64,000 bases of DNA. Source: Pseudobacteriovorax antillogorgiicola. Its GTDB lineage: Bacteria; Bdellovibrionota_B; Oligoflexia; Oligoflexales; RGVZ01. Where the stretch lies: NCBI GenBank assembly GCA_945898195.1, contig CAMDHM010000001.1, positions 124,001 to 188,000 of the forward strand, written 5' to 3'. Positions 1-64,000 of the stretch are shown here, one piece after another. Every line of letters begins with the position of its first letter. Positions within the stretch are counted from its first letter, which is position 1. Made by a program: the position numbers and the translations under genes. Below the pieces are notes generated by a model that did no database searches, had not been told where the DNA came from, and saw nothing but the letters and a program-made list of their open reading frames with translations.

Positions 1-2
1 CA

Positions 3-296
3 GTGCTTCTCAAAAATGCTTCGATGGCAGTTTCCGTAAAATACATTGACCCCAGCTATATCATCCGAGCAGCGGCAGCCAATCCAGCCGACCAGGTTTT
101 TTGCAACAAAATGGCTCAGAATGCCGTGCACGCGGCGATGGCTGGCAAAACGGGGCTACTGATTGGGTACTGGCATGGAAGGATGACCCATGTGCCCTTG
201 CGAGCCCTAGGGAACGAAAAACAAAAGATCAATCCTGACGGTGAGTTATGGCAGACCGTCCTGGAGACAACCGGTCAGCCTCCGCGGATAGGCTGA
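3..296 (+). CDS. pfkA: 6-phosphofructokinase, C-terminal part (cut by window edge)
   Basis: Only the last 97 residues are present; the frame is open to the left edge, so the first GTG is not a real start. The fragment carries KYIDPSYIIR, then AQNAVHAAMAGKTG and YWHGRMTHVPL, which is the typical end of ATP- or PPi-dependent phosphofructokinases of the long/plant-like group, where these residues line the fructose-6-phosphate site and the helix after it. It ends with LWQTVLETTGQP, also usual for the family. The enzyme phosphorylates fructose 6-phosphate in glycolysis. Whether it uses ATP or pyrophosphate cannot be judged because the N-terminal GGDG/GGDD region lies outside the window. The next gene is convergent, 11 bases away. 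Confidence 0.85.
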   Translation: MLLKNASMAVSVKYIDPSYIIRAAAANPADQVFCNKMAQNAVHAAMAGKTGLLIGYWHGRMTHVPLRALGNEKQKINPDGELWQTVLETTGQPPRIG

Positions 297-307
297 CACC
301 CATCCGT

Positions 308-832
308 TTATTTGCCTTTTGGCTCCTTGATCGATTCTTTGAGGCTTTCCTTGAGGCCTTCCTTGACGTGCCGGCCGTGGCGGCGCTCCAGCGCATCGGC
401 CATGACATTTAGGCGGTCAACCAGCTGGTGGAGTTCATCTCTTTCGCGGATTCGAACTCGTTGCCCGTAGTTTCCACGTCTGATCTCTTCAACAAATCGT
501 TCAATGGAGACGAGGGGGCCATAATATCGGTGGGTTAGGCGGAAGACGACCGTGAAGAGAATGATCAAATAGGCGGCAAAAAGCACTCCGATCCGGATGG
601 CATTGGTCACGAAAACGTCATTGGTGACCAGGGCCCACTGCATGTTCTCGTCAACGACGTTAAAAAGACCCATGACGTGCTCATACTGGTCCCGAAACGC
701 TCGGACAAAGAGGAATCCTGACGCGAGGATGAACATCACCGACACGGCAAAGACGTAAAGTCCTATTTTTATTTGCTTGAATGGCTCAATGAGAACCGAC
801 TTCTTTTTACGTCTTGGTCTTAATTCGGACAT
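308..832 (-). CDS. Membrane protein with HAMP domain
   Basis: About 174 aa. The start is placed at the ATG at 832 because GGAG lies six bases before it; ATGs at 844 and 862 in the same frame lack this. The protein has a basic N-terminus, a transmembrane helix (about residues 23-45), a periplasmic stretch, a second helix (about 80-100) and then a HAMP-type linker (RYYGPLVSIERFVEEIRRGNYGQRV, residues about 105-155). The last part is a charged tail with repeated KES/KEG units. No kinase, methyl-accepting or cyclase output domain follows, so it is a stand-alone two-helix sensor-like protein of a type often seen in Bdellovibrio-like genomes. Its partner is not visible. It is convergent with the phosphofructokinase fragment. 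Confidence 0.7.
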   Translation of the reverse strand: MSELRPRRKKKSVLIEPFKQIKIGLYVFAVSVMFILASGFLFVRAFRDQYEHVMGLFNVVDENMQWALVTNDVFVTNAIRIGVLFAAYLIILFTVVFRLTHRYYGPLVSIERFVEEIRRGNYGQRVRIRERDELHQLVDRLNVMADALERRHGRHVKEGLKESLKESIKEPKGK

Positions 833-957
833 TTGAAACTCCATGAAACGATAAGTCTTCATCGGAATTTAGAATTCAGACTTGAAATTTTCGGTCAGGC
901 CAAGTAACCAACGGGGTCTGTAATTTTTCAAGATTCCGATGGTTAGTGGAGATTTTT

Positions 958-1062
958 GTGCACGGATCAAGACATCGCCGCAAACACCCAAAAGGTCGTC
1001 GTAAAGTTGGTCGTAAGAAGCGTCGCATGATGAAGAAACGTCGTGCACTACGGACGGTCTGA
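958..1062 (+). CDS. 34-aa Arg/Lys-rich protein, possible COX24/AURKAIP1-like ribosomal small protein
   Basis: A short gene with GTG start. GGAG at 948-951 sits six bases before the GTG, and a strong hairpin plus T-tract follows at 1093-1150. The product has 18 Arg/Lys residues out of 34, with the core GRRKVGRKKRRMMKKRR. Arginine is coded mostly by CGT, as in highly expressed genes. The composition and size resemble the tiny proteins annotated as AURKAIP1/COX24-domain or bS22-like in other bacteria, which bind the ribosome, but the match is by feel and not proven. It stands alone between a divergent HAMP gene and its own terminator, so it is probably a one-gene transcript. Confidence 0.6.
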   Translation: MHGSRHRRKHPKGRRKVGRKKRRMMKKRRALRTV

Positions 1063-1092
1063 CCGCCCATCGTTTCCTGACTTCTCGAATAC

Positions 1093-1150
1093 AAAAGAAC
1101 CCCCGGACAGGCTCGAACAGCCTGCTCCGGCTGGGTTTCTTTTTATTTTT
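1093..1150 (+). terminator. Rho-independent terminator after the 34-aa gene
   Basis: Arms AAAAGAACCCCCGGACAGGCT and AGCCTGCTCCGGCTGGGTTT pair around a CGAAC loop with a few mismatches, followed by TTCTTTTTATTTTT. It ends the transcript of the small basic gene and separates it from the operon starting at 1280. Confidence 0.85.
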
Positions 1151-1279
1151 CACAAATGTTTTGCAATCCTTCCGCTAGCTTAGTAAGCTTGTTCAAAATT
1201 GCCAGTCAATTCGCCTACGAAGGCACTACCAAGGACGGTAGGACCAGAGAAAAACGGTCTGCACAGGGAGGATTGTGCG

Positions 1280-1987
1280 ATGCTGGATTTTATTTTTGCA
1301 TTAGAGCGCTTTATTCAGAAATGGCCAGCAACGACTCAGTTCTCGATCTTCCAGATCGCCGAGCTGACCAAGACCCAGATCGCCGTGTCCGTTGACGCGT
1401 TGGCTGTGGCCTTGAACCGTGAGCTGGACGTCCAGGATGTCGTCAGCCTTGACGATGCTAAAAAAGCCCTGGTTGACCTTGAAGAACGCATGCAGGTTCA
1501 GTTGGCGGCACGACGCAAACGGATCGAGCAGAAGCGTGATCACGCCGTGAATGCCTACGATTCGACCATGGACAAGGTTCGCGTCCTGCAAATGGACAAG
1601 AACTGGCGCAATGCCTACAAGACGCTCGGCTATTTTGCGGGTCGTTATGAGGGCGATCTTCCGCCGGAAATTCTCATGGCCGTCTACGGAGATTGCATTC
1701 GCCTTGGCGTCAAATCCAATGTGAACCTCCAAGAGCTTGGCCTCTGGTTCAAAAAGGGTTTGGATCTTTCAGTCGCAACCCTGAGCCGCGACAGTATTGC
1801 CGAAGCAATTGATTTTATTGATGCATACGGTGATATGCTGGTCCAAAATGGTGCTGGTGGTTCTGGACAGCGTTTGGTTACCTCGGCACTTCAGTCACTT
1901 GCGATGCCGGCGACGGAATTCGAGCTGGCGGAAGAGTGGCGTAACGTCGCTATCGGCTTTAATGTCGGTACGGTGGCGCTGACCTGA
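1280..1987 (+). CDS. Uncharacterised 235-aa protein, first gene of the lon-epmA operon
   Basis: The start is the ATG at 1280, with AGGGAGGA eight bases upstream; the frame is open further 5' but has no better site. I do not recognise the family. The N-terminal part (about 1-55) looks like a small helical fold (LERFIQKWPATTQFSIFQIAELT), followed by a charged helix rich in Arg, Lys and Glu (about residues 60-95, LEERMQVQLAARRKRIEQKRDH) that may be a coiled coil. The C-terminal half is helical with no obvious catalytic residues and no signal peptide, so it is probably cytoplasmic. It ends one base before the Lon-family protease gene, so the two are co-translated and the product may be an adaptor or substrate of that protease; this is inference from position only. 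Confidence 0.65.
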   Translation: MLDFIFALERFIQKWPATTQFSIFQIAELTKTQIAVSVDALAVALNRELDVQDVVSLDDAKKALVDLEERMQVQLAARRKRIEQKRDHAVNAYDSTMDKVRVLQMDKNWRNAYKTLGYFAGRYEGDLPPEILMAVYGDCIRLGVKSNVNLQELGLWFKKGLDLSVATLSRDSIAEAIDFIDAYGDMLVQNGAGGSGQRLVTSALQSLAMPATEFELAEEWRNVAIGFNVGTVALT

Positions 1988-1988
1988 T

Positions 1989-4454
1989 ATGACAACCCGT
2001 CGGGTAAAGAAAAAACCAGCCGGCAAGGCGCAATTGCCAGTTGGTTTGTCCCCAGCCCAGGTCTATGTGACCTGCGCAGAGGCGTCCTTTAAGTTCAGCA
2101 ACACCAAGACAATTGAATCCACTCACGAATTTATTGCGCAGAGCCGCGCCGTTCGGGCAATCCAAATGGGGCTCGGAATCCGTAAGCCTGGCTACAACAT
2201 CTATGTGGCTGGAATTCAGGGCACCGGCAAAACTAGCGTGATCAAGACGTTTCTTGAAAAATGGTCTGCCGACGCCGTGCGACCGCGAGACTGGATTTAC
2301 GTTTACGATTTTAGCCAAACTGAACAACCCCGAGCCATAAGCATGGGGCCTGGTGAGGGACGGCGGATCAAGAAGGCGATGGAGCATCTAGTTAAGTCGC
2401 TGCGTTCGGATGTCACCACGGCATTGCAGAGCGAAGATTATGAAAATGCAGTAAACGCTTATTTGTCTGCATCCAACGAACGCAAGTCAAAACTTTTTAG
2501 CGATCTGGAAAAACGCGCGAAATCACTGGATTTCGCGATCAAGTCGACACGGATGGGCATCGAAACGATTCCGATTTTTGAGGGCCGTCCGCTCACTGAA
2601 AAAGAATATTCAAAGCTAGCTGAACCGCAGCGGGATGCCATTGAAGATCGCCGGTCCCAGCTGGAACCTGAGGTCCTGGATTTCGCTCGTAAAGTTCGCG
2701 CCATCGAACAGGAAACCAAAGATTACGTTGAGCGTTTGCGCAGCGAAATCGGTTCGCAGGTCGTCACCGGGCAGCTTGATCCCGTTCGTCAGGAGTTTTC
2801 TGACAATGGTGCGGTCATGGAATTTTTGAAGGAGGTCGAAACCGACATCCTTGAAAACCTGCTTGATTTTGTCGAAACCGATGAGCCTCAGCCAGAACAA
2901 CCGCATGAAATGTTCATGCCACCAGAAGAGCGCGATCGTTTCAGGCGCTATAAAATCAACGTGTTTGTGGATAATACGGCGGCCAAAGGCGCACCCGTCA
3001 TTATCGAAACCAATCCCACCTATTACAACTTGTTTGGCAGAATTGAGAAAAATGTCGAACACGGTATGTACCTGACTGATTTCACGATGATCAAGGCTGG
3101 GGCCATTCAAAAGGCCAATGGTGGTTATCTGGTGCTAAATGCACTAGATATTTTCAAGCAAGGTTCAATTTGGGAAACCTTGAAGCGAGTTTTGAAAAAC
3201 CGCCTTGGTTACATTGAAGACATGGGAGAGCAATATTCCCTGCTTCCGACGTCGGGGCTCAGACCGGAGCCGATCCCTCTTGATTTGAAGGTTATTCTCA
3301 TTGGCAACGATGAGATATATCACCTGCTTTATGATGCGGATGAAGACTTTCACAAAATTTTCAAAATCAAAGCAGACTTCGATCACAAAATGGAGCGCAA
3401 TGACGAGAACATTAGTTCTTACGCATCTTTTATTGCGACCCGCACAAAAATCGAAAATCTTGTTCCATTCGATCGATCAGCGGTTTCCACTATAGTTGAA
3501 TATGGATCACGCCTGGTTGAAGATCAGAGATTTCTCTCCACCCAGTTTGGTGAACTTAAAGATCTTACGATTGAATCCGACTTTATTGCCCGTGAACAAG
3601 GCGCCAAAATGGTCGGGCGCAAGCATGTAGAACAGGCCTTGGACGAGAAATTTTTTAGGGTGAATTTAGTTGAAGAGAATCTCTTCACCATGGTTCGCCA
3701 TGAGGATATCCTGCTCACGGTCCATGGTGAGCAGGTGGGTCAGGTCAACGGTCTCGCCGTATATGATATGGGCGATTATACCTTCGGAAAGCTTGGCCGA
3801 ATAACCTGCACAACAACCATCAGTCACGATGGTGTGATCAACATTGAGCGCGCCAGCAAGTTGTCGGGGAAAATTCACGATAAGGGCGTCTTCATTCTGA
3901 CGGGTCTGCTTAATTCATTTCTGGGCACGCGCCGCCCAATCGGCCTTGCGGCCAGCATTTGCTTCGAACAATCCTACGGAATGATCGATGGAGACAGCGC
4001 CACACTGGCAGAATTCGTTGCGATTTTGAGCGCGCTTTCTGGAGTTCCCGTCCGACAGAATGTCGCAATGACGGGCAGCCTAAACCAATTCGGTGAAGTT
4101 CAGCCGATTGGTGGAGTTAATGAAAAAATCGAAGGCTTTTGGCAAACCTGTAAGATTGTTGGGCCTGCGGATGGAACCTTTGCATGCATGGTGCCAAGAC
4201 AAAACGTGCCAAATCTGATGTTGGGACGGGGGGCTCGCCAGGCTGTGGAGGATGGGAAACTCAGAATTATTCCCGTGGCGACCATTGTCGAAGCCTTCCA
4301 TGTCGCAACCGGAATTCCGTTGGGTGTCGCCGACCTTCGAAGTTCAAGGGAAGGTGCTTTTGCGCGTGGATCGGCCCTTCAGCTGGCGGCGGACCGGCTT
4401 GAAAAGTTGCATCGCGAACGCCTCAGAGATCGCGTAAAAGTCCGCGGTAAATGA
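1989..4454 (+). CDS. Lon-family ATP-dependent protease (LonB/YcbZ-like, AAA_32)
   Basis: 821 aa, the usual size for this group. Walker A is GIQGTGKT (residues 75-82). A long helical insert (about 150-300) precedes the second ATPase part, where ANGGYLVLNALDIF stands at the Walker B region. The C-terminal Lon protease domain (about 580-790) has the catalytic serine in DGDSA (Ser670) and lysine in NEKIEGF (Lys713). The 43-residue spacing equals that of E. coli Lon (Ser679/Lys722). The protein lacks the LAN substrate-binding domain of classic Lon and belongs to the Lon-related family that degrades selected cytoplasmic proteins. It is one base after an unknown gene and overlaps epmA by four bases (ATGA), so all three form one transcript. 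Confidence 0.93.
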   Translation: MTTRRVKKKPAGKAQLPVGLSPAQVYVTCAEASFKFSNTKTIESTHEFIAQSRAVRAIQMGLGIRKPGYNIYVAGIQGTGKTSVIKTFLEKWSADAVRPRDWIYVYDFSQTEQPRAISMGPGEGRRIKKAMEHLVKSLRSDVTTALQSEDYENAVNAYLSASNERKSKLFSDLEKRAKSLDFAIKSTRMGIETIPIFEGRPLTEKEYSKLAEPQRDAIEDRRSQLEPEVLDFARKVRAIEQETKDYVERLRSEIGSQVVTGQLDPVRQEFSDNGAVMEFLKEVETDILENLLDFVETDEPQPEQPHEMFMPPEERDRFRRYKINVFVDNTAAKGAPVIIETNPTYYNLFGRIEKNVEHGMYLTDFTMIKAGAIQKANGGYLVLNALDIFKQGSIWETLKRVLKNRLGYIEDMGEQYSLLPTSGLRPEPIPLDLKVILIGNDEIYHLLYDADEDFHKIFKIKADFDHKMERNDENISSYASFIATRTKIENLVPFDRSAVSTIVEYGSRLVEDQRFLSTQFGELKDLTIESDFIAREQGAKMVGRKHVEQALDEKFFRVNLVEENLFTMVRHEDILLTVHGEQVGQVNGLAVYDMGDYTFGKLGRITCTTTISHDGVINIERASKLSGKIHDKGVFILTGLLNSFLGTRRPIGLAASICFEQSYGMIDGDSATLAEFVAILSALSGVPVRQNVAMTGSLNQFGEVQPIGGVNEKIEGFWQTCKIVGPADGTFACMVPRQNVPNLMLGRGARQAVEDGKLRIIPVATIVEAFHVATGIPLGVADLRSSREGAFARGSALQLAADRLEKLHRERLRDRVKVRGK

Positions 4455-5446
4455 CTCGAAATTTAGTAGATCAGTTTCATTTGCGCGCCACCTTGCGTCG
4501 TGCGATTCGTGATTTTTTTGACAAGCGTGGCTACCTCGAGATTGAGACGCCATGCCTCGTGGCAACACCAGGTACTGAAGTCTATTTAAATTATTTCGAC
4601 ACCAGTTGGACGTCCCTTGCGGGGGGCATTCAGCCACTCTACCTGAGATCAAGTCCTGAACTTCACATGAAGCAAGCCCTGGCCGCAGGCTGTCGGAAAA
4701 TTTTTCAGATTGGCCCCTGTTTTCGCAATGTCGGTGAGATTGGTCCCTGGCACCATCCAGAGTTTTCGATGTTGGAGTGGTACCACTGTGGGGGCGCATA
4801 CGAACCCTTCATGACAGAAACCATCGACCTTCTGCGGCACTGCGCCGTGGAATTGAGGTCTATCGGCCAGCAAACACTACAGCTTCCTGAAAATATCCCG
4901 AAGTTTACTGTGGCCGGTGCCTTCAAGGAATTTTCAAATATTGAGTTGATCGATCTTGATTTGAAGTTGGCTGAAAAAGCGAAAAAAGCGGGAGTGGTTT
5001 CGATTAGGGGTGATGAAGATTTTGATACGGCATTTTTCAAGATACTGCTCGAGAAAGTCGAGCCGGCGCTTGCCAAACATCGAGTTTCGATCCTTTGTGA
5101 TTACCCTGCGTCACAGGCAGCCCTTGCCGTTGTGGCTGGTGGTGTCGCCAAAAGGTTTGAGGTTTTTGTCGATGGAATTGAATTGAGCAATGCTTTTTTA
5201 GAGCTGTCTGGGCGTGAGGAAAACAGCGCACGGATAAAACAAAGCGCGGAAAAGCGCGCGGCGGTTGGGCTTCCAAGTGTTCCAGAAGATTTAGATTTTC
5301 TCGCGGCAATGTCCGTAAAATTACCTGAAACGGTCGGGAATGCTCTGGGCTTTGACCGTTTGCTAGCTGTCCTTCTTGAGGATCCTGGAATTGCTGGGGT
5401 CGTCCCCTTTCGTCAGGCCTCGGTCTGGCAAAAATACCTGCCCTGA
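4451..5446 (+). CDS. epmA: EF-P--(R)-beta-lysine ligase (PoxA/GenX)
   Basis: 331 aa, a stand-alone class II lysyl-tRNA synthetase core without the anticodon-binding domain. Motif 1 lies at RGYLEIETP (26-34), motif 2 at IFQIGPCFRN...HHPEFSMLEWY (84-111) and motif 3 at GNALGFDRLLAVLL (about 296-309). The family attaches beta-lysine to a conserved lysine of elongation factor P, which helps ribosomes pass polyproline stretches. The partner aminomutase EpmB and the target efp are not in the window. The ATG overlaps the stop of the Lon-like gene by four bases. A gene for a small unknown protein follows 68 bases later. Confidence 0.92.
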   Translation: MTRNLVDQFHLRATLRRAIRDFFDKRGYLEIETPCLVATPGTEVYLNYFDTSWTSLAGGIQPLYLRSSPELHMKQALAAGCRKIFQIGPCFRNVGEIGPWHHPEFSMLEWYHCGGAYEPFMTETIDLLRHCAVELRSIGQQTLQLPENIPKFTVAGAFKEFSNIELIDLDLKLAEKAKKAGVVSIRGDEDFDTAFFKILLEKVEPALAKHRVSILCDYPASQAALAVVAGGVAKRFEVFVDGIELSNAFLELSGREENSARIKQSAEKRAAVGLPSVPEDLDFLAAMSVKLPETVGNALGFDRLLAVLLEDPGIAGVVPFRQASVWQKYLP

Positions 5447-5514
5447 CATCACATGTCACTTCACGATGAAACCATTTAAGGAGCATTCTCTGCGCCAGCG
5501 GGGAGGCCTTCTTG

Positions 5515-5769
5515 ATGGCAGCATTCGATTTAAAAGCGTGGGCCGGAGGCCTATTTTTTTTCATTCTTTCCATTGGCCGACATCATTCCACGGTCAACCA
5601 GTTTCAATCGAATTTCAAAGGTGCCCTTGGGTGGGAGCGTAATTATGTGCAATGCGCCCAAACCAATTCAAGTGAAGGGTGCACCGCCCAGGAGGTCGCA
5701 AATGCGCGGATAGCACATCGTCGCGCTGGAATCGAAGTGATCTTTCGAAGCATCTCATCAAGGAAGTGA
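5515..5769 (+). CDS. Small membrane protein of the secretin locus
   Basis: 84 aa. GGGAGG ends eight bases before the ATG at 5515; the in-frame TTG just upstream is less likely. A single hydrophobic helix (residues about 9-20, AWAGGLFFFILS) follows a short N-terminus, then a polar region with two cysteines (CAQTNSSEGC) that could form a disulphide. I recognise no family. It starts a chain of four closely packed genes leading to the secretin-like gene, so a pilin-like, minor-pilin or assembly role is possible but not shown by sequence. Confidence 0.55.
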   Translation: MAAFDLKAWAGGLFFFILSIGRHHSTVNQFQSNFKGALGWERNYVQCAQTNSSEGCTAQEVANARIAHRRAGIEVIFRSISSRK

Positions 5770-5773
5770 AAGC

Positions 5774-5932
5774 GTGGAATTTTTTTTTGCAGTTTTGGTC
5801 GTCATCGCTGGTTTCGATCTCTGGATGGTGGACTGGTCCATTATGGTCTCCAAGGTTGCGATCTCAATGAATGAAACAGCGGGGGAGGCGGCGTTGATTG
5901 AAGGGGCAAAAAACCTTGAGGATGACCATTGA
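5774..5932 (+). CDS. 52-aa single-helix membrane peptide of the secretin locus
   Basis: Starts with GTG at 5774, with AAGGAAG eight bases upstream, four bases after the previous stop. The first 25 residues are almost wholly hydrophobic (VEFFFAVLVVIAGFDLW), followed by a polar acidic tail ending NLEDDH. Size and layout are like a pilin-type or TadE-type N-terminus, but no conserved processing motif is visible. Its TGA overlaps the TTG start of the next gene (TTGA), which argues for translational coupling and that the frame is real. Confidence 0.55.
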   Translation: MEFFFAVLVVIAGFDLWMVDWSIMVSKVAISMNETAGEAALIEGAKNLEDDH

Positions 5933-6393
5933 CTCGGGCCGGATGGAAGGATTTTTTCGGCGTGGCTGGTGTCAGGGCAGAGGTTGTGCTGGTCTCGCTG
6001 GCGACACATTTTACGGCGGTACTGCTTGGCATCTCCGCAGCAACCGTTCTTGAGGGCGATGCTTGGCCTGCGGCTGCATTGCGACTGGATAGTCCATCGC
6101 TGCTTATCGGTCTGCCGACGGAGCGTTCGGATATCGGCTCATTTGTACCTGGGGACAAGGTCAAATTGGTGAAGCCTGGGGGCGAACCCTGTGCGTTTCA
6201 GAGCAAAGCGATGAGTTTACTTTCGGTGACCCCAGTCGTTTTGGTTGCCCAAAACCTTGACGCAGTCAATGGCGAGGACATTCGGGCCTTGGCGGAATGG
6301 ACGTCCTCCGCCGGCACGCGGGTCGCGCTTGCTGGGGCAAAGGCCATAAAGTGTAAGGATGCAGCTCAGCTGGATGTCGTGGTGGATCGGTAA
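5929..6393 (+). CDS. CpaB/RcpC-like pilus assembly protein (short form)
   Basis: 154 aa from a TTG start; GAGGA lies six bases upstream. A transmembrane helix (about residues 18-38) is followed by a region with GSFVPGDKVKLVKPGG, which resembles the SAF-like part of CpaB (the ..PGDrVDV.. motif), and a C-terminal stretch LLSVTPVVLVAQNLDAV that fits the end of RcpC/CpaB proteins. The usual CpaB is 250-300 aa, so this is a reduced version, and the similarity is weak. It lies directly before a secretin-like gene, which is where CpaB stands in Tad/Flp loci. It would sit in the inner membrane or periplasm and help position the secretin. Confidence 0.5.
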   Translation: MTRAGWKDFFGVAGVRAEVVLVSLATHFTAVLLGISAATVLEGDAWPAAALRLDSPSLLIGLPTERSDIGSFVPGDKVKLVKPGGEPCAFQSKAMSLLSVTPVVLVAQNLDAVNGEDIRALAEWTSSAGTRVALAGAKAIKCKDAAQLDVVVDR

Positions 6394-6434
6394 GTTCGAT
6401 CTTAATGCGGAACCTATCGCGAGGAGAATTTGAA

Positions 6435-7565
6435 TTGAAGGCAGTGTGGCTAGTGTTTTTTCTCCTATGGACATTGATTTTGCCGGAGGCAGCTCAGGCG
6501 ATGCCAATTCCCCAAAAAAAAAGGTTAGCTCTTGGTGAGACCATTCGCCTCAAATTGCCCGCCGTGGAAAGGGTTCGATTGAGTCGCGATGGAATCGTTA
6601 TCGCCCGGCATGGTTCTGGGGATGAATGGTTATTGACGGGAACGGCAAAGGGAATTGTCCTGATTCATCCCGATGGGGGAGTGGCGGGTGAGAGAGAAAT
6701 TGTCCTCGAGGTCTTCGCTCCTCAGAGCCATCCAGGGTCGCAGCGTTCTATCCGAACGGTTCAGGATCCAAAGGACTCACTGGGTTGCGATGGAATCGCC
6801 TCGCGTTTTGGTGCCTTTGAATTCCGTGTCTCGATGGATTCTCGACGACTGGCAACGGAGGCTGGCCTTGCACCTCGCATTGAATATACGGCGCAAGCCA
6901 ATGTGGTGTCTGGCGGGAATTCAGTCAGTATCGGGCGTGGAAGTTTCGGTGTTGCAGCGAGGGATATTTCCGGTCGTATGGATTCAAATGTGATTGCGAA
7001 GCCCCGCCTTGTACTTTTCCCGGGTGTTGAAGCCGCCGCTCGCAGTGGAGGTGAATTTCGGATCGACGCTCCGGTGTTTGCTCAAGCATCTGGCAATGGC
7101 AATGGCAATCCAAACGGCGTTTTCCCAGGAAGGATGGATGTCTGGAAGGAATATGGCCTAGCCGTCCGAGCCAAGTGGACGGAGTGCGTGCGGGAGAGTG
7201 CCGTTGTCGAATATGAGGTTTCTGTTACGCAGCGTATTTCTGGGAATGAACAGCATTTGCTCGCGGGCCGAATTTCTGGAAAGAGGGCAATCATGGCGGG
7301 AGATAGAGCGTTTGGTGGTGCCGTTGAATTTGCCTCGGGCGCCCGTTCCCGGCAGGGCTCTTACTTGCTCCGCGGCATTCCCATTCTTGGGCCAATGCTC
7401 TCGAAGCGTGACGACGAAAACGGTGAGACCACGATGACCGTGTGGGTGCAGGCGTTGGATGACTCCACTGCTGGGCAAGGATATTTGCCGTCAGATCGGT
7501 CGGAAGCTTTAGAAGTCGATTTTGGCGCCGGTGGTGACGAGGGTTCTGGAAAACCCGTCGAATGA
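6435..7565 (+). CDS. Secretin-like outer-membrane channel (CpaC/RcpA type)
   Basis: 376 aa. The TTG at 6435 is chosen because GAGGAG lies eight bases before it and it opens a clean signal peptide (KAVWLVFFLLW...EAAQA). Residues about 28-85 (RLALGETIRLKLPAVERVRLSR...EWLLTGTAKG) fit the pilus/secretin N-terminal domain found in CpaC. The C-terminal half has the order seen in secretins: AKPRLVLFPG, then GGEF, then a beta-rich part, and finally SYLLRGIPILGPMLS and ETTMTVWVQA. The family forms ring channels in the outer membrane through which Flp-type fibres pass. At 376 aa it is shorter than most CpaC (450-500). No CpaF ATPase or TadB/C is next to it. Its last 57 bases overlap the end of the opposing gene. 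Confidence 0.65.
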   Translation: MKAVWLVFFLLWTLILPEAAQAMPIPQKKRLALGETIRLKLPAVERVRLSRDGIVIARHGSGDEWLLTGTAKGIVLIHPDGGVAGEREIVLEVFAPQSHPGSQRSIRTVQDPKDSLGCDGIASRFGAFEFRVSMDSRRLATEAGLAPRIEYTAQANVVSGGNSVSIGRGSFGVAARDISGRMDSNVIAKPRLVLFPGVEAAARSGGEFRIDAPVFAQASGNGNGNPNGVFPGRMDVWKEYGLAVRAKWTECVRESAVVEYEVSVTQRISGNEQHLLAGRISGKRAIMAGDRAFGGAVEFASGARSRQGSYLLRGIPILGPMLSKRDDENGETTMTVWVQALDDSTAGQGYLPSDRSEALEVDFGAGGDEGSGKPVE

Positions 7566-10130
7566 TGATGGGCTAGAGGTGGCAATGCTTTGATTCGTTG
7601 TTAGATTGAAGGTTATAAATGGCGTTAAGTTGTGTTCGTAGTCTAGGCCAAACATTGCCTGCGTTTGAGTTAGGGGAACTTTAAGTATTTCAGAGTCACC
7701 TGTTGATATGCTTCTGCTGATGCTTTTTGCGCCAATGTGAAAGGAAAGTATGGCTCGATCTAGCACTTTTTTTGCCATCAAAAATTTTACGTTTGATAAT
7801 TGAATTGGGCCTGTTCCATCTGGAAATAATTCTCGCGCTGCGGCGATTTTTTCTCCGGTGATAGACACTTGGGTTCTACCCCTGCTTTCGGCTTCAAGTG
7901 AGTTTGGCCCGAATGGGATTAGTTTGAGTTGTATGCGAGAAATAGCCGCCGTATCATCCGCAGAGCCAGACGTCTCGCCGGTCATGTAGTCGATCACGTG
8001 TTCAAGATTTGGCTGTGGGTCGACGGCTCTGCCTCGTTTATACGAAAGTTCCAAGCCAAGGAACCATGGTATAGACAAAGACAATCCTGCCCCTGCTTCA
8101 TCATGAACCCTTTGATTGCCGACTCCGCCCATAATCATATAACCGTTGACGCCAAGATCCATGATCGGGGATCGACCGCTTGAGTTCTCCGTTATTGGTC
8201 GGCGAGATGCCAGCGTATAAAATACTCCAACTTGGCCCCCGTAGGTGCTGAGGCCATAATTCGTAAGGTCAGATTTTAAATATCCGCTCTGCTCCAAGTT
8301 TAATTTGAATTCAATTCCAAATCGGTTTTGATCATCTTGCTGCGATTCATCGTTTGCTGATCCCCGCGACATGAAGCCAAGGGAGCCATACCAGGAGGCG
8401 GTCTGATTGTGCGTGACGCCTGCCGGGAGAGAGACCGAGTTGCCCGGGTTTTTGAGTCCAAAGATGTTTGAATTGTAACCGACGTCTAATTTTGCAAATC
8501 CCGAGGCTCCCGGCAGAAGGTCAATTTTCTTCAGAAGCAAACGGGCCTCCTCTTTTACCTCTACCGTGGGCCCGTTGGCCGCGGCTCGTGGCAAATAAAG
8601 CCTTGCGCAATGACGGAATTCACCGAGGGCGCAAGATTTTCCAACCATGTAGGAACGTTCCCCGTTGAACTCCGGATCGTTCATCCATCCGTCAAGATTT
8701 GCGGCATTGAAGTGGATCGCGGCGGTGGTCCATGATTTTTTTCTGAAATAAAGGACACCAAGCATGATTTCGGCGGCGCTTTTAGCATCATAGGATCCTG
8801 CGCCATTGGACTTATTGCGTATTGCGAGAGATTTTTGTAGCCACTCCTCGCCCTCGGCCAGCAGCAGCATTTCCACATAACATCGTCCAATCAAGTAGGT
8901 GGCCTCATCACTTTTTACAGCATCATCGGACCGGTACAAGAGCGGCTCGATTGCCAACCATGGATCGCCCTCACCCAATGCAGCTTTTGCGGATTTTATG
9001 GCATCTTTTATTGATGCAGGGACACGGTTGCGAAGGAAGGGGAATTGCGCCGGATTTGTTGCCTCGCGCTTCTCCAGGTATTGTGGGGTCGTGGTACGAA
9101 TGACTCCGGCGATGACCTCTTGTTCCGCCGGAGAGGTGGTCTGCTCTGGACGTCCTGGATCGTCTCCGCTAGCCGTCGTTGTGATTTTTAATCTGACGGT
9201 GCTTCCTTGAACAATTTTGAAGAAGGTGTTTTCGTCCGCTTGCCCTTTGAAGTCGTGTTCGGCGTGAATGCGAATGTTGCCTCGAAGGGCGGTGACCAGA
9301 AGGTGATCATCCGGTAGCCGTTGAACGATAAGGTCCCGTCGGCCCTCACTGCGGAAGACGAAACCACCCGCTGCGATGTCCCATCCTTGATCGGTGCTGC
9401 CGAGGGTCCGAGAGCGGATGGTACCCCGTTCGAGGCGCAGCGTTCCACGTCCACCTTTTTTGCCTCCCAGCCTTGCCATGCTTCCCTCAAGCAGCCAAGT
9501 CTCATCGGACCCGGCAAGCCATATTTTCATCAGGCCTGGTATTCCCGTCCGAACTGCATCCGACGAGCCAAACTGTTCTGTCTCCTGACCTATGATGTGA
9601 ACCACCGAGCGGCTGTGGGAGAATGTTCGACCTTGAACTGATGTTAATGAGTGGGCCGACAAACTCGTCTCTAATTTTTGCTTGGAGGTGCTATCGGCGT
9701 CCTTTTGTTCGTCGGAGGGTTGTTCAGAGGGAACGGTGATTTCTTTTGATGCCTTACCCAGAACGGGATTCGCTAATTTGAGATTGAATTTGAGGCTGTC
9801 CGATCCTGCATCATCGAACACCACGATATAAACAGCGTGGTTTCCTGGGGCGAGAGAGGATGTTTTTAGCGTGCAAAAGGCATCGCGACAAATGAGCGAC
9901 TGCGATCGAATGACCCACTTGGCCTGGGGAAAAAGATTTTTGTTTGATGTGTATTCTATTTTCAATTTCAAGATGTCGCCGCGGTTGGCGGTAACTAGAA
10001 ATGGTGGCCCTGCGATAATTTTTGGTGTTTGAATGGGAGGCGAGGTTTCGGCGATAGCTGCAGCTGCCCCGACCAGCCAATAGGCAGCAAGCCCCAAGAT
10101 AAACCAATCAGCCTTTAGATAGTGCTTCAT
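7509..10130 (-). CDS. FecR-TPR-beta-barrel outer-membrane protein
   Basis: 873 aa with a signal peptide (about 1-28). The order of parts is: a beta-rich N-terminal domain (about 40-125), a Ser/Gln-rich linker, a FecR-type domain (about 190-310, including GTIRSRTLGSTDQGWDIAAGGFVF split by turns), a helical TPR-like region (about 370-540, GEGDPWLAIEPLLY, YLIGRCYVEMLLLAEGEEW) and a long C-terminal beta-barrel-like region ending in TLVTTGAKIDF, where the final aromatic is the usual outer-membrane signal. FecR domains are often sensors or cell-wall binders, and TPR-barrel fusions are often surface or secretion proteins. It is the last gene of a minus-strand run after rsmD and coaD and is convergent with the secretin gene, so it may belong to the same envelope machine. 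Confidence 0.7.
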   Translation of the reverse strand: MKHYLKADWFILGLAAYWLVGAAAAIAETSPPIQTPKIIAGPPFLVTANRGDILKLKIEYTSNKNLFPQAKWVIRSQSLICRDAFCTLKTSSLAPGNHAVYIVVFDDAGSDSLKFNLKLANPVLGKASKEITVPSEQPSDEQKDADSTSKQKLETSLSAHSLTSVQGRTFSHSRSVVHIIGQETEQFGSSDAVRTGIPGLMKIWLAGSDETWLLEGSMARLGGKKGGRGTLRLERGTIRSRTLGSTDQGWDIAAGGFVFRSEGRRDLIVQRLPDDHLLVTALRGNIRIHAEHDFKGQADENTFFKIVQGSTVRLKITTTASGDDPGRPEQTTSPAEQEVIAGVIRTTTPQYLEKREATNPAQFPFLRNRVPASIKDAIKSAKAALGEGDPWLAIEPLLYRSDDAVKSDEATYLIGRCYVEMLLLAEGEEWLQKSLAIRNKSNGAGSYDAKSAAEIMLGVLYFRKKSWTTAAIHFNAANLDGWMNDPEFNGERSYMVGKSCALGEFRHCARLYLPRAAANGPTVEVKEEARLLLKKIDLLPGASGFAKLDVGYNSNIFGLKNPGNSVSLPAGVTHNQTASWYGSLGFMSRGSANDESQQDDQNRFGIEFKLNLEQSGYLKSDLTNYGLSTYGGQVGVFYTLASRRPITENSSGRSPIMDLGVNGYMIMGGVGNQRVHDEAGAGLSLSIPWFLGLELSYKRGRAVDPQPNLEHVIDYMTGETSGSADDTAAISRIQLKLIPFGPNSLEAESRGRTQVSITGEKIAAARELFPDGTGPIQLSNVKFLMAKKVLDRAILSFHIGAKSISRSISTGDSEILKVPLTQTQAMFGLDYEHNLTPFITFNLTTNQSIATSSPSSFDGFSRTLVTTGAKIDF

Positions 10131-10163
10131 CGATGCCGCCAGTGATCCAAAATCGAAACGTAA

Positions 10164-10691
10164 TTATTTTACAGTTTTTTCGGCAATTTTACGTGCAACT
10201 AAAGGCGGAACCAATGAGGATACGTCGCCTCCATAGGTTGCCACCTCTTTCACCAGGGTGGATGAGACGTGCCCGTAGTCTTGGGATGTGGGAATGAAGA
10301 TGGTCTCCAGGGCACTGGAAAGGCTGCGATTCATCAATGCCATTTGCATTTCATAAATGAAGTCCATCTCGGTCCTCAGGCCTCGAACGAGGGCAGTGGC
10401 CTCGCGTTTTGTTGCAAAAGAGACGGCGAGCCCAGAGAAGCTCGCTACCTCAACGTTTTGAACCTTTTTGCAGAGGTCCCTAATCATTTCGAGGCGTTCA
10501 GGAACCGTAAACATGGGTGGTTTTGTCTGATTCACCCCAATGGCAACAATCAGTTGATCGAAGATTTTAGCTGCGCGGCGGATAACATCCAGATGCCCGT
10601 AGGTTACCGGATCAAAGCTCCCGGCATAGATTCCAATTCGGGTCTTAGCCGTCACTCGTTTTTTGCCAGCTTGTGATATACGTGCCGCCAT
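10164..10691 (-). CDS. coaD: Phosphopantetheine adenylyltransferase
   Basis: 175 aa. The core begins RIGIYAGSFDPVTYGHLDVIRRA, with the nucleotidyltransferase TxGH motif (TYGH), and ends with SSTLVKEVATYGG, the family signature at the C-terminus. CoaD transfers AMP to 4'-phosphopantetheine in coenzyme A synthesis in the cytoplasm. The ATG at 10691 gives about 18 extra residues before the core. A GTG at 10655 would give the usual length but has no ribosome site, while GGAAAAG precedes the ATG. The start overlaps the end of rsmD by 47 bases; the rsmD-coaD pair is a common bacterial gene order. Confidence 0.95.
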   Translation of the reverse strand: MAARISQAGKKRVTAKTRIGIYAGSFDPVTYGHLDVIRRAAKIFDQLIVAIGVNQTKPPMFTVPERLEMIRDLCKKVQNVEVASFSGLAVSFATKREATALVRGLRTEMDFIYEMQMALMNRSLSSALETIFIPTSQDYGHVSSTLVKEVATYGGDVSSLVPPLVARKIAEKTVK

Positions 10692-11298
10692 ATTTCTTTT
10701 CCGACTTGAAGCTTAGGGAATTTAGGCCTGTTACAGCCCCGTGATCGACGGGACCTCCAGTTTCAAACAACAGGACTCCGCCGTCCGCCAAACGCGTATC
10801 GGCAAAAGCCAAAAGATCTGGAAGGAGTCCAGCGGCAAGGGCGTATGGTGGATCCGCCCAAATAATGTCAAAACGGCGTTCATTTCTTGGTATTGAGGCA
10901 GCGTTTGCCATGCCTTGCGATTCGGTGAGGTACTTGCGAATGTCCTTAACAATTAGCCTAATCACGGGGGGCGTCTGAGTTTGAGCCAGCGATCTCCTTT
11001 CGCATTCAGCCAAGTTACGGCGCAAGGCAACGAGGGCTGCCGGAGCCGACTCAGCAAAGGTGCATTCGCAGGCGCCACGGCTCAAGGCTTCGATACCAAC
11101 TGCGCCTGATCCCGCAAACAGGTCACAGAAATTTGCCCCCTCGAGCCAGCCTTGTACGGAATTCAATGCGGCGGCTCGAGCTTTGGAGCTGGTCGGGCGG
11201 GTCTTGTCGCCAATTGGGGTTGCCAGCTTCATCCCCCTGAAAATACCGGAGGAAATTACTGGGGTCGGGCCGGCTGACGGAGTCTTGTTTCTGGTCAT
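10645..11298 (-). CDS. rsmD: 16S rRNA (guanine(966)-N(2))-methyltransferase
   Basis: 217 aa from the ATG at 11298; the frame extends 28 codons further but those residues are not family-like. It has the SAM-binding motif FCDLFAGSGAVGIEALSRG and the catalytic DPPY motif (IIWADPPYA). The N-terminal SSGIFRGMKLATP and RPTSSKARAAALN stretches match the RsmD family (usually R...G..L..P....RPT....re..FN). The enzyme methylates G966 of 16S rRNA in the 30S subunit. It is followed by coaD with a 47-base overlap and is divergent from speA. Confidence 0.93.
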   Translation of the reverse strand: MTRNKTPSAGPTPVISSGIFRGMKLATPIGDKTRPTSSKARAAALNSVQGWLEGANFCDLFAGSGAVGIEALSRGACECTFAESAPAALVALRRNLAECERRSLAQTQTPPVIRLIVKDIRKYLTESQGMANAASIPRNERRFDIIWADPPYALAAGLLPDLLAFADTRLADGGVLLFETGGPVDHGAVTGLNSLSFKSEKKYGGTYITSWQKTSDG

Positions 11299-11380
11299 GT
11301 TTTTACAGTTGTAATTTTGAGTGAATGCCCTAGTTATAGCCGTTCCATTTATAGCTTGGTCCGACAGCATTGGGGAAGTC

Positions 11381-13297
11381 ATGAATATCCGTCAAATCCA
11401 GGAAGCTCGCGAACTTTACGGCATTGATGAGTGGGGTGCCGGTTACTTTAGCATCGACGACCAAGGTTTCGTCGTTTGCCATCCGACGGGTGAAGAGCAT
11501 CTGTCGATTCCTTTGCCCGAGGTTGTGGCGGATTGTAAGGCCCGCAGCCACAATTCTCCGCTAATCATCCGTTTCCCACAAGTCATTGAGGGTCAGCTTG
11601 AACGGATGCACAAGTCCTTTCGGTCGGCAATTTCCGACTCTGGGTTTAAGGGACGCCATATGGGCGTATTCCCCTTTAAGGTGAATCAACGCCGCGAATT
11701 TATTGATGCGATTGTTTCCGCCGGCCAGGCGATGGATTATGGCCTTGAGGTTGGTAGCAAGACTGAGTTCATTGCTGCGTTGAGCTATACCCTACCCGAA
11801 AAAGCCTTGATGATTTGTAACGGATTCAAGGACAGCGAGTTTATTGAACTCGGATTTGCTGCGTCTGCCATGGGTAAGAATGTGGTGGTGGTGGTGGAAG
11901 GGCCCGATGAGCTCCAGTTGATTCTGGATCTTGCTGAAAAAAATCGCCATTGCCCAGAGATTGGACTGCGCGTGCGCCTTTACAGCAAAGGCTCAGGCAA
12001 GTGGGAAAAATCATCCGGTGAATCTTCTAAGTTTGGTCTGACGACAACCGAAGTTTTGCGTTGCCTGCAGATGCTGCAGGGGGCCAATCTTGCGAGCCGA
12101 CTCTCGATGTTGCATTTTCATATTGGTTCTCAAATCACCGAGATCAAACGCTTCAAGAATGCATTGAAGGAAGCCTCACGGGTTTATGCAAAGGTCGTGA
12201 AAACTGGATTTACGCCGAAGTACCTAAATATCGGCGGCGGCGTGGGCGTGGACTATGACGGAAGTAAAACCTCGTTCCATTCCAGCGCCAATTATTCACT
12301 GCAAGAATTTGCCAACGATGCCGTTTATGTTCTTGGCGAAGTCTGCACCAACGAGAATGTTCCGCACCCAACGATTGTTACTGAATCAGGGCGCGTGATT
12401 GCGGCGTATCACTCGGTCGTGGTCACAGACATTCGCGAGGTGCAGGGCGCGGATAGTCTAGAGCCGCTTCACGAAGGGCAGATGGTTCCAGTAGAGAACT
12501 TGACGCACAAGGGGCTTAAAGAGCTTCGCTACATCCTCGACAACATGAATCGCAAAAATTACAACGAGTACTACCACGATGCGATCGAGTACCAGGAGGA
12601 ACTGTTCACGCTGTTCAACCTTGGCTACCTTCAATTGGCAGAGCGGGCATTATCAGAAGAGTTGTTTTACCGGATTTGTCGCAAGGCTCTGTATTTTGCG
12701 TCATTCCACCGTCACCAGTCGGAAGAGTTCGATAACCTTCAAAAACTCATGGTGAGTAAATACCTGGCGAATTTCTCGATTTTTCAATCGATTCCTGATT
12801 CGTGGGCTATTGATCAGCTGTTTCCGGTAATGCCGCTATCCCGTCATGACGAAAAGCCGACGCACAAGGCGACCATCGTCGACATTACGTGTGATTCAGA
12901 CGGATGTTTAACGACCTTCATCGATCGTTCGGACGTCAAAACGACGTTGGATTTGCACGCTCCAAGCGACCAGCCTTATTACATTGGTTTCTTTTTGACG
13001 GGCGCCTACCAGGAGAGTTTGGCCAATGAGCATAACCTTTTTGGCGCGATTCATGAGGCTGAAGTTCGGTTGAATGATGATGGTAATTGGGAAATTACTA
13101 AGTTGACCAGTGGCGATCCCATCTGTGAACTTCTCGAGAGTCGCAATTACAGCATGAACGAAATATATGAAAAGTATCAGATGCAGCTTAACCGCGAGGT
13201 TTCTGCGGGGCGCCTGACTGCGGAGGAGTCGAGTGACATTCTTGAAAATCTAATCAAGTTTTCCAAGGGTTACCCGTATCTTAAGGGTCAGATCTGA
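11381..13297 (+). CDS. speA: Biosynthetic arginine decarboxylase
   Basis: 638 aa from the ATG at 11381 (GGGGAAG just upstream); a GTG at 11321 in frame is less likely. The sequence follows SpeA: ARELYGIDEWGAGYF near the start, the PLP lysine in FPFKVNQRREF, HFHIGSQI, and the end of the barrel at TESGRVIAAYHSV. The fold-type III enzyme makes agmatine from arginine for polyamine synthesis and needs PLP and Mg2+. E. coli SpeA is 658 aa, so the length is normal. Agmatinase or agmatine deiminase is not next door. A hairpin follows the stop and overlaps the ribosome site of the next gene. Confidence 0.96.
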   Translation: MNIRQIQEARELYGIDEWGAGYFSIDDQGFVVCHPTGEEHLSIPLPEVVADCKARSHNSPLIIRFPQVIEGQLERMHKSFRSAISDSGFKGRHMGVFPFKVNQRREFIDAIVSAGQAMDYGLEVGSKTEFIAALSYTLPEKALMICNGFKDSEFIELGFAASAMGKNVVVVVEGPDELQLILDLAEKNRHCPEIGLRVRLYSKGSGKWEKSSGESSKFGLTTTEVLRCLQMLQGANLASRLSMLHFHIGSQITEIKRFKNALKEASRVYAKVVKTGFTPKYLNIGGGVGVDYDGSKTSFHSSANYSLQEFANDAVYVLGEVCTNENVPHPTIVTESGRVIAAYHSVVVTDIREVQGADSLEPLHEGQMVPVENLTHKGLKELRYILDNMNRKNYNEYYHDAIEYQEELFTLFNLGYLQLAERALSEELFYRICRKALYFASFHRHQSEEFDNLQKLMVSKYLANFSIFQSIPDSWAIDQLFPVMPLSRHDEKPTHKATIVDITCDSDGCLTTFIDRSDVKTTLDLHAPSDQPYYIGFFLTGAYQESLANEHNLFGAIHEAEVRLNDDGNWEITKLTSGDPICELLESRNYSMNEIYEKYQMQLNREVSAGRLTAEESSDILENLIKFSKGYPYLKGQI

Positions 13298-13339
13298 TAT
13301 TTTAAACCAATAAAAGCAGCCACTTGTAATTTCCAAGTT

Positions 13340-13391
13340 AAAGCCCCACCCAGATTCTCCGAAGTCCATGAGAGAAGATTGGGGGGGCTTT
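13340..13391 (+). promoter_or_regulatory. Hairpin covering the ribosome site of the STAS gene
   Basis: AAAGCCCC (13340-13347) pairs with GGGGCTTT (13384-13391). The pairing goes on, with mismatches, through CC/GG and TTCTC/GAGAA. The G-run at 13381-13387 that serves as Shine-Dalgarno for the gene at 13392 is inside the 3' arm. It may be the speA terminator (the T-run is weak) or a translational switch. Confidence 0.5.
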
Positions 13392-13868
13392 ATGGCATTA
13401 GTATTTCAATTCGAAGCGGCCGGAGAATGGCAACGGTGCTATCTGTCGGGAGTCATTAATGAAGACTCCGAGATAACCCTGGGCAACCTTGTGACGCAAT
13501 TACCACCCAAAGTGGTTTTCAATTTTCGTCGGGTGGAGTCAATCAACTCTTGTGGTGTTCGCGCCTGGATTAGTTTTATCCGTCAGGCAGGTGCAGGCCG
13601 GGAAGTTGCCTTTGAAGAGTGCACGCCCGAGGTCGTATCCCAGATCAATATGATCCCAAATTTCCGTGCAAACTCACGTGTGCTGTCGGTTTATGCCAGC
13701 TACACCTGCGGTCAGTGTAACCATCAGCGCAATGAACTCTTTCAAGAAGGCCGTAATCTTCCTAAAGCCACGGGAACTCAGCTCGATCCGGTAAAATGCG
13801 AAAAATGTGGTGGGATGATGGAAATGGACGAGATCGAAGACGAGTTTTTTGCCTGGGTTGCCGCCTGA
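13392..13868 (+). CDS. STAS-like protein with C-terminal zinc ribbon
   Basis: 158 aa, ATG at 13392 behind a run of seven Gs. The N-terminal part (about 1-95) looks like an anti-anti-sigma (STAS) fold: KVVFNFRRVESINSCGVRAWISFI has the beta-strand, the loop with Ser53 where STAS proteins are often phosphorylated, and the following helix. The C-terminal part has two CxxC pairs, C106-C109 and C136-C139, typical of a zinc ribbon, then an acidic end. The combination is unusual. It may act in a partner-switch pathway, or as a small regulator of the GGDEF protein 30 bases downstream in the same transcript. Confidence 0.65.
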   Translation: MALVFQFEAAGEWQRCYLSGVINEDSEITLGNLVTQLPPKVVFNFRRVESINSCGVRAWISFIRQAGAGREVAFEECTPEVVSQINMIPNFRANSRVLSVYASYTCGQCNHQRNELFQEGRNLPKATGTQLDPVKCEKCGGMMEMDEIEDEFFAWVAA

Positions 13869-13898
13869 TGATTGCAAGGTTAAATAGGGAGCTCCGTT

Positions 13899-14900
13899 AT
13901 GGTGAATGATCCGGTCGGCATTCCGAGGGATAACTCGGCCCTTCTGCAATTTTTTAAAATATTTGAGGACTTTGCCCGGGGCACGGTTCTTGATGCCTAC
14001 GTGCTGCTGGATGTGGATGGTCGGGTTGTGAAGGCGAATCAGCATGCTTCAGCCATGCTCAAGGTCGGAACCAAGCAAATGATGAAGGCATCCTCATTCG
14101 AGGACCTTCTTAAATTCAATATTGAGGGTAGTCCGCTTCCGTTAAAAGATTTGTTGATGCTGCCGACATTTCGCCGTGAAGATATGATTAACGGTGTCTC
14201 CACAACTGGTGAGAACAAGTTTGTGATGCTGGCCTACCCATTTCATGAGGCCGGCCAGGTTATCGGGACTTTCCTGATTTTGCGCGAGATAACCGGCGAG
14301 ACGTCTCAGGGTTCAAAACTCACAGCATCAACGACCAAAGCTAAAACCGACATGCTCTCTGGTTTATTCAACCGCAGTGGACTGGAGGATCATTTAAAAG
14401 AACGCAAACAAGCCATCGAATCACTTCCAACCGGAGACCCAGGGCGAATTCATTCGGTCATTATGATGGATATCGATTTTTTCAAAAAAGTAAATGATAC
14501 CTACGGGCATCCAGCCGGCGATTACGTGATTAAAACGGTTGCCAAAATTGTGAAGTCAAGCTGTCGTCAAAGCGATTCGGCTTTTCGCGTTGGTGGCGAA
14601 GAATTTATTGTGGTGTTTAATGCAACGCCAGTGGATGGTGCACTGGTTGCAGCGGAAAAAATTCGTACCGCCATTCAAGCCTATCAGTTCGAATTTGAAG
14701 GCGTACATATTCCGATTGCGATCAGCATTGGGGCGGCAAGCCTTGACGTGACGTCGGCCGATCCGCATGCAGATATCACGCGGGCGGATGCGGCTCTTTA
14801 CTTTTCGAAACAAAATGGTCGTAATCGCGTCAGCGTCCATGACGGCGTTCAACTGCAACCACACTTGTGGGTATTGCCATCAAAGATGGCAGCCGCCTAA
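13899..14900 (+). CDS. Diguanylate cyclase with N-terminal PAS-like domain
   Basis: 333 aa, cytoplasmic. Residues about 15-132 form a PAS-like sensor (DAYVLLDVDGRVVKANQHASAML, then VIGTFLILREIT). The GGDEF domain starts near DMLSGLFNRSGLEDHL (151-166) and has MMDIDFFKKVNDTYGH and the active GGEEF (232-236). An inhibitory RxxD site, RQSD (223-226), stands five residues before it, so product feedback is likely. It should make cyclic di-GMP. SD GGGAGCTCC is a little unclear, but the start at 13899 fits the PAS boundary. It shares a transcript with the STAS/zinc-ribbon gene and ends at a strong terminator. Confidence 0.92.
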   Translation: MVNDPVGIPRDNSALLQFFKIFEDFARGTVLDAYVLLDVDGRVVKANQHASAMLKVGTKQMMKASSFEDLLKFNIEGSPLPLKDLLMLPTFRREDMINGVSTTGENKFVMLAYPFHEAGQVIGTFLILREITGETSQGSKLTASTTKAKTDMLSGLFNRSGLEDHLKERKQAIESLPTGDPGRIHSVIMMDIDFFKKVNDTYGHPAGDYVIKTVAKIVKSSCRQSDSAFRVGGEEFIVVFNATPVDGALVAAEKIRTAIQAYQFEFEGVHIPIAISIGAASLDVTSADPHADITRADAALYFSKQNGRNRVSVHDGVQLQPHLWVLPSKMAAA

Positions 14901-14905
14901 ATTTT

Positions 14906-15325
14906 TTAGTGGCCGGCGATAAGGTCGTCGGCCATTTTTTCTAATCGTAAATTCTGAACCTGACCACGAAGCTGCATTTTGTTGCCTTCCACTTCATACT
15001 CTTGCCAATCAAGCGGCAAGTAGACTTCGCCGCCATTGACCAGATATTCCTGGAAGTAGCTGTCGATCAAGTCCAGAAGCATTGCGGCCGCATTACGTTG
15101 GATTAGACCTTGCTCGCGGTGGGCGATACGTCCCTCTACGGGATAAAAGAAGGACTCGTCGTCGTTCTTCAAGGTCAGAGTCAGGGCAACGGATTGCCCG
15201 TCTGCCTGGCCATCAAGTTTGAAGCGGCGGTTGCCCGCAAATACGGCATATTTGCGTTGCAGTGTGGTCTCGATTTCAGCGCACTCGCTGGCTAAAAATG
15301 GTGATGATGACTTGGTGTCGTTCAT
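14906..15325 (-). CDS. Uncharacterised 139-aa protein
   Basis: No family recognised. It has no signal peptide or membrane helix. The sequence is rich in alternating hydrophobic and charged residues (RRFKLDGQADGQSVALTLTLKND, YEVEGNKMQLRGQVQNLRLEKMADDL) suggesting a small beta-rich fold with a C-terminal helix. It begins 13 bases after the DUF6178-like gene on the same strand, so the two are probably one transcript. Its last codons contain, on the other strand, the terminator of the diguanylate cyclase gene. Confidence 0.6.
   Translation of the reverse strand: MNDTKSSSPFLASECAEIETTLQRKYAVFAGNRRFKLDGQADGQSVALTLTLKNDDESFFYPVEGRIAHREQGLIQRNAAAMLLDLIDSYFQEYLVNGGEVYLPLDWQEYEVEGNKMQLRGQVQNLRLEKMADDLIAGH
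14911..14941 (+). terminator. Terminator of the diguanylate cyclase gene, inside the opposing coding end
   Basis: TGGCCGGCGA pairs with TCGTCGGCCA (10 bp, one G-T) around TAAGG, then TTTTTTCT. It works for plus-strand RNA only. It lies within the last codons of the convergent gene. Confidence 0.85.
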
Positions 15326-15338
15326 GTTGTGCCGTGCC

Positions 15339-16823
15339 TCAGTGAACCGTTGGTGAAATGTTTTTTAGTTGTTCTATCCAGCGCACAAGTTCCACCAGAC
15401 TGGCCAAGTCGTAAACCGGTTTGAACGTCATGCGGTCACCCACGGCATTGGTTGCGGGGCAAAGTGGGAAGCGGTTGAATAGGCCTTTGAGGATTTCTGT
15501 GGCTTCAAATCCGATGGTCGGGAGGGCCTCAAAATCTAGGGTATTCATGATTTGGCCGTACTTTCGAGAGAACAGCAGGCGGCGTATCTGTTGGGTTGTT
15601 TGCGCTGACAAGAGGCCAGCGATTTCCAGCATATCCAGAGTCCGACGACGGATCTCATCGAGGGCTGCGATCGAGGTTTTGAACAAGGTCGCCGGGTGCT
15701 CGTTGGAAACGATCCGCATTGCGATTTCGTCCGAAATCAGTGTGCTTGGGATCGTCGCGGCCTGTGACAAGAGTTCCAAGCCAAGATTGCAATAGCCTTT
15801 GGTATGAGCCAGGACGAGGCGCAATCCTTGACGGTTATCAGCCTCCAGTCCGGTGGCAACGGCAAGGGTATTGGCCACATGGGAAAGGCTTACGGCAATC
15901 GGCCCAGAGGCCTCGGCGGTGCATGATGCCAGGGCTGACTCAATGGTCATGACGGCGTGTGGTCGTTTGACGGAAGTAGAAATACTAGTCGATTCATTGA
16001 GCGGTGCGCTGGATCCTTTGGCAGACGCAATTAAGCGGTCTGCCAATTGTGCAACGTTCAATCCAGTCCAACGTGCGATGGCATTTTCCCCGGCTTCAGC
16101 CAAAAACAGTCGAGCGGCATTTTCTGGGGTAACAAAACCCTCTTCTTCGAGGCGCGCATTGCGAAAACGCAGCGCCAAGGATTCTTGTTCGCTGGGAGGC
16201 AGATAACTGGCGTGAGCTAGCATCGAGTAAGCGTATTCGATGTCTTTGGCCAGAGCCTGGGCGACAAGTTCTTCGACGAACTGGCGGATCTCCGGGTCTT
16301 CGCTTTTGATTTTGTAGAAGACTTCGTCGCAGGGAAGCCGCATCAAGGCATCCTGCTCGGCATCGTCCATTTTTTCGTAGGCATCTAGATCGTAGGTTTC
16401 AACAAGGGGGCCAAGAAGGCCCAATTGGAACTCTTCCTCGAGGTCGCGAAACCTGCGAAATAATTCTTCTGGATTCGCCTGCTTGTGGAGTTGCAGCCAT
16501 CGTGCGGCGCCCGATGGACTGAGCTGACCGGCGTCCCAGCCTTCAATATCCATAATGTGAGTCATCTGCTCTTGAGACAAAAGTGGAAGGAGGTCCAGAT
16601 GCTCCTCTATCCCGGCAGTGAGCATGATATGCCGTATCAGGGATGGCTCCATCGCCTGAACTTCAGCGGCGGTATCTTCCGTCGCAAGAAGGCCGTCGAG
16701 GAATGCGCGGGCTCCGCGTTCTTCATCCATCGGTGACGGTAAATTCGCTGCCTGCCAGTCAAAGCTGGAGAGGCCGCGGTCGTAGGCAGACAGCAGGGTT
16801 TCGTCGGACAATCGGCTTGCCAT
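15339..16823 (-). CDS. DUF6178-like uncharacterised protein
   Basis: 494 aa, largely alpha-helical, no signal peptide. The pattern of repeated acidic helices (EEHLDLLPLLSQEQMTHIMDIEGWDAGQLSPSGAARWLQLH, broken up over residues about 70-115) and the size agree with the DUF6178 family, known mainly from delta-proteobacterial and Bdellovibrio-like genomes; the assignment is from memory and is not certain. No catalytic motif is visible. A second gene follows 13 bases downstream. The gene is divergent from the polyprenyl synthase gene. Confidence 0.5.
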   Translation of the reverse strand: MASRLSDETLLSAYDRGLSSFDWQAANLPSPMDEERGARAFLDGLLATEDTAAEVQAMEPSLIRHIMLTAGIEEHLDLLPLLSQEQMTHIMDIEGWDAGQLSPSGAARWLQLHKQANPEELFRRFRDLEEEFQLGLLGPLVETYDLDAYEKMDDAEQDALMRLPCDEVFYKIKSEDPEIRQFVEELVAQALAKDIEYAYSMLAHASYLPPSEQESLALRFRNARLEEEGFVTPENAARLFLAEAGENAIARWTGLNVAQLADRLIASAKGSSAPLNESTSISTSVKRPHAVMTIESALASCTAEASGPIAVSLSHVANTLAVATGLEADNRQGLRLVLAHTKGYCNLGLELLSQAATIPSTLISDEIAMRIVSNEHPATLFKTSIAALDEIRRRTLDMLEIAGLLSAQTTQQIRRLLFSRKYGQIMNTLDFEALPTIGFEATEILKGLFNRFPLCPATNAVGDRMTFKPVYDLASLVELVRWIEQLKNISPTVH

Positions 16824-16893
16824 GTAGGGAACCTCCCGGTATGACTCTCAGGCGCGCGGCGGTCTTATCATTTGCTCAAAAAATGAGCAAGTT

Positions 16894-17979
16894 ATGCCCT
16901 GCAAGATTTTGCTGGACCTAAGGGCCTTTTTTTTGGAAGTACTCGCAACCATTAGGGAAATTTCGACTAAAGCGGCCAAAGAATTGGTCGCCTCGGCTCG
17001 TGATTTCTGTTTAGAGCGTGCCCTTGCCCCGGTTGCGGCGGATTTGGAAGCCCTCAATGGCAACCTTGCCGCCTATTTACATTCTGAATCCGAGTCCTCC
17101 CGCCAGGTGATTGACCACGTTGTGGCATCTGGCGGCAAGCGCATTCGACCTGCCCTCTACTTTTTCGTCTGCCGGATGTTGGGTTATCGTGGTGAGCATC
17201 TGCTTCCCATCGGAGCCGTGACCGAATTTGTGCATGCTGCAAGCCTGTTGCATGATGATGTCGTCGATAATTCTTCGATGCGTCGCAACAAGCCAACTCC
17301 AAAGTCCATTTGGGGTGACGAGGCAGCTGTTTTGACCGGAGATCTGGTTTACGCCCGCGCTAGCGAGATGATGGCCGAAACTGGCAGCCTTGAAATCGTC
17401 AAACTTTTTGCTCGTGCGATCCGGATGATGAGTGAGGGCGAACTTCTTCAGCTTGAGAATGTTTTTAACCCCAGTGTCAGCACGAAAACCTACCTTCAGA
17501 TTCTTAACTGTAAGACGGCCGTCTTAATCTCGGCCGCATGTCGGTCCGCTGGAGTGCTTGGTGGTGCCACGGAAGAGCAGCGTGATGCTTTATCGCGCTT
17601 TGGTGAACTTACCGGCGTTGCCTTTCAGTTGATTGATGATGCGCTCGACTACCTGAGTTCATCGGAACGTTTTGGTAAGCCAACCTTGGCTGATTTGAAA
17701 GAGGGCAAGGTCACGATGCCGGTGATCCTGTTGCGTGAGGTGTGTACTGGCGCTGAGCAATCTCGAATCTCAGCCATGCTTGATCTCGCAATCATCCGCG
17801 ATGGTGATATGGATTGGATTGCAGGGCTTGTTGAAAAGCATGGTACGGCCTTGCAGACTATTGAATTAGCGACGTCTTACACCCTAGAGGCGGTTCAATG
17901 CCTCGCCGTTTTCCCTGAGTCTCCTGAACGGGGTGACTTGGAAAGCCTCGCCATGAAGCTGGTTCGTCGTTTCAATTGA
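16894..17979 (+). CDS. Polyprenyl diphosphate synthase (IspB-like)
   Basis: 361 aa. The first aspartate-rich motif is LLHDDVVD (D121-D125) and the second is LIDDALD (D248-D252). GGKRIRP (80-86) binds the substrate pyrophosphate. The family condenses isopentenyl diphosphate onto an allylic primer, giving the side chain of quinones (IspB) or a geranylgeranyl or farnesyl product; the length alone does not decide which. The N-terminal 40 residues before the core are longer than usual and the true start could be the TTG near 16936. The next gene, an M16 peptidase, is 35 bases downstream. No clear Shine-Dalgarno precedes the ATG at 16894. Confidence 0.9.
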   Translation: MPCKILLDLRAFFLEVLATIREISTKAAKELVASARDFCLERALAPVAADLEALNGNLAAYLHSESESSRQVIDHVVASGGKRIRPALYFFVCRMLGYRGEHLLPIGAVTEFVHAASLLHDDVVDNSSMRRNKPTPKSIWGDEAAVLTGDLVYARASEMMAETGSLEIVKLFARAIRMMSEGELLQLENVFNPSVSTKTYLQILNCKTAVLISAACRSAGVLGGATEEQRDALSRFGELTGVAFQLIDDALDYLSSSERFGKPTLADLKEGKVTMPVILLREVCTGAEQSRISAMLDLAIIRDGDMDWIAGLVEKHGTALQTIELATSYTLEAVQCLAVFPESPERGDLESLAMKLVRRFN

Positions 17980-18014
17980 GAATAGCCTGTTAGGCTGTTA
18001 AGGAAAGGCCGTCA

Positions 18015-19379
18015 TTGATTCCGCATTCCTTCAAAGAATTTGACGCGAGGGTTTCATCCCAACGGCTCTCCAATGGTTTGTCTTTCATTCACGTTCCTGC
18101 GTCTGGCAATGACGACCGTTTTTTTCTTAGCTGCATCATCAAGGCTGGTTCAGCATCTGAACTGGATTCGCAGTCAGGCATCGCTCATTTCCTAGAACAT
18201 ATGATGTTCCGTGGGTCCAAGCGTTTCCCTACTTTTGGTGGTCTTGCAGAGGCCTTTGAGTGGCTTGGTGGTGAATGGAATGCAGCAACTGGCCACGAAT
18301 ACACCGAATACATATACTCGGGTGTCCAACGGCATGCCTTGGAAGCCATTGACCTATTTTTTGAGTTCTTAGATGAGCCTGCCCTTCGCGACATTGAGGT
18401 GGAGCGTCAGATCATTTTGCGGGAACTCCATGGTGAATTGAATGAATTTGGTATTTCCACCGATGTTGCGCAACACATAGGTGCTCTTGTTTGGCCCAAT
18501 CAGCCTTTGGCCCGTCCAATTATTGGCACACCAGAGACTTTGGCCAAAATCGATGATCGTGCCCTGCGCAATTTTCGCTCGCGCTGGTATCAACCAGAAA
18601 ATATGGCGCTTTGTGTGATCGGCGGAACATCTGTAATGGCGGACTTGGCCGCAAAAAAATTCGAAAACTACCGACCTTCTCGCGGTGATACCCCAGCCCC
18701 GGTCTTAACCAAGTCGGCTGGGATTGAATCTCTGCCAGCTGGTTTGCCTTCGGCTTGTGTCGCAGAAAACTCAGACAATGAGTATCAGTTTCAAATGTCG
18801 TTTAAGTCTCACGGGCAGTGGCACGAAATGGCTCCTGTTTACGATGTTTTGATTCGTTTATTGTCCGATGGTTTTAGCTCCCGATTGCCTCGGCGAATCC
18901 GCGAGCAGCTCGGTTTGGTTTACGACATTGCCGCCGATGCAACGTTGTTATCCGATTGTGGTCTAGTGAATATCACTGCAGCCATCGATCATGTGAATAT
19001 GGAGCAGTTCGTTTCTGAGCTCGGATCAATTCTGTGTCAATTGATGAAGGTGGCCCCTCCGGCCAATGAACTTGAGCGCTACCAACGGCGTGCCCTTGTC
19101 GACTTGGAGTTGGCCATGTCGGAACCTGGGTCCATGGCATACCGCCTCGCTTGGAACGAACTCAATAATCAGCGGCGTAGCATCGCTGAATATGCCGAGC
19201 GGATATTGGCAGTAACTCCTGAAATGGTTCGTGCTTGTGCGGCAGAGCTATTCGATAAATCGAATCGGGCTACGGTGGTCCTTGGTCCCAAGCATGGAAC
19301 CACAAGTCAGACCCCGGATGAACCAGCCCTCTCCGACGTTACTTTCAACGGAATGATTCACAAAGCCTTCGACATCTAG
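18015..19379 (+). CDS. M16-family zinc metallopeptidase
   Basis: 454 aa with a TTG start behind AGGAAAGG. The inverted zinc motif HFLEH (58-62) is present with the third ligand glutamate about 75 residues later (Glu137 or Glu141, in RELHGELNE). This is the processing-peptidase layout, two M16 halves in 450 aa, as in bacterial zinc proteases of about 400-450 aa. The C-terminal half carries RRIREQLGLVYDIAA, the R/Y site usual in the family. There is no signal peptide, so it is probably cytoplasmic. It follows the polyprenyl synthase gene in an operon and converges on the gene at 19392. Confidence 0.9.
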   Translation: MIPHSFKEFDARVSSQRLSNGLSFIHVPASGNDDRFFLSCIIKAGSASELDSQSGIAHFLEHMMFRGSKRFPTFGGLAEAFEWLGGEWNAATGHEYTEYIYSGVQRHALEAIDLFFEFLDEPALRDIEVERQIILRELHGELNEFGISTDVAQHIGALVWPNQPLARPIIGTPETLAKIDDRALRNFRSRWYQPENMALCVIGGTSVMADLAAKKFENYRPSRGDTPAPVLTKSAGIESLPAGLPSACVAENSDNEYQFQMSFKSHGQWHEMAPVYDVLIRLLSDGFSSRLPRRIREQLGLVYDIAADATLLSDCGLVNITAAIDHVNMEQFVSELGSILCQLMKVAPPANELERYQRRALVDLELAMSEPGSMAYRLAWNELNNQRRSIAEYAERILAVTPEMVRACAAELFDKSNRATVVLGPKHGTTSQTPDEPALSDVTFNGMIHKAFDI

Positions 19380-19391
19380 CGTTTCGTTTTC

Positions 19392-20186
19392 TCAGAACCC
19401 TATCCGCCCAAGGGTGATTAAACTTGTCGCCGGCATTAGGGCGAGCATTTCGTAAATCACAATCCATTGCTCTGCTTTCACGACCATCGCCATAACGGGT
19501 TCCATGCGATCCTGAAATTCCTGACGCAAACTATTTCCAATCTCGTCATCGAATGCGATGCCGAAGCGCTGTGAGGAAATACCGGTAACCATGGTGCGCA
19601 TGCTGCCGATCCATCGGTCGGCAGTTTCTCCCTGACTGAAATCAAGCAATGCTGCTGATCTTCGAATCTGCAGCAGAGGAGCTAGGCAGCCGCAAGTCGT
19701 GATGCATCCTGCGGCTGTTGCCGCCAATATTGTGCTGCGTATGTCGGCATGATTTGTTGGTTGAAGCCATCGAATGACTCCGCACACGATTTCTGCAAAC
19801 ACGATGGCTAACATCGTCCTGGCAAGAAGTCCCAAGAGGATTTCCTGGATACGGCCCAGTGGTTCAGCTGTTTTCCGGGCCAATTGTTCCAGGGCGTTAA
19901 TAGAGGGCAGTGGATTCTCACCCCGCCGGCACGATCTTTCGATAGCTTCATGAAGGCTCGAAAGAAATTTTGAATTGCCTATTTTGCACTTGAGGTCATC
20001 CAAATTAGTCGCGCTAGAGCCGGTCGCCCGGGAAATTCTGAGGCGATGCTGGTTAAGCAGCCCAGAAGTCCGGACGACCGGGATTTGACGGAGTTGCAGT
20101 CTGGTCGCAATCAGCAGGAGTCCAGGTGGGGTGAAGGATAGGACGCTTGCAACGCTCTGCAGCCAGAATAGGGAATTTCCAGCCAT
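19392..20186 (-). CDS. Uncharacterised membrane protein
   Basis: 264 aa. Hydrophobic stretches near residues 10-28, 122-142, 150-172 and 238-258 suggest four membrane helices, with a soluble loop of about 65 residues between the third and fourth. I see no known motif. The arrangement of helices flanking a loop recalls T2SS-F/TadC-type proteins only loosely. A strong inverted repeat (20188-20237) lies directly before the ATG. It is downstream of ettA on the same strand and is 12 bases from the end of the M16 gene, convergent. Confidence 0.55.
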   Translation of the reverse strand: MAGNSLFWLQSVASVLSFTPPGLLLIATRLQLRQIPVVRTSGLLNQHRLRISRATGSSATNLDDLKCKIGNSKFLSSLHEAIERSCRRGENPLPSINALEQLARKTAEPLGRIQEILLGLLARTMLAIVFAEIVCGVIRWLQPTNHADIRSTILAATAAGCITTCGCLAPLLQIRRSAALLDFSQGETADRWIGSMRTMVTGISSQRFGIAFDDEIGNSLRQEFQDRMEPVMAMVVKAEQWIVIYEMLALMPATSLITLGRIGF

Positions 20187-20187
20187 C

Positions 20188-20237
20188 GGTAGGATCTCCG
20201 CAAATCCCGGTTCAATCCGGGTTGCGTAACTCCTACC
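20188..20237 (-). repeat. Long inverted repeat before the membrane-protein gene
   Basis: GGTAGGA (20188-20194) pairs with TCCTACC (20231-20237), CGCAA (20199-20203) with TTGCG (20222-20226), and CCCGG (20206-20210) with CCGGG (20217-20221) around a TTCAAT loop. It has no T-tract on either side. It lies between ettA and the next gene on the same strand, and the 3' end of its RNA form reaches to within two bases of the ATG. Confidence 0.7.
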
Positions 20238-20280
20238 TCCTCAATGGCCATGTCGTGAAAGGACATCTGATGTCGCTGGA

Positions 20281-21957
20281 TCAGTCGTGGGTCAACTTTT
20301 TGTAGCGAATCCGGTGCGGCGTATCAGCTGCGTGACCGAGGCGCCGCTTCCGATCGACTTCGTAATCCTGGTAATTGCCCTCGAACCATACGACTTTACT
20401 ATCCCCTTCGAATGCCAGAATATGCGTCGCGATGCGATCAAGGAACCATCGATCATGGCTAATGACGACGGCACAACCAGCGTAGTTGAGCAGGGCTTCT
20501 TCCAAGGCGCGCAGAGTATCGACGTCAAGGTCGTTCGTGGGCTCGTCAAGGAGAAGAACGTTTGAACCGCTTTTAAGAAGTTTCGCCAGGTTGACCCGGT
20601 TGCGTTCACCGCCGGATAGATCTTTGACCTTCTTTTGCTGATCAGAACCTTTGAAGTTAAAGCTGGCGACGTAAGCACGGGAAGCCATTTTGATCCGACC
20701 GAATTCCAGGTCTTCTTGTCCACCCGAAATTTCATCCCATACCGTCTTGTTGCCGTCGAGAGTGTCGCGATTCTGATCGACGTAGGCCATCTGCAGGGTT
20801 TCGCCGAGGCGCAATGATCCCGAGTCCGCTTTTTCAAGGCCAGCCATCATTCGGAAGAGGGTTGTTTTGCCGGCGCCATTCGGCCCGATGATTCCAACAA
20901 TTCCGCCGCGCGGTAAATTAAAGGTCAGGTCATCAAACAGTAATTTTTCCCCAAACGACTTTTTGATTCCCTTGGCCTCGATCACAAGATCGCCCAATCG
21001 TGGTGCTGGTGGTATTTTGATTTCCTGCACCGTGGACTGCGCTTCGTGAGACTGGTTCGCCATTTCCTCATAGGCTGAAATCCGGGCCTTGCTCTTGGCC
21101 TGGCGGGCTCGCGCCGACATCCGGACCCATTCAAGCTCTTTTGCAAGAGCTCGTCGGCGCGCAGATTCGGTTTTTTCTTCTTGAGCCAATCTTGTTTGTT
21201 TTTGTTCGAGCCAACTCGAATAATTACCCTGCCAAGGAATTCCTTCGCCGCGGTCTAACTCCAAGATCCATCCGGCAACGTTGTCGAGGAAATAGCGATC
21301 GTGGGTAACGGCAACAACGGTGCCCGGGTAGTCGTGAAGGAATCGTTCGAGCCAAGCAACACTTTCGGCATCAAGGTGGTTGGTCGGTTCGTCAAGGATC
21401 AGCATGTCGGGCTTCTCGATCAGAAGGCGGCACAAGGCAACGCGTCGCTTTTCGCCTCCAGACAGATTTGCCACAGCGGCGTCACCGGCAGGCAGGCGCA
21501 GAGCATCCATGGCGATATCCAGCATGCGATCCAGTTCCCAAGCATTACAGGCATCGATTTCCCCTTGGACTCGGGACTGTTCATCGATGACCTTCATCAT
21601 TTCGTCGCCGTCCATGGGCTCGCCAAGTTTCATGGAGAGCTCTTCAAATTTTTGAAGCAGGCCACGCTGCTTGGCAACTCCGAGCTCAACATTGCCGCGA
21701 ACATCGAGCTTACCGTCGAGCTGTGGCTCCTGTGCCAGATAACCGATGTTGATGCCTTCAGCTGGGAAGGCTTCACCTTGAAAGTTTTTTTCCACGCCGG
21801 CCATAATTTTGAGCAGCGTGCTTTTCCCTGATCCGTTAAGTCCAAGGACACCGATTTTGGCGCCGGGAATGAATGAGAGGTAAATACCTTTAAGAACTTC
21901 GCGGTTCGGTGGGTAGACCTTACGGAGGTTCACCATATTGTAAATATACTGGGTCAT
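20281..21957 (-). CDS. ettA: Energy-dependent translational throttle protein, ABC-F type
   Basis: 558 aa, against 555 in E. coli. Two ATP-binding cassettes: Walker [10 protein letters not shown] and GPNGAGKTT, signatures [15 protein letters not shown] and [15 protein letters not shown], with Walker [13 protein letters not shown] and [11 protein letters not shown]. The linker region between the cassettes has the positively charged stretch that binds the ribosomal E site, and the N-terminal [17 protein letters not shown] is typical of EttA. The protein gates the ribosome's first peptide bond in response to the ATP:ADP ratio. It starts with a four-base overlap (ATGA) with the upstream 96-aa gene. 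Confidence 0.95.
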
Positions 21958-22244
21958 AGCTCGCCTTTTTTCCGTTCTTCCTTCAAGGATGCCCGCCGTG
22001 CCTTTTCAATAATGTCGGCCAACTCGGTGGACGACACTAGATAGCGAAGAAGCTGCGCCTTTAAAACCACTTTTTGGGCGAAGGGCTGAACGGCATAAAT
22101 TCCGAGGGACTGAAAGTACTGGGTGACGACGGCCTCAACCTTTTCCGGGGGGAGTGGCCAGCTGCTCATGATCGCTCGGGCCTGCGGGGTGGACAATTCT
22201 AGGGCTACAAACTCGTCAATAGGAAGGGACTCGGTCGATAGCAT
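21954..22244 (-). CDS. Uncharacterised 96-aa protein upstream of ettA
   Basis: A very good Shine-Dalgarno (AGGAGG, then TAAGGAAA) precedes the ATG at 22244, and its end overlaps ettA by four bases. The protein is helical and amphipathic ([26 protein letters not shown] split by a loop; [20 protein letters not shown]). No family recognised and no membrane helix. It may be an ettA-linked regulator, by position only. Confidence 0.6.
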
Positions 22245-22286
22245 TTTCCTTACCTCCTGGCAGGTAATGCTATCACATCATGGATT

Positions 22287-22718
22287 TTAAATTAATTCGC
22301 GTAATTCTTTTGGCAGGGTTTTGCGCAGCCGATCCATGGTCCCGTCTCCAAGGTGACGTTTGACGGTATGCAAGACGGCCTTGGCCATTAATTCGGAGTC
22401 TGCCACATTCAAGGCCGGACCCCGCCGCATCTCACGTCGGACTTTAGCCAGGAACTGGTCCTTGCGCCTTTCGCGTGTCGGTTTTCCGTGCGGTTTATAG
22501 CCTTCGTAGTAGAATCCCCGCACGAGCATGGGGAGCTGCGCGCCGAGGGCCGAAGCGTGTTCTACGGTTAAACGGTCCCGCAAGGCATGTAGGACGCTGC
22601 GCATGGCGGCATAGGCCAAGTGCCGATCGTCCTTGCCGAGCTCGAGCATCAGGTCGTTTAGCCAGGTGTTGGTGGTCTGGACGGTGTTGTCAAAGGTGGG
22701 CAAGCCAGTCTGTGTCAT
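22287..22718 (-). CDS. DUF2267-family protein
   Basis: 143 aa from the ATG at 22718, with GGAGG nine bases upstream. The N-terminal FDNTVQTTNTWLNDLMLELG, followed by AYAAMRSVLHALRDRLTVEHASALGAQLP and VRGFYYEGYKP, matches the DUF2267 pattern, where a helical domain of unknown role carries the motif LR..L..R......A..L..QLP. Structures in this family are helical bundles with no known function. It is divergent from the pseudouridine synthase gene and lies 42 bases upstream of the 96-aa gene on the same strand. Confidence 0.8.
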   Translation of the reverse strand: MTQTGLPTFDNTVQTTNTWLNDLMLELGKDDRHLAYAAMRSVLHALRDRLTVEHASALGAQLPMLVRGFYYEGYKPHGKPTRERRKDQFLAKVRREMRRGPALNVADSELMAKAVLHTVKRHLGDGTMDRLRKTLPKELRELI

Positions 22719-22733
22719 GGTTGGAATCCTCCG

Positions 22734-23474
22734 GTGACGGAGATGCAAGGCGAGTACCAATTTGTGAAAGTCGTGTTTCAAAACGAAAACTTCATTGTCA
22801 TCGACAAGCCTCACGGGATGCTGACCGTCCCTGCGAGGACCGGCGATGCTGATCCTAGGCAGTGTGCTGGACGGCTATTGGAAAAAGAGCTTGGCGGAAG
22901 GATTTTTCCCGTGCATCGCCTGGACTACGAGGTTGGTGGAATTGTTATGTTTGCCCGCAATGCAGCGGCCCACCGTGCGGCCTCGGGTTGGTTTGAGGGG
23001 CATGCTTTACAGAAGGCCTACGAAGCCATCACCATGGCCAACCAGGAGCGCAGTGAGCCCCAAGTTCCGACGCCGTTGGAGGAGCCCCTAATCTGGGAAG
23101 CGGTTCTGGTTCGTGGTAAAAAACGCGCGTTCGAGGCGTCTCATGGTAAGAAATCTCTGACCCGAGCCTGGTTTGTCAGGGAGCTGGAGTTGGTTGGGGC
23201 ACCTCCTGGAAAAAGCTTTCAACTCTGGCGCCTCGAACCAGTGACCGGCAGATCCCACCAACTGCGCTGGGAGATGTTTCGGCATGAAACCCCGATCCTC
23301 GGCGATGTTCTTTACGGTGGCGTTCCTCTGCATCTTCCCGTTCCCGATGCTATAGCCCTTCGGGCTGTTCAACTTTCGTTCACTGAAAAAATGGACGTCT
23401 CGACGTTCGGCTTGCCATCGGAAGGGTTTGCCTGCGAATCTGTCGTTCATTGGCTCGTCAATTTGAAGCCTTAA
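22734..23474 (+). CDS. RluA-family pseudouridine synthase
   Basis: 246 aa. It has HRLDYEVGG, the catalytic aspartate motif of RluA enzymes (usually HRLDxxTSG), and PVTGRSHQLR, the second family signature. The domain is short and lacks an S4 domain, so it is like the single-domain RluA/TruC type. The third position after HRLD lacks the usual Thr/Ser, which is unusual but seen in some subgroups. It isomerises uridines in rRNA or tRNA; the target cannot be told. The GTG start at 22734 is close to an ATG nine bases later. TonB-receptor gene follows. Confidence 0.8.
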   Translation: MTEMQGEYQFVKVVFQNENFIVIDKPHGMLTVPARTGDADPRQCAGRLLEKELGGRIFPVHRLDYEVGGIVMFARNAAAHRAASGWFEGHALQKAYEAITMANQERSEPQVPTPLEEPLIWEAVLVRGKKRAFEASHGKKSLTRAWFVRELELVGAPPGKSFQLWRLEPVTGRSHQLRWEMFRHETPILGDVLYGGVPLHLPVPDAIALRAVQLSFTEKMDVSTFGLPSEGFACESVVHWLVNLKP

Positions 23475-23497
23475 ATATGTCGACCGGAGTGCCTGCC

Positions 23498-25759
23498 GTG
23501 TTCACCAAGAAATTTCTACCTTTTATTATTTTAGGTCTGGTCTCGATTTCTGTGGAGGCCTTCGCTCAAGGCGTCATGGTCACGGTTCGCTTTCGGAAAA
23601 AAGGCAGTGGCGACGTGATTTCGCGGACCGAGGTCGCGATTTCTAGTACGGAAGTTGCCGGTGTCGGGAAAAAGGTTCAGGCGGCCCCTGATGGCACCGT
23701 GACGGTCGAGGCTGAGGAGTCGGCCTTATTGCGTTTCAGTCGCTTTGGTTTCAAGCCTCTTGAAGTGAAAGTTATCGACCTGTTGGAGAGGGCCAAGGCA
23801 AGGCTACAGGCCGAGCCTCAGGAAGGTCAGATCCAATTGAAGGTGGATATTTTTCTTGAACCTGCCCTCGGTGCTGACGACACGGTAATTGTTCAAGGAA
23901 AAAAACGCCCCGGAGTTTCAAAGCAAATCATTTCTGTGGAGGAAGCACGCCGGGTAGCACCCGGTGGTGATCCTGGTCAGGTCACAAAACTGATGCCGGG
24001 CGTGCAGCGTCAGGCCTTTGGCAGTCAGGTGGTGATTCGTGGGTCAGCTCCCGGGGACAGCAAATATTATATCGATGATCTTGAGGTTCCGTTTATTTAC
24101 CACGGAATTGGTCAGTACACCGTTCTGCCAACCCCTTTGATTGAAGATGTGGAGTTTTCTGCTGGGGGCTTCGGTGCAGAGTACGGTGATGCGACTGGTG
24201 GTGTTATCAAAATTCGTTCGAAAAAAAATCTCGTTGAGCGACCAACTAGTATTTATAACGTCAATTTTCCAATTTTCTCGAGCGCCTATCACGAGCGTCC
24301 GGTCGGCAAAGACGCGAGCCTTTCGCTGTCGATCCGGCGGAGTTACATCGACTTAATTTTACCGAAAGTCCTGCCTAAGGATTCTGGTTTGACGATCGCC
24401 CCTTACTTTGCAGATTACGTGGTTCTCTATAATCAGGACTATGAAGACGGAAAAGGTCGCTTGATTTCAATTGCCTCTACAGATGGCCTGCGCGCCGTGT
24501 TTCCCGGCGATTTTTCACAAAGCGAGGAAGGCACAGCCGCCTTCAGTGTTTTCAATTATTATGGAATTCTTGGTTACGAACGGACGAAGCGATTGAGTGG
24601 CGATTGGTCTCTGACCACAACACCCCAGGTTCAGTTTTTCAAATTGAATCTGAAGATTATCGACAGCAAAGTTAAACTTAAGGTATGGTCAATTCGGCTG
24701 CCAACAGAATTTACATACCGCCCAAATCCGGATGACAAAGTTTATGTCGGCGTTGATTTGCGTGCGGATAAGGCCACTGCTTATTTTGATGCCATCCGTT
24801 TCGACCGGAATGATCCATTTTTTGATCCAGAAGAAGCGCCTCGGGAGGAGGGTTCTGAAGAGACGACCACCAAGGGTGGGGCGGCCTGGATTGCGATGGA
24901 AAAGAAGCTGGGTGACTTGCTTTTAATCCCTGGCCTGCGTGGCTATTACAACGATCAGATTAAAAAGGGGACGGTCGATCCGCGGTTCAGTGCCCGTTGG
25001 GAGTTGAATGAAGTCCATGGTCTTAAATTTGCCACGGGACAATACAGTAAAAATCCGGAACCAGGTCAGGCGTCTCAGTCTGCCGGAAATCCAGATTTAA
25101 AGTTTGAGCGCTCAATTCACTATGTGGCTGGATTGGAATCCCATTGGAGCGAGCGTTGGAATTCCGATTTGCAGTTGTTCTCAAAAAAATCGTGGGATCT
25201 TGTCCGCTCTGATCCGGACAAACGTTACATAAATTCTGCGGAATTGAAGAGCTACGGTGCCGAAATTCTGGTTCGCCGCAATATGACAGAAAGGCTTTTT
25301 GGCTGGTTTTCCTATACCTGGTCCCAAAACCGATCCCGTGAGTCATCCAGTCAGGAGTGGACGAATGCCGAGTACGATCAAACTCACGTCGCAAATCTGG
25401 CGGGAAATTATCGGCTGACAGAAATTTGGGAGCTTGGCGGCCGACTCAATTATCACACCGGAGATACTTTCACGCAGAAGGGTAATGCCGTTTATAATAC
25501 CAACCTCGATAAGTATCAGGCGCGGCAAGGGGGAATTGAATTATTTGCGGGACGCTTGCCAGATTACAATGAACTTAGTGTTTTCGCGGGACGCGATTTT
25601 CTTTGGGACACGTGGAAGATGAATGCGCGTTTTGGAATTGAATATTTTTGGTTCAAACGTGCGGCATTAGGTGTGGATTATAACTATGACTACACAAAGG
25701 AATCTTTTCTGAAGGGTGTTCCCCCAATTCCGTATTTGGAAGTTCAGGCCACGCTTTAA
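23498..25759 (+). CDS. TonB-dependent outer-membrane receptor
   Basis: 753 aa. The GTG at 23498 has GGAG eight bases upstream and gives a signal peptide (VFTKKFLPFIILGLVSISVEAFAQ broken at the end). Residues about 25-125 form a carboxypeptidase-regulatory-like domain, as in SusC-like or Bdellovibrio-type receptors. The plug follows (ISVEEARRVAPGGDPGQVTKLMPGV, then VVIRGSAPGDSKYYIDDLEVP and GAEYGDATGGVI). The remainder is a barrel with many aromatic strands. The last residues VQATL lack the usual terminal Phe. The ligand cannot be inferred. The end overlaps the convergent QEGLA gene by four bases. Confidence 0.9.
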   Translation: MFTKKFLPFIILGLVSISVEAFAQGVMVTVRFRKKGSGDVISRTEVAISSTEVAGVGKKVQAAPDGTVTVEAEESALLRFSRFGFKPLEVKVIDLLERAKARLQAEPQEGQIQLKVDIFLEPALGADDTVIVQGKKRPGVSKQIISVEEARRVAPGGDPGQVTKLMPGVQRQAFGSQVVIRGSAPGDSKYYIDDLEVPFIYHGIGQYTVLPTPLIEDVEFSAGGFGAEYGDATGGVIKIRSKKNLVERPTSIYNVNFPIFSSAYHERPVGKDASLSLSIRRSYIDLILPKVLPKDSGLTIAPYFADYVVLYNQDYEDGKGRLISIASTDGLRAVFPGDFSQSEEGTAAFSVFNYYGILGYERTKRLSGDWSLTTTPQVQFFKLNLKIIDSKVKLKVWSIRLPTEFTYRPNPDDKVYVGVDLRADKATAYFDAIRFDRNDPFFDPEEAPREEGSEETTTKGGAAWIAMEKKLGDLLLIPGLRGYYNDQIKKGTVDPRFSARWELNEVHGLKFATGQYSKNPEPGQASQSAGNPDLKFERSIHYVAGLESHWSERWNSDLQLFSKKSWDLVRSDPDKRYINSAELKSYGAEILVRRNMTERLFGWFSYTWSQNRSRESSSQEWTNAEYDQTHVANLAGNYRLTEIWELGGRLNYHTGDTFTQKGNAVYNTNLDKYQARQGGIELFAGRLPDYNELSVFAGRDFLWDTWKMNARFGIEYFWFKRAALGVDYNYDYTKESFLKGVPPIPYLEVQATL

Positions 25760-27024
25760 CTGCGCTCCATCGCGGAGAAGTCGTCGAGTGTGATTTTGCT
25801 TAAGTTGATCCGGTTGGCAAAAGAGGCGTAGGCCAAATAGGCCGCAAGGCACTCGCGGTTGGCCATCCACTCGGGTTGGTAAAGGGGTGGTGCGATCCAT
25901 CCGGAGTCGATGAATGGCTCGAGTGCCACAACATCACCGAGCGTCAAACGCCCGACAAAAAGATACATTGGATAATGCACCTTGTTGGACTGGATTGCCT
26001 TGCGCAAGAAGGTATGCACAAAAATCAGGCCTTCGAGGTAGACGCCGTCTTTGGTAAAGGCAACTCGGCCGTTCGGATCGCCGCCGCGAAAAACCCGGGC
26101 GGCCGAAGCGAAGCTTTCTTTTTCTGATTGCCCTTCGCTCAAAAAGAACTTGAAGACATCGATGAAGTTGGCGCCGCTTAGAGCAAGATCGACCGCCTTG
26201 ATGCGCAGGGCAATGCGCTTCAAGCGCCAGACGTCCATGGCATCGGTGATGAACTCGGCAAAGGTTGCGAGCCCCTCTTGGGTCAGCGTGGTGCGGGGGG
26301 AGCCGAGGCCAAGGCTTTTTAGGTTAGGCTGTTGGCGGCCATTCAACATCGTCGCCGCGTGAACCAGCCCCTCGTGTTCGGCAAGTTGTTTGACGTCGTG
26401 TTTGGTGAACTTCGTGTTGCCACGGATTCGCAGGCGCCTTGCGCTGGCGGCGGCCTTAGAGGCTAGGTCAGGGTCGACCACGATCTCCAGTGGATGCGCT
26501 TGGAACACGGGTTCAAAACGCAAGCGCAGCATGTCGGCCAACTGCTCGGAAGTGATCGTGGCCTCTGGCTCTGGGGTGTTCAGGATGTGGCTGTATTCAT
26601 CGATTGATTTTATAAAATGTTCGGCGGCCAAGAGGTTCGTTACATCAGTTTTTCCAATTGAATCAGAGGGTTGACCGTAGAGCTCAATGGAGAGCTGGGT
26701 GAATTCCGGCTTGCCGATGCATTCCAGCATTCGGGCGGCACGAATATAGCTGTGGGCCGTTCTTGAAATATAACTCCCAACCGGGTGATCGGTTCCGGCG
26801 GCCGTCATGATTTCTTGCAGCTTTTTGACATGATCCGGATAACTGTGTTTTTTATAGGTGGGCAAAGGAATTTCTGGTTTCCCGGCCTTCCAAGAAGCAA
26901 TAAAATTGTGGCCGAGCTCTTCTGGCCAAGCCAGATTGCTTAGGACTTTGATTTCTTTTGCGCAGTCGACGAGTTGCTGGTCGAGTTGGGCAAAGTATGA
27001 GAGATCTTTGTTCATGCCTTTCAT
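25756..27024 (-). CDS. QEGLA-motif (DUF1704) metallopeptidase-like protein
   Basis: 422 aa from the ATG at 27024. It has the family motif HEGLVH (HExxxH), then NGRQQPNLKSLG, then LTQEGLATFAEF, the QEGLA signature. Proteins of this family are annotated as flavohemoglobin expression-modulating QEGLA-motif proteins, and the eukaryotic MATCAP/tyrosine-tubulin peptidases share the fold and zinc site. The two histidines and the Glu of QEGLA would bind zinc. The substrate is unknown. It is divergent from ribD, 27 bases apart, and overlaps the end of the TonB receptor gene. Confidence 0.85.
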   Translation of the reverse strand: MKGMNKDLSYFAQLDQQLVDCAKEIKVLSNLAWPEELGHNFIASWKAGKPEIPLPTYKKHSYPDHVKKLQEIMTAAGTDHPVGSYISRTAHSYIRAARMLECIGKPEFTQLSIELYGQPSDSIGKTDVTNLLAAEHFIKSIDEYSHILNTPEPEATITSEQLADMLRLRFEPVFQAHPLEIVVDPDLASKAAASARRLRIRGNTKFTKHDVKQLAEHEGLVHAATMLNGRQQPNLKSLGLGSPRTTLTQEGLATFAEFITDAMDVWRLKRIALRIKAVDLALSGANFIDVFKFFLSEGQSEKESFASAARVFRGGDPNGRVAFTKDGVYLEGLIFVHTFLRKAIQSNKVHYPMYLFVGRLTLGDVVALEPFIDSGWIAPPLYQPEWMANRECLAAYLAYASFANRINLSKITLDDFSAMERS

Positions 27025-27051
27025 TGTACCCCATCGCCTATCGGGAGCAGC

Positions 27052-28335
27052 ATGATCCGCTGGTTTAACCATCCAAAAGATGAATTGTTGCGGGATCTTG
27101 CCTTGCCTGCCGTGGGAGCTTCCTGCACCCCCGAAGCCGCTCAAAATCTGGCTTTGGTCGTTGCTTTGCGTGGCTTGGGCGCGGTGTCTCCCAACCCTCT
27201 GGTGGGCGCTGTGCTGCTGGACAGTTCGAACCGTTTTATGGCGGCGGGGGCTCATGAGCGCGTTGGCGGCCCTCATGCCGAAGCAAACATTCTGGCTGAG
27301 CTCACAAAGTCATTGGGCGAGAAGGGTTTGCAGGCGAGGCTTAAAGGGGCGCGAATTTTTGTGACGCTTGAGCCCTGCGCCCACGAAGGCCTCACGCCGT
27401 CTTGTGCTAAGGCCCTTTCTGGAACCGGACTTAAGGAAGTTATGTACGGTGTGACGGACCCCAATCCGTTGGTCCGTGGCAAAGGTGCGGAAATCTTACG
27501 TGATGCCGGGATAAAAGCCGTAGATGCTTCATCTCACAGCGATTTTAAACCTTGGTCCCTAGCCTGTGAAGACCTTGCAGGGGTATTTCTGCACAACATA
27601 TCCACAGGCCGTTTATTCACCGCTCTGAAAATCGCATCCAGCATGGACGGGGTCGTTGCTTTTGAGGGCGATCGGCGCTTTTGGATCACCGGTGAAAGGG
27701 CGAGGGCGTACGGGCATTTTTTACGAATGACCTACGACGCCATCGGTGTTGGCGCTGGAACAGTTTTGGCGGATCATCCGCGCCTTAACGTTCGCCACCC
27801 ATTTTTAACCAGTCCCCTCATGACGCGGACTCCCCGGCGGATTGTGTTTGACCCGCAGGGCAGGGCCTTAGAATTTTCCCTCGGCAGCAACGTGATGCCC
27901 CTTCTGAACGAAGCGCCAGAAACCACGGTCTGGTTGGTGGCTCAACATCGGAAGGCTTCCGATCTGATTCATCGGGGCGAGGCCCGCGGAATTAAAGTTG
28001 TGCCTGTGCCCGTGGAGCCTGACTCGGGACGGTTTTTGTGGAGTGAGGTGGATGGGGCCTTGCAAACCCTCGGGATCAGAAGTGTGCTCCTTGAGGGGGG
28101 GGCGGGACTCTATAATGTAGCCTTGGGGAACAGCGATATGCGAACCCGTCCCGAGGTGAACAAGATACACTTGTTTCAGTCACCCCAAATTCTTGGCGAC
28201 CGTTCTCCGGCTGGGGCCAAGGCCCTTCGCTGGAATACTGGCACATCCATGCAACAGTTCATTCGACAAGATCGCGTCCAGCTGTTTCAATTGGAAGGCG
28301 ATTGGGGCTTTGAAATTCCCATGGATGCCGGCTGA
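27052..28335 (+). CDS. ribD: Riboflavin biosynthesis protein RibD (deaminase/reductase)
   Basis: 427 aa, bifunctional. The N-terminal deaminase has the zinc motif GGPHAEANIL and PCAHEGLTPSC (zinc from His and two Cys). The C-terminal reductase begins at about residue 185 (FTALKIASSMDGVVA, WITGERARAYGHFLR) and ends LLEGGAGLYN. It turns the pyrimidinone from GTP cyclohydrolase II into the ribitylamino product. GGGAG ends four bases before the ATG. The other rib genes are not in the window; no FMN riboswitch fits in the 27-base gap. dCMP deaminase follows 42 bases later. Confidence 0.95.
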   Translation: MIRWFNHPKDELLRDLALPAVGASCTPEAAQNLALVVALRGLGAVSPNPLVGAVLLDSSNRFMAAGAHERVGGPHAEANILAELTKSLGEKGLQARLKGARIFVTLEPCAHEGLTPSCAKALSGTGLKEVMYGVTDPNPLVRGKGAEILRDAGIKAVDASSHSDFKPWSLACEDLAGVFLHNISTGRLFTALKIASSMDGVVAFEGDRRFWITGERARAYGHFLRMTYDAIGVGAGTVLADHPRLNVRHPFLTSPLMTRTPRRIVFDPQGRALEFSLGSNVMPLLNEAPETTVWLVAQHRKASDLIHRGEARGIKVVPVPVEPDSGRFLWSEVDGALQTLGIRSVLLEGGAGLYNVALGNSDMRTRPEVNKIHLFQSPQILGDRSPAGAKALRWNTGTSMQQFIRQDRVQLFQLEGDWGFEIPMDAG

Positions 28336-28377
28336 AGATGTCTGAATATTTAGGATGCCCGTCCAGGAGGACGCTCG

Positions 28378-28866
28378 ATGACGATGCTTGATTCAAAACA
28401 GAATGTGCCAGGCGCAACACGCCCAGGATTTTCAGAGATTTACCTATCGCTGGCATTTGCCCTGGCAGAGAGGTCGTCCTGCAAACGGCTTAAGGTCGGA
28501 ACGGTGATCACTAGTGTCGATTACCGAAAAGTACTTGCCGTTGGTTACAACGGTAATGCTTCGGGTCTGCCAAATTGCTGTGACCGCGATGAGCCAGGGC
28601 TATGTGGCTGCCTTCACTCGGAAGAAAATGCAGTGATCAACTGTGACAGCCCGCGGCACATTGAAAAATACGCTTTCGTCACGCATTTGCCGTGTGTCAT
28701 GTGCGCCAAGCGCCTGATCAACTTGGGTAACGTAAAACGTGTTTACTACTGCCGGGAGTACCGTTCCCAGGAGTCATTGGCCATTTTTAATTCCGTTGGA
28801 ATTGACGTGACCAAACTTGAATTTCCCATGATCGGCGGACTGGTCATCAGCGGGGCTCAACTCTGA
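28378..28866 (+). CDS. Deoxycytidylate deaminase (ComEB-like)
   Basis: 162 aa with AGGAGGACGCTCG before the ATG. The cytidine/dCMP deaminase zinc motif is present: HSEENAV and PCVMCAKRLI. The N-terminal SLAFALAERSSCKRLKVGTVI fits the ComEB/dCMP deaminase pattern. It would convert dCMP to dUMP for thymidylate synthesis, or serve as a related deaminase. It has a one-base overlap with the next gene (TGATG), so it is in the ribD operon. Confidence 0.9.
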   Translation: MTMLDSKQNVPGATRPGFSEIYLSLAFALAERSSCKRLKVGTVITSVDYRKVLAVGYNGNASGLPNCCDRDEPGLCGCLHSEENAVINCDSPRHIEKYAFVTHLPCVMCAKRLINLGNVKRVYYCREYRSQESLAIFNSVGIDVTKLEFPMIGGLVISGAQL

Positions 28867-29786
28867 TGGCAGGGCACGGGCATCACCACCATCATGCTCA
28901 TCATGGGCATCATGATCATATTAGTGGTGCGAGCCGAAAAAATATTCTGATCGCCATGCTGTTGAACTTCGCCTTTTCCGGGGTTGAACTTGTCGGTGGC
29001 ATCTACGCAGGTTCGGTGGCAGTGGTGGCAGATGCCGTCCACGACTTCGGTGACGGGCTTTCCCTGTTCCTGGCATGGATCATGGAAGGCGTGGCAGACA
29101 AGCGCCGTGACTCCCGATTCTCTTATGGCTACCGGCGCGTCTCTTTGCTGTCGGCTTTGATCACATCACTGCTTTTGGTGGCGTCCTCCGTCTTCGTGAT
29201 GGTTCAGGCTGTGCCTCGCTTATTTCATCCGATGCAACCAAAAACCGGGTGGATGCTTGCCATCGCCGTCGGTGGGATCGCCGTCAATGCCTTTGCGGCC
29301 TGGCGCTTAAAGGCTGGTTCCACCTTGAATGAAAAAGTTTTGTCGTGGCACTTGGTGGAGGATTTGCTCGGTTGGGTCGTGGTGGCGATTTCTAGCATCG
29401 TTATGATGGTTATCGACATGCCGATCATCGACCCGATTTTATCGCTCCTCTTTGTCGGGTTTATTCTTTTTAATGTGCTCAAAAATCTTCGTGCCACTTT
29501 GGTGCTTTTTCTTCAAGGCGTCCCTGAGCACTTACGTATTGATTCGCTCAAGGTTTCTATCGAGGCCATTTCGGGCGTGGCAGGAGTTCACGATTTGCAT
29601 TTATGGTCGTTGGACGGGGCGCATCATATTCTGACCATGCACCTTGTTGTTGATGCTTCGGACCTTGCGGCCATAGAAGCCATCAAGTCCCAGGTCAAAG
29701 CAATCGTGCACTCTGCCGGTGATCATATCTTTCCCACCATCGAGGTCGAAGCCGTGGCGGGAAGTTGTTCCAGCAAGCCTTCTTAA
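28866..29786 (+). CDS. Cation diffusion facilitator metal exporter
   Basis: 306 aa. The N-terminus is a histidine-rich stretch (MAGHGHHHHHAHHGHHDH). Six membrane helices follow, with the CDF motif VADAVHDFGDG in the second helix, where histidine and aspartate bind Zn or another divalent metal, and HLVEDLLGW later. The C-terminal cytoplasmic domain starts near SLKVSIEAISG. This is the ZitB/CzcD layout, exporting Zn2+ or similar ions against protons. The start overlaps the deaminase stop by one base. It is convergent with the hydrolase gene, six bases apart. Confidence 0.93.
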   Translation: MAGHGHHHHHAHHGHHDHISGASRKNILIAMLLNFAFSGVELVGGIYAGSVAVVADAVHDFGDGLSLFLAWIMEGVADKRRDSRFSYGYRRVSLLSALITSLLLVASSVFVMVQAVPRLFHPMQPKTGWMLAIAVGGIAVNAFAAWRLKAGSTLNEKVLSWHLVEDLLGWVVVAISSIVMMVIDMPIIDPILSLLFVGFILFNVLKNLRATLVLFLQGVPEHLRIDSLKVSIEAISGVAGVHDLHLWSLDGAHHILTMHLVVDASDLAAIEAIKSQVKAIVHSAGDHIFPTIEVEAVAGSCSSKPS

Positions 29787-29792
29787 ACGGCC

Positions 29793-30755
29793 CTAATCAA
29801 TGAACTGGCGCACCAGAGCTAGAGCCTTTTGATAATATTCCGGCGTCTCTGAAAAAAGTTCGTGACGGGCACCGTGAATGACATCGAACTCAATTTTTGC
29901 TTTTGAGTGTGCAGCCGCATTTTGGATCCAGGCCTGAATCCCCGCCGGGTCAACCACGCGTTCATCGGAGCCTGTCAGAAGCAAAATTGGGGTAACCAAT
30001 TTTTTTAGATTTTCTGGATCATTCACAAAATCGATTGCGTCAAAGGTGGCTCGTAGCCAGCCAAATTTCACGCCCCCCAAAGGGTATGGCGTGCCCTTGA
30101 TAAATTCGTAGCGGTCGTGATCATGGGTCAGTGCGTTGCCTTCAAAAGGCCCCTTGGTGAAGGCGCCAGCGCCGCTGGAGAGGCGCATGGCCGCGGGGAT
30201 GCGCCCCAGGACGTGGGCGATTGGTCGGGCAAGAACTCGCGGCACCGGTTTGTTGGGAAGTCCAAAAAGTGGCGAGGATAAGATCAAGGCATCCGGCTTA
30301 ATCAGACCCATCATGGTGGCCTGCAGGGCAATCAACCCACCCATGGAGTGGGCGATAACAAGATAAGGTTTTTTCTTGATGATTTTATGAATGATGCGGT
30401 GTGTGTCGTCGGCATAGGCTTCGTAGCCTTCGACAAAAGCGCGTTCGCCTCCTGATGCGCCCTGTCCCCGGTGGTCCCACGTCAGAAATCCGATTTCTTT
30501 TTCTAGTTGCAAGTCGTTCGGAAGCTGCGCGTATTTTTCAATCCACTCAGTTCTGCCATTTACAAAAACAAGGAAACGAGACATTTGTTCCGTGGTTCTT
30601 CCCGACGGCAAGGAAACCCCATAACGCAAGGAAGGTCCCTTGCCCGGAGATAGGCGCGTGATCTGCCATTCTCTGTCACAGGATTTTTTGTCAGCCTTGA
30701 CGATTAGGTCATTGCCTGACGTCTGGACTGAGTTTTCTGATTCGTTGTTGTTCAT
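29793..30755 (-). CDS. Alpha/beta hydrolase, monoacylglycerol lipase-like
   Basis: 320 aa. The nucleophile elbow is AHSMGG and the catalytic Asp and His are in LLLTGSDERVVDP and HGARHELFSE. The oxyanion region FLTWDHRGQGASGG is typical of PldB/monoacylglycerol-lipase type hydrolases. GGAG six bases before the ATG supports the start, which overlaps the phosphodiesterase gene by 47 bases. There is no clear signal peptide. It probably cleaves lysophospholipids or monoacylglycerols, which fits the neighbouring GDPD. It ends the hflX operon. Confidence 0.85.
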   Translation of the reverse strand: MNNNESENSVQTSGNDLIVKADKKSCDREWQITRLSPGKGPSLRYGVSLPSGRTTEQMSRFLVFVNGRTEWIEKYAQLPNDLQLEKEIGFLTWDHRGQGASGGERAFVEGYEAYADDTHRIIHKIIKKKPYLVIAHSMGGLIALQATMMGLIKPDALILSSPLFGLPNKPVPRVLARPIAHVLGRIPAAMRLSSGAGAFTKGPFEGNALTHDHDRYEFIKGTPYPLGGVKFGWLRATFDAIDFVNDPENLKKLVTPILLLTGSDERVVDPAGIQAWIQNAAAHSKAKIEFDVIHGARHELFSETPEYYQKALALVRQFID

Positions 30756-31488
30756 TCTCGACTCCAGTCTGCCATTCCGCCATCTCGCGCGGATAGTTTG
30801 TGCACAAGCCGTCCACTTGAATTGCGGCGAGGTAGTTCCAAAGGCTTTCTCGTCCCATGTTTTCTCCGGCCATGGGGACCCAACCGTAGACCTTCCAGCC
30901 GCGGGCCTTCGCTTGGTCCATAAGTTCTTCGTTAATCCATTCGGCTAGGGGATGAAAAATCCGAGCCCTCGCCATCATCATGAAAACGGGAGGTGCGAAT
31001 CGGCTGAAGTTTTGACCGAGCAGGTTGTCCGTACCCCAAAGGCAAGCGCGTTGAATCTCGTGGTGGTGATCTTTGAGGTAAACCAAGGGCTCTGATTCAA
31101 AAGACGAGATTACAAACGCATCCAATCGGCCGTGATCCTTGCAGATGCGTGCGACGATATCAGCGAGTTGTGGGCTGCGGCCCTTGATTTCAATGTTGAG
31201 TTCAATGCGGTCCGCAAATTCATCCACAATTTGATCAAGAAACGGTATGGGTTCGCCATTTTTAAGGTGCATTTGGGCGAGTTCATTGCGGCTCAATTTG
31301 GAGATGGTTCCCTTGCCATCGACCGTATGGCCCAAGCGGTCATCATGCATGATGACGGCATGACCATCCCGGCTGAGCTGGACGTCCAGCTCAATCCTTG
31401 TCGCGCCGCCTTCGATGGCTTTCTCGTAAGACGCGCGACTGTTTTCTATGGCTTCGCGGTTTGCGCCGCGATGTGCGATGATTTTCAA
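30709..31488 (-). CDS. Glycerophosphodiester phosphodiesterase
   Basis: 259 aa from a TTG at 31488, which has AGAGG six bases before it and starts the barrel at LKIIAHRG. A longer frame reaches 31536 but that part has no family features. The GDPD motifs are HRGA...ENS, IELDVQLSRDGHAVIMHD (acid and base histidine and metal ligands) and IEIKGR. It breaks down glycerophosphodiesters to glycerol 3-phosphate and an alcohol. It has no signal peptide, so it is cytoplasmic. It is between hflX and a lipase-like hydrolase in one operon. Confidence 0.9.
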   Translation of the reverse strand: MKIIAHRGANREAIENSRASYEKAIEGGATRIELDVQLSRDGHAVIMHDDRLGHTVDGKGTISKLSRNELAQMHLKNGEPIPFLDQIVDEFADRIELNIEIKGRSPQLADIVARICKDHGRLDAFVISSFESEPLVYLKDHHHEIQRACLWGTDNLLGQNFSRFAPPVFMMMARARIFHPLAEWINEELMDQAKARGWKVYGWVPMAGENMGRESLWNYLAAIQVDGLCTNYPREMAEWQTGVENEQQRIRKLSPDVRQ

Positions 31489-31532
31489 CAAACACCTCTT
31501 TGCAATAAAGCTAACCGCAAGGTGTGTTTCGG

Positions 31533-32978
31533 TCAATCCAGCTTGAATTGCTTTTTGATTCGGTCAAGATCCGGTTGAAAACATTTTACCGCCAAACGTG
31601 TGCCCTCGTCGTCATGATCCTCTGAAAGTACGCGCATCGTAGCGTGTACCTCTGCCGTTGCGGCGCTTTTGGCATATGGCACAAAAATATCGGCCTCAAT
31701 CATATTGTGTTCAAAATGAGACTGAATCAGCTGATGCAGGGCAGCGACGCTGTCTTTGTCTTTGGTTGACAAGAATATTGGGTCGTCAAACTCGCGTTTG
31801 AGGCCGGCAATTTCAAGTTCGGAAAGCATGTCGACTTTGTTCAGGATTAGGAGGGTATCGGCATGGTTGGCACCGATTTCTCCCAAAACTTTTTTTGTGG
31901 TTTCCAGTTGAGATCGAAAGGCCGGGTCCGAGGCGTCGACAATAAACATCAGTAAGGAAGCGTCTAAGGCTTCGTCCAACGTGGATCGGAAAGAGGCGAC
32001 CAGGTCATGGGGTAGTTTCTTTATGAAGCCCACCGTGTCTGAAACCAAGATGCGTGGCTTGGTTTCGGGGAACATCACACGTACCGTGGTATCGAGGGTG
32101 GCAAAAAGGCGGTCGGCGACCAGAACTTCGCTTTTGGTCAGGGCTCTCATGAGGGATGATTTTCCGGCGTTGGTGTAGCCGACCAAAGCGACTTTTAAGT
32201 GTTCGCTGCGGCGCGCGCGGCGCAGAGCCTGATCCTTATTGATGGCCTCAATCTCGCGGCGCAGGGCGGCGATCTTGTCACGGATGCGGCGGCTTTCAAG
32301 CTCGTGCGCCGTTTCACCGACCCCCTTGGCTCCGATTCCTCCGCCCTGCCTTTCGCCGGCTCCCGTGACTCGGATGCGTGGCGCAAGGTAGGTTAGACGC
32401 GCGATTTCCACCTGGGCCCGTGCGGCCGGTGTTTTGGCGTGGCGGTAAAAAATCTCGACAATGACGCCAGTGCGGTCAAGCACGTCAACACCCAAGGCGG
32501 CGCCAAGATTTCGTAGTTGGGTCGGGGTCAGTTCATTGTCAAAAACCACAAATTGGACCCGTTCTGCTTCTGGGACCGGAGCATTGGGGTCTGATTTTTT
32601 GTTTGCTGATTCGTCAGCGAACTCGTGATCGAGGTCGTCGGGGTCAGTGAATTCTTCTATTTCTTCTTCGTCTTCAGGATGTTTGTGGACACCGGCTTTG
32701 GTTCGGACGACGGGTTTATTGGCCGTCACAATGCCGGTTCCTCCGGTCCAGCGGGCGATTTCTTTTAATTTGCCGTCGCCGACCACCGAGCCAGCAGCCG
32801 GAGAAGCTCTTTTTTGACTAATAGATTCAACGACTTCCATTCCAAGCGTATGAACCAGCCGCCCCAATTCAGCGAGCGAGGCCGCATGCTCCTGGTCGCT
32901 TATTCCCGGCAGCTGCAACGAGACGAGTAGGGCTCGTGGAAGTTTTTTATCAGCAATATCAGCAGTCTTTAAAGTCAT
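31533..32978 (-). CDS. hflX: GTPase HflX
   Basis: 481 aa from the ATG at 32978. The GTPase domain has GYTNAGKSS (G1), DTVGFI (G3) and NKVD (G4). The N-terminal HflX domain is split by an acidic insert of about 45 residues, rich in Asp and Glu (EDEEEIEEF, DPDDLDHEF), between the parts starting RALLVSLQLPG and QFVVFDNELTPTQLRNL. HflX splits and rescues ribosomes, often under heat stress. Typical length is about 420-430 aa, and the insert accounts for the difference. It leads an operon with the GDPD and the hydrolase; the gap after it is about 44 bases. Confidence 0.92.
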   Translation of the reverse strand: MTLKTADIADKKLPRALLVSLQLPGISDQEHAASLAELGRLVHTLGMEVVESISQKRASPAAGSVVGDGKLKEIARWTGGTGIVTANKPVVRTKAGVHKHPEDEEEIEEFTDPDDLDHEFADESANKKSDPNAPVPEAERVQFVVFDNELTPTQLRNLGAALGVDVLDRTGVIVEIFYRHAKTPAARAQVEIARLTYLAPRIRVTGAGERQGGGIGAKGVGETAHELESRRIRDKIAALRREIEAINKDQALRRARRSEHLKVALVGYTNAGKSSLMRALTKSEVLVADRLFATLDTTVRVMFPETKPRILVSDTVGFIKKLPHDLVASFRSTLDEALDASLLMFIVDASDPAFRSQLETTKKVLGEIGANHADTLLILNKVDMLSELEIAGLKREFDDPIFLSTKDKDSVAALHQLIQSHFEHNMIEADIFVPYAKSAATAEVHATMRVLSEDHDDEGTRLAVKCFQPDLDRIKKQFKLD

Positions 32979-33109
32979 CGTGTGGCATCCCGAGGGGGGG
33001 TTGAGGGGCCTTCGCCATAGTTTTGACGGAAGGGGTTCTCGAATAGCAAGTTGATACACTGGGAGCAAGGCAAGTCCAAGTCCCGCTCTGACAATAAGGA
33101 AGGTGCCTC

Positions 33110-33853
33110 ATGAAAATTTCTAATTTAATCGTCAAGAACATCACCATCGCATCTGCAATCGCTTTGGGGGGCGTTGCTTCCCAGACGGTTTTGGCAGCGG
33201 CCACGCCCAAGTCCCCAAGCCCTGGGGGGGCAGCCAGTTCTGGTAGCTCGAGTGCTGGGGGGTCGCGCTCCTTTTTGCTGGTGGTTCCCGTGGTTCCCCT
33301 AACCCGGGATGCGGCGTTTCGTGCGGAGGTTAACCTTTCCTCTGCATCGATATCCGTCGAGTCAGCCATGATGGGTGCGGCCGAGGAGTATCCCTTGGAA
33401 AAGTTGCTTTTGACTGGCGACTCGATGATTAGCGACGGTCGTCAAATTGCGTTGATGGTAAGCCGGTATGGCAATCAAGGAAATATGTCGGGCTGGTTTT
33501 GGACCCTTGGGGCAGGCATGCGCACGACGAACGGGACGTGGAAAACAAGTCCGAGTCCACTTGCTTTGAAGATGGGCCTGTCCCTGGTCAACGACGAAAA
33601 TGGCAAGGTCATGCACCGTTACACGGCGACTGGAGCGACGGGGCACGCTCGTTGGGGTTACCGTTGGGTTTCCCAGTCGATTCCATTGACCATTGGCGGT
33701 CACCTTGGAGTGCGTCATTTTGATGGGAAGTTCAACGACGTCCAGCCAATGGATGCCGACTATAGTCCTCTGGCCATCGACGAAAAGGCCTTGCTGCGCC
33801 GCCGTTATATGACTCATCTTGAGCCAGCAATCGAGTTCGGTTTGGCATTTTGA
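33110..33853 (+). CDS. Exported protein, probable small outer-membrane barrel
   Basis: 247 aa. It has a signal peptide (about 1-30, MKISNLIVKNITIASAIALG), a Gly/Ser/Pro-rich spacer (about 33-52), and then beta-rich amphipathic strands with many aromatic residues (GWFWTLGAGM, ARWGYRWVSQ), ending EFGLAF with a terminal Phe, the sign of an outer-membrane barrel. No family recognised. GGAAGG lies before the ATG. Hairpin-forming bases follow the stop at 33855-33917. Confidence 0.6.
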   Translation: MKISNLIVKNITIASAIALGGVASQTVLAAATPKSPSPGGAASSGSSSAGGSRSFLLVVPVVPLTRDAAFRAEVNLSSASISVESAMMGAAEEYPLEKLLLTGDSMISDGRQIALMVSRYGNQGNMSGWFWTLGAGMRTTNGTWKTSPSPLALKMGLSLVNDENGKVMHRYTATGATGHARWGYRWVSQSIPLTIGGHLGVRHFDGKFNDVQPMDADYSPLAIDEKALLRRRYMTHLEPAIEFGLAF

Positions 33854-33854
33854 A

Positions 33855-33917
33855 CGCAAATCCTTTGCGATGACCCGTCCTCTAAGCTAAGCCTCTTAAA
33901 GGAACCAAGGCTTTAGC
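33855..33917 (+). other. Intergenic hairpins after the exported-protein gene
   Basis: CGCAAA-TCC-TTTGCG (33855-33869) is a perfect 6-bp stem. GCTAAGCCT (33886-33894) and AGGCTTTAGC (33908-33917) pair with one bulge. There is no T-tract, so it may be a weak attenuator or a mere spacer before the glycosyltransferase gene. Confidence 0.3.
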
Positions 33918-33937
33918 GAACAGGTGCGGAGGGGTTT

Positions 33938-35101
33938 GTGCGGATTGCCATTGATGCACGCATGCTGACGGAGGGGACGATGCACGGCATTGCCCGCTAC
34001 GTCCACGAACTGATCAGTTGCCTTCGCACGGTCGATGGCGATCACCGGTTTTTTATTTTTGTAAATCACAACAGCCCCCTCGAATCGATGGCTTTGCCGT
34101 TCAACATGGAGCTGGTTCCCGCACGCACCCGTTGGATTAGCCTTTCTGAACAGGTTGAACTACCAATCCTTCTGCGGCGCTTGCGTGCCGACTTGTTTCA
34201 TTCGCCGTCTTTTGTCGCGCCTTTTTATTCACCGTGTAAAACCATCATGACCATTCACGACCTGAATCACATGGTTTTACCGCAGTTTTACACGCCGTTT
34301 CACAAGGCCTATTATAGTTTTTTCGTTAAGCGCTGCATCAAACGTTCCGAGGCGATTCTCACCGTAAGCCGATTTAGTCGCGACGAGATCATTAGGACGC
34401 TCAAATTGCCGCCAGAAAAAGTGGCCGTGACGTACAACGGCGTCTCGCCTAACTATCGTCGTGTCACCGATCCGGAAATGCTGCGGTACGTGCGCGACAT
34501 ATATGAACTTCCCGAACGATTTGTATTCTGCCTGACCAACAACAAGCCTCATAAGAACGTGCATCAACTGGTCCGTGCCTACAGCTATTCCGGAATCAAA
34601 CACCCGCTGGTGTTGGCATGTCCTTTCGATCCGGGGATTCTTAGCGTTGCCGAACAATATGGAAAAAAGCACCTCGTGTTTTTCTCGAAGTTCATCAACG
34701 AAGAGCATCTCCCGGCGGTGTATTCTTTGACGGACCTGTTTGTTTATCCGTCGACCTATGAGGGCTTTGGGCTGCCCCCGTTAGAGGCGATGGCTTGTGG
34801 GGCACCAGTGGTGGTGGCGCGCTCGTCCAGTTTGCCTGAGGTCGTTGGCGACCTCGCTATTTTTGCCAATCCTTTTGATTATCAGGATATGGCGCGTGCC
34901 CTGCGGGCCGGTTGTGAAGACAAGGCAGCCCGCACTCGAATGCAAGAAAATGGTCTGGCTCATGCTCTGCAGTTCTCCTGGGGGCAAATGGCGCGGCAAA
35001 CTTTGGCCATCTACGAGGCCTGTGGGCGTGGGTTTAGCGTGGGAGAGGCCGAGAGGATTGCTAAGGTCGGTGCGTTAGAACCGGTCGGGGGAGGTGACTG
35101 A
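33938..35101 (+). CDS. GT4-family glycosyltransferase (first of a pair)
   Basis: 387 aa, GTG start with GGAGGGG upstream. GT-B fold: N-terminal IAIDARMLTEGTMHGIARYVHELI, then the C-terminal NDP-sugar binding part with the EX7E motif in [17 protein letters not shown]. It resembles mannosyltransferases of the WbaZ/WbpZ type used in O-antigen or other surface glycans. No signal peptide. The TGA overlaps the ATG of the next gene (TGATG), so the pair is co-translated. No lipid-carrier or polymer genes are next to it. Confidence 0.88.
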   Translation: MRIAIDARMLTEGTMHGIARYVHELISCLRTVDGDHRFFIFVNHNSPLESMALPFNMELVPARTRWISLSEQVELPILLRRLRADLFHSPSFVAPFYSPCKTIMTIHDLNHMVLPQFYTPFHKAYYSFFVKRCIKRSEAILTVSRFSRDEIIRTLKLPPEKVAVTYNGVSPNYRRVTDPEMLRYVRDIYELPERFVFCLTNNKPHKNVHQLVRAYSYSGIKHPLVLACPFDPGILSVAEQYGKKHLVFFSKFINEEHLPAVYSLTDLFVYPSTYEGFGLPPLEAMACGAPVVVARSSSLPEVVGDLAIFANPFDYQDMARALRAGCEDKAARTRMQENGLAHALQFSWGQMARQTLAIYEACGRGFSVGEAERIAKVGALEPVGGGD

Positions 35102-36348
35102 TGCGTATTGGAATTAATGGCCGCTTTCTAGTGGCCAAGCGAACCGGGGTGCAGCGCGCCGCTTTTAACCTGATTCGAACTTTGGTGGAAATCGATCGCG
35201 AGAATCAATATTTGATTTTTACGGGGCACGGGCAGGCTGGTCGAGCCGAATGGAACCATCCGAACGTCCAGATCATTGAGTCAAACCTGCGCGAGGGCGA
35301 AAGCTTTTTAAACCATGTTTGGGAGCAATTTTGGCTGCCAATTCTTGCCCATCGTCACAGGGTCGACTTGCTTCACTCCCCGGCGAATGTGGCACCACTT
35401 TTTTATCGTGGAACTTCGGTCGTGCATATTCACGATTTATGTTTCGTGGTGAACCCTCAATGGTACAGCTTTACCTTTCGCACGGTCTATAATTTTATCA
35501 TTCCGCGGCTTGCTAGGCGCGCTTCCCGCGTGATCACTTGCAGCAACAACTCAAAGAATGACCTGCTGCATTTTTGTCGCCTCGCCGCCGATAAAGTCAG
35601 CCTCGTGTACTGGGCGGTGGATGATATCTTTCTCCGGCGCAACACGGATGCATCCAGCGCGCATCATATCGAGGCGAAAGGCCTTGGTGAATTCATGTTG
35701 TACGTGGGGTCTTTGGAGCCGCGAAAGAATATTAATACCCTGATCAAAGCGTACGTACAATTAAGGCGCAATCATCCGCACTTGAAGCCAAAACTGGTCC
35801 TGATCGGCGGCGAAAGTCCGCTGTTTGCGGATGTGCAGTTGCGGGTAAAGGACTATGCCGGGGACATTGTTTTTAAGGGTTTTATTGATGACGAGACCCT
35901 ACGGGCGTTTTATTCCAAGGCTGCCCTCGTGGCTTACCCGAGCCTGTACGAAGGGTTTGGGCTTCCGCCCTTAGAGGCCATGGCCAGCGGGACGCCGGTC
36001 ATCACTTCCGACAGCTCGTCCATTCCTGAAGTCGTTGGCGAGGCGGCGTTTATGATTGATCCGCGCAGCGTGGAGCAGTTGACCAACGCCATGGTGCTGT
36101 TGTTGACGGATAAGGAGTTGCGTCAAAAGCTCGTCGCGCTGGGCAAGGTTCAGGTGGAGCGTTTCAATTGGTACCGGGTTGCGCGGAACACCCTTGCTGT
36201 CTACTATGAGGTCGCAAGTGAGGCGCGGATGGCAGCGAATCGATCAAGCAAGGCTAAATTTGTGCATCAGTTTGTTCCGTTCAAAACCTGGAAAAATCTG
36301 GTGGCCCTTGAAGAGCGTCATCTGAACGCGATTCGGGCAGAATCTTAA
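35101..36348 (+). CDS. GT4-family glycosyltransferase (second of a pair)
   Basis: 415 aa. [30 protein letters not shown] gives the same N-terminal start as its neighbour, and [17 protein letters not shown] carries the EX7E motif. The C-terminal 45 residues are a basic tail not usual for the family. It probably adds the next sugar after the first transferase. It is followed 29 bases later by asnS, which may share the transcript. Confidence 0.88.
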
Positions 36349-36377
36349 AACGTTTAAGCTTAGAGAGTCTTTCTAAC

Positions 36378-37766
36378 ATGCAGCGCCATAAAGTCAGTCA
36401 GTTGCTGTCGTCCGGATCTGCCGGACAAAAAATTTCCGTTTGCGGTTGGGTCAGAAGCCGTCGCGAATCTAAAAATTTTGCCTTTCTCGTAATCAACGAC
36501 GGATCCTGCCAGGATACCCTGCAATGCGTGGTGGATGCCGGGACGCCCGCCTTTGACCTGCTGCCGCGCTGCCAGACGGGCGCCGCGGTCCGGATCGAAG
36601 GCGTGCTTAAAGAATCTCAGGGCAAGGGCCAGGCGTGGGAGGTTCACACTTCAGCGATTGAGGTTTTTGGCGAGGCCGACCCCGAGACGTATCCCCTGCA
36701 GAAGAAGGGTCATACGTTAGAGTTCTTACGCGATATCGCACACTTACGTCCGCGAACAAATACCTTCGGCGCGGTTTTCCGGTTGCGCAGTGCGTTGGCT
36801 TGGCATGTTCATGACTTCTTTCAGTCGCGAGGATTTCGCTGGGTTCACACGCCCATTGTTACGGCAAGTGATTGTGAGGGCGCCGGCGAAATGTTCACGG
36901 TGACCACAATGGATTTGACGAAAATAAAGTCGAGTCCGGGTGGAGCGGTCGACTACAGTCAGGATTTTTTTAAGAAACACGCCCATCTGACGGTCAGCGG
37001 CCAGTTGGAAGGCGAATTTATGGCGATGGGACTGGGGGACGTTTATACGTTCGGTCCGACTTTTAGGGCGGAAAACTCCAATACAACCAGGCACTTGTCT
37101 GAATTTTGGATGATTGAGCCAGAAATGGCGTTTGCCACCCTGAAGGACAACATGGCTTTGGCCGAGGATTTTTTGAAGCACCTGTTTGCGGGGGCCGTCA
37201 AAGATTGCCGCCCGGAACTTGAATTTTTGGAAAAACAGTATCAGACCATGAAAGTGGATGATCTGGCCCGTCTGGCCGAGTCCAAATTTGCCCACATGAC
37301 CTACACCGACGCCGTGGCCGAGCTGAAAAAAGCACCTGTGAAATTTGAATTCGCCGTGGATTGGGGGATCGATTTACAGTCGGAGCACGAGCGGTATTTG
37401 ACCGACGTGATCTTCAAAGCGCCCGTCATCGTCACGGATTATCCTAAAGGAATCAAGGCGTTCTATATGAAGCAGAACCCCGATGGGAAGACCGTGGCTG
37501 CGATGGACGTTTTGGCCCCAAGGATCGGCGAGATCATTGGCGGCAGCCAGCGGGAAGACCGCCTCGACCTGCTGGAGGGCAGGATGAGGGAAATGAGCCT
37601 GCCGGTGGAGGACATGCAGTGGTATTTGGATCTACGCCGGTATGGATCGTGCCCCCATGCTGGATTTGGGCTGGGCTTTGAGCGACTTGTCCAGTATGTC
37701 AGCGGTATGGGCAACATCCGGGATGTGATTCCGTGTCCTCGGGCGCCTGGGCTCATCAGCTTTTAA
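36378..37766 (+). CDS. asnS: Asparaginyl-tRNA synthetase
   Basis: 462 aa, the usual length. The N-terminal OB-fold (about 15-105, SVCGWVRSRRESKNFAFLVINDG) binds the anticodon. The catalytic core has motif 2 (TFGPTFRAENSNTTRHLSEFWMIEPEM, split over residues about 225-252) and motif 3 (GFGLGFERLVQYVSG). The end GNIRDVIPCPRAPG is typical of AsnRS and separates it from AspRS. The enzyme charges tRNA-Asn with asparagine, so the genome has direct asparaginylation. It is between the GT4 pair and rplM. Confidence 0.95.
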   Translation: MQRHKVSQLLSSGSAGQKISVCGWVRSRRESKNFAFLVINDGSCQDTLQCVVDAGTPAFDLLPRCQTGAAVRIEGVLKESQGKGQAWEVHTSAIEVFGEADPETYPLQKKGHTLEFLRDIAHLRPRTNTFGAVFRLRSALAWHVHDFFQSRGFRWVHTPIVTASDCEGAGEMFTVTTMDLTKIKSSPGGAVDYSQDFFKKHAHLTVSGQLEGEFMAMGLGDVYTFGPTFRAENSNTTRHLSEFWMIEPEMAFATLKDNMALAEDFLKHLFAGAVKDCRPELEFLEKQYQTMKVDDLARLAESKFAHMTYTDAVAELKKAPVKFEFAVDWGIDLQSEHERYLTDVIFKAPVIVTDYPKGIKAFYMKQNPDGKTVAAMDVLAPRIGEIIGGSQREDRLDLLEGRMREMSLPVEDMQWYLDLRRYGSCPHAGFGLGFERLVQYVSGMGNIRDVIPCPRAPGLISF

Positions 37767-37782
37767 TCGGTTAATGATCGGG

Positions 37783-37822
37783 GCAGGTTCAGTCTTGTGT
37801 TGACGGTCCGGTGCAGGTTCAG
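37783..37822 (+). repeat. Direct repeat GCAGGTTCAG, twice, 30 bp apart
   Basis: Exact copies at 37783-37792 and 37813-37822. The second copy lies between the -35 and -10 boxes of the proposed rplM promoter. Spacing of 30 bp is close to three DNA turns, as at a two-site operator. It could also be chance. Confidence 0.5.
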
Positions 37823-37829
37823 ATATACG
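37800..37829 (+). promoter_or_regulatory. Probable rplM promoter
   Basis: TTGACG (37800-37805) and TATACG (37824-37829) are 18 bases apart and 52 bases before the rplM ATG. The -10 box is weak. It is in the gap between asnS and rplM. Confidence 0.4.
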
Positions 37830-37880
37830 CACAGCCTGTTTTGCGAGTTTTGAGTGCGATCCTTTTGGAGTTCCTGGTTC

Positions 37881-38333
37881 ATGAAAACCTACAGTGTGAA
37901 GCCAGCAGACATTAAGAAGCAGTGGGTTGTGGTTGATGCCGCAGACCAGACTGTTGGTCGTTTGGCAACCGAAGTGGCACGCGTTCTGCGCGGCAAGCAT
38001 AAGCCTACTTTTGTCCCTCATCTCGATACCGGCGACTTTGTCGTCGTGATCAATGCCGAAAAAGTTAAATTCACCGGCAACAAGATGAAAGACAAGTTTT
38101 ATCATCACCACACTGGTTGGATCGGCGGGATCAAATCGATCTCGGCAGAGACCATGTTGGCTAAGAAGCCTGAGCGCATCCTTGAGCACGCCATCCGTGG
38201 CATGCTTCCGAAAGGACCGCTTGGTCGCAAGGTCGGTTTGAATTTGAAAGTGTACGCTGGCAGCGAGCATCCCCATGCCGCCCAGAAGCCGGTGGCGATG
38301 CAACCCCGTTTGCGCAAGAGCGGAGCCCTTTAA
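37881..38333 (+). CDS. rplM: 50S ribosomal protein L13
   Basis: 150 aa from the ATG at 37881, with GGAG ten bases upstream. [20 protein letters not shown] matches the N-terminus of L13, and [19 protein letters not shown] and [20 protein letters not shown] are the family signatures. It is an early-assembly protein of the 50S subunit that binds 23S rRNA. It is three bases before rpsI, the universal rplM-rpsI pair. A promoter candidate with repeats precedes it. Confidence 0.97.
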
Positions 38334-38336
38334 GTT

Positions 38337-38732
38337 ATGGCAAAAGTTAAATACCTGCACGCAGTAGGCAAACGTAAAACCGCTATAGCCCGTGTTTACA
38401 TGAAACCGGGAACAGGCGTGATCACGATCAACAAGCGTCCGATGGACGTTTACATGCTTCGCGATACGTCGAAAATGATGATCCTGCAGCCCCTCGAACT
38501 CACCGATTGCGTCGGCAAGTACGACATCTTGGTGAACGTTCTCGGTGGTGGATTGAATGGTCAGGCTGGCGCGATTCGCCATGCCATCTCACGAGTTCTC
38601 GGTGAAACAGATCCGGACATGCGCAAAGTGCTTAAGGCCAATGGTCTGATCACTCGCGATGCTCGTAAGAAAGAACGTAAGATGTACGGTTTGGCTGGCG
38701 CACGCCGCCGGTTCCAGTACTCGAAGCGTTAA
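38337..38732 (+). CDS. rpsI: 30S ribosomal protein S9
   Basis: 131 aa. [17 protein letters not shown] at the start, [13 protein letters not shown] in the middle and the tail [11 protein letters not shown] match S9. The C-terminal arginine-rich tail reaches the P-site tRNA. The gene follows rplM directly and ends at a strong terminator. Confidence 0.97.
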
Positions 38733-38751
38733 TCGCTCATTGTTCCAAAAA

Positions 38752-38780
38752 CTGCCAGTGCGAGCTGGCAGTTTTTTTTT
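38752..38780 (+). terminator. Terminator of the rplM-rpsI operon
   Basis: CTGCCAG-TGCGAG-CTGGCAG with an A-run before it and nine Ts after. The stem extends by the flanking A/T pairs. Confidence 0.95.
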
Positions 38781-38831
38781 ACCTGCATACCAATACTTCT
38801 TTTCTTAGTCGATTCCTTCGGGGAGGCACCA

Positions 38832-39161
38832 ATGTCCGATAATATTGATGATCTAAGTGTAGAGTTTACGCAGGATGAACGCCTCGTCGTAAAGCAGGTT
38901 GATAAAAAGATTCTGACCCGCGGAAATTGGACGACGATCATGTATAAGTTCGTCGAGATGGACAAGAAGACGGGCGAGTATGGACAGCCTAAGGTTTCCA
39001 TTCGCCGTTACCAGAAGCGCAGCGGCATCTATAAGATGCAAAGCAAATTCAATATCAGTAGCGGGAAACAAGCTCACATGATTTCCGCAGCACTGCTGGG
39101 ATGGTTTACCGATGCCGCTCCCGGTGCCGATGATGCGAAAGACGAGTCTAACGACGACTAG
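38832..39161 (+). CDS. Conserved hypothetical protein
   Basis: 109 aa, GGGGAGG before the ATG. The centre, ILTRGNWTTIMYKFVEMDKKTG and KVSIRRYQKRSGIYKMQSKF, is a compact, basic, strand-rich region similar to conserved small proteins in delta-proteobacteria whose function I do not know. It ends in an acidic tail (AKDESNDD). No signal peptide. It is between the ribosomal protein terminator and a convergent unknown gene. Confidence 0.65.
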   Translation: MSDNIDDLSVEFTQDERLVVKQVDKKILTRGNWTTIMYKFVEMDKKTGEYGQPKVSIRRYQKRSGIYKMQSKFNISSGKQAHMISAALLGWFTDAAPGADDAKDESNDD

Positions 39162-39190
39162 TAGCGCACCACGTTACCGGTTCGTGTGTT

Positions 39191-39913
39191 TTAAGTAGAG
39201 GGGTTTAGCAGGCCTTTTTTGAGCCAGCTGAGCCCTTTTGCATAGTCAGAGCCTGGTTTGCTGGTTAGCCACGATGCTGGATCAATGTCGAGTACAGTAA
39301 ATTTACGAACCGGCAGTAGCTCCGGCGTCAGGATTGGCGAGCCGATGTCGGAGATCGAATGTTGCACAGCGGCGACGGATTCACTGCAGACTTCAAATAG
39401 TATGTCGTGAGTGTATTTATCGGCGGGCATTACCCGCAGTGAGCCGGCATTTTCTAGAATGGCGCAATGGGCTGTGATGAGCTGCAAAAGTGCCTTTGCG
39501 CCGCCATGAGCACTTTCCTGCTTCAGCGAAACGACGAGTTCGGCTGCCGTTATCGTCGAATAAATGGCATGGGTTTCAGCCCAGCCGAAATAGCCCCCCT
39601 CAGGTGTAGGGGGAATTTTTTTTTCCTGAATTTGAACTTGGACCGGATTCAATTTGAGCACCCAACGCCCTGCGATGTTGGGAAGTTGAGGGCGGTGACG
39701 GGAATTTGACGGTGTAAAACCGGCGGGAGCCCGCAAGGATAAGGTTTGCAGAGGGGCGGCGCTTGCTGCAAAATAGTCAGTATCAGTCATCTCCCAAGCG
39801 ACAGCCGGATACCACATCTGATCTCCAGAGTGGATAGTGAAGCGCAGTTTGATGGTCGGAGTCCGCGGCCGCTCAAAAGAGATTGGGGACTGGGTTCTAT
39901 TTCTACTTAGCAT
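39191..39913 (-). CDS. Uncharacterised protein
   Basis: 240 aa from the ATG at 39913 (AGGA nine bases upstream); the frame extends 23 codons more upstream. No signal peptide or membrane helix, no family recognised. It has a beta-rich part (TIKLRFTIHSGDQ, WVLKLNPVQVQIQEKK) and a helical middle (AKALLQLITAHCAIL). It is divergent from the bactofilin gene and convergent with the conserved hypothetical gene. Confidence 0.55.
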   Translation of the reverse strand: MLSRNRTQSPISFERPRTPTIKLRFTIHSGDQMWYPAVAWEMTDTDYFAASAAPLQTLSLRAPAGFTPSNSRHRPQLPNIAGRWVLKLNPVQVQIQEKKIPPTPEGGYFGWAETHAIYSTITAAELVVSLKQESAHGGAKALLQLITAHCAILENAGSLRVMPADKYTHDILFEVCSESVAAVQHSISDIGSPILTPELLPVRKFTVLDIDPASWLTSKPGSDYAKGLSWLKKGLLNPST

Positions 39914-39996
39914 TGACTGTTTTCCTGAAAGTGTTTCTTGAAGTCTATTGCGTGATTCTCTGAAGTCAACCGACAGCGGCATACGAGGGAGATCTC

Positions 39997-40497
39997 ATGT
40001 TCGGCAAAAGCCAGCAAAATCAGAACGGTCAGCGTCCACAGAAAAAGATCGTCACCACGGGACGCGATGCAGCTGTCACCATTCTTACCAGTGGTTGTCA
40101 TTTTAGTGGGAAACTTTACTGCCGTGGCTCGAGCCGCATCGGCGGCAAGATTGAAGGTCAGATCATCTCGGAAGGTATTTTGATCATTGAAGAGGGTGCA
40201 ACGATCCTGGCTGAGGTTAAAGCCGACGAGGTCATCATCCAAGGCAAGGTCAACGGCCGCCTAGAGGCGAAGATCCGCGCCGAACTTTATCCCCAGAGCC
40301 GTTTCGATGGGGATATCGTGACTCCGGTATTGGTCGTCAACGAAGGCGCCCAGTTCAATGGCCGCTCGATTATGAGCCAAGCAACGTCGCCATCGGCACA
40401 GCAAACATCGGATGGGCGCAAAGCCAGGGTCTTGCCGATGGCGGCCGGTCCATCAGTCGGTGAAGGTTCGGCGGCGCCGGAGATAAAAGTTAACTGA
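39997..40497 (+). CDS. Bactofilin
   Basis: 166 aa. After a short polar N-terminus comes the beta-helix domain: TILTSGCHFSGKL, GSSRIGGKIEGQI, EGILIIEEGATIL, VIIQGKVNGRLEA, RAELYPQSRFDGDI. These give the repeated G-x-(I/V)-x-G turns seen in bactofilins. Such proteins form cytoskeletal filaments at the membrane that control shape, stalks or peptidoglycan enzymes. The C-terminus (about 130-166) is low complexity. A NUDIX gene follows 11 bases later; an M23 peptidase, often next to bactofilins, is not here. Confidence 0.92.
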   Translation: MFGKSQQNQNGQRPQKKIVTTGRDAAVTILTSGCHFSGKLYCRGSSRIGGKIEGQIISEGILIIEEGATILAEVKADEVIIQGKVNGRLEAKIRAELYPQSRFDGDIVTPVLVVNEGAQFNGRSIMSQATSPSAQQTSDGRKARVLPMAAGPSVGEGSAAPEIKVN

Positions 40498-40508
40498 GCT
40501 GGCGGTAA

Positions 40509-41156
40509 GTGCGTTTTTCATTTTCCATGATTGAGGGGTTTCCTGCCGGAGCGTTGCCGGCAACTTTGGCCAACGTGAGTCCCGTGCCGGACAGCTGGGC
40601 TTTGGTTTCATCTCATGGTCGACTTCAAGCCAATTTAAATCCCAGCAAGCCACCGCGCCTGAGTGCGGTGGCTTTGCTGTTTCTTCCGCCTCAGGTTGTG
40701 GGTGCCCCGGCCGATGTCGTTTTGATTCGCCGAGGGGCACATTATGGGTCGCATCGGGGGCAAATGGCCATGGCAGGCGGACGCGCTGAGCCTGGTGATG
40801 TCGGGCCGACCGACACTCTGATTCGAGAGCTGCAGGAGGAGCTTGGCATTCCCGGCGAAGTCCTTCAGGTTCACGGGCAGCTGCCCGTGCGTCGAGCGAT
40901 TGATGGAACAGACGTAATGCCCTGTGTGGTAACCGCCCGTTGGTCGCCTTGGGATATCAAGGCGGCTCCCGATGAGGTGGCTTCGGTGTGCCTTGCGCCG
41001 TGGACATGCCTCACCAACGCAAAGCGTTCTACTTTTGCCTTTACGATGTTTGGTGTTCAACGCGAATCAAACTTGTATCGCGTTGACGGGGCAACGGTTT
41101 GGGGGTTGACTGCTTCCATCATTAATGCGGCAGACATGCTGCCGCCTGAAATGTAA
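40509..41156 (+). CDS. NUDIX hydrolase, CoA-pyrophosphatase-like
   Basis: 215 aa. The NUDIX motif is GGRAEPGDVGPTDTLIREL followed by QEELGI, with the extended form seen in NudL/YeaB-type CoA pyrophosphatases. The preceding VALLFLPPQ and VVLIRRGAHYGSHRGQMAM fits that subgroup, where the segment before the NUDIX box contains the CoA-binding sequence. It would cleave CoA or another nucleotide diphosphate to 4'-phosphopantetheine and 3',5'-ADP. The GTG at 40509 is uncertain; an ATG at 40527 is the alternative. Confidence 0.78.
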   Translation: MRFSFSMIEGFPAGALPATLANVSPVPDSWALVSSHGRLQANLNPSKPPRLSAVALLFLPPQVVGAPADVVLIRRGAHYGSHRGQMAMAGGRAEPGDVGPTDTLIRELQEELGIPGEVLQVHGQLPVRRAIDGTDVMPCVVTARWSPWDIKAAPDEVASVCLAPWTCLTNAKRSTFAFTMFGVQRESNLYRVDGATVWGLTASIINAADMLPPEM

Positions 41157-41197
41157 TGCTGAACTCTTGAACTTCGATCCATGGGGTGGTGCAAAGT

Positions 41198-41557
41198 ATG
41201 AGAATCTTTTTCATGGTTGTTGGTGCCTTTGCAGCTGTTTTTGGTGCCTCGGGTTGTACCCAAGAGCTACAAAACAAGGTTTCTCGTAGCATCCAGAATT
41301 GGACTGGGACCGACGGAGTTTTGGATGTCATCAGTGACGGGAAAGTCATGTACCGCTTTATCAAGATCGACAAAATCAGCACGGCCCAGGCCACAGGCGA
41401 TCGTGAAACGGCTCGTCCTTATCGCTACGGCTACGGGGTTTTGGATGTGAATCAAAACTTTGCTCAAGATGAGAATGAGCGTAAGATTTATTTCGAATTC
41501 AGTGACTACAGCACGAGTTACGTTTTTTACGAAAATCCGGGTATTGTTTCGCGATAG
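41198..41557 (+). CDS. Small lipoprotein
   Basis: 119 aa. The lipobox FGASGC gives Cys20 after a hydrophobic signal (MRIFFMVVGAFAAV), so it is a lipoprotein. The mature part has beta-rich segments (GVLDVISDGKVMYRFIKID) that may form a small immunoglobulin- or OB-like fold. No family recognised. It ends 11 bases before the aromatic amino acid hydroxylase gene, which has GAGGTGAG between, so both may be one transcript. Confidence 0.7.
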   Translation: MRIFFMVVGAFAAVFGASGCTQELQNKVSRSIQNWTGTDGVLDVISDGKVMYRFIKIDKISTAQATGDRETARPYRYGYGVLDVNQNFAQDENERKIYFEFSDYSTSYVFYENPGIVSR

Positions 41558-41568
41558 TGAGGTGAGAA

Positions 41569-43371
41569 ATGCGCACCCAGGATTCCCTTCCGCCCTATTT
41601 AATGCGCTACGTTGTTGCCCAACGTTATGAGCGCTATACCCCGATGGAGCACGCGACGTGGCGTTACATTATGCGGCGCGCTCGAGATTTTTTTTCGCGG
41701 CATGCAGTGCCTTCCTATCCCGAAGGCGTTTCGCAGACCGGAATTCCGATGGACCGGATTCCCAAAATTGACGAGATCGATGCGCACCTGCAGAAATTTG
41801 GTTGGGGTGCAGTTGGCGTGAGTGGATTTATTCCGCCGGCTGCGTTTCTTGATTTTCAAACGCGAAATATTATGCCAATCGCAATGGATATGCGGACCTT
41901 GGAGCATGTCGCCTACACTCCTGCTCCTGATATTGTTCATGAGGCGGCGGGGCATGTTCCGATCCTATTTGATCCGGCCTATCGTCGCTACTTGCAGCGC
42001 TATGCAAAGATGGCGAACAAGTCGATCATCTCATCGGAAGACGTGCGCCTTTATGAGGCGATCCGCTGGTTGTCCGACATCAAAGAAAATCCAGATGCCA
42101 CAAAAGTTGAAATTGACGCGGCTGGCGAGATGTTGAAGCAGGCCTATGGGGCGATCACTCACACGTCGGAAATGACCAAGGTCGGACGGATGGCCTGGTG
42201 GACGGCTGAATACGGCCTTGTGGGTGATCTCAAGAATCCAAAGATTTATGGTGCGGGGTTATTGTCCTCCATCGGCGAGAGTGAGCTTTGTTTATCGGAC
42301 AAAGTGCGCAAAATTCGCCTGACGGTTGATTGCGTAGAGATGGGTTACGACATCACCGAGCCGCAACCGCAACTTTTTGTGGCCCAGTCTTTGGAAGAGT
42401 TACCAGAAATTCTTGAGCAACTTGAATCCACGCTGGCGTTCCGGCGCGGCGGAGTTTCAGGAATGCAAGAGGCGCTGCTATCCAAGGCGGTTGCGACCAT
42501 GGTGATGGATTCAGGCGCTTCTGCCAGCGGGGTCATGGATTTTTTCGAGGCTGACGAGTCAATTTCACGAGCCATTGATTTCGTGAAGTTCACGGGACCG
42601 GTTCAATTGGCACATCATGAAAAACAATTGCCGGGCCAGGGGCGCGAGCGTCACGGCAATGGTTTTAGTTGCCCTGTTGGATTTTTTGCCTTTGCCCCAA
42701 CGAAACCCCCGCACCTATTGCATGATGATGAATTGAGGGCTGCAGGTATCGTTGCCGGAGCCCGGTCGACCCTCGAATTCGTTTCCGGTTTTAAGGTGCA
42801 GGGTATGTTGAAACGCGTTGTGCGCGAAGCCGGCGCAATTTTGTATATGACATTTGACGATTGCACGGTGTCTCGTGGTGGCAAGCGTTACTACGAGCCG
42901 GCTTGGGGCGAATTTGACATGTTGGTTGGTAGCACCGTGATTTCTGTTCATGGCGGACCAGCGGATCGTCAGGCATACGGCGAATACGAATTGGGTCAAG
43001 TTAGTAGCTCGCCGGGACGAGCTTCGCCCTTCACGGATCATGAAACAGAAATGTTTCGCGCTTATGCGACGATCCGGGAAGTTCGTGGACGGCATGTTGG
43101 AGTCCGTGCAACTGCAACCCCGATTTCTGCTGAAGGGGCCTCCAGCGATGCCGCACTGCTAGCGCGCCTGGCGGATGGCGTGATCAACCATAATCATGGG
43201 GAATGGTTGATTGGTTTGGAATTGCTCGAGTTGGCGAGCCAGCGCCCCGTTTTGGGGGCCACTTGGGTTGGCCCATTGCGCGAGGCTATCACCGCTCACG
43301 CCCGGAGCAAAGGTGCTCTGTCAGAAGAACTGTTGGCTCGAGGTATTGAGCTCGTCAAAATCATCGATTGA
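41569..43371 (+). CDS. Pterin-dependent aromatic amino acid hydroxylase, long form
   Basis: 600 aa. The N-terminal 300 residues are the catalytic domain: VHEAAGHVPILFDPAYRRY holds iron ligands His124 and His129, and WWTAEYGLVGD holds Glu214. Substrate-site residues are in IPKIDEIDAHLQKFGW and GFIPPAAFLDFQTRN. The 85 residues between His129 and Glu214 are about 45 more than in human phenylalanine hydroxylase, so there is an insert (about 150-195). Residues about 300-600 are a C-terminal region not found in the 260-300 aa bacterial PhhA, like the long form of some Bacteroidetes and Bdellovibrio. It should hydroxylate Phe, Tyr or Trp using a tetrahydropterin. No pterin-carbinolamine dehydratase gene is nearby. 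Confidence 0.85.
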   Translation: MRTQDSLPPYLMRYVVAQRYERYTPMEHATWRYIMRRARDFFSRHAVPSYPEGVSQTGIPMDRIPKIDEIDAHLQKFGWGAVGVSGFIPPAAFLDFQTRNIMPIAMDMRTLEHVAYTPAPDIVHEAAGHVPILFDPAYRRYLQRYAKMANKSIISSEDVRLYEAIRWLSDIKENPDATKVEIDAAGEMLKQAYGAITHTSEMTKVGRMAWWTAEYGLVGDLKNPKIYGAGLLSSIGESELCLSDKVRKIRLTVDCVEMGYDITEPQPQLFVAQSLEELPEILEQLESTLAFRRGGVSGMQEALLSKAVATMVMDSGASASGVMDFFEADESISRAIDFVKFTGPVQLAHHEKQLPGQGRERHGNGFSCPVGFFAFAPTKPPHLLHDDELRAAGIVAGARSTLEFVSGFKVQGMLKRVVREAGAILYMTFDDCTVSRGGKRYYEPAWGEFDMLVGSTVISVHGGPADRQAYGEYELGQVSSSPGRASPFTDHETEMFRAYATIREVRGRHVGVRATATPISAEGASSDAALLARLADGVINHNHGEWLIGLELLELASQRPVLGATWVGPLREAITAHARSKGALSEELLARGIELVKIID

Positions 43372-43379
43372 TGCTTTTC

Positions 43380-44270
43380 TCAGCGGACTGAGGAGATCAT
43401 CACGTCGATTATTTGTCGAAGCTGCTGTGGGCTAATTTTGTGATTGATTCCAGCAATGTCCTGATAGGTGACCTTGCATTGATTGGCGGCTAGGCCATCG
43501 CGAAATGTGTGGGCTTGATCGCTCAAGGCTACGGTGTCGTCCTTCCCCTGAAAGATCGCGACCCGTGGGGGCAGGCCATTTACGTCGTAACCGATGGACC
43601 TCGTTTCGTAGGCCACCTCGCCCTCACTGTCTGCTGATTTTTTAATCAGAGCGATTAGATCTGGGTCACTCGAATTTCGCCCGACCTGCTCAAAGTCGTA
43701 AATTCCCCCGCCCGTGATTAACCACTTTAACTGGCCGTATTGCTTGGTAAAAAAAGCGGCAGAGGCGGCCCCGGTGCCGAATCCGTAGGCACCAATAAAC
43801 GATGTGGAAAGGCTCGAATTGGCGTGAAGAGCTTCTTTTGCAGCGACCAATCCAGACTGTTGAGAGCGTTTACCCACCAAGTCTCGTTCCCCGGTCGATG
43901 ACCCGAAGCCAGGGCGATTGAAGCCGGCGACATGGAAACCCGCAGCCAGAAACGCCTGTGATTCTGGCATTTCACAAAAATGATCGGATTCAAATCCCGC
44001 GGCCTCATCGTGAGCAAGAAACACGGTTTCGGCAGGGCCCTTTACCTGGCACATGAACCAAGCCACTTTGTAGGCCTTGCCCTGTAAGGAGTACGACGCA
44101 AGGCCACTGGTAACCTTCTGGGCCTTGACCTTCAAGCTTTCTGGGCCAGGACTGTCGGAGATTTTCATGGCTTGGTCCATGGCCGGTCCCGCCTTGCTCA
44201 CGCAGCTTGAAATCTGCGGGAGTGTAAAGGTCAGTGCCATGAAAAAAAATATTTTTTGTTGTGACGCCAT
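43380..44270 (-). CDS. Lipoprotein with alpha/beta-hydrolase fold, likely inactive
   Basis: 296 aa from the ATG at 44270, with AGAGGAGA six bases upstream. The lipobox QISSC gives Cys23, so it is anchored as a lipoprotein. The fold is an alpha/beta hydrolase: the strand FNRPGFGSSTGERD, the nucleophile elbow YGFGTGAA (162-169), an acid at FQGKDDTVA and a base in GINHKI. At the elbow the expected Ser is Gly165 (G-F-G-T-G), so the nucleophile seems lost. It may bind a ligand rather than hydrolyse it. It is convergent with the hydroxylase gene and divergent from sucB. Confidence 0.7.
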   Translation of the reverse strand: MASQQKIFFFMALTFTLPQISSCVSKAGPAMDQAMKISDSPGPESLKVKAQKVTSGLASYSLQGKAYKVAWFMCQVKGPAETVFLAHDEAAGFESDHFCEMPESQAFLAAGFHVAGFNRPGFGSSTGERDLVGKRSQQSGLVAAKEALHANSSLSTSFIGAYGFGTGAASAAFFTKQYGQLKWLITGGGIYDFEQVGRNSSDPDLIALIKKSADSEGEVAYETRSIGYDVNGLPPRVAIFQGKDDTVALSDQAHTFRDGLAANQCKVTYQDIAGINHKISPQQLRQIIDVMISSVR

Positions 44271-44485
44271 CGTTGGTCTCCTCTCGACGCATGCAAAGAT
44301 TGTCGGAAGGTTTATTATGCTGAAATTTTCCTGGTCGGCAAATTTTTCCATGACTTCATGGAACTATGAAAACCGCCGGGCAACTATTTCCTGGCCCTTG
44401 CAAAGAACTGGTCATTGCCCGACCATTATTGTAGGAATCTAGGGCCGCAGGTGGCTTTTTTTTGATTTTTTCTCGGGAGTTACGG

Positions 44486-45709
44486 ATGGCAGTTGACGTC
44501 AAGGTTCCTTCCGTTGGTGAATCGGTCAAGGAAGGCATGATCCATCGCTGGCATGTCAAGACCGGTGATTATATTGCTCGCGATCAGGTGTTGGTTGAAT
44601 TGGAAACCGACAAGGCCACCGTGGAAGTGGTTGCCGAAGCCGCCGGCGTCATTACGCTTTCAAAAAAGCAGGGTGACACCGTTGCCGTTGGCGAAATCAT
44701 CGCAAAGATAGATACGGAAGCGGCGAAACCAGCAGGTGCTAGTTCACCCGCTGTCGTGGCTCCCGTGGCGGCGGGTGTGACGGCACCTATAGCCCCGGCT
44801 CGGTCTCCGTTAAAAGGAGATCCCACACAAACCCTGAGTCCTGCCGTGCGCAGGATTGTTGAAGAAACGGGCATGGACCCTTCCAAGGTTGAGGGCACGG
44901 GACGAGGTGGACGATTGACGAAGGGTGACGTTCTTGGTCAGCCTCCCGTTGCAGCAACAAAGTCGCCTGCGCAAGTAACGGTGGCCTCACCTGCGCGCGT
45001 TCCCGGAGCCAGAACCGAGCGCCGTGAACCGATGAGCATGATGCGACGCCGCATCGCAGAGCGTCTTATCCAGTCGCAGTCGACCGCCGCCATTCTGACC
45101 ACTTTTAATGAAATTGATATGACCGCCGTGATGGCCTTGCGGGCGCAGTATAAAGACAGCTTCAAGGAAAAATACGGTGTTTCCCTGGGCTTTATGAGTT
45201 TTTTCGTCAAGGGTGCAATCGAGGGCCTCAAGGCTTTTCCGGCCATCAACGGTTGGATCGAAGGAAATGAGATTGTCTATCACGATTACTACGACATCGG
45301 GGTTGCCGTGTCCTCGGACCGGGGCCTTGTTGTACCGGTGGTTCATGATGCTGACCAGCTCACCTTCGCCGAATCTGAAGCCGCCATTGGGAATTATGGC
45401 AAGAGGGCTCGTGACGGAAAAATTACCGTCGATGAATTAACTGGCGGAACCTTCACTGTTTCCAACGGCGGTGTTTTTGGATCCCTGATGTCCACTCCGA
45501 TTCTGAATCCTCCTCAAAGCGGGATTTTGGGGATGCACAAGATTCAAGATCGTCCCGTGGTGGTCAACGGTCAGATTGTGATCCGTCCGATGATGTATGT
45601 CGCATTGAGCTACGATCACCGAATTGTCGATGGGCGCGAGGCAGTTCAGTTTCTGGTCAAGGTTAAAGAATGCGTGGAAGATCCTACGCGAATCTTGTTG
45701 GGGGTTTGA
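44486..45709 (+). CDS. sucB: 2-oxoglutarate dehydrogenase E2, dihydrolipoyl succinyltransferase
   Basis: 407 aa from the ATG at 44486 (GGGAG six bases upstream). One lipoyl domain (1-75) carries Lys43 in ETDKATVEV. Then comes a Pro/Ala-rich linker, an E3-binding domain (about 115-150, [23 protein letters not shown]) and the catalytic domain (about 180-407) with [12 protein letters not shown] (catalytic His). It transfers the succinyl group to CoA in the TCA cycle. It leads a three-gene operon with lpd and sucA. Confidence 0.95.
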
Positions 45710-45712
45710 TCC

Positions 45713-47146
45713 ATGGCAGCAGAAGGCACTAACAACCAATCAGAAAATGGTCAGTTCGACCTGATCGTGATCGGCGCTGGACCGGGTGGCTACGTTGCTG
45801 CAATCAGGGCTGCACAACTCGGTTTGAAGACAGCTTGCGTAGAATCCCGGGGAACCCTCGGTGGTACATGCCTCAATGTTGGTTGTATTCCAAGCAAGGC
45901 ACTTTTGCAGTCGAGTGAAGCCTATTCGGAAGTTCAGCACAATTTGGCTGAACACGGGGTTAAAGTCTCGGGCGTTTCGTTGGATCTTGCGCAAATGTTG
46001 AAACGCAAGGACGACATCGTTAAGGGCCTGACGAAGGGTGTTGAAGGCCTGTTCAAAAAAAACAAAGTAACCTGGCTTCAAGGCCACGGCCGCTTTGCCG
46101 GTAAAAATCAAGTCGCTGTGGACGCTGTTGATGGCAGTAGCAAAACCTACAGTGCAAAAAACGTGATCATCGCAACAGGCAGTGAACCTATTGAATTGAA
46201 GGCCATCGCGGCGTTCGATCAAAAATTCATCATCAATTCGACGGATGCTCTGGCTCTGGATAAGGTTCCTGAGCATTTGGTGGTCATTGGTGCTGGTGTT
46301 ATCGGTCTTGAGATGGGCAGCGTGTGGAAACGCCTTGGTGCCAAAGTCACGGTTATTGAAGCCGCTGACAAGGTTCTGCCCCCAATGGATGGCGCGGTTT
46401 CCGCAGCCATGCAAAAGATTCTGACCAAGCAGGGTTTTGAATTTTTGCTCAATGCGAAACTTACCAGTGCGAAGGTCGAAGGTAAAAAAGTTAAAGTGCT
46501 GTTCGATCATGAAGGCCAAAAGAAGGACCTCTTGGCCGACAAGGTTTTGATTGCCGTGGGGCGCCGTCCGAATACTTTCAAACTTGGACTTGAAACGATC
46601 GGTTTGACGCTTCAGGCCAATGGGCGCGTACCGATTGACGCTCATTTTCGGACGCCAGTCGAAAATGTTTATGCCATCGGAGACGTTATCGATGGTTTGA
46701 TGTTGGCCCACAAGGCCGAAGACGAGGGTATCGCTGCAGCGGAGATCATCGCCGGTAAGTCTGGTCACGTAAACTACGAGGCGATTCCGAATGTGGTTTA
46801 TACCTGGCCAGAGGTGGCATCGGTAGGCATGACGGAGGAACAGTGCAAGGCAAAGGGGCTCGATATTCGTATCGGGCAGTTTCCTTTTGTCGCGAACGCA
46901 CGTGCCAAATGCCTTGGTCATACCGACGGTTTTGTGAAAATCATTGCTGATGCGAAGACAGACCGCTTGCTTGGAATCCACATCGTTGGGCCAAACGCGT
47001 CTGAGTTGATCGCAGAGGGTGCAATTGCTTTTGAGTTCGGTGGTAGTGCCGAAGATCTGGCGAGATCTTCCCATGCGCATCCAACTCTTGCCGAGGTCAT
47101 CAAGGAAGCCGCGCTCAGCGTAGACAAGCGCGCCATTCACATTTGA
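45713..47146 (+). CDS. lpd: Dihydrolipoyl dehydrogenase (E3)
   Basis: 477 aa. FAD-binding GAGPGGYVAA, the redox disulphide in GGTCLNVGCIPSKA, the NAD-binding GAGVIGLEMGSVWKRLG, and the C-terminal His-Glu pair HAHPTLAE are all present. It reoxidises lipoate on the E2 enzymes. It starts three bases after sucB and ends 12 bases before the sucA start, with the sucA SD inside the gap. A long open frame on the opposite strand is a codon-bias shadow. Confidence 0.97.
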   Translation: MAAEGTNNQSENGQFDLIVIGAGPGGYVAAIRAAQLGLKTACVESRGTLGGTCLNVGCIPSKALLQSSEAYSEVQHNLAEHGVKVSGVSLDLAQMLKRKDDIVKGLTKGVEGLFKKNKVTWLQGHGRFAGKNQVAVDAVDGSSKTYSAKNVIIATGSEPIELKAIAAFDQKFIINSTDALALDKVPEHLVVIGAGVIGLEMGSVWKRLGAKVTVIEAADKVLPPMDGAVSAAMQKILTKQGFEFLLNAKLTSAKVEGKKVKVLFDHEGQKKDLLADKVLIAVGRRPNTFKLGLETIGLTLQANGRVPIDAHFRTPVENVYAIGDVIDGLMLAHKAEDEGIAAAEIIAGKSGHVNYEAIPNVVYTWPEVASVGMTEEQCKAKGLDIRIGQFPFVANARAKCLGHTDGFVKIIADAKTDRLLGIHIVGPNASELIAEGAIAFEFGGSAEDLARSSHAHPTLAEVIKEAALSVDKRAIHI

Positions 47147-47157
47147 GGGGTATTCCC

Positions 47158-50010
47158 GTGGCTCCAACAGCTAATGGACAAAATGTTCTGTCGCGCTTTT
47201 CTTATGCAACGGGTGAGAACGCCGGCTACATAGAGGATCTGTACGCGAAGTATAAATCTGATCCGGCTATGGTCGATGACAGCTGGCGGAAGTTTTTTGA
47301 AGGCGTCGATTTTGCAGTTGGATCTGGGATCACCGCGCCATCGGGCGGAGGATCTCACGACAGCGCAAAAGTTGAGGCGTGGATAAACGCCTTTCGGCGT
47401 CTCGGCCACTTATCTGCGGAGCTTAATCCCCTCGCTGAAAAACCACCATTGCGTGATGATATGAAGCCCGAGGTTCACGGTTTGGATCATGTTAATGCTT
47501 CGGAATTATTTCATCCGGCCAATTTACCGGGCCAGGAACCGATGACCTTCGGTGCCATTCGTGAATTGATGACTCAGACCTATTGCGGCCGTATTGGTGC
47601 TGAATTCCGCGAGACCGATGACATTGAAGTTGTTCGCTGGTTTCAATCAAAAATGGAATCATGCAGAAACGCGCCAAAATTTTCAGCGGAAGTTCGCAAA
47701 CGAACCCTGGCAAAATTAGTCGAAGCAGAAGGCTTCGAGCGATTTCTGCATGCACGGTATCTTGGGCAGAAACGATTCTCATTAGAGGGTGCCGATAGCT
47801 TTGTCCCACTCATGGACGTGATCGTTCGTGATAGCGCCAAGGCCGGTGTTGAGGAGATTGCCATCGGTATGGCCCATAGAGGCCGCTTAAATACTCTTGT
47901 CAATGTTATGGGCAAGAGCAAAGAGCTGATGCTCAAAGAGTTTGAAGGTGGCGAGGTTCGGCCCTACGATATCGATGGTGATGTAAAATATCACATGGGT
48001 TTTGCTTCGGAAGTCGAGACGGTCGACGGCAAAAAAGTGCGCATGTACTTGTCGCCAAACCCAAGTCATTTGGAAATTGTTAATCCTGTGGTGGAGGGCT
48101 TTGTTCGCGCGCGGCAGCGGGTGGCGGCGAACGATAATCGAGCTACGATTATGCCCGTTCTTGTGCACGGTGATGCGGCCTTTATGGGGCAAGGTGTTGT
48201 GGTTGAAACACTCAATCTATCGCAACTACCAGCCTACGAGACTGGTGGTACCATTCACATCATCACCAACAATCAGATCGGATTTACGACTAATCCGGAA
48301 GAGGGTCGGTCGTGCACTTATTCTTCAGGGATTGCGAAGGTAGTTCGGGCGCCAGTGCTCCATGTTAACGCGGATGATCCCGAGGCGGTTATCTGGTGCG
48401 GTATGTTGGCTGTTGATTACCGTCAGGCGTTCAAACGTGACATTGTCATTGATCTCATTGGATACCGGCGTCACGGCCATAACGAGACGGACGAGCCGGC
48501 CTTCACGCAGCCACTGATGTACCGGAAAATAGCGGCTCATCCGACCGTCTTGACGTCGTACGCTGCAGAATTAATCGCTAACGGCACGGTCACGCAGGCG
48601 GAATTTGACGCGGTCAATAATGATTTCAAAAATATCTTGCAAGCGGCATTTGAGACCGTGCGCGCTGGTAAAATGTCTGATTCGGCCCACACCAAGCCGC
48701 CCGAATCCCTCCTTAAGGCTACTTTGCACGCCATGGTCGACGAGGAGGAATTCTGGAAGCCAGTTAAAACCGCCGTGTCGGCAGCAAAGATCCGCGATCT
48801 CGCAACAAGAATGACCGAGGTCCCAGCTGGTTTTACGCCTCATCCAAAAATCGTCCGATTGTTGGAAGCGCGGCGAAAGATGGTTGCTGGTTCAGGGGCC
48901 GTCGATTGGGCTATGGGTGAGCTTCTCGCGTTTGCAACACTGGCCGCGGAAGGGCGTCACGTTCGGCTTTCGGGTCAGGATTGCCAGCGCGGGACATTCA
49001 GCAGCCGTCACGGCGTGCTCCGTGATTTCGAAACGGGTGCTTCGTACAACCTGTTGTCGCGGCTTGGCACTGATTCTCAGGGTGAAGTCGAGCTGATTAA
49101 TAGTCCCCTCAGCGAAGCCGGTGTCATGGGTTTTGAATTCGGTTACACCGTGGCCGATCCTGATGCGCTGGTGATGTGGGAGGCGCAGTTCGGTGATTTT
49201 TCTAACGGTGCCCAGATTATTGTGGATCAATTTCTTTGTGCGTCCGAGGCGAAATGGAAACAAACCAGCGGACTCGTTCTGCTGCTGCCACACGGGCATG
49301 AAGGTATGGGGCCGGAACACTCCAGTGCTCGTCCAGAGCGCTTTCTACAGCTTTGTGGTCACATGAATATGCAGATCATGAACCTGACAACTCCAGCGCA
49401 GCATTTTCATGCCCTTCGCCGGCAACTTTTGCGTCATTTCCGAAAGCCCCTGGTGATGATGACGCCGAAGAGCCTACTGCGGCATCCCTCGGTGGTTTCG
49501 ACTCTTGAGGAATTTGATTCTGGCTCGTTTCAGGAAGTGATTGATGAAAAGGCGTTAAAGCCAGTCGATGCGCGCAAGGCCTCGCGCCTTGTTCTGTGCA
49601 CGGGCAAGATTTTCTATGAGCTTGCTGAAGCCCGCGCCAAGGCTGCTGGCCCTTCGGCGGGTGTGCCCGTGGTTCGCGTGGAGCAATTGCACCCTTTCCC
49701 AGAGGCCGCCTTGAGGCAGGTCCTTTCCGGATATAAGAATGTGAAGCAGGTGGTTTGGGTTCAGGAAGAGCCGCAAAATATGGGCGCTTGGAATTTCATC
49801 AGGCCCCTTCTTCGCGATTTGCTAGCCGACGTCTGCGGCTCTGCGGTCAGGCTCGAGTATGTTGGGCGTCGCAGTTCGGGAACCACTGCAGAGGGGTCTT
49901 CCAAGGCTCACGTTCTGGAGCAGACGCGCATCCTAGGGGCGGCACTGTCGGGAGATGCATTTTTGGTGGCATCTAGCAAAAAAGTCGACGGACCAGTTTT
50001 AACTAGCTGA
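47158..50010 (+). CDS. sucA: 2-oxoglutarate dehydrogenase E1
   Basis: 950 aa from GTG at 47158, which has GAGGGG seven bases upstream; a TTG at 47143 is in frame but is less likely. The N-terminal E2-binding segment FSYATGENAGYIEDLYAKY is typical of E1o. The thiamine-diphosphate site has GMAHRGRLNTL, HGDAAFMGQGVVVETLNLSQL, ITNNQIGFTT. The C-terminal half has QDCQRGTFSSRHGVLRD and ends with the conserved TAEGSSKAH. It decarboxylates 2-oxoglutarate. A hairpin terminator follows. The order sucB-lpd-sucA differs from the usual sucA-sucB(-lpd). Confidence 0.96.
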   Translation: MAPTANGQNVLSRFSYATGENAGYIEDLYAKYKSDPAMVDDSWRKFFEGVDFAVGSGITAPSGGGSHDSAKVEAWINAFRRLGHLSAELNPLAEKPPLRDDMKPEVHGLDHVNASELFHPANLPGQEPMTFGAIRELMTQTYCGRIGAEFRETDDIEVVRWFQSKMESCRNAPKFSAEVRKRTLAKLVEAEGFERFLHARYLGQKRFSLEGADSFVPLMDVIVRDSAKAGVEEIAIGMAHRGRLNTLVNVMGKSKELMLKEFEGGEVRPYDIDGDVKYHMGFASEVETVDGKKVRMYLSPNPSHLEIVNPVVEGFVRARQRVAANDNRATIMPVLVHGDAAFMGQGVVVETLNLSQLPAYETGGTIHIITNNQIGFTTNPEEGRSCTYSSGIAKVVRAPVLHVNADDPEAVIWCGMLAVDYRQAFKRDIVIDLIGYRRHGHNETDEPAFTQPLMYRKIAAHPTVLTSYAAELIANGTVTQAEFDAVNNDFKNILQAAFETVRAGKMSDSAHTKPPESLLKATLHAMVDEEEFWKPVKTAVSAAKIRDLATRMTEVPAGFTPHPKIVRLLEARRKMVAGSGAVDWAMGELLAFATLAAEGRHVRLSGQDCQRGTFSSRHGVLRDFETGASYNLLSRLGTDSQGEVELINSPLSEAGVMGFEFGYTVADPDALVMWEAQFGDFSNGAQIIVDQFLCASEAKWKQTSGLVLLLPHGHEGMGPEHSSARPERFLQLCGHMNMQIMNLTTPAQHFHALRRQLLRHFRKPLVMMTPKSLLRHPSVVSTLEEFDSGSFQEVIDEKALKPVDARKASRLVLCTGKIFYELAEARAKAAGPSAGVPVVRVEQLHPFPEAALRQVLSGYKNVKQVVWVQEEPQNMGAWNFIRPLLRDLLADVCGSAVRLEYVGRRSSGTTAEGSSKAHVLEQTRILGAALSGDAFLVASSKKVDGPVLTS

Positions 50011-50032
50011 AAACAATGACGAATTTTTTGAC

Positions 50033-50080
50033 GGGCGACCCTAGTTCCCTTGTTGGACAACGGTCGCCCGATCTATCTTT
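50033..50080 (+). terminator. Terminator after sucA
   Basis: GGGCGACC (50033-50040) pairs with GGTCGCCC (50062-50069) around a 21-base loop, then GATCTATCTTTT. The T-tract is weak, but it is the only one after sucA. Confidence 0.6.
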
Positions 50081-50136
50081 TACGTTAACCCTCAAAAATA
50101 TTTAAATGTTTTGACCCGTTGGCCGATTACTCCTCT

Positions 50137-51846
50137 ATGGATTATCTGCCTCGCATTTTTACGATCCACTTGCTCCTCGCTGTCGTTGGACTGGCGGGTT
50201 GTAAGTCGATGTTGCCACGCACTGCCAGCGTCGAATCCGTTCTTCCCAGTCAGGCAATGCTGCCGGAATTTCAGCGTCCCTTCGGAAAGTATCTTGGTTA
50301 TTTGCGTATTTCAGACGTGTCAAAAATGCCAATCGTGATGGATGTCGCGCCTGGAATTTCTGACCAGGGTCATATTCAGATGCGTGCTGTATTAAGCCTT
50401 CATCTTGGTGGATTCGGATCAACTGAATTTGCCTCTTTTTATTTTCCGAAGGTCGAAGAAGGTTCTGACGGAAAAATTAATTTCGGCAGCGTGCAAGAGG
50501 CATCTCCGGATTTGCGAATTGAGAACGCGCGGATGTTTGATGGTCGCTTCTCTGCCCTTGTCTTTTATCCTCCGGCAAGTGTCGGTGGGCAACCGCGCTC
50601 CGCTTCCCTAGAAGCGATGTTATATGGCGATGGAGAAGGAAGTATGGACGCCATTCTTACCCTTGGGGGCAGCGCTCCGCCCTTGGCTCCTCTCTCCGGA
50701 CAATATTCAGCGATGTGTGACGGGCACCAAACGGCCCTTCAGTTGGAATACAGCCGATGGAATCGCACCTCTAGTGAGACGGTTGCGGGGTTTCTGCCGG
50801 ATGGTGTTCTGACGGGACGCCTCGGTGTAGCCGACCTGGCATCTTGTAATGGAGATTCATCAAAGTGCGCACAACGTGTTTTTAAAGCAGGAGCATACGA
50901 TCCGTTTAGCGGGAGATTAACCCTTCAATCCAGCGGTGGAGACACACTTTGCGTGCGGAGTGGTTCCTGGATTACCTGTGATTCGTGCACATTTGCGCGA
51001 GACATTAGCTCCGAAGCGGACGCTAAACGAGATCTGCAAAAAGAATCCATCAAAACAATTAAATCCCATCGCAGGGCGGAAGAAACAATTTTTGATGTCG
51101 GCGCGCCGCTAGACCTGAACGTTCTGCCGACAGCATTGGCCGGAAGTTTTTACGGATATCTCCATCATGAAGCCACCAACGTCTATCAGCCCGTATCATT
51201 GAGTCTCACTTATGCTCCTGATGCTGGAACTTATGGCGCTGTTTCTGCTTTATACTTTGGTCCAGTAAGTAATAACGAATTCATTGCTTACCGGTTTGAT
51301 GCCCTGGCAAAAACGAAGATTTCCGGGCGTGTGGTGCTCGATGGTCCCGGAGAGGCATTCATGGTGTTGACGTCATCCGGTTCTAAGGGGCTTGCAGGGA
51401 TTTGGTATTCGAAAACCCATGGACGAATCGGTACGGTAAGTTTTGCCAAGGGAAGTATGCCGCCCCTCATGGTTGAGGAGAAGCTTTTGATGGCTGGGCT
51501 TAGTGGAAAATATTCCGGAACTTATTGGCAATTTGATTTGAGGGTTGCCGCGAATGTTTCAGAAAATCCTCGTGAATTTTATCCATTGCGAATGTTTGGG
51601 TCAGCTCATGAGAAGGGTGATTCGCAAAGGCGGCGCCTGATTCAAGATGGAACCTTTGATTTCTACAATGGTAACGTGGCGCTGCGGCTTGATGATGGCC
51701 GAACAATTATTGGGCGGATCAGCGCAGGCGGGGCCGAATTATTTTGGCCGCCATGGCCACGTCTGGGCCCTGTTCTTGGCGGCCAGATTATGCAGACCTT
51801 CACAAGGTTTGATCCGTCGGATCGCACGATTGCCGCGCGAAAGTGA
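50137..51846 (+). CDS. Large lipoprotein with internal duplication
   Basis: 569 aa from the ATG at 50137; a TTG at 50119 is in frame. The lipobox LAGC gives a lipoprotein after MDYLPRIFTIHLLLAVVG. The mature part looks duplicated: FGKYLGYLRISD...IQMRAVLSLHLGGFGSTEFASFYF (about 45-115) resembles FYGYLHHEATNVY...AVSALYFGPVSNNEFIAYRF (about 345-405), and LSGQYSAMCDGHQTALQLEY (about 190-210) resembles LSGKYSGTYWQFDLRVA (about 455-475). The strands suggest a beta-sandwich or barrel-like surface protein. No family recognised. The next gene is convergent, 10 bases away. Confidence 0.6.
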   Translation: MDYLPRIFTIHLLLAVVGLAGCKSMLPRTASVESVLPSQAMLPEFQRPFGKYLGYLRISDVSKMPIVMDVAPGISDQGHIQMRAVLSLHLGGFGSTEFASFYFPKVEEGSDGKINFGSVQEASPDLRIENARMFDGRFSALVFYPPASVGGQPRSASLEAMLYGDGEGSMDAILTLGGSAPPLAPLSGQYSAMCDGHQTALQLEYSRWNRTSSETVAGFLPDGVLTGRLGVADLASCNGDSSKCAQRVFKAGAYDPFSGRLTLQSSGGDTLCVRSGSWITCDSCTFARDISSEADAKRDLQKESIKTIKSHRRAEETIFDVGAPLDLNVLPTALAGSFYGYLHHEATNVYQPVSLSLTYAPDAGTYGAVSALYFGPVSNNEFIAYRFDALAKTKISGRVVLDGPGEAFMVLTSSGSKGLAGIWYSKTHGRIGTVSFAKGSMPPLMVEEKLLMAGLSGKYSGTYWQFDLRVAANVSENPREFYPLRMFGSAHEKGDSQRRRLIQDGTFDFYNGNVALRLDDGRTIIGRISAGGAELFWPPWPRLGPVLGGQIMQTFTRFDPSDRTIAARK

Positions 51847-51856
51847 CCATGGTTTT

Positions 51857-53659
51857 TTAATTTAAAGAACGAGGTCGTCCTTCGGATCGTGTGTCCGAAA
51901 CCCCGGTAAGGGTATGCAGTATTTTTCCTTTGGAATCAAAACCATCCGTCAAGAAAATTGCCTGCACATCTCCGATATGCTCCGCATTTTCGATGTCATG
52001 GCCCATATTTGCCAGGGCCTGCAGTGTGCCTGGTGGAGCCCATTGTTTTTCAATAAAGAGCTTATCGGGCTCCCACTGATGGTGGATCCGGGGTCCATGA
52101 ACGGCATCTGCCGGCGGCATGCCAAGCGCAAGGTAATTGAAAATAGTTTGAACGGTCGCCGAGATGATGCGAGGTCCGCCCGGTGAACCTAGCACCATCA
52201 TTATTTTTCCAGAATGGTTGAACACCAGTGTCGGGGTCATGGAGGACAAAGGGGTCTTGAAGGGAGCGATTTCGTTGGCGGCATTTCCGGTTAAGCCATA
52301 GGCATTTGGTTGACTGCTGCCTCTCGCAAAATCATCCATCTCGTCATTCATCACAATTCCAGTGCCTTCGGCGACGAAGCAGGAACCAAACGTGTAGTTG
52401 ACGGTTTGGGTGGTCGCGACGGCGTTACCCTCAGAATCGATTACGGAAATGTGGGTGGTGGATCCAGACTCCTTCAGCGTGGCCGTCGCGCCGACGTCGA
52501 GTTTGGCGGAGGGTGTTGCCGAAACGTTGCTAATGGTTCTGCGCCAGGCATCTCCATGGTCAAGTCCGATGAGTCTGGCGATTGGGACATTGATGAAATC
52601 AGGATCGCCCATGTACATGGCGCGGTCTGCAAAGGCGCGGCGCATGGCTTCTGCCATTAGATGCCAGTGGGTGGGTGAGGCAAAGCCATCTGCTTTGATT
52701 TGATTTACGTCATTGCGGAGGATGTTCAAAATTTCGATGGCATGAACACCACCGCTCGAGGGGGGCGGCATGGAGACGATACGATTCCCGGCAAAGCTGC
52801 CCACAACTGGGGTTCGGCGAAGCATCCGATAATCGTTTAAATCGCGAGCTTGCAGAAGGCCGCCGTGGGTTTGAACGGAAGCAACCATGCGGCGCGCTGT
52901 TTCTCCGTCTTTGAATTCTTTTGCTCCTGACTCGGCGAGTCGAGTGAGCGTTGCGGCGAGATCCGTTTGAATTAAGACCTCTCCAAGCTCAAGGGGGCGG
53001 TTGTCGCGAAAGAAGACGGCGGTCGAGGAAGGAAACTGGTGTAGCACATCGCGCCGTTCTTGAAGCGCGGTTGCAAGCTGTGGGTATACGGGAAAGCCAT
53101 CCCGGGCGATCCGGATTGCCGGTTGCAAGACTGTTTTCCACGGAAGCCTTCCCGATGTTTGATGGATGCTGCCCAGGCCAGCCACCAGTCCAGGAGTGGC
53201 GATGGACATCGGGCCGTCCACGGTCGCCTTGACCGGTAATTTGGCGAACAGTTCTGCGGTTGCCATGGCCGGCGCACGTTCGCGAAAATCAAACGCCTCT
53301 GTGCGTTCATGGCTCGCGTTATGGAGTAGCAGGAATCCGCCACCTCCAACGCCAGTTGATTGTGGCCTTACGACGGAAATCACAAAGGAAGCTGCAATGG
53401 CAGCGTCGACCGCATTGCCTCCGGCCTTCAGTATTTCAAGGCCGGCATCCGAGGCCAGGGGGTGTGCCGTCGCGATCATGCTTGGTTTATTTTGGCTAGC
53501 CCTTACGTTGATCGCCTCGTAGGAAATTCGTTCCTCGCGAGTCCCTTCATGAGGGTGAAAGTAGTGTGTTTGCATGGCGGGGAGCCAGCCCCGAAGGCTG
53601 ACGCACCCCGCCCCTGCAAATCCAAGGAGGAGGCACCCCATTTTTATTTTCCGCGTCAT
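51857..53659 (-). CDS. ggt: Gamma-glutamyltransferase (lipoprotein-type signal)
   Basis: About 600 aa from the ATG at 53659; another ATG at 53641 is possible. The signal carries a lipobox-like GAGC after LLLGF. The N-terminal NKPSMIATAHPLASDAGLEIL and the GG motif (GVGGGGFLLLH) are family signatures. The catalytic threonine, which becomes the N-terminus of the small subunit after self-cleavage, is in SGSTTHISVID. The end NDEMDDFARG and SSMTPTL are also typical. The enzyme cleaves glutathione gamma-glutamyl bonds in the periplasm. It follows the cupredoxin gene on the same strand. No clear Shine-Dalgarno. Confidence 0.93.
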   Translation of the reverse strand: MTRKIKMGCLLLGFAGAGCVSLRGWLPAMQTHYFHPHEGTREERISYEAINVRASQNKPSMIATAHPLASDAGLEILKAGGNAVDAAIAASFVISVVRPQSTGVGGGGFLLLHNASHERTEAFDFRERAPAMATAELFAKLPVKATVDGPMSIATPGLVAGLGSIHQTSGRLPWKTVLQPAIRIARDGFPVYPQLATALQERRDVLHQFPSSTAVFFRDNRPLELGEVLIQTDLAATLTRLAESGAKEFKDGETARRMVASVQTHGGLLQARDLNDYRMLRRTPVVGSFAGNRIVSMPPPSSGGVHAIEILNILRNDVNQIKADGFASPTHWHLMAEAMRRAFADRAMYMGDPDFINVPIARLIGLDHGDAWRRTISNVSATPSAKLDVGATATLKESGSTTHISVIDSEGNAVATTQTVNYTFGSCFVAEGTGIVMNDEMDDFARGSSQPNAYGLTGNAANEIAPFKTPLSSMTPTLVFNHSGKIMMVLGSPGGPRIISATVQTIFNYLALGMPPADAVHGPRIHHQWEPDKLFIEKQWAPPGTLQALANMGHDIENAEHIGDVQAIFLTDGFDSKGKILHTLTGVSDTRSEGRPRSLN

Positions 53660-53703
53660 CAGATTCAAAGTGAGAGTCCTTGGGCGAGGGTGCCTTGGCG
53701 GTG

Positions 53704-54075
53704 TTATTTGACTTTTAATGTAGCTGGAACATGGGCCGGGTGGAGTTGGCAAGAAACCTTAAGATCCTCGCTTTTCTTGGGTGTTATGGTGAAGGTTTTC
53801 GTTTCTCCTGCACCAATGGTTTGCGGCTCAATGTATCCAACGATCGTGAAGCCGTGGGGCTCTGGAAGGGAATTGTGGGCTGTGATTTCGAGTTGTTTGC
53901 CCGCCTCGACCTTGGTCTCTGCTGGTGCCCAGATTTTTTTTCCTGATTCCATTCTTGCTTCGAAGGCCACGGTTTCCTTGACGTTATGCTTGATTGGTTT
54001 CTTTACTTCAACTCCAGCCGTCGCAACTGTTGCACCGATGAACACTGCCGATGCCAATAAAATTTTCGAAATCAT
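53704..54075 (-). CDS. Cupredoxin-like periplasmic protein
   Basis: 123 aa. It has a signal peptide (MISKILLASAVFIGATVATA). Type-1 copper ligands His74 (in EPHGF), Cys109 and His112 (SCQLHPAH) are present with the C-x2-H spacing. The axial Met is not seen (the residues after His112 are PAHVPATL). So it is a copper protein with an altered site, or a protein of the same fold that does not bind copper. It could carry electrons in the periplasm. It is followed by ggt on the same strand. Confidence 0.65.
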   Translation of the reverse strand: MISKILLASAVFIGATVATAGVEVKKPIKHNVKETVAFEARMESGKKIWAPAETKVEAGKQLEITAHNSLPEPHGFTIVGYIEPQTIGAGETKTFTITPKKSEDLKVSCQLHPAHVPATLKVK

Positions 54076-54190
54076 TTCGTGACTCCATCAATCCCGTATT
54101 AGTGCCGATTTCATCACCGACAGTAATTTGTGGTAAAATCATAAACTCTTGCTCAACAACAAACTAGGCCAGGATGGAAACTCTAAAATA

Positions 54191-55030
54191 ATGCTGCAAA
54201 TTTTTAACGTCAGGTTGCCAGTGATTGGCATGATCCACCTTCCGGCCCTGCCCGGCTCGCCCGGGTGCCAGGTTCAACAAGGTTTTGGTCGGGTCTGGGC
54301 CAAACTTGAGGCGACCGTTATGGCCGATGCCCACGCCCTTGCCGAAGGTGGGGTCGATGGAATTATGATCGAAAATTTTGGCGACGTGCCCTTTTTTCCG
54401 GGGCCTAACCCTGCCCATGTGTTGACTCTGATGACCAAGATTGCCGGTATGGTGCGTCAGACGACGCGTAAACCAATCGGCATTAATGTGTTGCGTAATG
54501 ATGGTGCATCGGCCCTAGCGATCGCATTGGCGTCGGACGCTCAGGTTATCCGGGTCAATGTCCTGTCGGGTGCGCGGGTGACGGATCAGGGGATAATTCA
54601 AGGTGGTGCCCACGAACTTCTGAGATACCGACAGCAGATCGGGGCTGAGCACATTGCCATCCTGGCCGACGTTCAGGTGAAGCACTCCAGTCCTCTGGGG
54701 GCTGGTGCATCGTTGGCTCAGGATGTGGATGACCTTTGCAACCGTGCCTTGGCCAATGGAGTCATCGTCAGCGGTAGCGGGACGGGCAAGGCCGTTGATC
54801 TTGAGGCTTTGAAGGCCACCAAAAAGGCCGCTGGAAAACATCCTGTGTTCATTGGCAGTGGCGCGACCGTGGGCAACCTTGGTGAAATTTCAAAAAGTGC
54901 AGACGGCTTAATCGTTGGAACGGCCTTTAAGGCCGGAGGGATCTTGGACTCGCCCGTCGAGGTGACGCGGGTTTTGGCGTTTATGGCAGCGGTTGGCGTG
55001 TTGCGCGCCAGCTTCAATCAAGGCAGTTGA
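54191..55030 (+). CDS. btpA: BtpA/SgcQ-family protein
   Basis: 279 aa from the ATG at 54191. The N-terminal VIGMIHLPALPGSPG, then MIENFGDVPFFPG, and the later AILADVQVKHSSPLG are the BtpA signatures. The fold is a TIM barrel. Plant and cyanobacterial members are needed for photosystem I stability, but bacteria without photosynthesis have homologues (SgcQ) of unknown role. It starts after a short gap opposite the cupredoxin gene. A small membrane-protein gene follows 18 bases later. Confidence 0.9.
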   Translation: MLQIFNVRLPVIGMIHLPALPGSPGCQVQQGFGRVWAKLEATVMADAHALAEGGVDGIMIENFGDVPFFPGPNPAHVLTLMTKIAGMVRQTTRKPIGINVLRNDGASALAIALASDAQVIRVNVLSGARVTDQGIIQGGAHELLRYRQQIGAEHIAILADVQVKHSSPLGAGASLAQDVDDLCNRALANGVIVSGSGTGKAVDLEALKATKKAAGKHPVFIGSGATVGNLGEISKSADGLIVGTAFKAGGILDSPVEVTRVLAFMAAVGVLRASFNQGS

Positions 55031-55048
55031 ACCTCGATAAGGAGTCTG

Positions 55049-55303
55049 ATGATGGGATCTCAATCCAGAAAAAGCACGCGGATCGTCGAAGTCGTCGTGA
55101 TCCTCTGTGTTGCTGTTACCGCTGCATTGGCAGGTTGGCGAATGGTTGAGGGCAAGACTGCCCTGCACGTTTCGACCGCAAGTCGTGCGTCAACCGGTGA
55201 TTGTCGGGAAGCCGAACGATATTGTTCCCTTCAGTGTCGGGGGCAGTTGGATGAATGCGTCGAAACGTGCATGACGGAATTCGCCTGCGTAAGCCATCTG
55301 TAA
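55049..55303 (+). CDS. Small Cys-rich single-helix membrane protein
   Basis: 84 aa; AAGGAG before two neighbouring ATGs (55049 and 55052). One membrane helix (about 13-30, VEVVVILCVAVTAALAGW) and then an extracytoplasmic tail with five cysteines (CREAERYCSLQCRGQLDEC). Paired cysteines suggest disulphides in the periplasm. No family recognised. It is in the btpA transcript by spacing. Confidence 0.6.
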   Translation: MMGSQSRKSTRIVEVVVILCVAVTAALAGWRMVEGKTALHVSTASRASTGDCREAERYCSLQCRGQLDECVETCMTEFACVSHL

Positions 55304-55407
55304 GCGCCCGAGAATACAAAAAATAATCAGTCTTTTCGGTGGTTTATTAAAATTCATTCAAGCCCGACGAAGTTCTCCCGATCTATTTGGAAAGGGAGGT
55401 GAAATCT

Positions 55408-55587
55408 ATGGGCGACAAAAATCCGAAGCAAAAGCAGAAGTTAAAAAAACACCATAAGGAGGAAGAAACCCGCAAACAAGCGGAACGGCAGTCCCATACC
55501 CAACATTTTAGTCCAGAGGGTGGCGGTGCGGATCAACACGATCAACACGGCAATAAAAAGAACGATCAATATAAGAAAGCTGGATAA
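55408..55587 (+). CDS. Small highly charged protein
   Basis: 59 aa starting MGDKNPKQKQKLKKHHKEEE, with GGGAGGTGA upstream. It is almost all charged or polar and probably disordered. The MGDKNPK opening recurs in short unannotated proteins of many bacteria whose role is unknown. A terminator follows at 55624, so it is a short transcript of its own. Confidence 0.6.
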   Translation: MGDKNPKQKQKLKKHHKEEETRKQAERQSHTQHFSPEGGGADQHDQHGNKKNDQYKKAG

Positions 55588-55623
55588 AAAAAACGACGCC
55601 ACGAACAGCGATTTGTGATGTGC

Positions 55624-55656
55624 ATCCCACCGGCTCTCGTCGGTGGGATTTTTCTT
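55624..55656 (+). terminator. Terminator before the glycosylation operon
   Basis: ATCCCACCG pairs with CGGTGGGAT around GCTCTCGT and is followed by TTTTCTTTTT. Confidence 0.9.
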
Positions 55657-55684
55657 TTTGGTTCCGGTACGTTAACCTAAATAA

Positions 55685-56803
55685 ATGAATTGTATAACCG
55701 TCACCAATTACTTTCCGGCCCATCGGGGTGGCCTTGAGATCGTTGTCGGCGAATTGACGGCTGGCTTTGCCCGAAAAGGCATCTCGGTTGATTGGTTTGC
55801 CTGCGCACCGGCTCCACTGTCAGACCAAAGTAATTTGGGATTGCGGTGCCATGGAATCAGCAGCTGGAATGGAATTGAAGCAAAGTCCGGACTACCAATG
55901 CCAGTTTGGTCTCCCCTCGGGATTTGGCGGCTTGCCGTGGCGATCCGTAAGGCCGATGTCATTTTTCTGAATGACTGCCTCTACCTTTCTAGCTGGATCG
56001 CTTGGATCATCGCATGTTTGAACCGAAAAAAAATCGTGTTGCTTCAACACATCGATGAGCTTTCCTACCGTTCGCGAATTCTGCGCGGAATAGTAAAGAT
56101 GGGGTACGTCATTTCGGCGCGGATTATGCTGCCTGGCTGCGATAGGGTTGTCTTTTGCAGTCGCAAGGTTGAGCGTTACTTTCATCTAAGATTCCCTTTT
56201 CTCAAACACACGACCCACATCAGCAATGGGGTTGATGTCGCCAATTTCCGTCCGGATGAAAGGAGCACCCTGACACCACGTCCACGGATTTTATTTGCCG
56301 GGCGATTTGTGGAACGAAAGGGCCTTGAGATCATCCGCCAATTGGCCATCAATCTGCCTGGGTGCGACTGGATTTTCGCTGGTTGGGGCATGATCGACCC
56401 AGCATCCTGGAGCCTTGCGAATGTGCATCTTGCTGGCTCGTGCAAGCGCGAGGATATGCCTCAGCTTTATCGTGATTCAGACCTCCTCATCCTGCCATCG
56501 TATGGGGAGGGATTCCCATTGGTGGTGCAGGAGGCGATCAGTTGTGGCCTTCCGGTTTTAGTTTCTCGCGAGACAGCGAGTGGCGATCCCACCGCTGCCA
56601 ACTTTATGATGGTTGCAGATCTGACGGTATCTGGTTTTGAAACGGCGGTGCGCGCATTTTTGCAAAGGCGCCGCCAGGAGCTTGATCCAGCGTTGCGCCG
56701 TCGCCGTCATGAATTTGCCGTTGCCCACTGGAGCTGGGCAAAGGCGGTAGAAGCTTACGAGCAGGAATTCAAAAAAATCTTAGAGCCAGGAGTGGCGAAA
56801 TGA
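55685..56803 (+). CDS. GT4-family glycosyltransferase of the TMTC operon
   Basis: 372 aa. GT-B fold, with the N-terminal TNYFPAHRGGLEIVVGELTAGFA and the EX7E motif in YGEGFPLVVQEAISCGLP. The best available start is the ATG at 55685; no clear ribosome site. It overlaps the next gene by four bases (ATGA), the start of a three-gene chain. It probably adds a sugar to a lipid carrier or to a cell-surface glycan. Confidence 0.85.
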   Translation: MNCITVTNYFPAHRGGLEIVVGELTAGFARKGISVDWFACAPAPLSDQSNLGLRCHGISSWNGIEAKSGLPMPVWSPLGIWRLAVAIRKADVIFLNDCLYLSSWIAWIIACLNRKKIVLLQHIDELSYRSRILRGIVKMGYVISARIMLPGCDRVVFCSRKVERYFHLRFPFLKHTTHISNGVDVANFRPDERSTLTPRPRILFAGRFVERKGLEIIRQLAINLPGCDWIFAGWGMIDPASWSLANVHLAGSCKREDMPQLYRDSDLLILPSYGEGFPLVVQEAISCGLPVLVSRETASGDPTAANFMMVADLTVSGFETAVRAFLQRRRQELDPALRRRRHEFAVAHWSWAKAVEAYEQEFKKILEPGVAK

Positions 56804-57681
56804 ATCCTGACGTAAAGGGAAAGATAACGTGGGCCATACCATGTTTGAACGAGGAACTGGCTGTTGGTCAGGTCATCGCTCGGATCAAGGCATCGTGCCC
56901 CGACGGTCGAATCATTGTCTATGATAATGGTTCAACCGATCAAACGGTTGCCGTCGCACTTGCGTCTGGGGCCGAGGTTCGTTACGAGGCCAGTCGCGGC
57001 AAAGGCAATGTCGTCCGGAAAATTTTTCGCGATTGCCATACTGAAATCGTCATCATGATTGATGGCGATAATACAAATGACGTCGAGGCGTGGCCTACAC
57101 TTGTTGAGCCGATTGCTGCCGGAAATACCGATATGGCAATCGGTTGCCGCCTTGACCAAGCCGAAGAAGGTGCCTTTCGGTCCATGCACCATGCCGGAAA
57201 TCTGGTGCTTGGAATGGTAATGCGGGGCCTCTTCAAATTACCCGTGCGCGATGTATTGAGTGGTTATCGGGCATTTTCAAAACGAATGTACAAGGCCATG
57301 CCGATTGAGGCAGGAGGTTTCGAAGTTGAAACGGAAATGACCCTCAAGGCCGTTGAGATGAAGTGGTCCGTGTGTGAGGTTCCGACACGCTACGCATGCA
57401 GGCCCCCGGGTAGCCATTCTAAACTGCGGACATTTCATGACGGACTGATCATTGCCTTTGCGATTTTCAGATTGCTCAAAGATTCAAAGCCATTCACTTT
57501 TTTTGGTGCAATTGCCCTCAGCCTGCTGTCTGGAGCTGTGATGGCCTGGAAATTTGATGCAGGAATTGCGGCGGCATTTTTAGCGATGGCGGGTCTGGTG
57601 TCGGCAGGCGTGGGAGTCATTCTAAATGCTGTATCTCAGCGGGCAAAGGAAATTATGCAAATAATGGCGATGCGTGAATGA
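56800..57681 (+). CDS. GT2-family glycosyltransferase, dolichol-phosphate-mannose-synthase-like
   Basis: 293 aa. ITWAIPCLNEELAVGQVIARI and DNGSTDQTV, then the metal-binding DGDN and the DVLSGYRAFSKRM motif are typical of DPM-type GT2 enzymes. Two C-terminal membrane helices (about 230-285) suggest it works at the inner membrane and hands a sugar to a polyprenyl phosphate. Such a product is the donor for GT-C transferases. The next gene is exactly such a transferase, overlapping by four bases, which supports the role. Confidence 0.85.
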   Translation: MNPDVKGKITWAIPCLNEELAVGQVIARIKASCPDGRIIVYDNGSTDQTVAVALASGAEVRYEASRGKGNVVRKIFRDCHTEIVIMIDGDNTNDVEAWPTLVEPIAAGNTDMAIGCRLDQAEEGAFRSMHHAGNLVLGMVMRGLFKLPVRDVLSGYRAFSKRMYKAMPIEAGGFEVETEMTLKAVEMKWSVCEVPTRYACRPPGSHSKLRTFHDGLIIAFAIFRLLKDSKPFTFFGAIALSLLSGAVMAWKFDAGIAAAFLAMAGLVSAGVGVILNAVSQRAKEIMQIMAMRE

Positions 57682-60008
57682 CGGAATCGGCTAAGAAGTA
57701 CTTGCATAATTTGCTGCCCGGCGAGCCGATGTCGGCACTATTCGCCTTGCTTTCGGTAAGTCTCGTTGTGCTGTGGGGTTATGGCGACACCTGCCAGCAT
57801 CAATTTGTTTTCGACGATTTTCCGGGAATCATTAATAACGAATCCGTTCGTAATCTGCACCGCGGCGGGATTTCCGGGTTCCGTGATCTTTTTGTGTTTT
57901 CAGGGGAGCGCATCTTCACCTTTCTGACTTTTGCGTGGTCGTGGAGTGTTTCTGGGCCGGACCCCTGCGCATTTCGATTGTTTAACCTTTGTCTTCACGT
58001 GATGACGTCAACCCTAGTGGGTATTTCTGCACTCGCCATATTTGAACTAGGCGGTGGCAAACCAACTCGCATGCAAAGCTATATTTGCATCCTATTTTCA
58101 GCTTGTGTTTTTGCAGCCCATCCATTGCAAACCCAGGCGGTAACATACATTTATCAGCGCCTTACCGGTTTGTGTGCCTTTTTCTGTGTGCTCTCTTTTT
58201 ATTCCTTCTTGCGCTGGCTCGCTACTGGCCTTCGTGGATTCCGATTTTTTTCGATGCTCGCACTTTTTTTAGGCGCAATTTCAAAGCCAAACGCGGCGAT
58301 GATCCCGATTATGATGATCGTGCTGGTCTGGGCGATTCGACGTCAGAAAATCCGAGAATCCTTGCAGTTTATTTTGCCTGTGGCGGTCATACCGTTGCTG
58401 ATGAAGCTGTCACAGGGGACGATATCTGGCAGAATTTCCGCCCATGGGGCGTCTGATTTAAGTTGGTGGCAATATTTTTTAACTCAAGGTCGCGTGATTT
58501 GGAAATACGTTTGGCTGATTTTCTGGCCGCAGTTTCAGTCGGTTGACCATGTCATTGAGTTGTCTGTCACGCCGTTTTCTCAAAATGCCTTCGCGGGAAT
58601 CGTCGGATGGGTGCTGGTGGGCGTTCTTTTTTGGATTGCAATTAGAGCGGGTGTTAATCGTAAATCATCGCCCTTTATAAGGCTCGCTGCTTTTGGCGGG
58701 ATTTGGTTTTTTGCAATGCTGATGATTGAGTCCTCGGTGATTCCAATTCGGGATTTAATGATGGAGCACCGTGTTTACCTTCCATTTGCAGGTGTCAGTT
58801 GGACGGCTTCTGCCATTGTGACCCAGGCGGCTGGAACGGTTTGGTTTCGCCAACGACGGCGGATGCTCATTGGGGGCATGGTCCTTGTTGTGGTTGGACT
58901 GGCGTCGTTTACAGAATTGCGCAACCGCGTGTGGGAAACGCCAGAAACGCTTTGGCGTTCCGTCTTGGTGACCAATCCAGAAAGTTCGCGCGCTCAATTA
59001 AATCTCGGTAACGCCCTGCTTAGAGATGGTCGATTTGAGGAGGCCCTGGGGTTTTATGAAGCCCTGGGCAGATCAGGATCACTGCTTTCGGACTCCCTCT
59101 ACCACCGTGCACTGGCGCTAGTTTTATTGCGCCGGTTTGATGAAGCGGAGAAGGCCACTGGACAACTACTGGAAGATTTTCCTGCGGAGGTTTCCCGGAC
59201 CGCATATTTGCGCGCTCAGGCGGCCCTTGTTCGCGGAGATTTTTCCGGAGCATATAGGCTTTTTACGGACCTTGATAAATCCGTCGGCACGTCGGGCCCT
59301 TTCCAACGCCACGTCAGAATGGGGATGGTTCGGGCCAGCGCAAAATTGGCTCAGTTAGGTGATTTGAAAAAAGAAGACCGAGAGTCTTGGCGGGATCGCG
59401 CCATGGTGATCCTTCAACGGATCCTCGCCACGGACCCGTTGGACGGGGAGGCCCGGGTTCGGTTGGCGCGCATCCTAGTAGGATCTGAGCGGCGTACCGA
59501 AGCACTTAAGGTCCTTTCCGACGCTCCAAGCCTGATAGAGGATGCAGGGGCGTCCTGGCTTGCCCTTGTCAGGGCGGAAATTCTTGAAGATCCCGCTAAA
59601 CCCGATGCCGCGCTGCAGGAGTATCGTCTGGCGATATCGGGTTACCCGGGGCACGAGGGGTTGCTGATTTGGGTTGGGGCGTTCCTTGCCACGCTCGGGG
59701 ATAATGATCGAATTCATCAGATCATCGGGGGAACCCGTGAGATTGATGTGTTGGCTGGGTATTCCCTACGTCAGGCGGCAAAGCTTCAAGGGTCTTTTCA
59801 AATGGACGAGTCAGTTTTGATGCTGCGCAAGGCATTGCTGCTTTGTGAAGCTGGTGCTCATAAGTGTTCGCTCCAAGGGGACCTTCTGCAAAGGCTTGGC
59901 GCCGTATTGGTCCTCTTTGATCCTGACGCCCAGGCAGAGGCAGAGGGCCTGATCAACCGTGCTAAGGCTCTTCGTCCAGAAGTGCGCGACAGTGCACCTC
60001 CACTGTGA
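57678..60008 (+). CDS. TMTC-like membrane O-mannosyltransferase with TPR domain
   Basis: 776 aa. About ten or eleven membrane helices (residues about 20-425) are followed by a soluble TPR region (about 435-776, e.g. NLGNALLRDGRFEEALGFYEAL). The first loop has an acidic pair in FDDFPGIIN (Asp46-Asp47), the usual GT-C catalytic site, and MEHRVYLPFAG (about 368) recalls the ERxxYLPS motif of TMTC proteins. TMTCs are protein O-mannosyltransferases in eukaryotes, and bacterial relatives are poorly known. The chain GT4-GT2-TMTC with ATGA overlaps fits donor synthesis and protein O-glycosylation in the periplasm. The last 47 bases overlap the opposing gene. Confidence 0.78.
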   Translation: MTESAKKYLHNLLPGEPMSALFALLSVSLVVLWGYGDTCQHQFVFDDFPGIINNESVRNLHRGGISGFRDLFVFSGERIFTFLTFAWSWSVSGPDPCAFRLFNLCLHVMTSTLVGISALAIFELGGGKPTRMQSYICILFSACVFAAHPLQTQAVTYIYQRLTGLCAFFCVLSFYSFLRWLATGLRGFRFFSMLALFLGAISKPNAAMIPIMMIVLVWAIRRQKIRESLQFILPVAVIPLLMKLSQGTISGRISAHGASDLSWWQYFLTQGRVIWKYVWLIFWPQFQSVDHVIELSVTPFSQNAFAGIVGWVLVGVLFWIAIRAGVNRKSSPFIRLAAFGGIWFFAMLMIESSVIPIRDLMMEHRVYLPFAGVSWTASAIVTQAAGTVWFRQRRRMLIGGMVLVVVGLASFTELRNRVWETPETLWRSVLVTNPESSRAQLNLGNALLRDGRFEEALGFYEALGRSGSLLSDSLYHRALALVLLRRFDEAEKATGQLLEDFPAEVSRTAYLRAQAALVRGDFSGAYRLFTDLDKSVGTSGPFQRHVRMGMVRASAKLAQLGDLKKEDRESWRDRAMVILQRILATDPLDGEARVRLARILVGSERRTEALKVLSDAPSLIEDAGASWLALVRAEILEDPAKPDAALQEYRLAISGYPGHEGLLIWVGAFLATLGDNDRIHQIIGGTREIDVLAGYSLRQAAKLQGSFQMDESVLMLRKALLLCEAGAHKCSLQGDLLQRLGAVLVLFDPDAQAEAEGLINRAKALRPEVRDSAPPL

Positions 60009-60477
60009 TGGAGTCTGGATGGCCTGGCCCAAGGTCCAAGGCTGCAGCGCCAGTTAGGGTCAATATTGCCCTCGTACTCTGCTTTTTCTCATGGCCAGCG
60101 AACTGCAAACTGCCGCCATTGAAATTCAATCGGACCAATTCAGTAGTTTCCTCAGAACTTCTTGGAATGGTTTGTCTGCCATAGGCCTCGGCATTTATGA
60201 GCACAGTCTGCCGATGATTCTGCGCTTCAACGAGTTCAACGAGTTCGACGAGGACAATTTCGGGGTTCGAAAAAACATGCACCCAGATCGTGGCGTCCGG
60301 CATTCTGGCAATCAAACCTTCGCAAAAATAGTCGGACTGCGGCGGTGTATCTTGAAGATCCACCCCTTCGGCCTTTGGAGCTAGAAATACCAGTCCGGTG
60401 ATAAATACCCCGCTCAAGAAAAACGTCGTCCAGAAGAATCCCAGGAAATTTTCTGATCTTTTCAAAAGAAGAGCCAC
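59962..60477 (-). CDS. Uncharacterised exported or membrane-anchored protein
   Basis: 171 aa from a GTG at 60477 that has AAGG eight bases upstream; the frame is open to 60585. A hydrophobic stretch (about residues 10-32, LGFFWTTFFLSGVFITGL) is a signal anchor or signal peptide. A repeat VELVELVE is seen in the middle. No family recognised. Its end overlaps the TMTC-like gene by 47 bases, tail to tail, and it lies downstream of the M64 peptidase gene on the same strand. Confidence 0.55.
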   Translation of the reverse strand: MALLLKRSENFLGFFWTTFFLSGVFITGLVFLAPKAEGVDLQDTPPQSDYFCEGLIARMPDATIWVHVFSNPEIVLVELVELVEAQNHRQTVLINAEAYGRQTIPRSSEETTELVRLNFNGGSLQFAGHEKKQSTRAILTLTGAAALDLGPGHPDSITVEVHCRALLDEEP

Positions 60478-60659
60478 TGATCTTGCCTTTTTTTTATTCT
60501 TGAAACAAAGCCTCGCGCCTGAATTCAAAAAAATTTCATCCGTGCGCCAGCCCTGTCTGATAGTGGTCCGTTTATCGTTCGGCAATGGAATTCAACAATG
60601 CGACAGAAATTTCGCGGGCGGATCTCCTGTGGGATCGAATGACATGAAGCCTTTTTTGG

Positions 60660-62474
60660 TCAGCGTATCGGGACTACAATTCGCTGGATGGTCCGGTCAA
60701 ATTGATCTTTTTTGATCTCTGGCGTCAATAGTTTCACTTCGACGTCGATGCCTTTAGCCTCAATGCCGGATTTAGCTTCCCAGCGGTTGAGATCGCGGAA
60801 CTCTGTGACTTCTTGCCCATCTGCAAACCACCGGATCTCGATCCTTTCCCCGATAGGCCCAGTACCAAGGTGGCGGAATTGTCCTAGCTCAAGGACGGAA
60901 ACCTCAGCCGATATAATTCCTGTCTGGTCTCGGTGTGCGCTCGCTGAATCGATTAGTTGAATGCGGTCCAAAAATTTTAGCCAATTGTTCTCCTGGCAGA
61001 CGCTGCAAAATTGTTCATGCATCATGTTCCGCATAAGGCAAGACTCATTGGTCGGGCGATAGCCGGTTGTTGAACGAAATCGGTCAAAGACGGGAAAGGC
61101 GCTGACAAGGGAGGGCTCCGTCGGGAAATCTAACGCGTACTCATGAACCGTCAAAGAGGACAGCCATTGCCCGCGGGGGCTATTAAGTGGGTTTGGAGTG
61201 GCCGCAAATTCCAGGCGGTGATCTCCCGATGCAAATCCCTTTGGAACTTCGATGTCAATGAAGGTCCGGTCATCTGTCATTGGTTTTTTGAATTTCAAGG
61301 GGAGGTTATCTAGCCTGACTTCAAGGGACGCTTGACCAAGTTCTTCGGTGCTGCCAAATCCAGAAGCGCTAAACCGAATTATCGTTTTTGAGTTCGGTGC
61401 ACCGGTTTTGAATTTGGCCTCATATAACCCGTCCTTGAAGTCATGCCATGGCCATCCAAGAAACCTTGCAACCATTGGTTCTTCGCGAAGTCGCGGTGTC
61501 GATCCTACAATCCAGTCGCGCCACCCAAGGCTCCCGACATCATCTGAATGGTTCGCGCCGAAGTAGCCTCCGCCGTCGTACTCTTCGCCCACCCGACCAA
61601 AATTGTGCCCGAGTTCATGGCGCAAGACCACACTGCCACTGCTGATGGAGCTCGTGGAGATTGCGAATTCACCGCCAAGGCCACCGTACCAAGGGTCGTT
61701 CGCAATGACGACGGGATAGTCGCAGTCAGGGGCCTGTTCGCAGGAGTCGCGAAGGGCAGCGGTATCTCCTGGAAAAATCGCGCGTAGGGTGTCCCCCTCC
61801 CGGTAAAGTCCGTAGGCAGTTTTGCCGGGTATGTCTTTGCCGATTCCGGATTCATCTGACGGGCGAAAAACAGCATGAACATTAAAGGCTGGAAGGTAGG
61901 ATTTAAAAGTCGGCCCTAGAAACATGTCATCAACCAGCCGGTTGATGTCGTTGAAAAACCTGTCTCGGTCTTTGGTGGTGTACCCGTCGCCCATGAAAAC
62001 GATGTCGATACGATTGGAGGAAGGTCCACTGCTGATTAGGGTGCGAATCTCATCTTTTGACTGGTGTATGTTTTTAGTAAATCGATCAGAGGGATCTACC
62101 AAGGTTCCTTCTGCCAGTTGGTTCATATCTATTGGGACGGATTTTTGCCGCAAAAATTCGGCGATTTCTAAAAGGTCAGGTCCTTCGGCTTCCTGCAACT
62201 CAACAGCGGGGGGAGACTGATCCTCTATAACTACGGCAGGAATGGATCTCGTGCGCATGAGTGAGCTGTTCAATGAACGGGGCCGCGTCCATCTTTTGTG
62301 GCTTATAATTCGTCCGGCACCTGTGTGTAGATCGTGAATCCATCGGACTCTGTGTTGGACCTGTTCGCTATTGTGAGCTGCGCGCAGAGTCGTCGGGTTT
62401 AAAAGATGCGACGCGAGGAGAATGATGGAGAATACCAGCAATGATTTTGGCTTGAATTTCACGAGGGGCCCCAT
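60660..62474 (-). CDS. M64-family (IgA peptidase-like) metallopeptidase, exported
   Basis: 604 aa. It has a signal peptide (about 1-32). The zinc motif HELGH is at 286-290 and GEEYD follows at 296-300. The preceding DIVFMGDGYTT and NPLNSPRGQ-type stretches fit M64 proteins, whose founder cleaves human IgA. Here it is more likely a secreted peptidase of unknown target. The C-terminal half is beta-rich. The unknown membrane-anchored gene lies downstream, 182 bases away by its preferred start. Confidence 0.85.
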   Translation of the reverse strand: MGPLVKFKPKSLLVFSIILLASHLLNPTTLRAAHNSEQVQHRVRWIHDLHTGAGRIISHKRWTRPRSLNSSLMRTRSIPAVVIEDQSPPAVELQEAEGPDLLEIAEFLRQKSVPIDMNQLAEGTLVDPSDRFTKNIHQSKDEIRTLISSGPSSNRIDIVFMGDGYTTKDRDRFFNDINRLVDDMFLGPTFKSYLPAFNVHAVFRPSDESGIGKDIPGKTAYGLYREGDTLRAIFPGDTAALRDSCEQAPDCDYPVVIANDPWYGGLGGEFAISTSSISSGSVVLRHELGHNFGRVGEEYDGGGYFGANHSDDVGSLGWRDWIVGSTPRLREEPMVARFLGWPWHDFKDGLYEAKFKTGAPNSKTIIRFSASGFGSTEELGQASLEVRLDNLPLKFKKPMTDDRTFIDIEVPKGFASGDHRLEFAATPNPLNSPRGQWLSSLTVHEYALDFPTEPSLVSAFPVFDRFRSTTGYRPTNESCLMRNMMHEQFCSVCQENNWLKFLDRIQLIDSASAHRDQTGIISAEVSVLELGQFRHLGTGPIGERIEIRWFADGQEVTEFRDLNRWEAKSGIEAKGIDVEVKLLTPEIKKDQFDRTIQRIVVPIR

Positions 62475-62568
62475 TTCCAGTGTATTAGGTAAAATGATAA
62501 CATTGGGAATGCTTTGCGCAATCTAGTAAACTGTTTTGATGCAACGACACATAACTGAGGGTTAGGAA

Positions 62569-63120
62569 TTGCTTAAAGCTTTTTTAAATACTGTTTTATT
62601 GATCTCGATTTTGATTGCTTCCTACTATGTGTACAAATCTATACGGATACCACCGAGTTTTGATATTGCCGTGGTCCAAGTGATTCATGCGCCGCCCTCC
62701 ACAGTTTTTAAACTGTTAAATGATAGTTCAATGTGGGAGGCATGGATTCCCTGGAAAGATGCGGATCCTACCTACCGCATGCAATTTGATGGTCCACCAT
62801 CGGGTGTCGGAAGTCACATGTTTTGGAAAAGCAAGCGCCGCGGTCGGGGCGAGATCGCATGGCAAACGGCAGAACCCCCATTGACCTGCTCGTGGAGTGT
62901 GAGTGTTGACGATTTTGGTGGGTCGTGGACTTTTCGATTCGATATTCTACCGGATGATGTTGATGACAAACAAGTGAAGCTGACGTGGCACGTTCTTGGC
63001 AAGCGAGTTCCAATGGAGAAGCCGTTTTGGTTCATCTTTGATCTGGAAAGTATTCTGCGGCAGGACATGAAGTCTGGCTTGAAGAAAATCACTTCACTCG
63101 CCGAGGCTGGCGCAAACTGA
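62569..63120 (+). CDS. SRPBCC-family (polyketide cyclase-like) membrane-anchored protein
   Basis: 183 aa, TTG start eight bases after GAGG. One N-terminal helix (about 3-22, AFLNTVLLISILIASYYVYK) is followed by an SRPBCC/START-like domain (IHAPPSTVFKLLNDSSMWEAW, WQTAEPPLTCSWSVSV, FRFDILPDD). The family binds hydrophobic ligands. There is no known substrate. The gene lies 17 bases before the next one, so both may be in one transcript. Confidence 0.8.
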   Translation: MLKAFLNTVLLISILIASYYVYKSIRIPPSFDIAVVQVIHAPPSTVFKLLNDSSMWEAWIPWKDADPTYRMQFDGPPSGVGSHMFWKSKRRGRGEIAWQTAEPPLTCSWSVSVDDFGGSWTFRFDILPDDVDDKQVKLTWHVLGKRVPMEKPFWFIFDLESILRQDMKSGLKKITSLAEAGAN

Positions 63121-63137
63121 CTTAGAGGATATTATTT

Positions 63138-63542
63138 ATGGCTCGCATGTTATTTAAATGGTTGGTTATGTCGCTTGCTGTTCTGGCGATTCCGCAATTG
63201 GTTGGCGGGATCACGGTGGAGAGCTTTGCTACGGCAGTGGCGGTCGCCGCCGTTCTTGCCGTATTGAATGTTGTTCTCAAACCAATTTTAATTCTACTGA
63301 CTCTGCCATTGACGATATTGAGTTTGGGATTTTTTATTTTGATTCTCAACGCATTTTTAGTCCAGATGGCGCCGATATTTGTGTCTGGTTTTCACGTTGA
63401 TTCGTTTAAGTCTGCGTTTATTTCTTCACTAATCATCTCATTGGTTTCGTGGGTCGCGAACGTTTTTGATGAACGGAAGGTGCGTTGGCGGATCAATGCA
63501 GGTCGTCGTGGAGGTTCTAATTCAGCGTCAATTCCGGAGTAA
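63138..63542 (+). CDS. Phage-holin-family (YvlD/DUF360-like) membrane protein
   Basis: 134 aa with four hydrophobic helices (about 5-25, 28-50, 55-80, 90-112). LNVVLKPILILLTLPLTILSLGFFILILNAF, split by turns, is the signature of the four-helix PF04020 family, found in many bacteria; the name holin is historical. Probable inner-membrane protein, role unknown. Its end overlaps the convergent gene by 26 bases. Confidence 0.85.
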   Translation: MARMLFKWLVMSLAVLAIPQLVGGITVESFATAVAVAAVLAVLNVVLKPILILLTLPLTILSLGFFILILNAFLVQMAPIFVSGFHVDSFKSAFISSLIISLVSWVANVFDERKVRWRINAGRRGGSNSASIPE

Positions 63543-64000
63543 AAATAATAGGCGATGTTTGTGCGTAGGTTGCAAAATCCTCGCCCATGTAGACCCGGAC
63601 GTAAACGTAATGCCGCCGACCGTCACGAACAAGTGATTCTGGAAATGAACTGAGAATCTCACCTCCGTAGTATTTTTCGTCTCCCTCTGAGTTGGAGAGT
63701 TCGTTGGGTAGTCCTTCGAAGTCCTGTCGTCCGACAATCCGACCATCGAGAATCCATTCGATACGGCGAGGGACATTGAATTCGTCGGGTTCAAAAAGCC
63801 TCAGCCGGGTTGCCACGGCGGTTGCTTTGTTGGGAGATTTTACGATGTTTCTGCTGGTGCGCGCGGTCGCGATGGCGCTTCCCATTTGCATCCACGGCTG
63901 TCCGGGCAAGGCCACATCAAAAGACAATTCAAGGTCTCGGCTTGAGGTTGCATAAAATCTTCGGGCGCGAAGGGCCTCCATTAGATTGCTGCGGTTTAGT
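63517..64000 (-). CDS. C-terminal part of a probable PHP/CehA-McbA-like protein (cut by window edge)
   Basis: About 161 residues, open to the right edge; the ATG at 63981 is not the true start because the frame continues to base 64000. The sequence NLMEALRARRFYATSSRDLEL and QMGSAIA is like the end of PHP-domain metallohydrolases (the lEALRaRRtYATt pattern of CehA/McbA-like proteins), and the last part with YYGG and YVRVYMGEDFATYAQTSPIIF fits their C-terminal sandwich. It would bind metals in the missing N-terminal PHP domain. The family assignment is moderate. Confidence 0.5.
   Translation of the reverse strand, partial: LNRSNLMEALRARRFYATSSRDLELSFDVALPGQPWMQMGSAIATARTSRNIVKSPNKATAVATRLRLFEPDEFNVPRRIEWILDGRIVGRQDFEGLPNELSNSEGDEKYYGGEILSSFPESLVRDGRRHYVYVRVYMGEDFATYAQTSPIIFTPELTLN

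Follow-up and report, generated by a model that had tools for sequence, protein, structure and literature searches.

A small secretin locus of Pseudobacteriovorax antillogorgiicola reads as a reduced copy of an order-wide Oligoflexales envelope module

Introduction

Secretins serve several types of machines, namely type II and type III secretion, type IVa, type IVb and Tad pili, and the exit of filamentous phages. In the Tad machine, the secretin RcpA is bound by RcpC, an inner-membrane-anchored alignment ring (PMC12307814). The Tad pilotin is the TPR protein TadD, which binds the last residues of RcpA and takes up the C-terminus in its TPR groove (PMC10499894). A related arrangement is the Kil system of Myxococcus, in which Tad-type parts are dispersed in the genome and a short secretin is accompanied by a single CpaF-type ATPase, and in which platform proteins of the TadB/TadC type as well as pilins are present (PMC8460266).

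Here, we analyzed a stretch of 64,000 nt from Pseudobacteriovorax antillogorgiicola (GenBank assembly GCA_945898195.1, contig CAMDHM010000001.1, positions 124,001 to 188,000; hereafter the window). It contains four small genes, w1 to w4, the last of which encodes a secretin. In the order Oligoflexales the corresponding genes form a module, A-B-C-D, with D as the secretin. Like CpaC/RcpA, the D proteins (320-500 aa) have a signal peptide, a T2SS-T3SS_pil_N-type N-domain and a secretin domain, and most of them have a BON-like middle part, although this middle domain has been lost in family f1. Unlike CpaC/RcpA, they form a separate clade, and neither TadB/C nor CpaB nor a recognizable pilin goes with them. 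Family C resembles RcpC/CpaB, GspC and PilP in its single N-terminal membrane helix, its small periplasmic domain and its position directly before the secretin gene; however, profile comparison relates it to neither CpaB nor GspC of the same order, and it has two invariant cysteines and a V-x-YG motif of its own. The dispersed Tad-type parts, the short secretin and the single CpaF-type ATPase are shared with Kil, but the platform proteins and pilins of Kil are missing here. In contrast to other CpaF/TadA ATPases, this solo ATPase measures about 300 aa, has no FHA or long N-terminal part and has no platform genes.

Results

The four genes lie tightly packed on the forward strand and face a longer gene on the reverse strand. 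The features are as follows.

5515..5769, + strand: w1, ATG start, 84 aa; short membrane helix at the N-terminus and a small domain containing conserved Cys; position of family A
5774..5932, + strand: w2, GTG start, 52 aa; one membrane helix at the N-terminus plus an amphipathic stretch; position of family B
5929..6393, + strand: w3, family C, TTG start, 154 aa; one membrane helix and small domain with two invariant cysteines
6435..7565, + strand: w4, family D secretin, TTG start, 376 aa; signal peptide, pilus-type N-domain and secretin domain, no BON-like middle domain
6435..6500, + strand: w4 signal peptide MKAVWLVFFLLWTLILPEAAQA, by sequence reading, with a predicted AQA cleavage site
6504..6734, + strand: w4 N-domain of the CpaC/T2SS-T3SS_pil_N type, by hhalign
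6981..7448, + strand: w4 secretin domain, Pfam PF00263, residues 193-348 of the 386-aa frame, by alignment
7509..10130, - strand: facing gene, 873 aa; FecR-like domain, TPR and outer-membrane barrel

All four frames between 5515 and 7565 were confirmed as the first-pass annotation had drawn them, including the overlap of w2 and w3 (4 nt) and the GTG or TTG starts of three genes. For w1 there is an alternative TTG one codon 5' of the ATG at 5515, and the longest frame of w4 opens at ATG 6405 (386 aa). Shine-Dalgarno-like purine-rich stretches precede w2, w3 and the TTG of w4, while none precedes the ATG at 6405. Congeners use ATG or GTG where the window has GTG or TTG, and since the start codons are not conserved, we dismissed any meaning of the non-ATG starts.

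Oligoflexales is an order related to predatory bacteria. The genome of the window (G000) is a 2.44 Mb draft in 46 contigs with a completeness of 89.5%, and it was compared within the same-order group G000-G042, in which G001-G003 are congeners represented by metagenome assemblies. The search for the same four genes in relatives was positive: the order of w1 to w4 and of the facing gene is intact in all three congeners, and in the closest informative congener pair dN/dS is about 0.19 for w1, 0.24 for w2, 0.30 for w3 and 0.14 for w4. Given the conserved gene order and these values, w1 to w4 are genuine genes under purifying selection and not chance frames; this includes the two small single-helix genes w1 and w2. 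No gene for CpaF, TadB/C or a peptidase adjoins the locus, in line with the first-pass annotation.

The proposal that w4 is a secretin with a pilus-type N-domain held up by way of its family. Against Pfam PF00263 w4 alone scored 12.2 bits, below the cut-off of 27.5, so that this direct comparison failed, whereas against a D profile built without its own genus it reached 127 bits (best of 200 shuffles, -0.5 bits). PF00263 was found at E <= 0.1 in 16 of the 21 family D members, with a best value of 9.9e-19, and the D profile matched the PDB secretins PilQ (3.5e-18), RcpA (8.2e-11) and GspD (1.5e-10). The secretin domain of w4 carries the motifs SGGEF, WKEYGL and IPILGPM. Its N-domain matched the D N-domain profile, again built without the genus, with an hhalign probability of 97.5%, and the D N-domain in turn matched that of CpaC with 95.9% (E 5e-9; column-shuffled controls at most 0.3%). 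PF13629 is present in the CpaC of the same order. Over the full length, D aligned to Tad CpaC with 98.2%, while with PilQ and GspD the secretin part alone aligned. The alignment shows that the BON-like middle part is missing from family f1, to which w4 belongs. AlphaFold predictions from four-sequence alignments gave pLDDT values of 39.6 for w4 and 38.5 for w3, too low to back a topology or an assembly.

A tree of 64 secretin domains, obtained by a quick search and with several long branches, placed D in a single group against its CpaC, GspD and PilQ counterparts from the same class (SH-aLRT 99). D lay outside the CpaC, PilQ and GspD clades, and the N-domains of PilQ and GspD were not matched by hhalign. 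As judged from sequence, D is thus a secretin homologue that forms its own clade.

The small proteins gave a different picture. A single N-terminal membrane helix and conserved cysteines characterize the proteins of families A, B and C, which measure about 140, 110 and 150 aa, respectively; none of the three families was matched among PDB sequences or in Pfam scans. In family C, two cysteines are invariant and the V-x-YG motif is C-terminal. A family C profile without the genus members recovered w3 (hhalign 97.2%, E 4e-11). In the first-pass annotation w3 had been taken as CpaB-like, a view that did not survive profile comparison: w3 has no Pfam match, and family C aligned to genuine CpaB of the same order with a probability of only 0.2-0.7%, whereas this CpaB, as a control, does match RcpC and SAF profiles. 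Likewise, family C showed no profile similarity to GspC of the same order, and neither RcpC or GspC nor any solved structure was detectably related to it; we therefore rejected w3 and family C as relatives of CpaB or GspC. The congener copies of w1 and w2 (L032-L034) share 35-39% and 35-48% identity with them, respectively. There is no Pfam match for w1. Profile similarity of w1 to family A and of w2 to family B was looked for with hhalign and not found; both are assigned by position alone. A consistent prepilin motif is absent from w1, w2, A and B, and the Flp-type motif occurred in none of w1, w2 and family A and in 1 of 21 family B members. A pilin role for w1 and w2 is hence unsupported, and they lack homology even to families A and B of the order. 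Since neither this role nor the CpaB identity of w3 could be upheld, the "minimal fibre" suggested earlier is unlikely.

Across the order, three genes for small single-helix, cysteine-bearing proteins are followed by the secretin gene, and the order A-B-C-D is conserved across families. Of the 43 order genomes, 37 yielded family C and 31 yielded family A. Outside the order, C was absent from all 340 genomes searched and A from all 15 sister-group genomes. The D-profile search covered 42 genomes, excluding G041, and recovered D in 40 of them (35, plus G040, plus G025, G021 and G015, plus a piece at a contig end in G038); D was not found in G009, which is 66% complete, or in G010. The module thus occurs throughout Oligoflexales and nowhere in the other genomes searched, and its conservation is plainly observed. 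The window locus is best read as a reduced local copy of this order-specific envelope module. In genus g9, D has been relocated beside pilB-pilT-pilC (L041), and A-B-C remain near coaD together with a 257-aa unannotated protein and a TPR-barrel gene. In three g9 loci (L092, L093, L095) the space from gene C to the TPR-barrel gene is taken up by a protein of 257-284 aa; it has no Pfam match (L092) and reads as a small outer-membrane barrel.

We then looked at Tad machinery in the whole genome. Only four PF00482 domains are present in the 89.5% complete genome of the window, and the three congeners have the same count. As all four belong to PilC and GspF, TadB and TadC are absent genome-wide and not only from the surroundings of the locus. 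Six order genomes have two additional PF00482 domains, and CpaB, CpaC and FHA-CpaF loci were read in some of these. Some relatives have a Tad locus (L083, L084) in addition to the A-B-C-D module, so the Tad system and the module are distinct and able to coexist. The genome of the window further encodes GspD and, within a pilMNOP-type cluster, a full PilQ.

On a different contig from w1 to w4, the genome encodes a solo ATPase of 303 aa (C25:17593-18501; L059:5591-6502, - strand). It belongs to the CpaF/TadA family (TIGR03819 E 8.7e-39, PDB CpaF 2.8e-24), its Walker A motif is intact, and it sits in a dprA-smg-topA neighborhood that is conserved order-wide. The search recovered it from 39 of the 43 order genomes, most of which lack TadB/TadC. 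CpaF proteins of the sister group are longer (480-580 aa), with one additional match of 320 aa. A mirror-tree comparison of D and ATPase distances gave a partial r of 0.51, and co-evolution was dropped, as the unrelated control RsmD scored higher with D (0.65). Co-loss was unsupported as well: G010 keeps the ATPase with no D detected, and G015 and G021 have D-like proteins. A link between D and the genetically unlinked ATPase is possible and rests on shared distribution only. Beside the ATPase lie two lipoprotein-like genes of about 295 aa (L059:3733-5522) that have no Pfam match and, among the loci read, occur in the genus of the window only.

The facing gene and the 3' end of w4 share 57 nt (7509-7565). 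Its product matched TPR_12 in Pfam (E 0.0016), and the FecR-like part was assigned by reading only; in the gene family, TPR was found in 5 of 11 members and a BBP2_2 barrel in 1 of 11. A pairing of secretin and facing gene had been considered before, and the linkage proved real: the TPR-barrel gene is the convergent neighbor in the congeners, and it is adjacent to and convergent with D in 11 genomes of four families. About half of the genomes with D lack it, which makes it a linked but non-universal neighbor of the module. A tail-to-tail overlap of 4-60 nt between the two genes occurs in nine genomes and has been kept for long.

Discussion

The first-pass annotation had missed the order-wide spread of the module, the separate secretin clade and the solo CpaF-type ATPase elsewhere in the genome. 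With these at hand, we favor, with a probability of about 0.5, a Tad-related trans-envelope secretin complex that makes no pilus and is possibly driven by the solo ATPase. Here, D (w4) would be exported and form a secretin ring in the outer membrane. C (w3) would be an inner-membrane-anchored periplasmic protein that joins this ring to the inner membrane, and A and B (w1, w2) would probably be anchored partners of the same kind; the pairs RcpC-RcpA and GspC-GspD may serve as models for such a tie. The complex would descend from, or resemble, the outer half of the Tad machine. As there is no TadB/TadC platform in the genome and no pilin was recognized at the locus, it would not assemble a Tad pilus, and since the pilus-building genes for this gate are missing, the module probably serves another export or envelope job. 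Most likely it would span the envelope as a conduit for export or a docking channel, with the solo ATPase as a possible source of energy and the facing TPR-barrel protein as a putative accessory partner in the outer membrane. By analogy to TadD, a pilotin-like role of the latter protein is possible. A bolder version holds that the D ring, its anchored partners A, B and C and, as the motor, the compact solo ATPase make up a fourth, order-specific machine without a TadB/TadC-type platform and without a pilus, encoded at two distant, vertically inherited loci; we regard this version as doubtful.

Part of the evidence can be read as a degenerate Tad pilus with reduced pilins (w1 and w2), a shrunken CpaB (w3) and a CpaC (w4); a thin fibre would persist while the other parts are dispersed. 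The full-length alignment of D to CpaC fits this idea, as do the pilin-like layout of the small genes (N-terminal helix plus small domain), the solo ATPase in the genome, and the example of Myxococcus, where the Kil system is encoded in two clusters and has a short secretin, KilC (PMC8460266). However, the genome lacks TadB/TadC, family C is unrelated to CpaB by profile, A, B, w1 and w2 show no consistent prepilin motif, D branches outside the CpaC of its own class, and some relatives have a Tad locus (L083, L084) as well as the module, which together make a degenerate pilus quite improbable. Type IVa pili offer another home for D, as an accessory secretin that replaces or supplements PilQ. 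PilQ is the best single PDB match of family D, and in g9 D lies beside pilB-pilT-pilC. Yet the genome already has a complete PilQ and a GspD, and D has its own partners A-C and is mostly not near pil genes; an accessory role in type IVa pili thus appears very improbable.

A further alternative is an outer-membrane assembly pair, in which the secretin complex and the FecR-TPR-barrel protein form one complex and the TPR part acts as a TadD-like pilotin. In favor of such a pair, the two genes are neighbors in four families (11 genomes), nine genomes have them with overlapping ends, and even where D has moved in g9, A-B-C have stayed beside the TPR-barrel gene; that TadD, a TPR pilotin, binds the end of RcpA (PMC10499894) is a precedent. 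The same g9 arrangement also counts against it, since the TPR-barrel gene there follows A-B-C and not D. Moreover, about half of the D-bearing genomes do without the gene, and TadD is a small lipoprotein, in contrast to the 873-aa barrel protein found here. We consider a pair of this kind unlikely and retain the Tad-related complex, with the barrel protein as an accessory, as our preferred reading.

A separate secretin clade and three unannotated membrane proteins, kept order-wide without a pilus platform, suggest a further trans-envelope device in addition to the described secretin machines. The module provides a defined gene set for deletion. It also illustrates how standard annotation misses secretin partners that are small and change fast.

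Further D-like proteins were seen in family f7 (L139:7276-8415 and L140:2210-3271). Their N-domain is recognizable and their secretin half is barely seen by profile, and they are possibly a further degenerate form of D.
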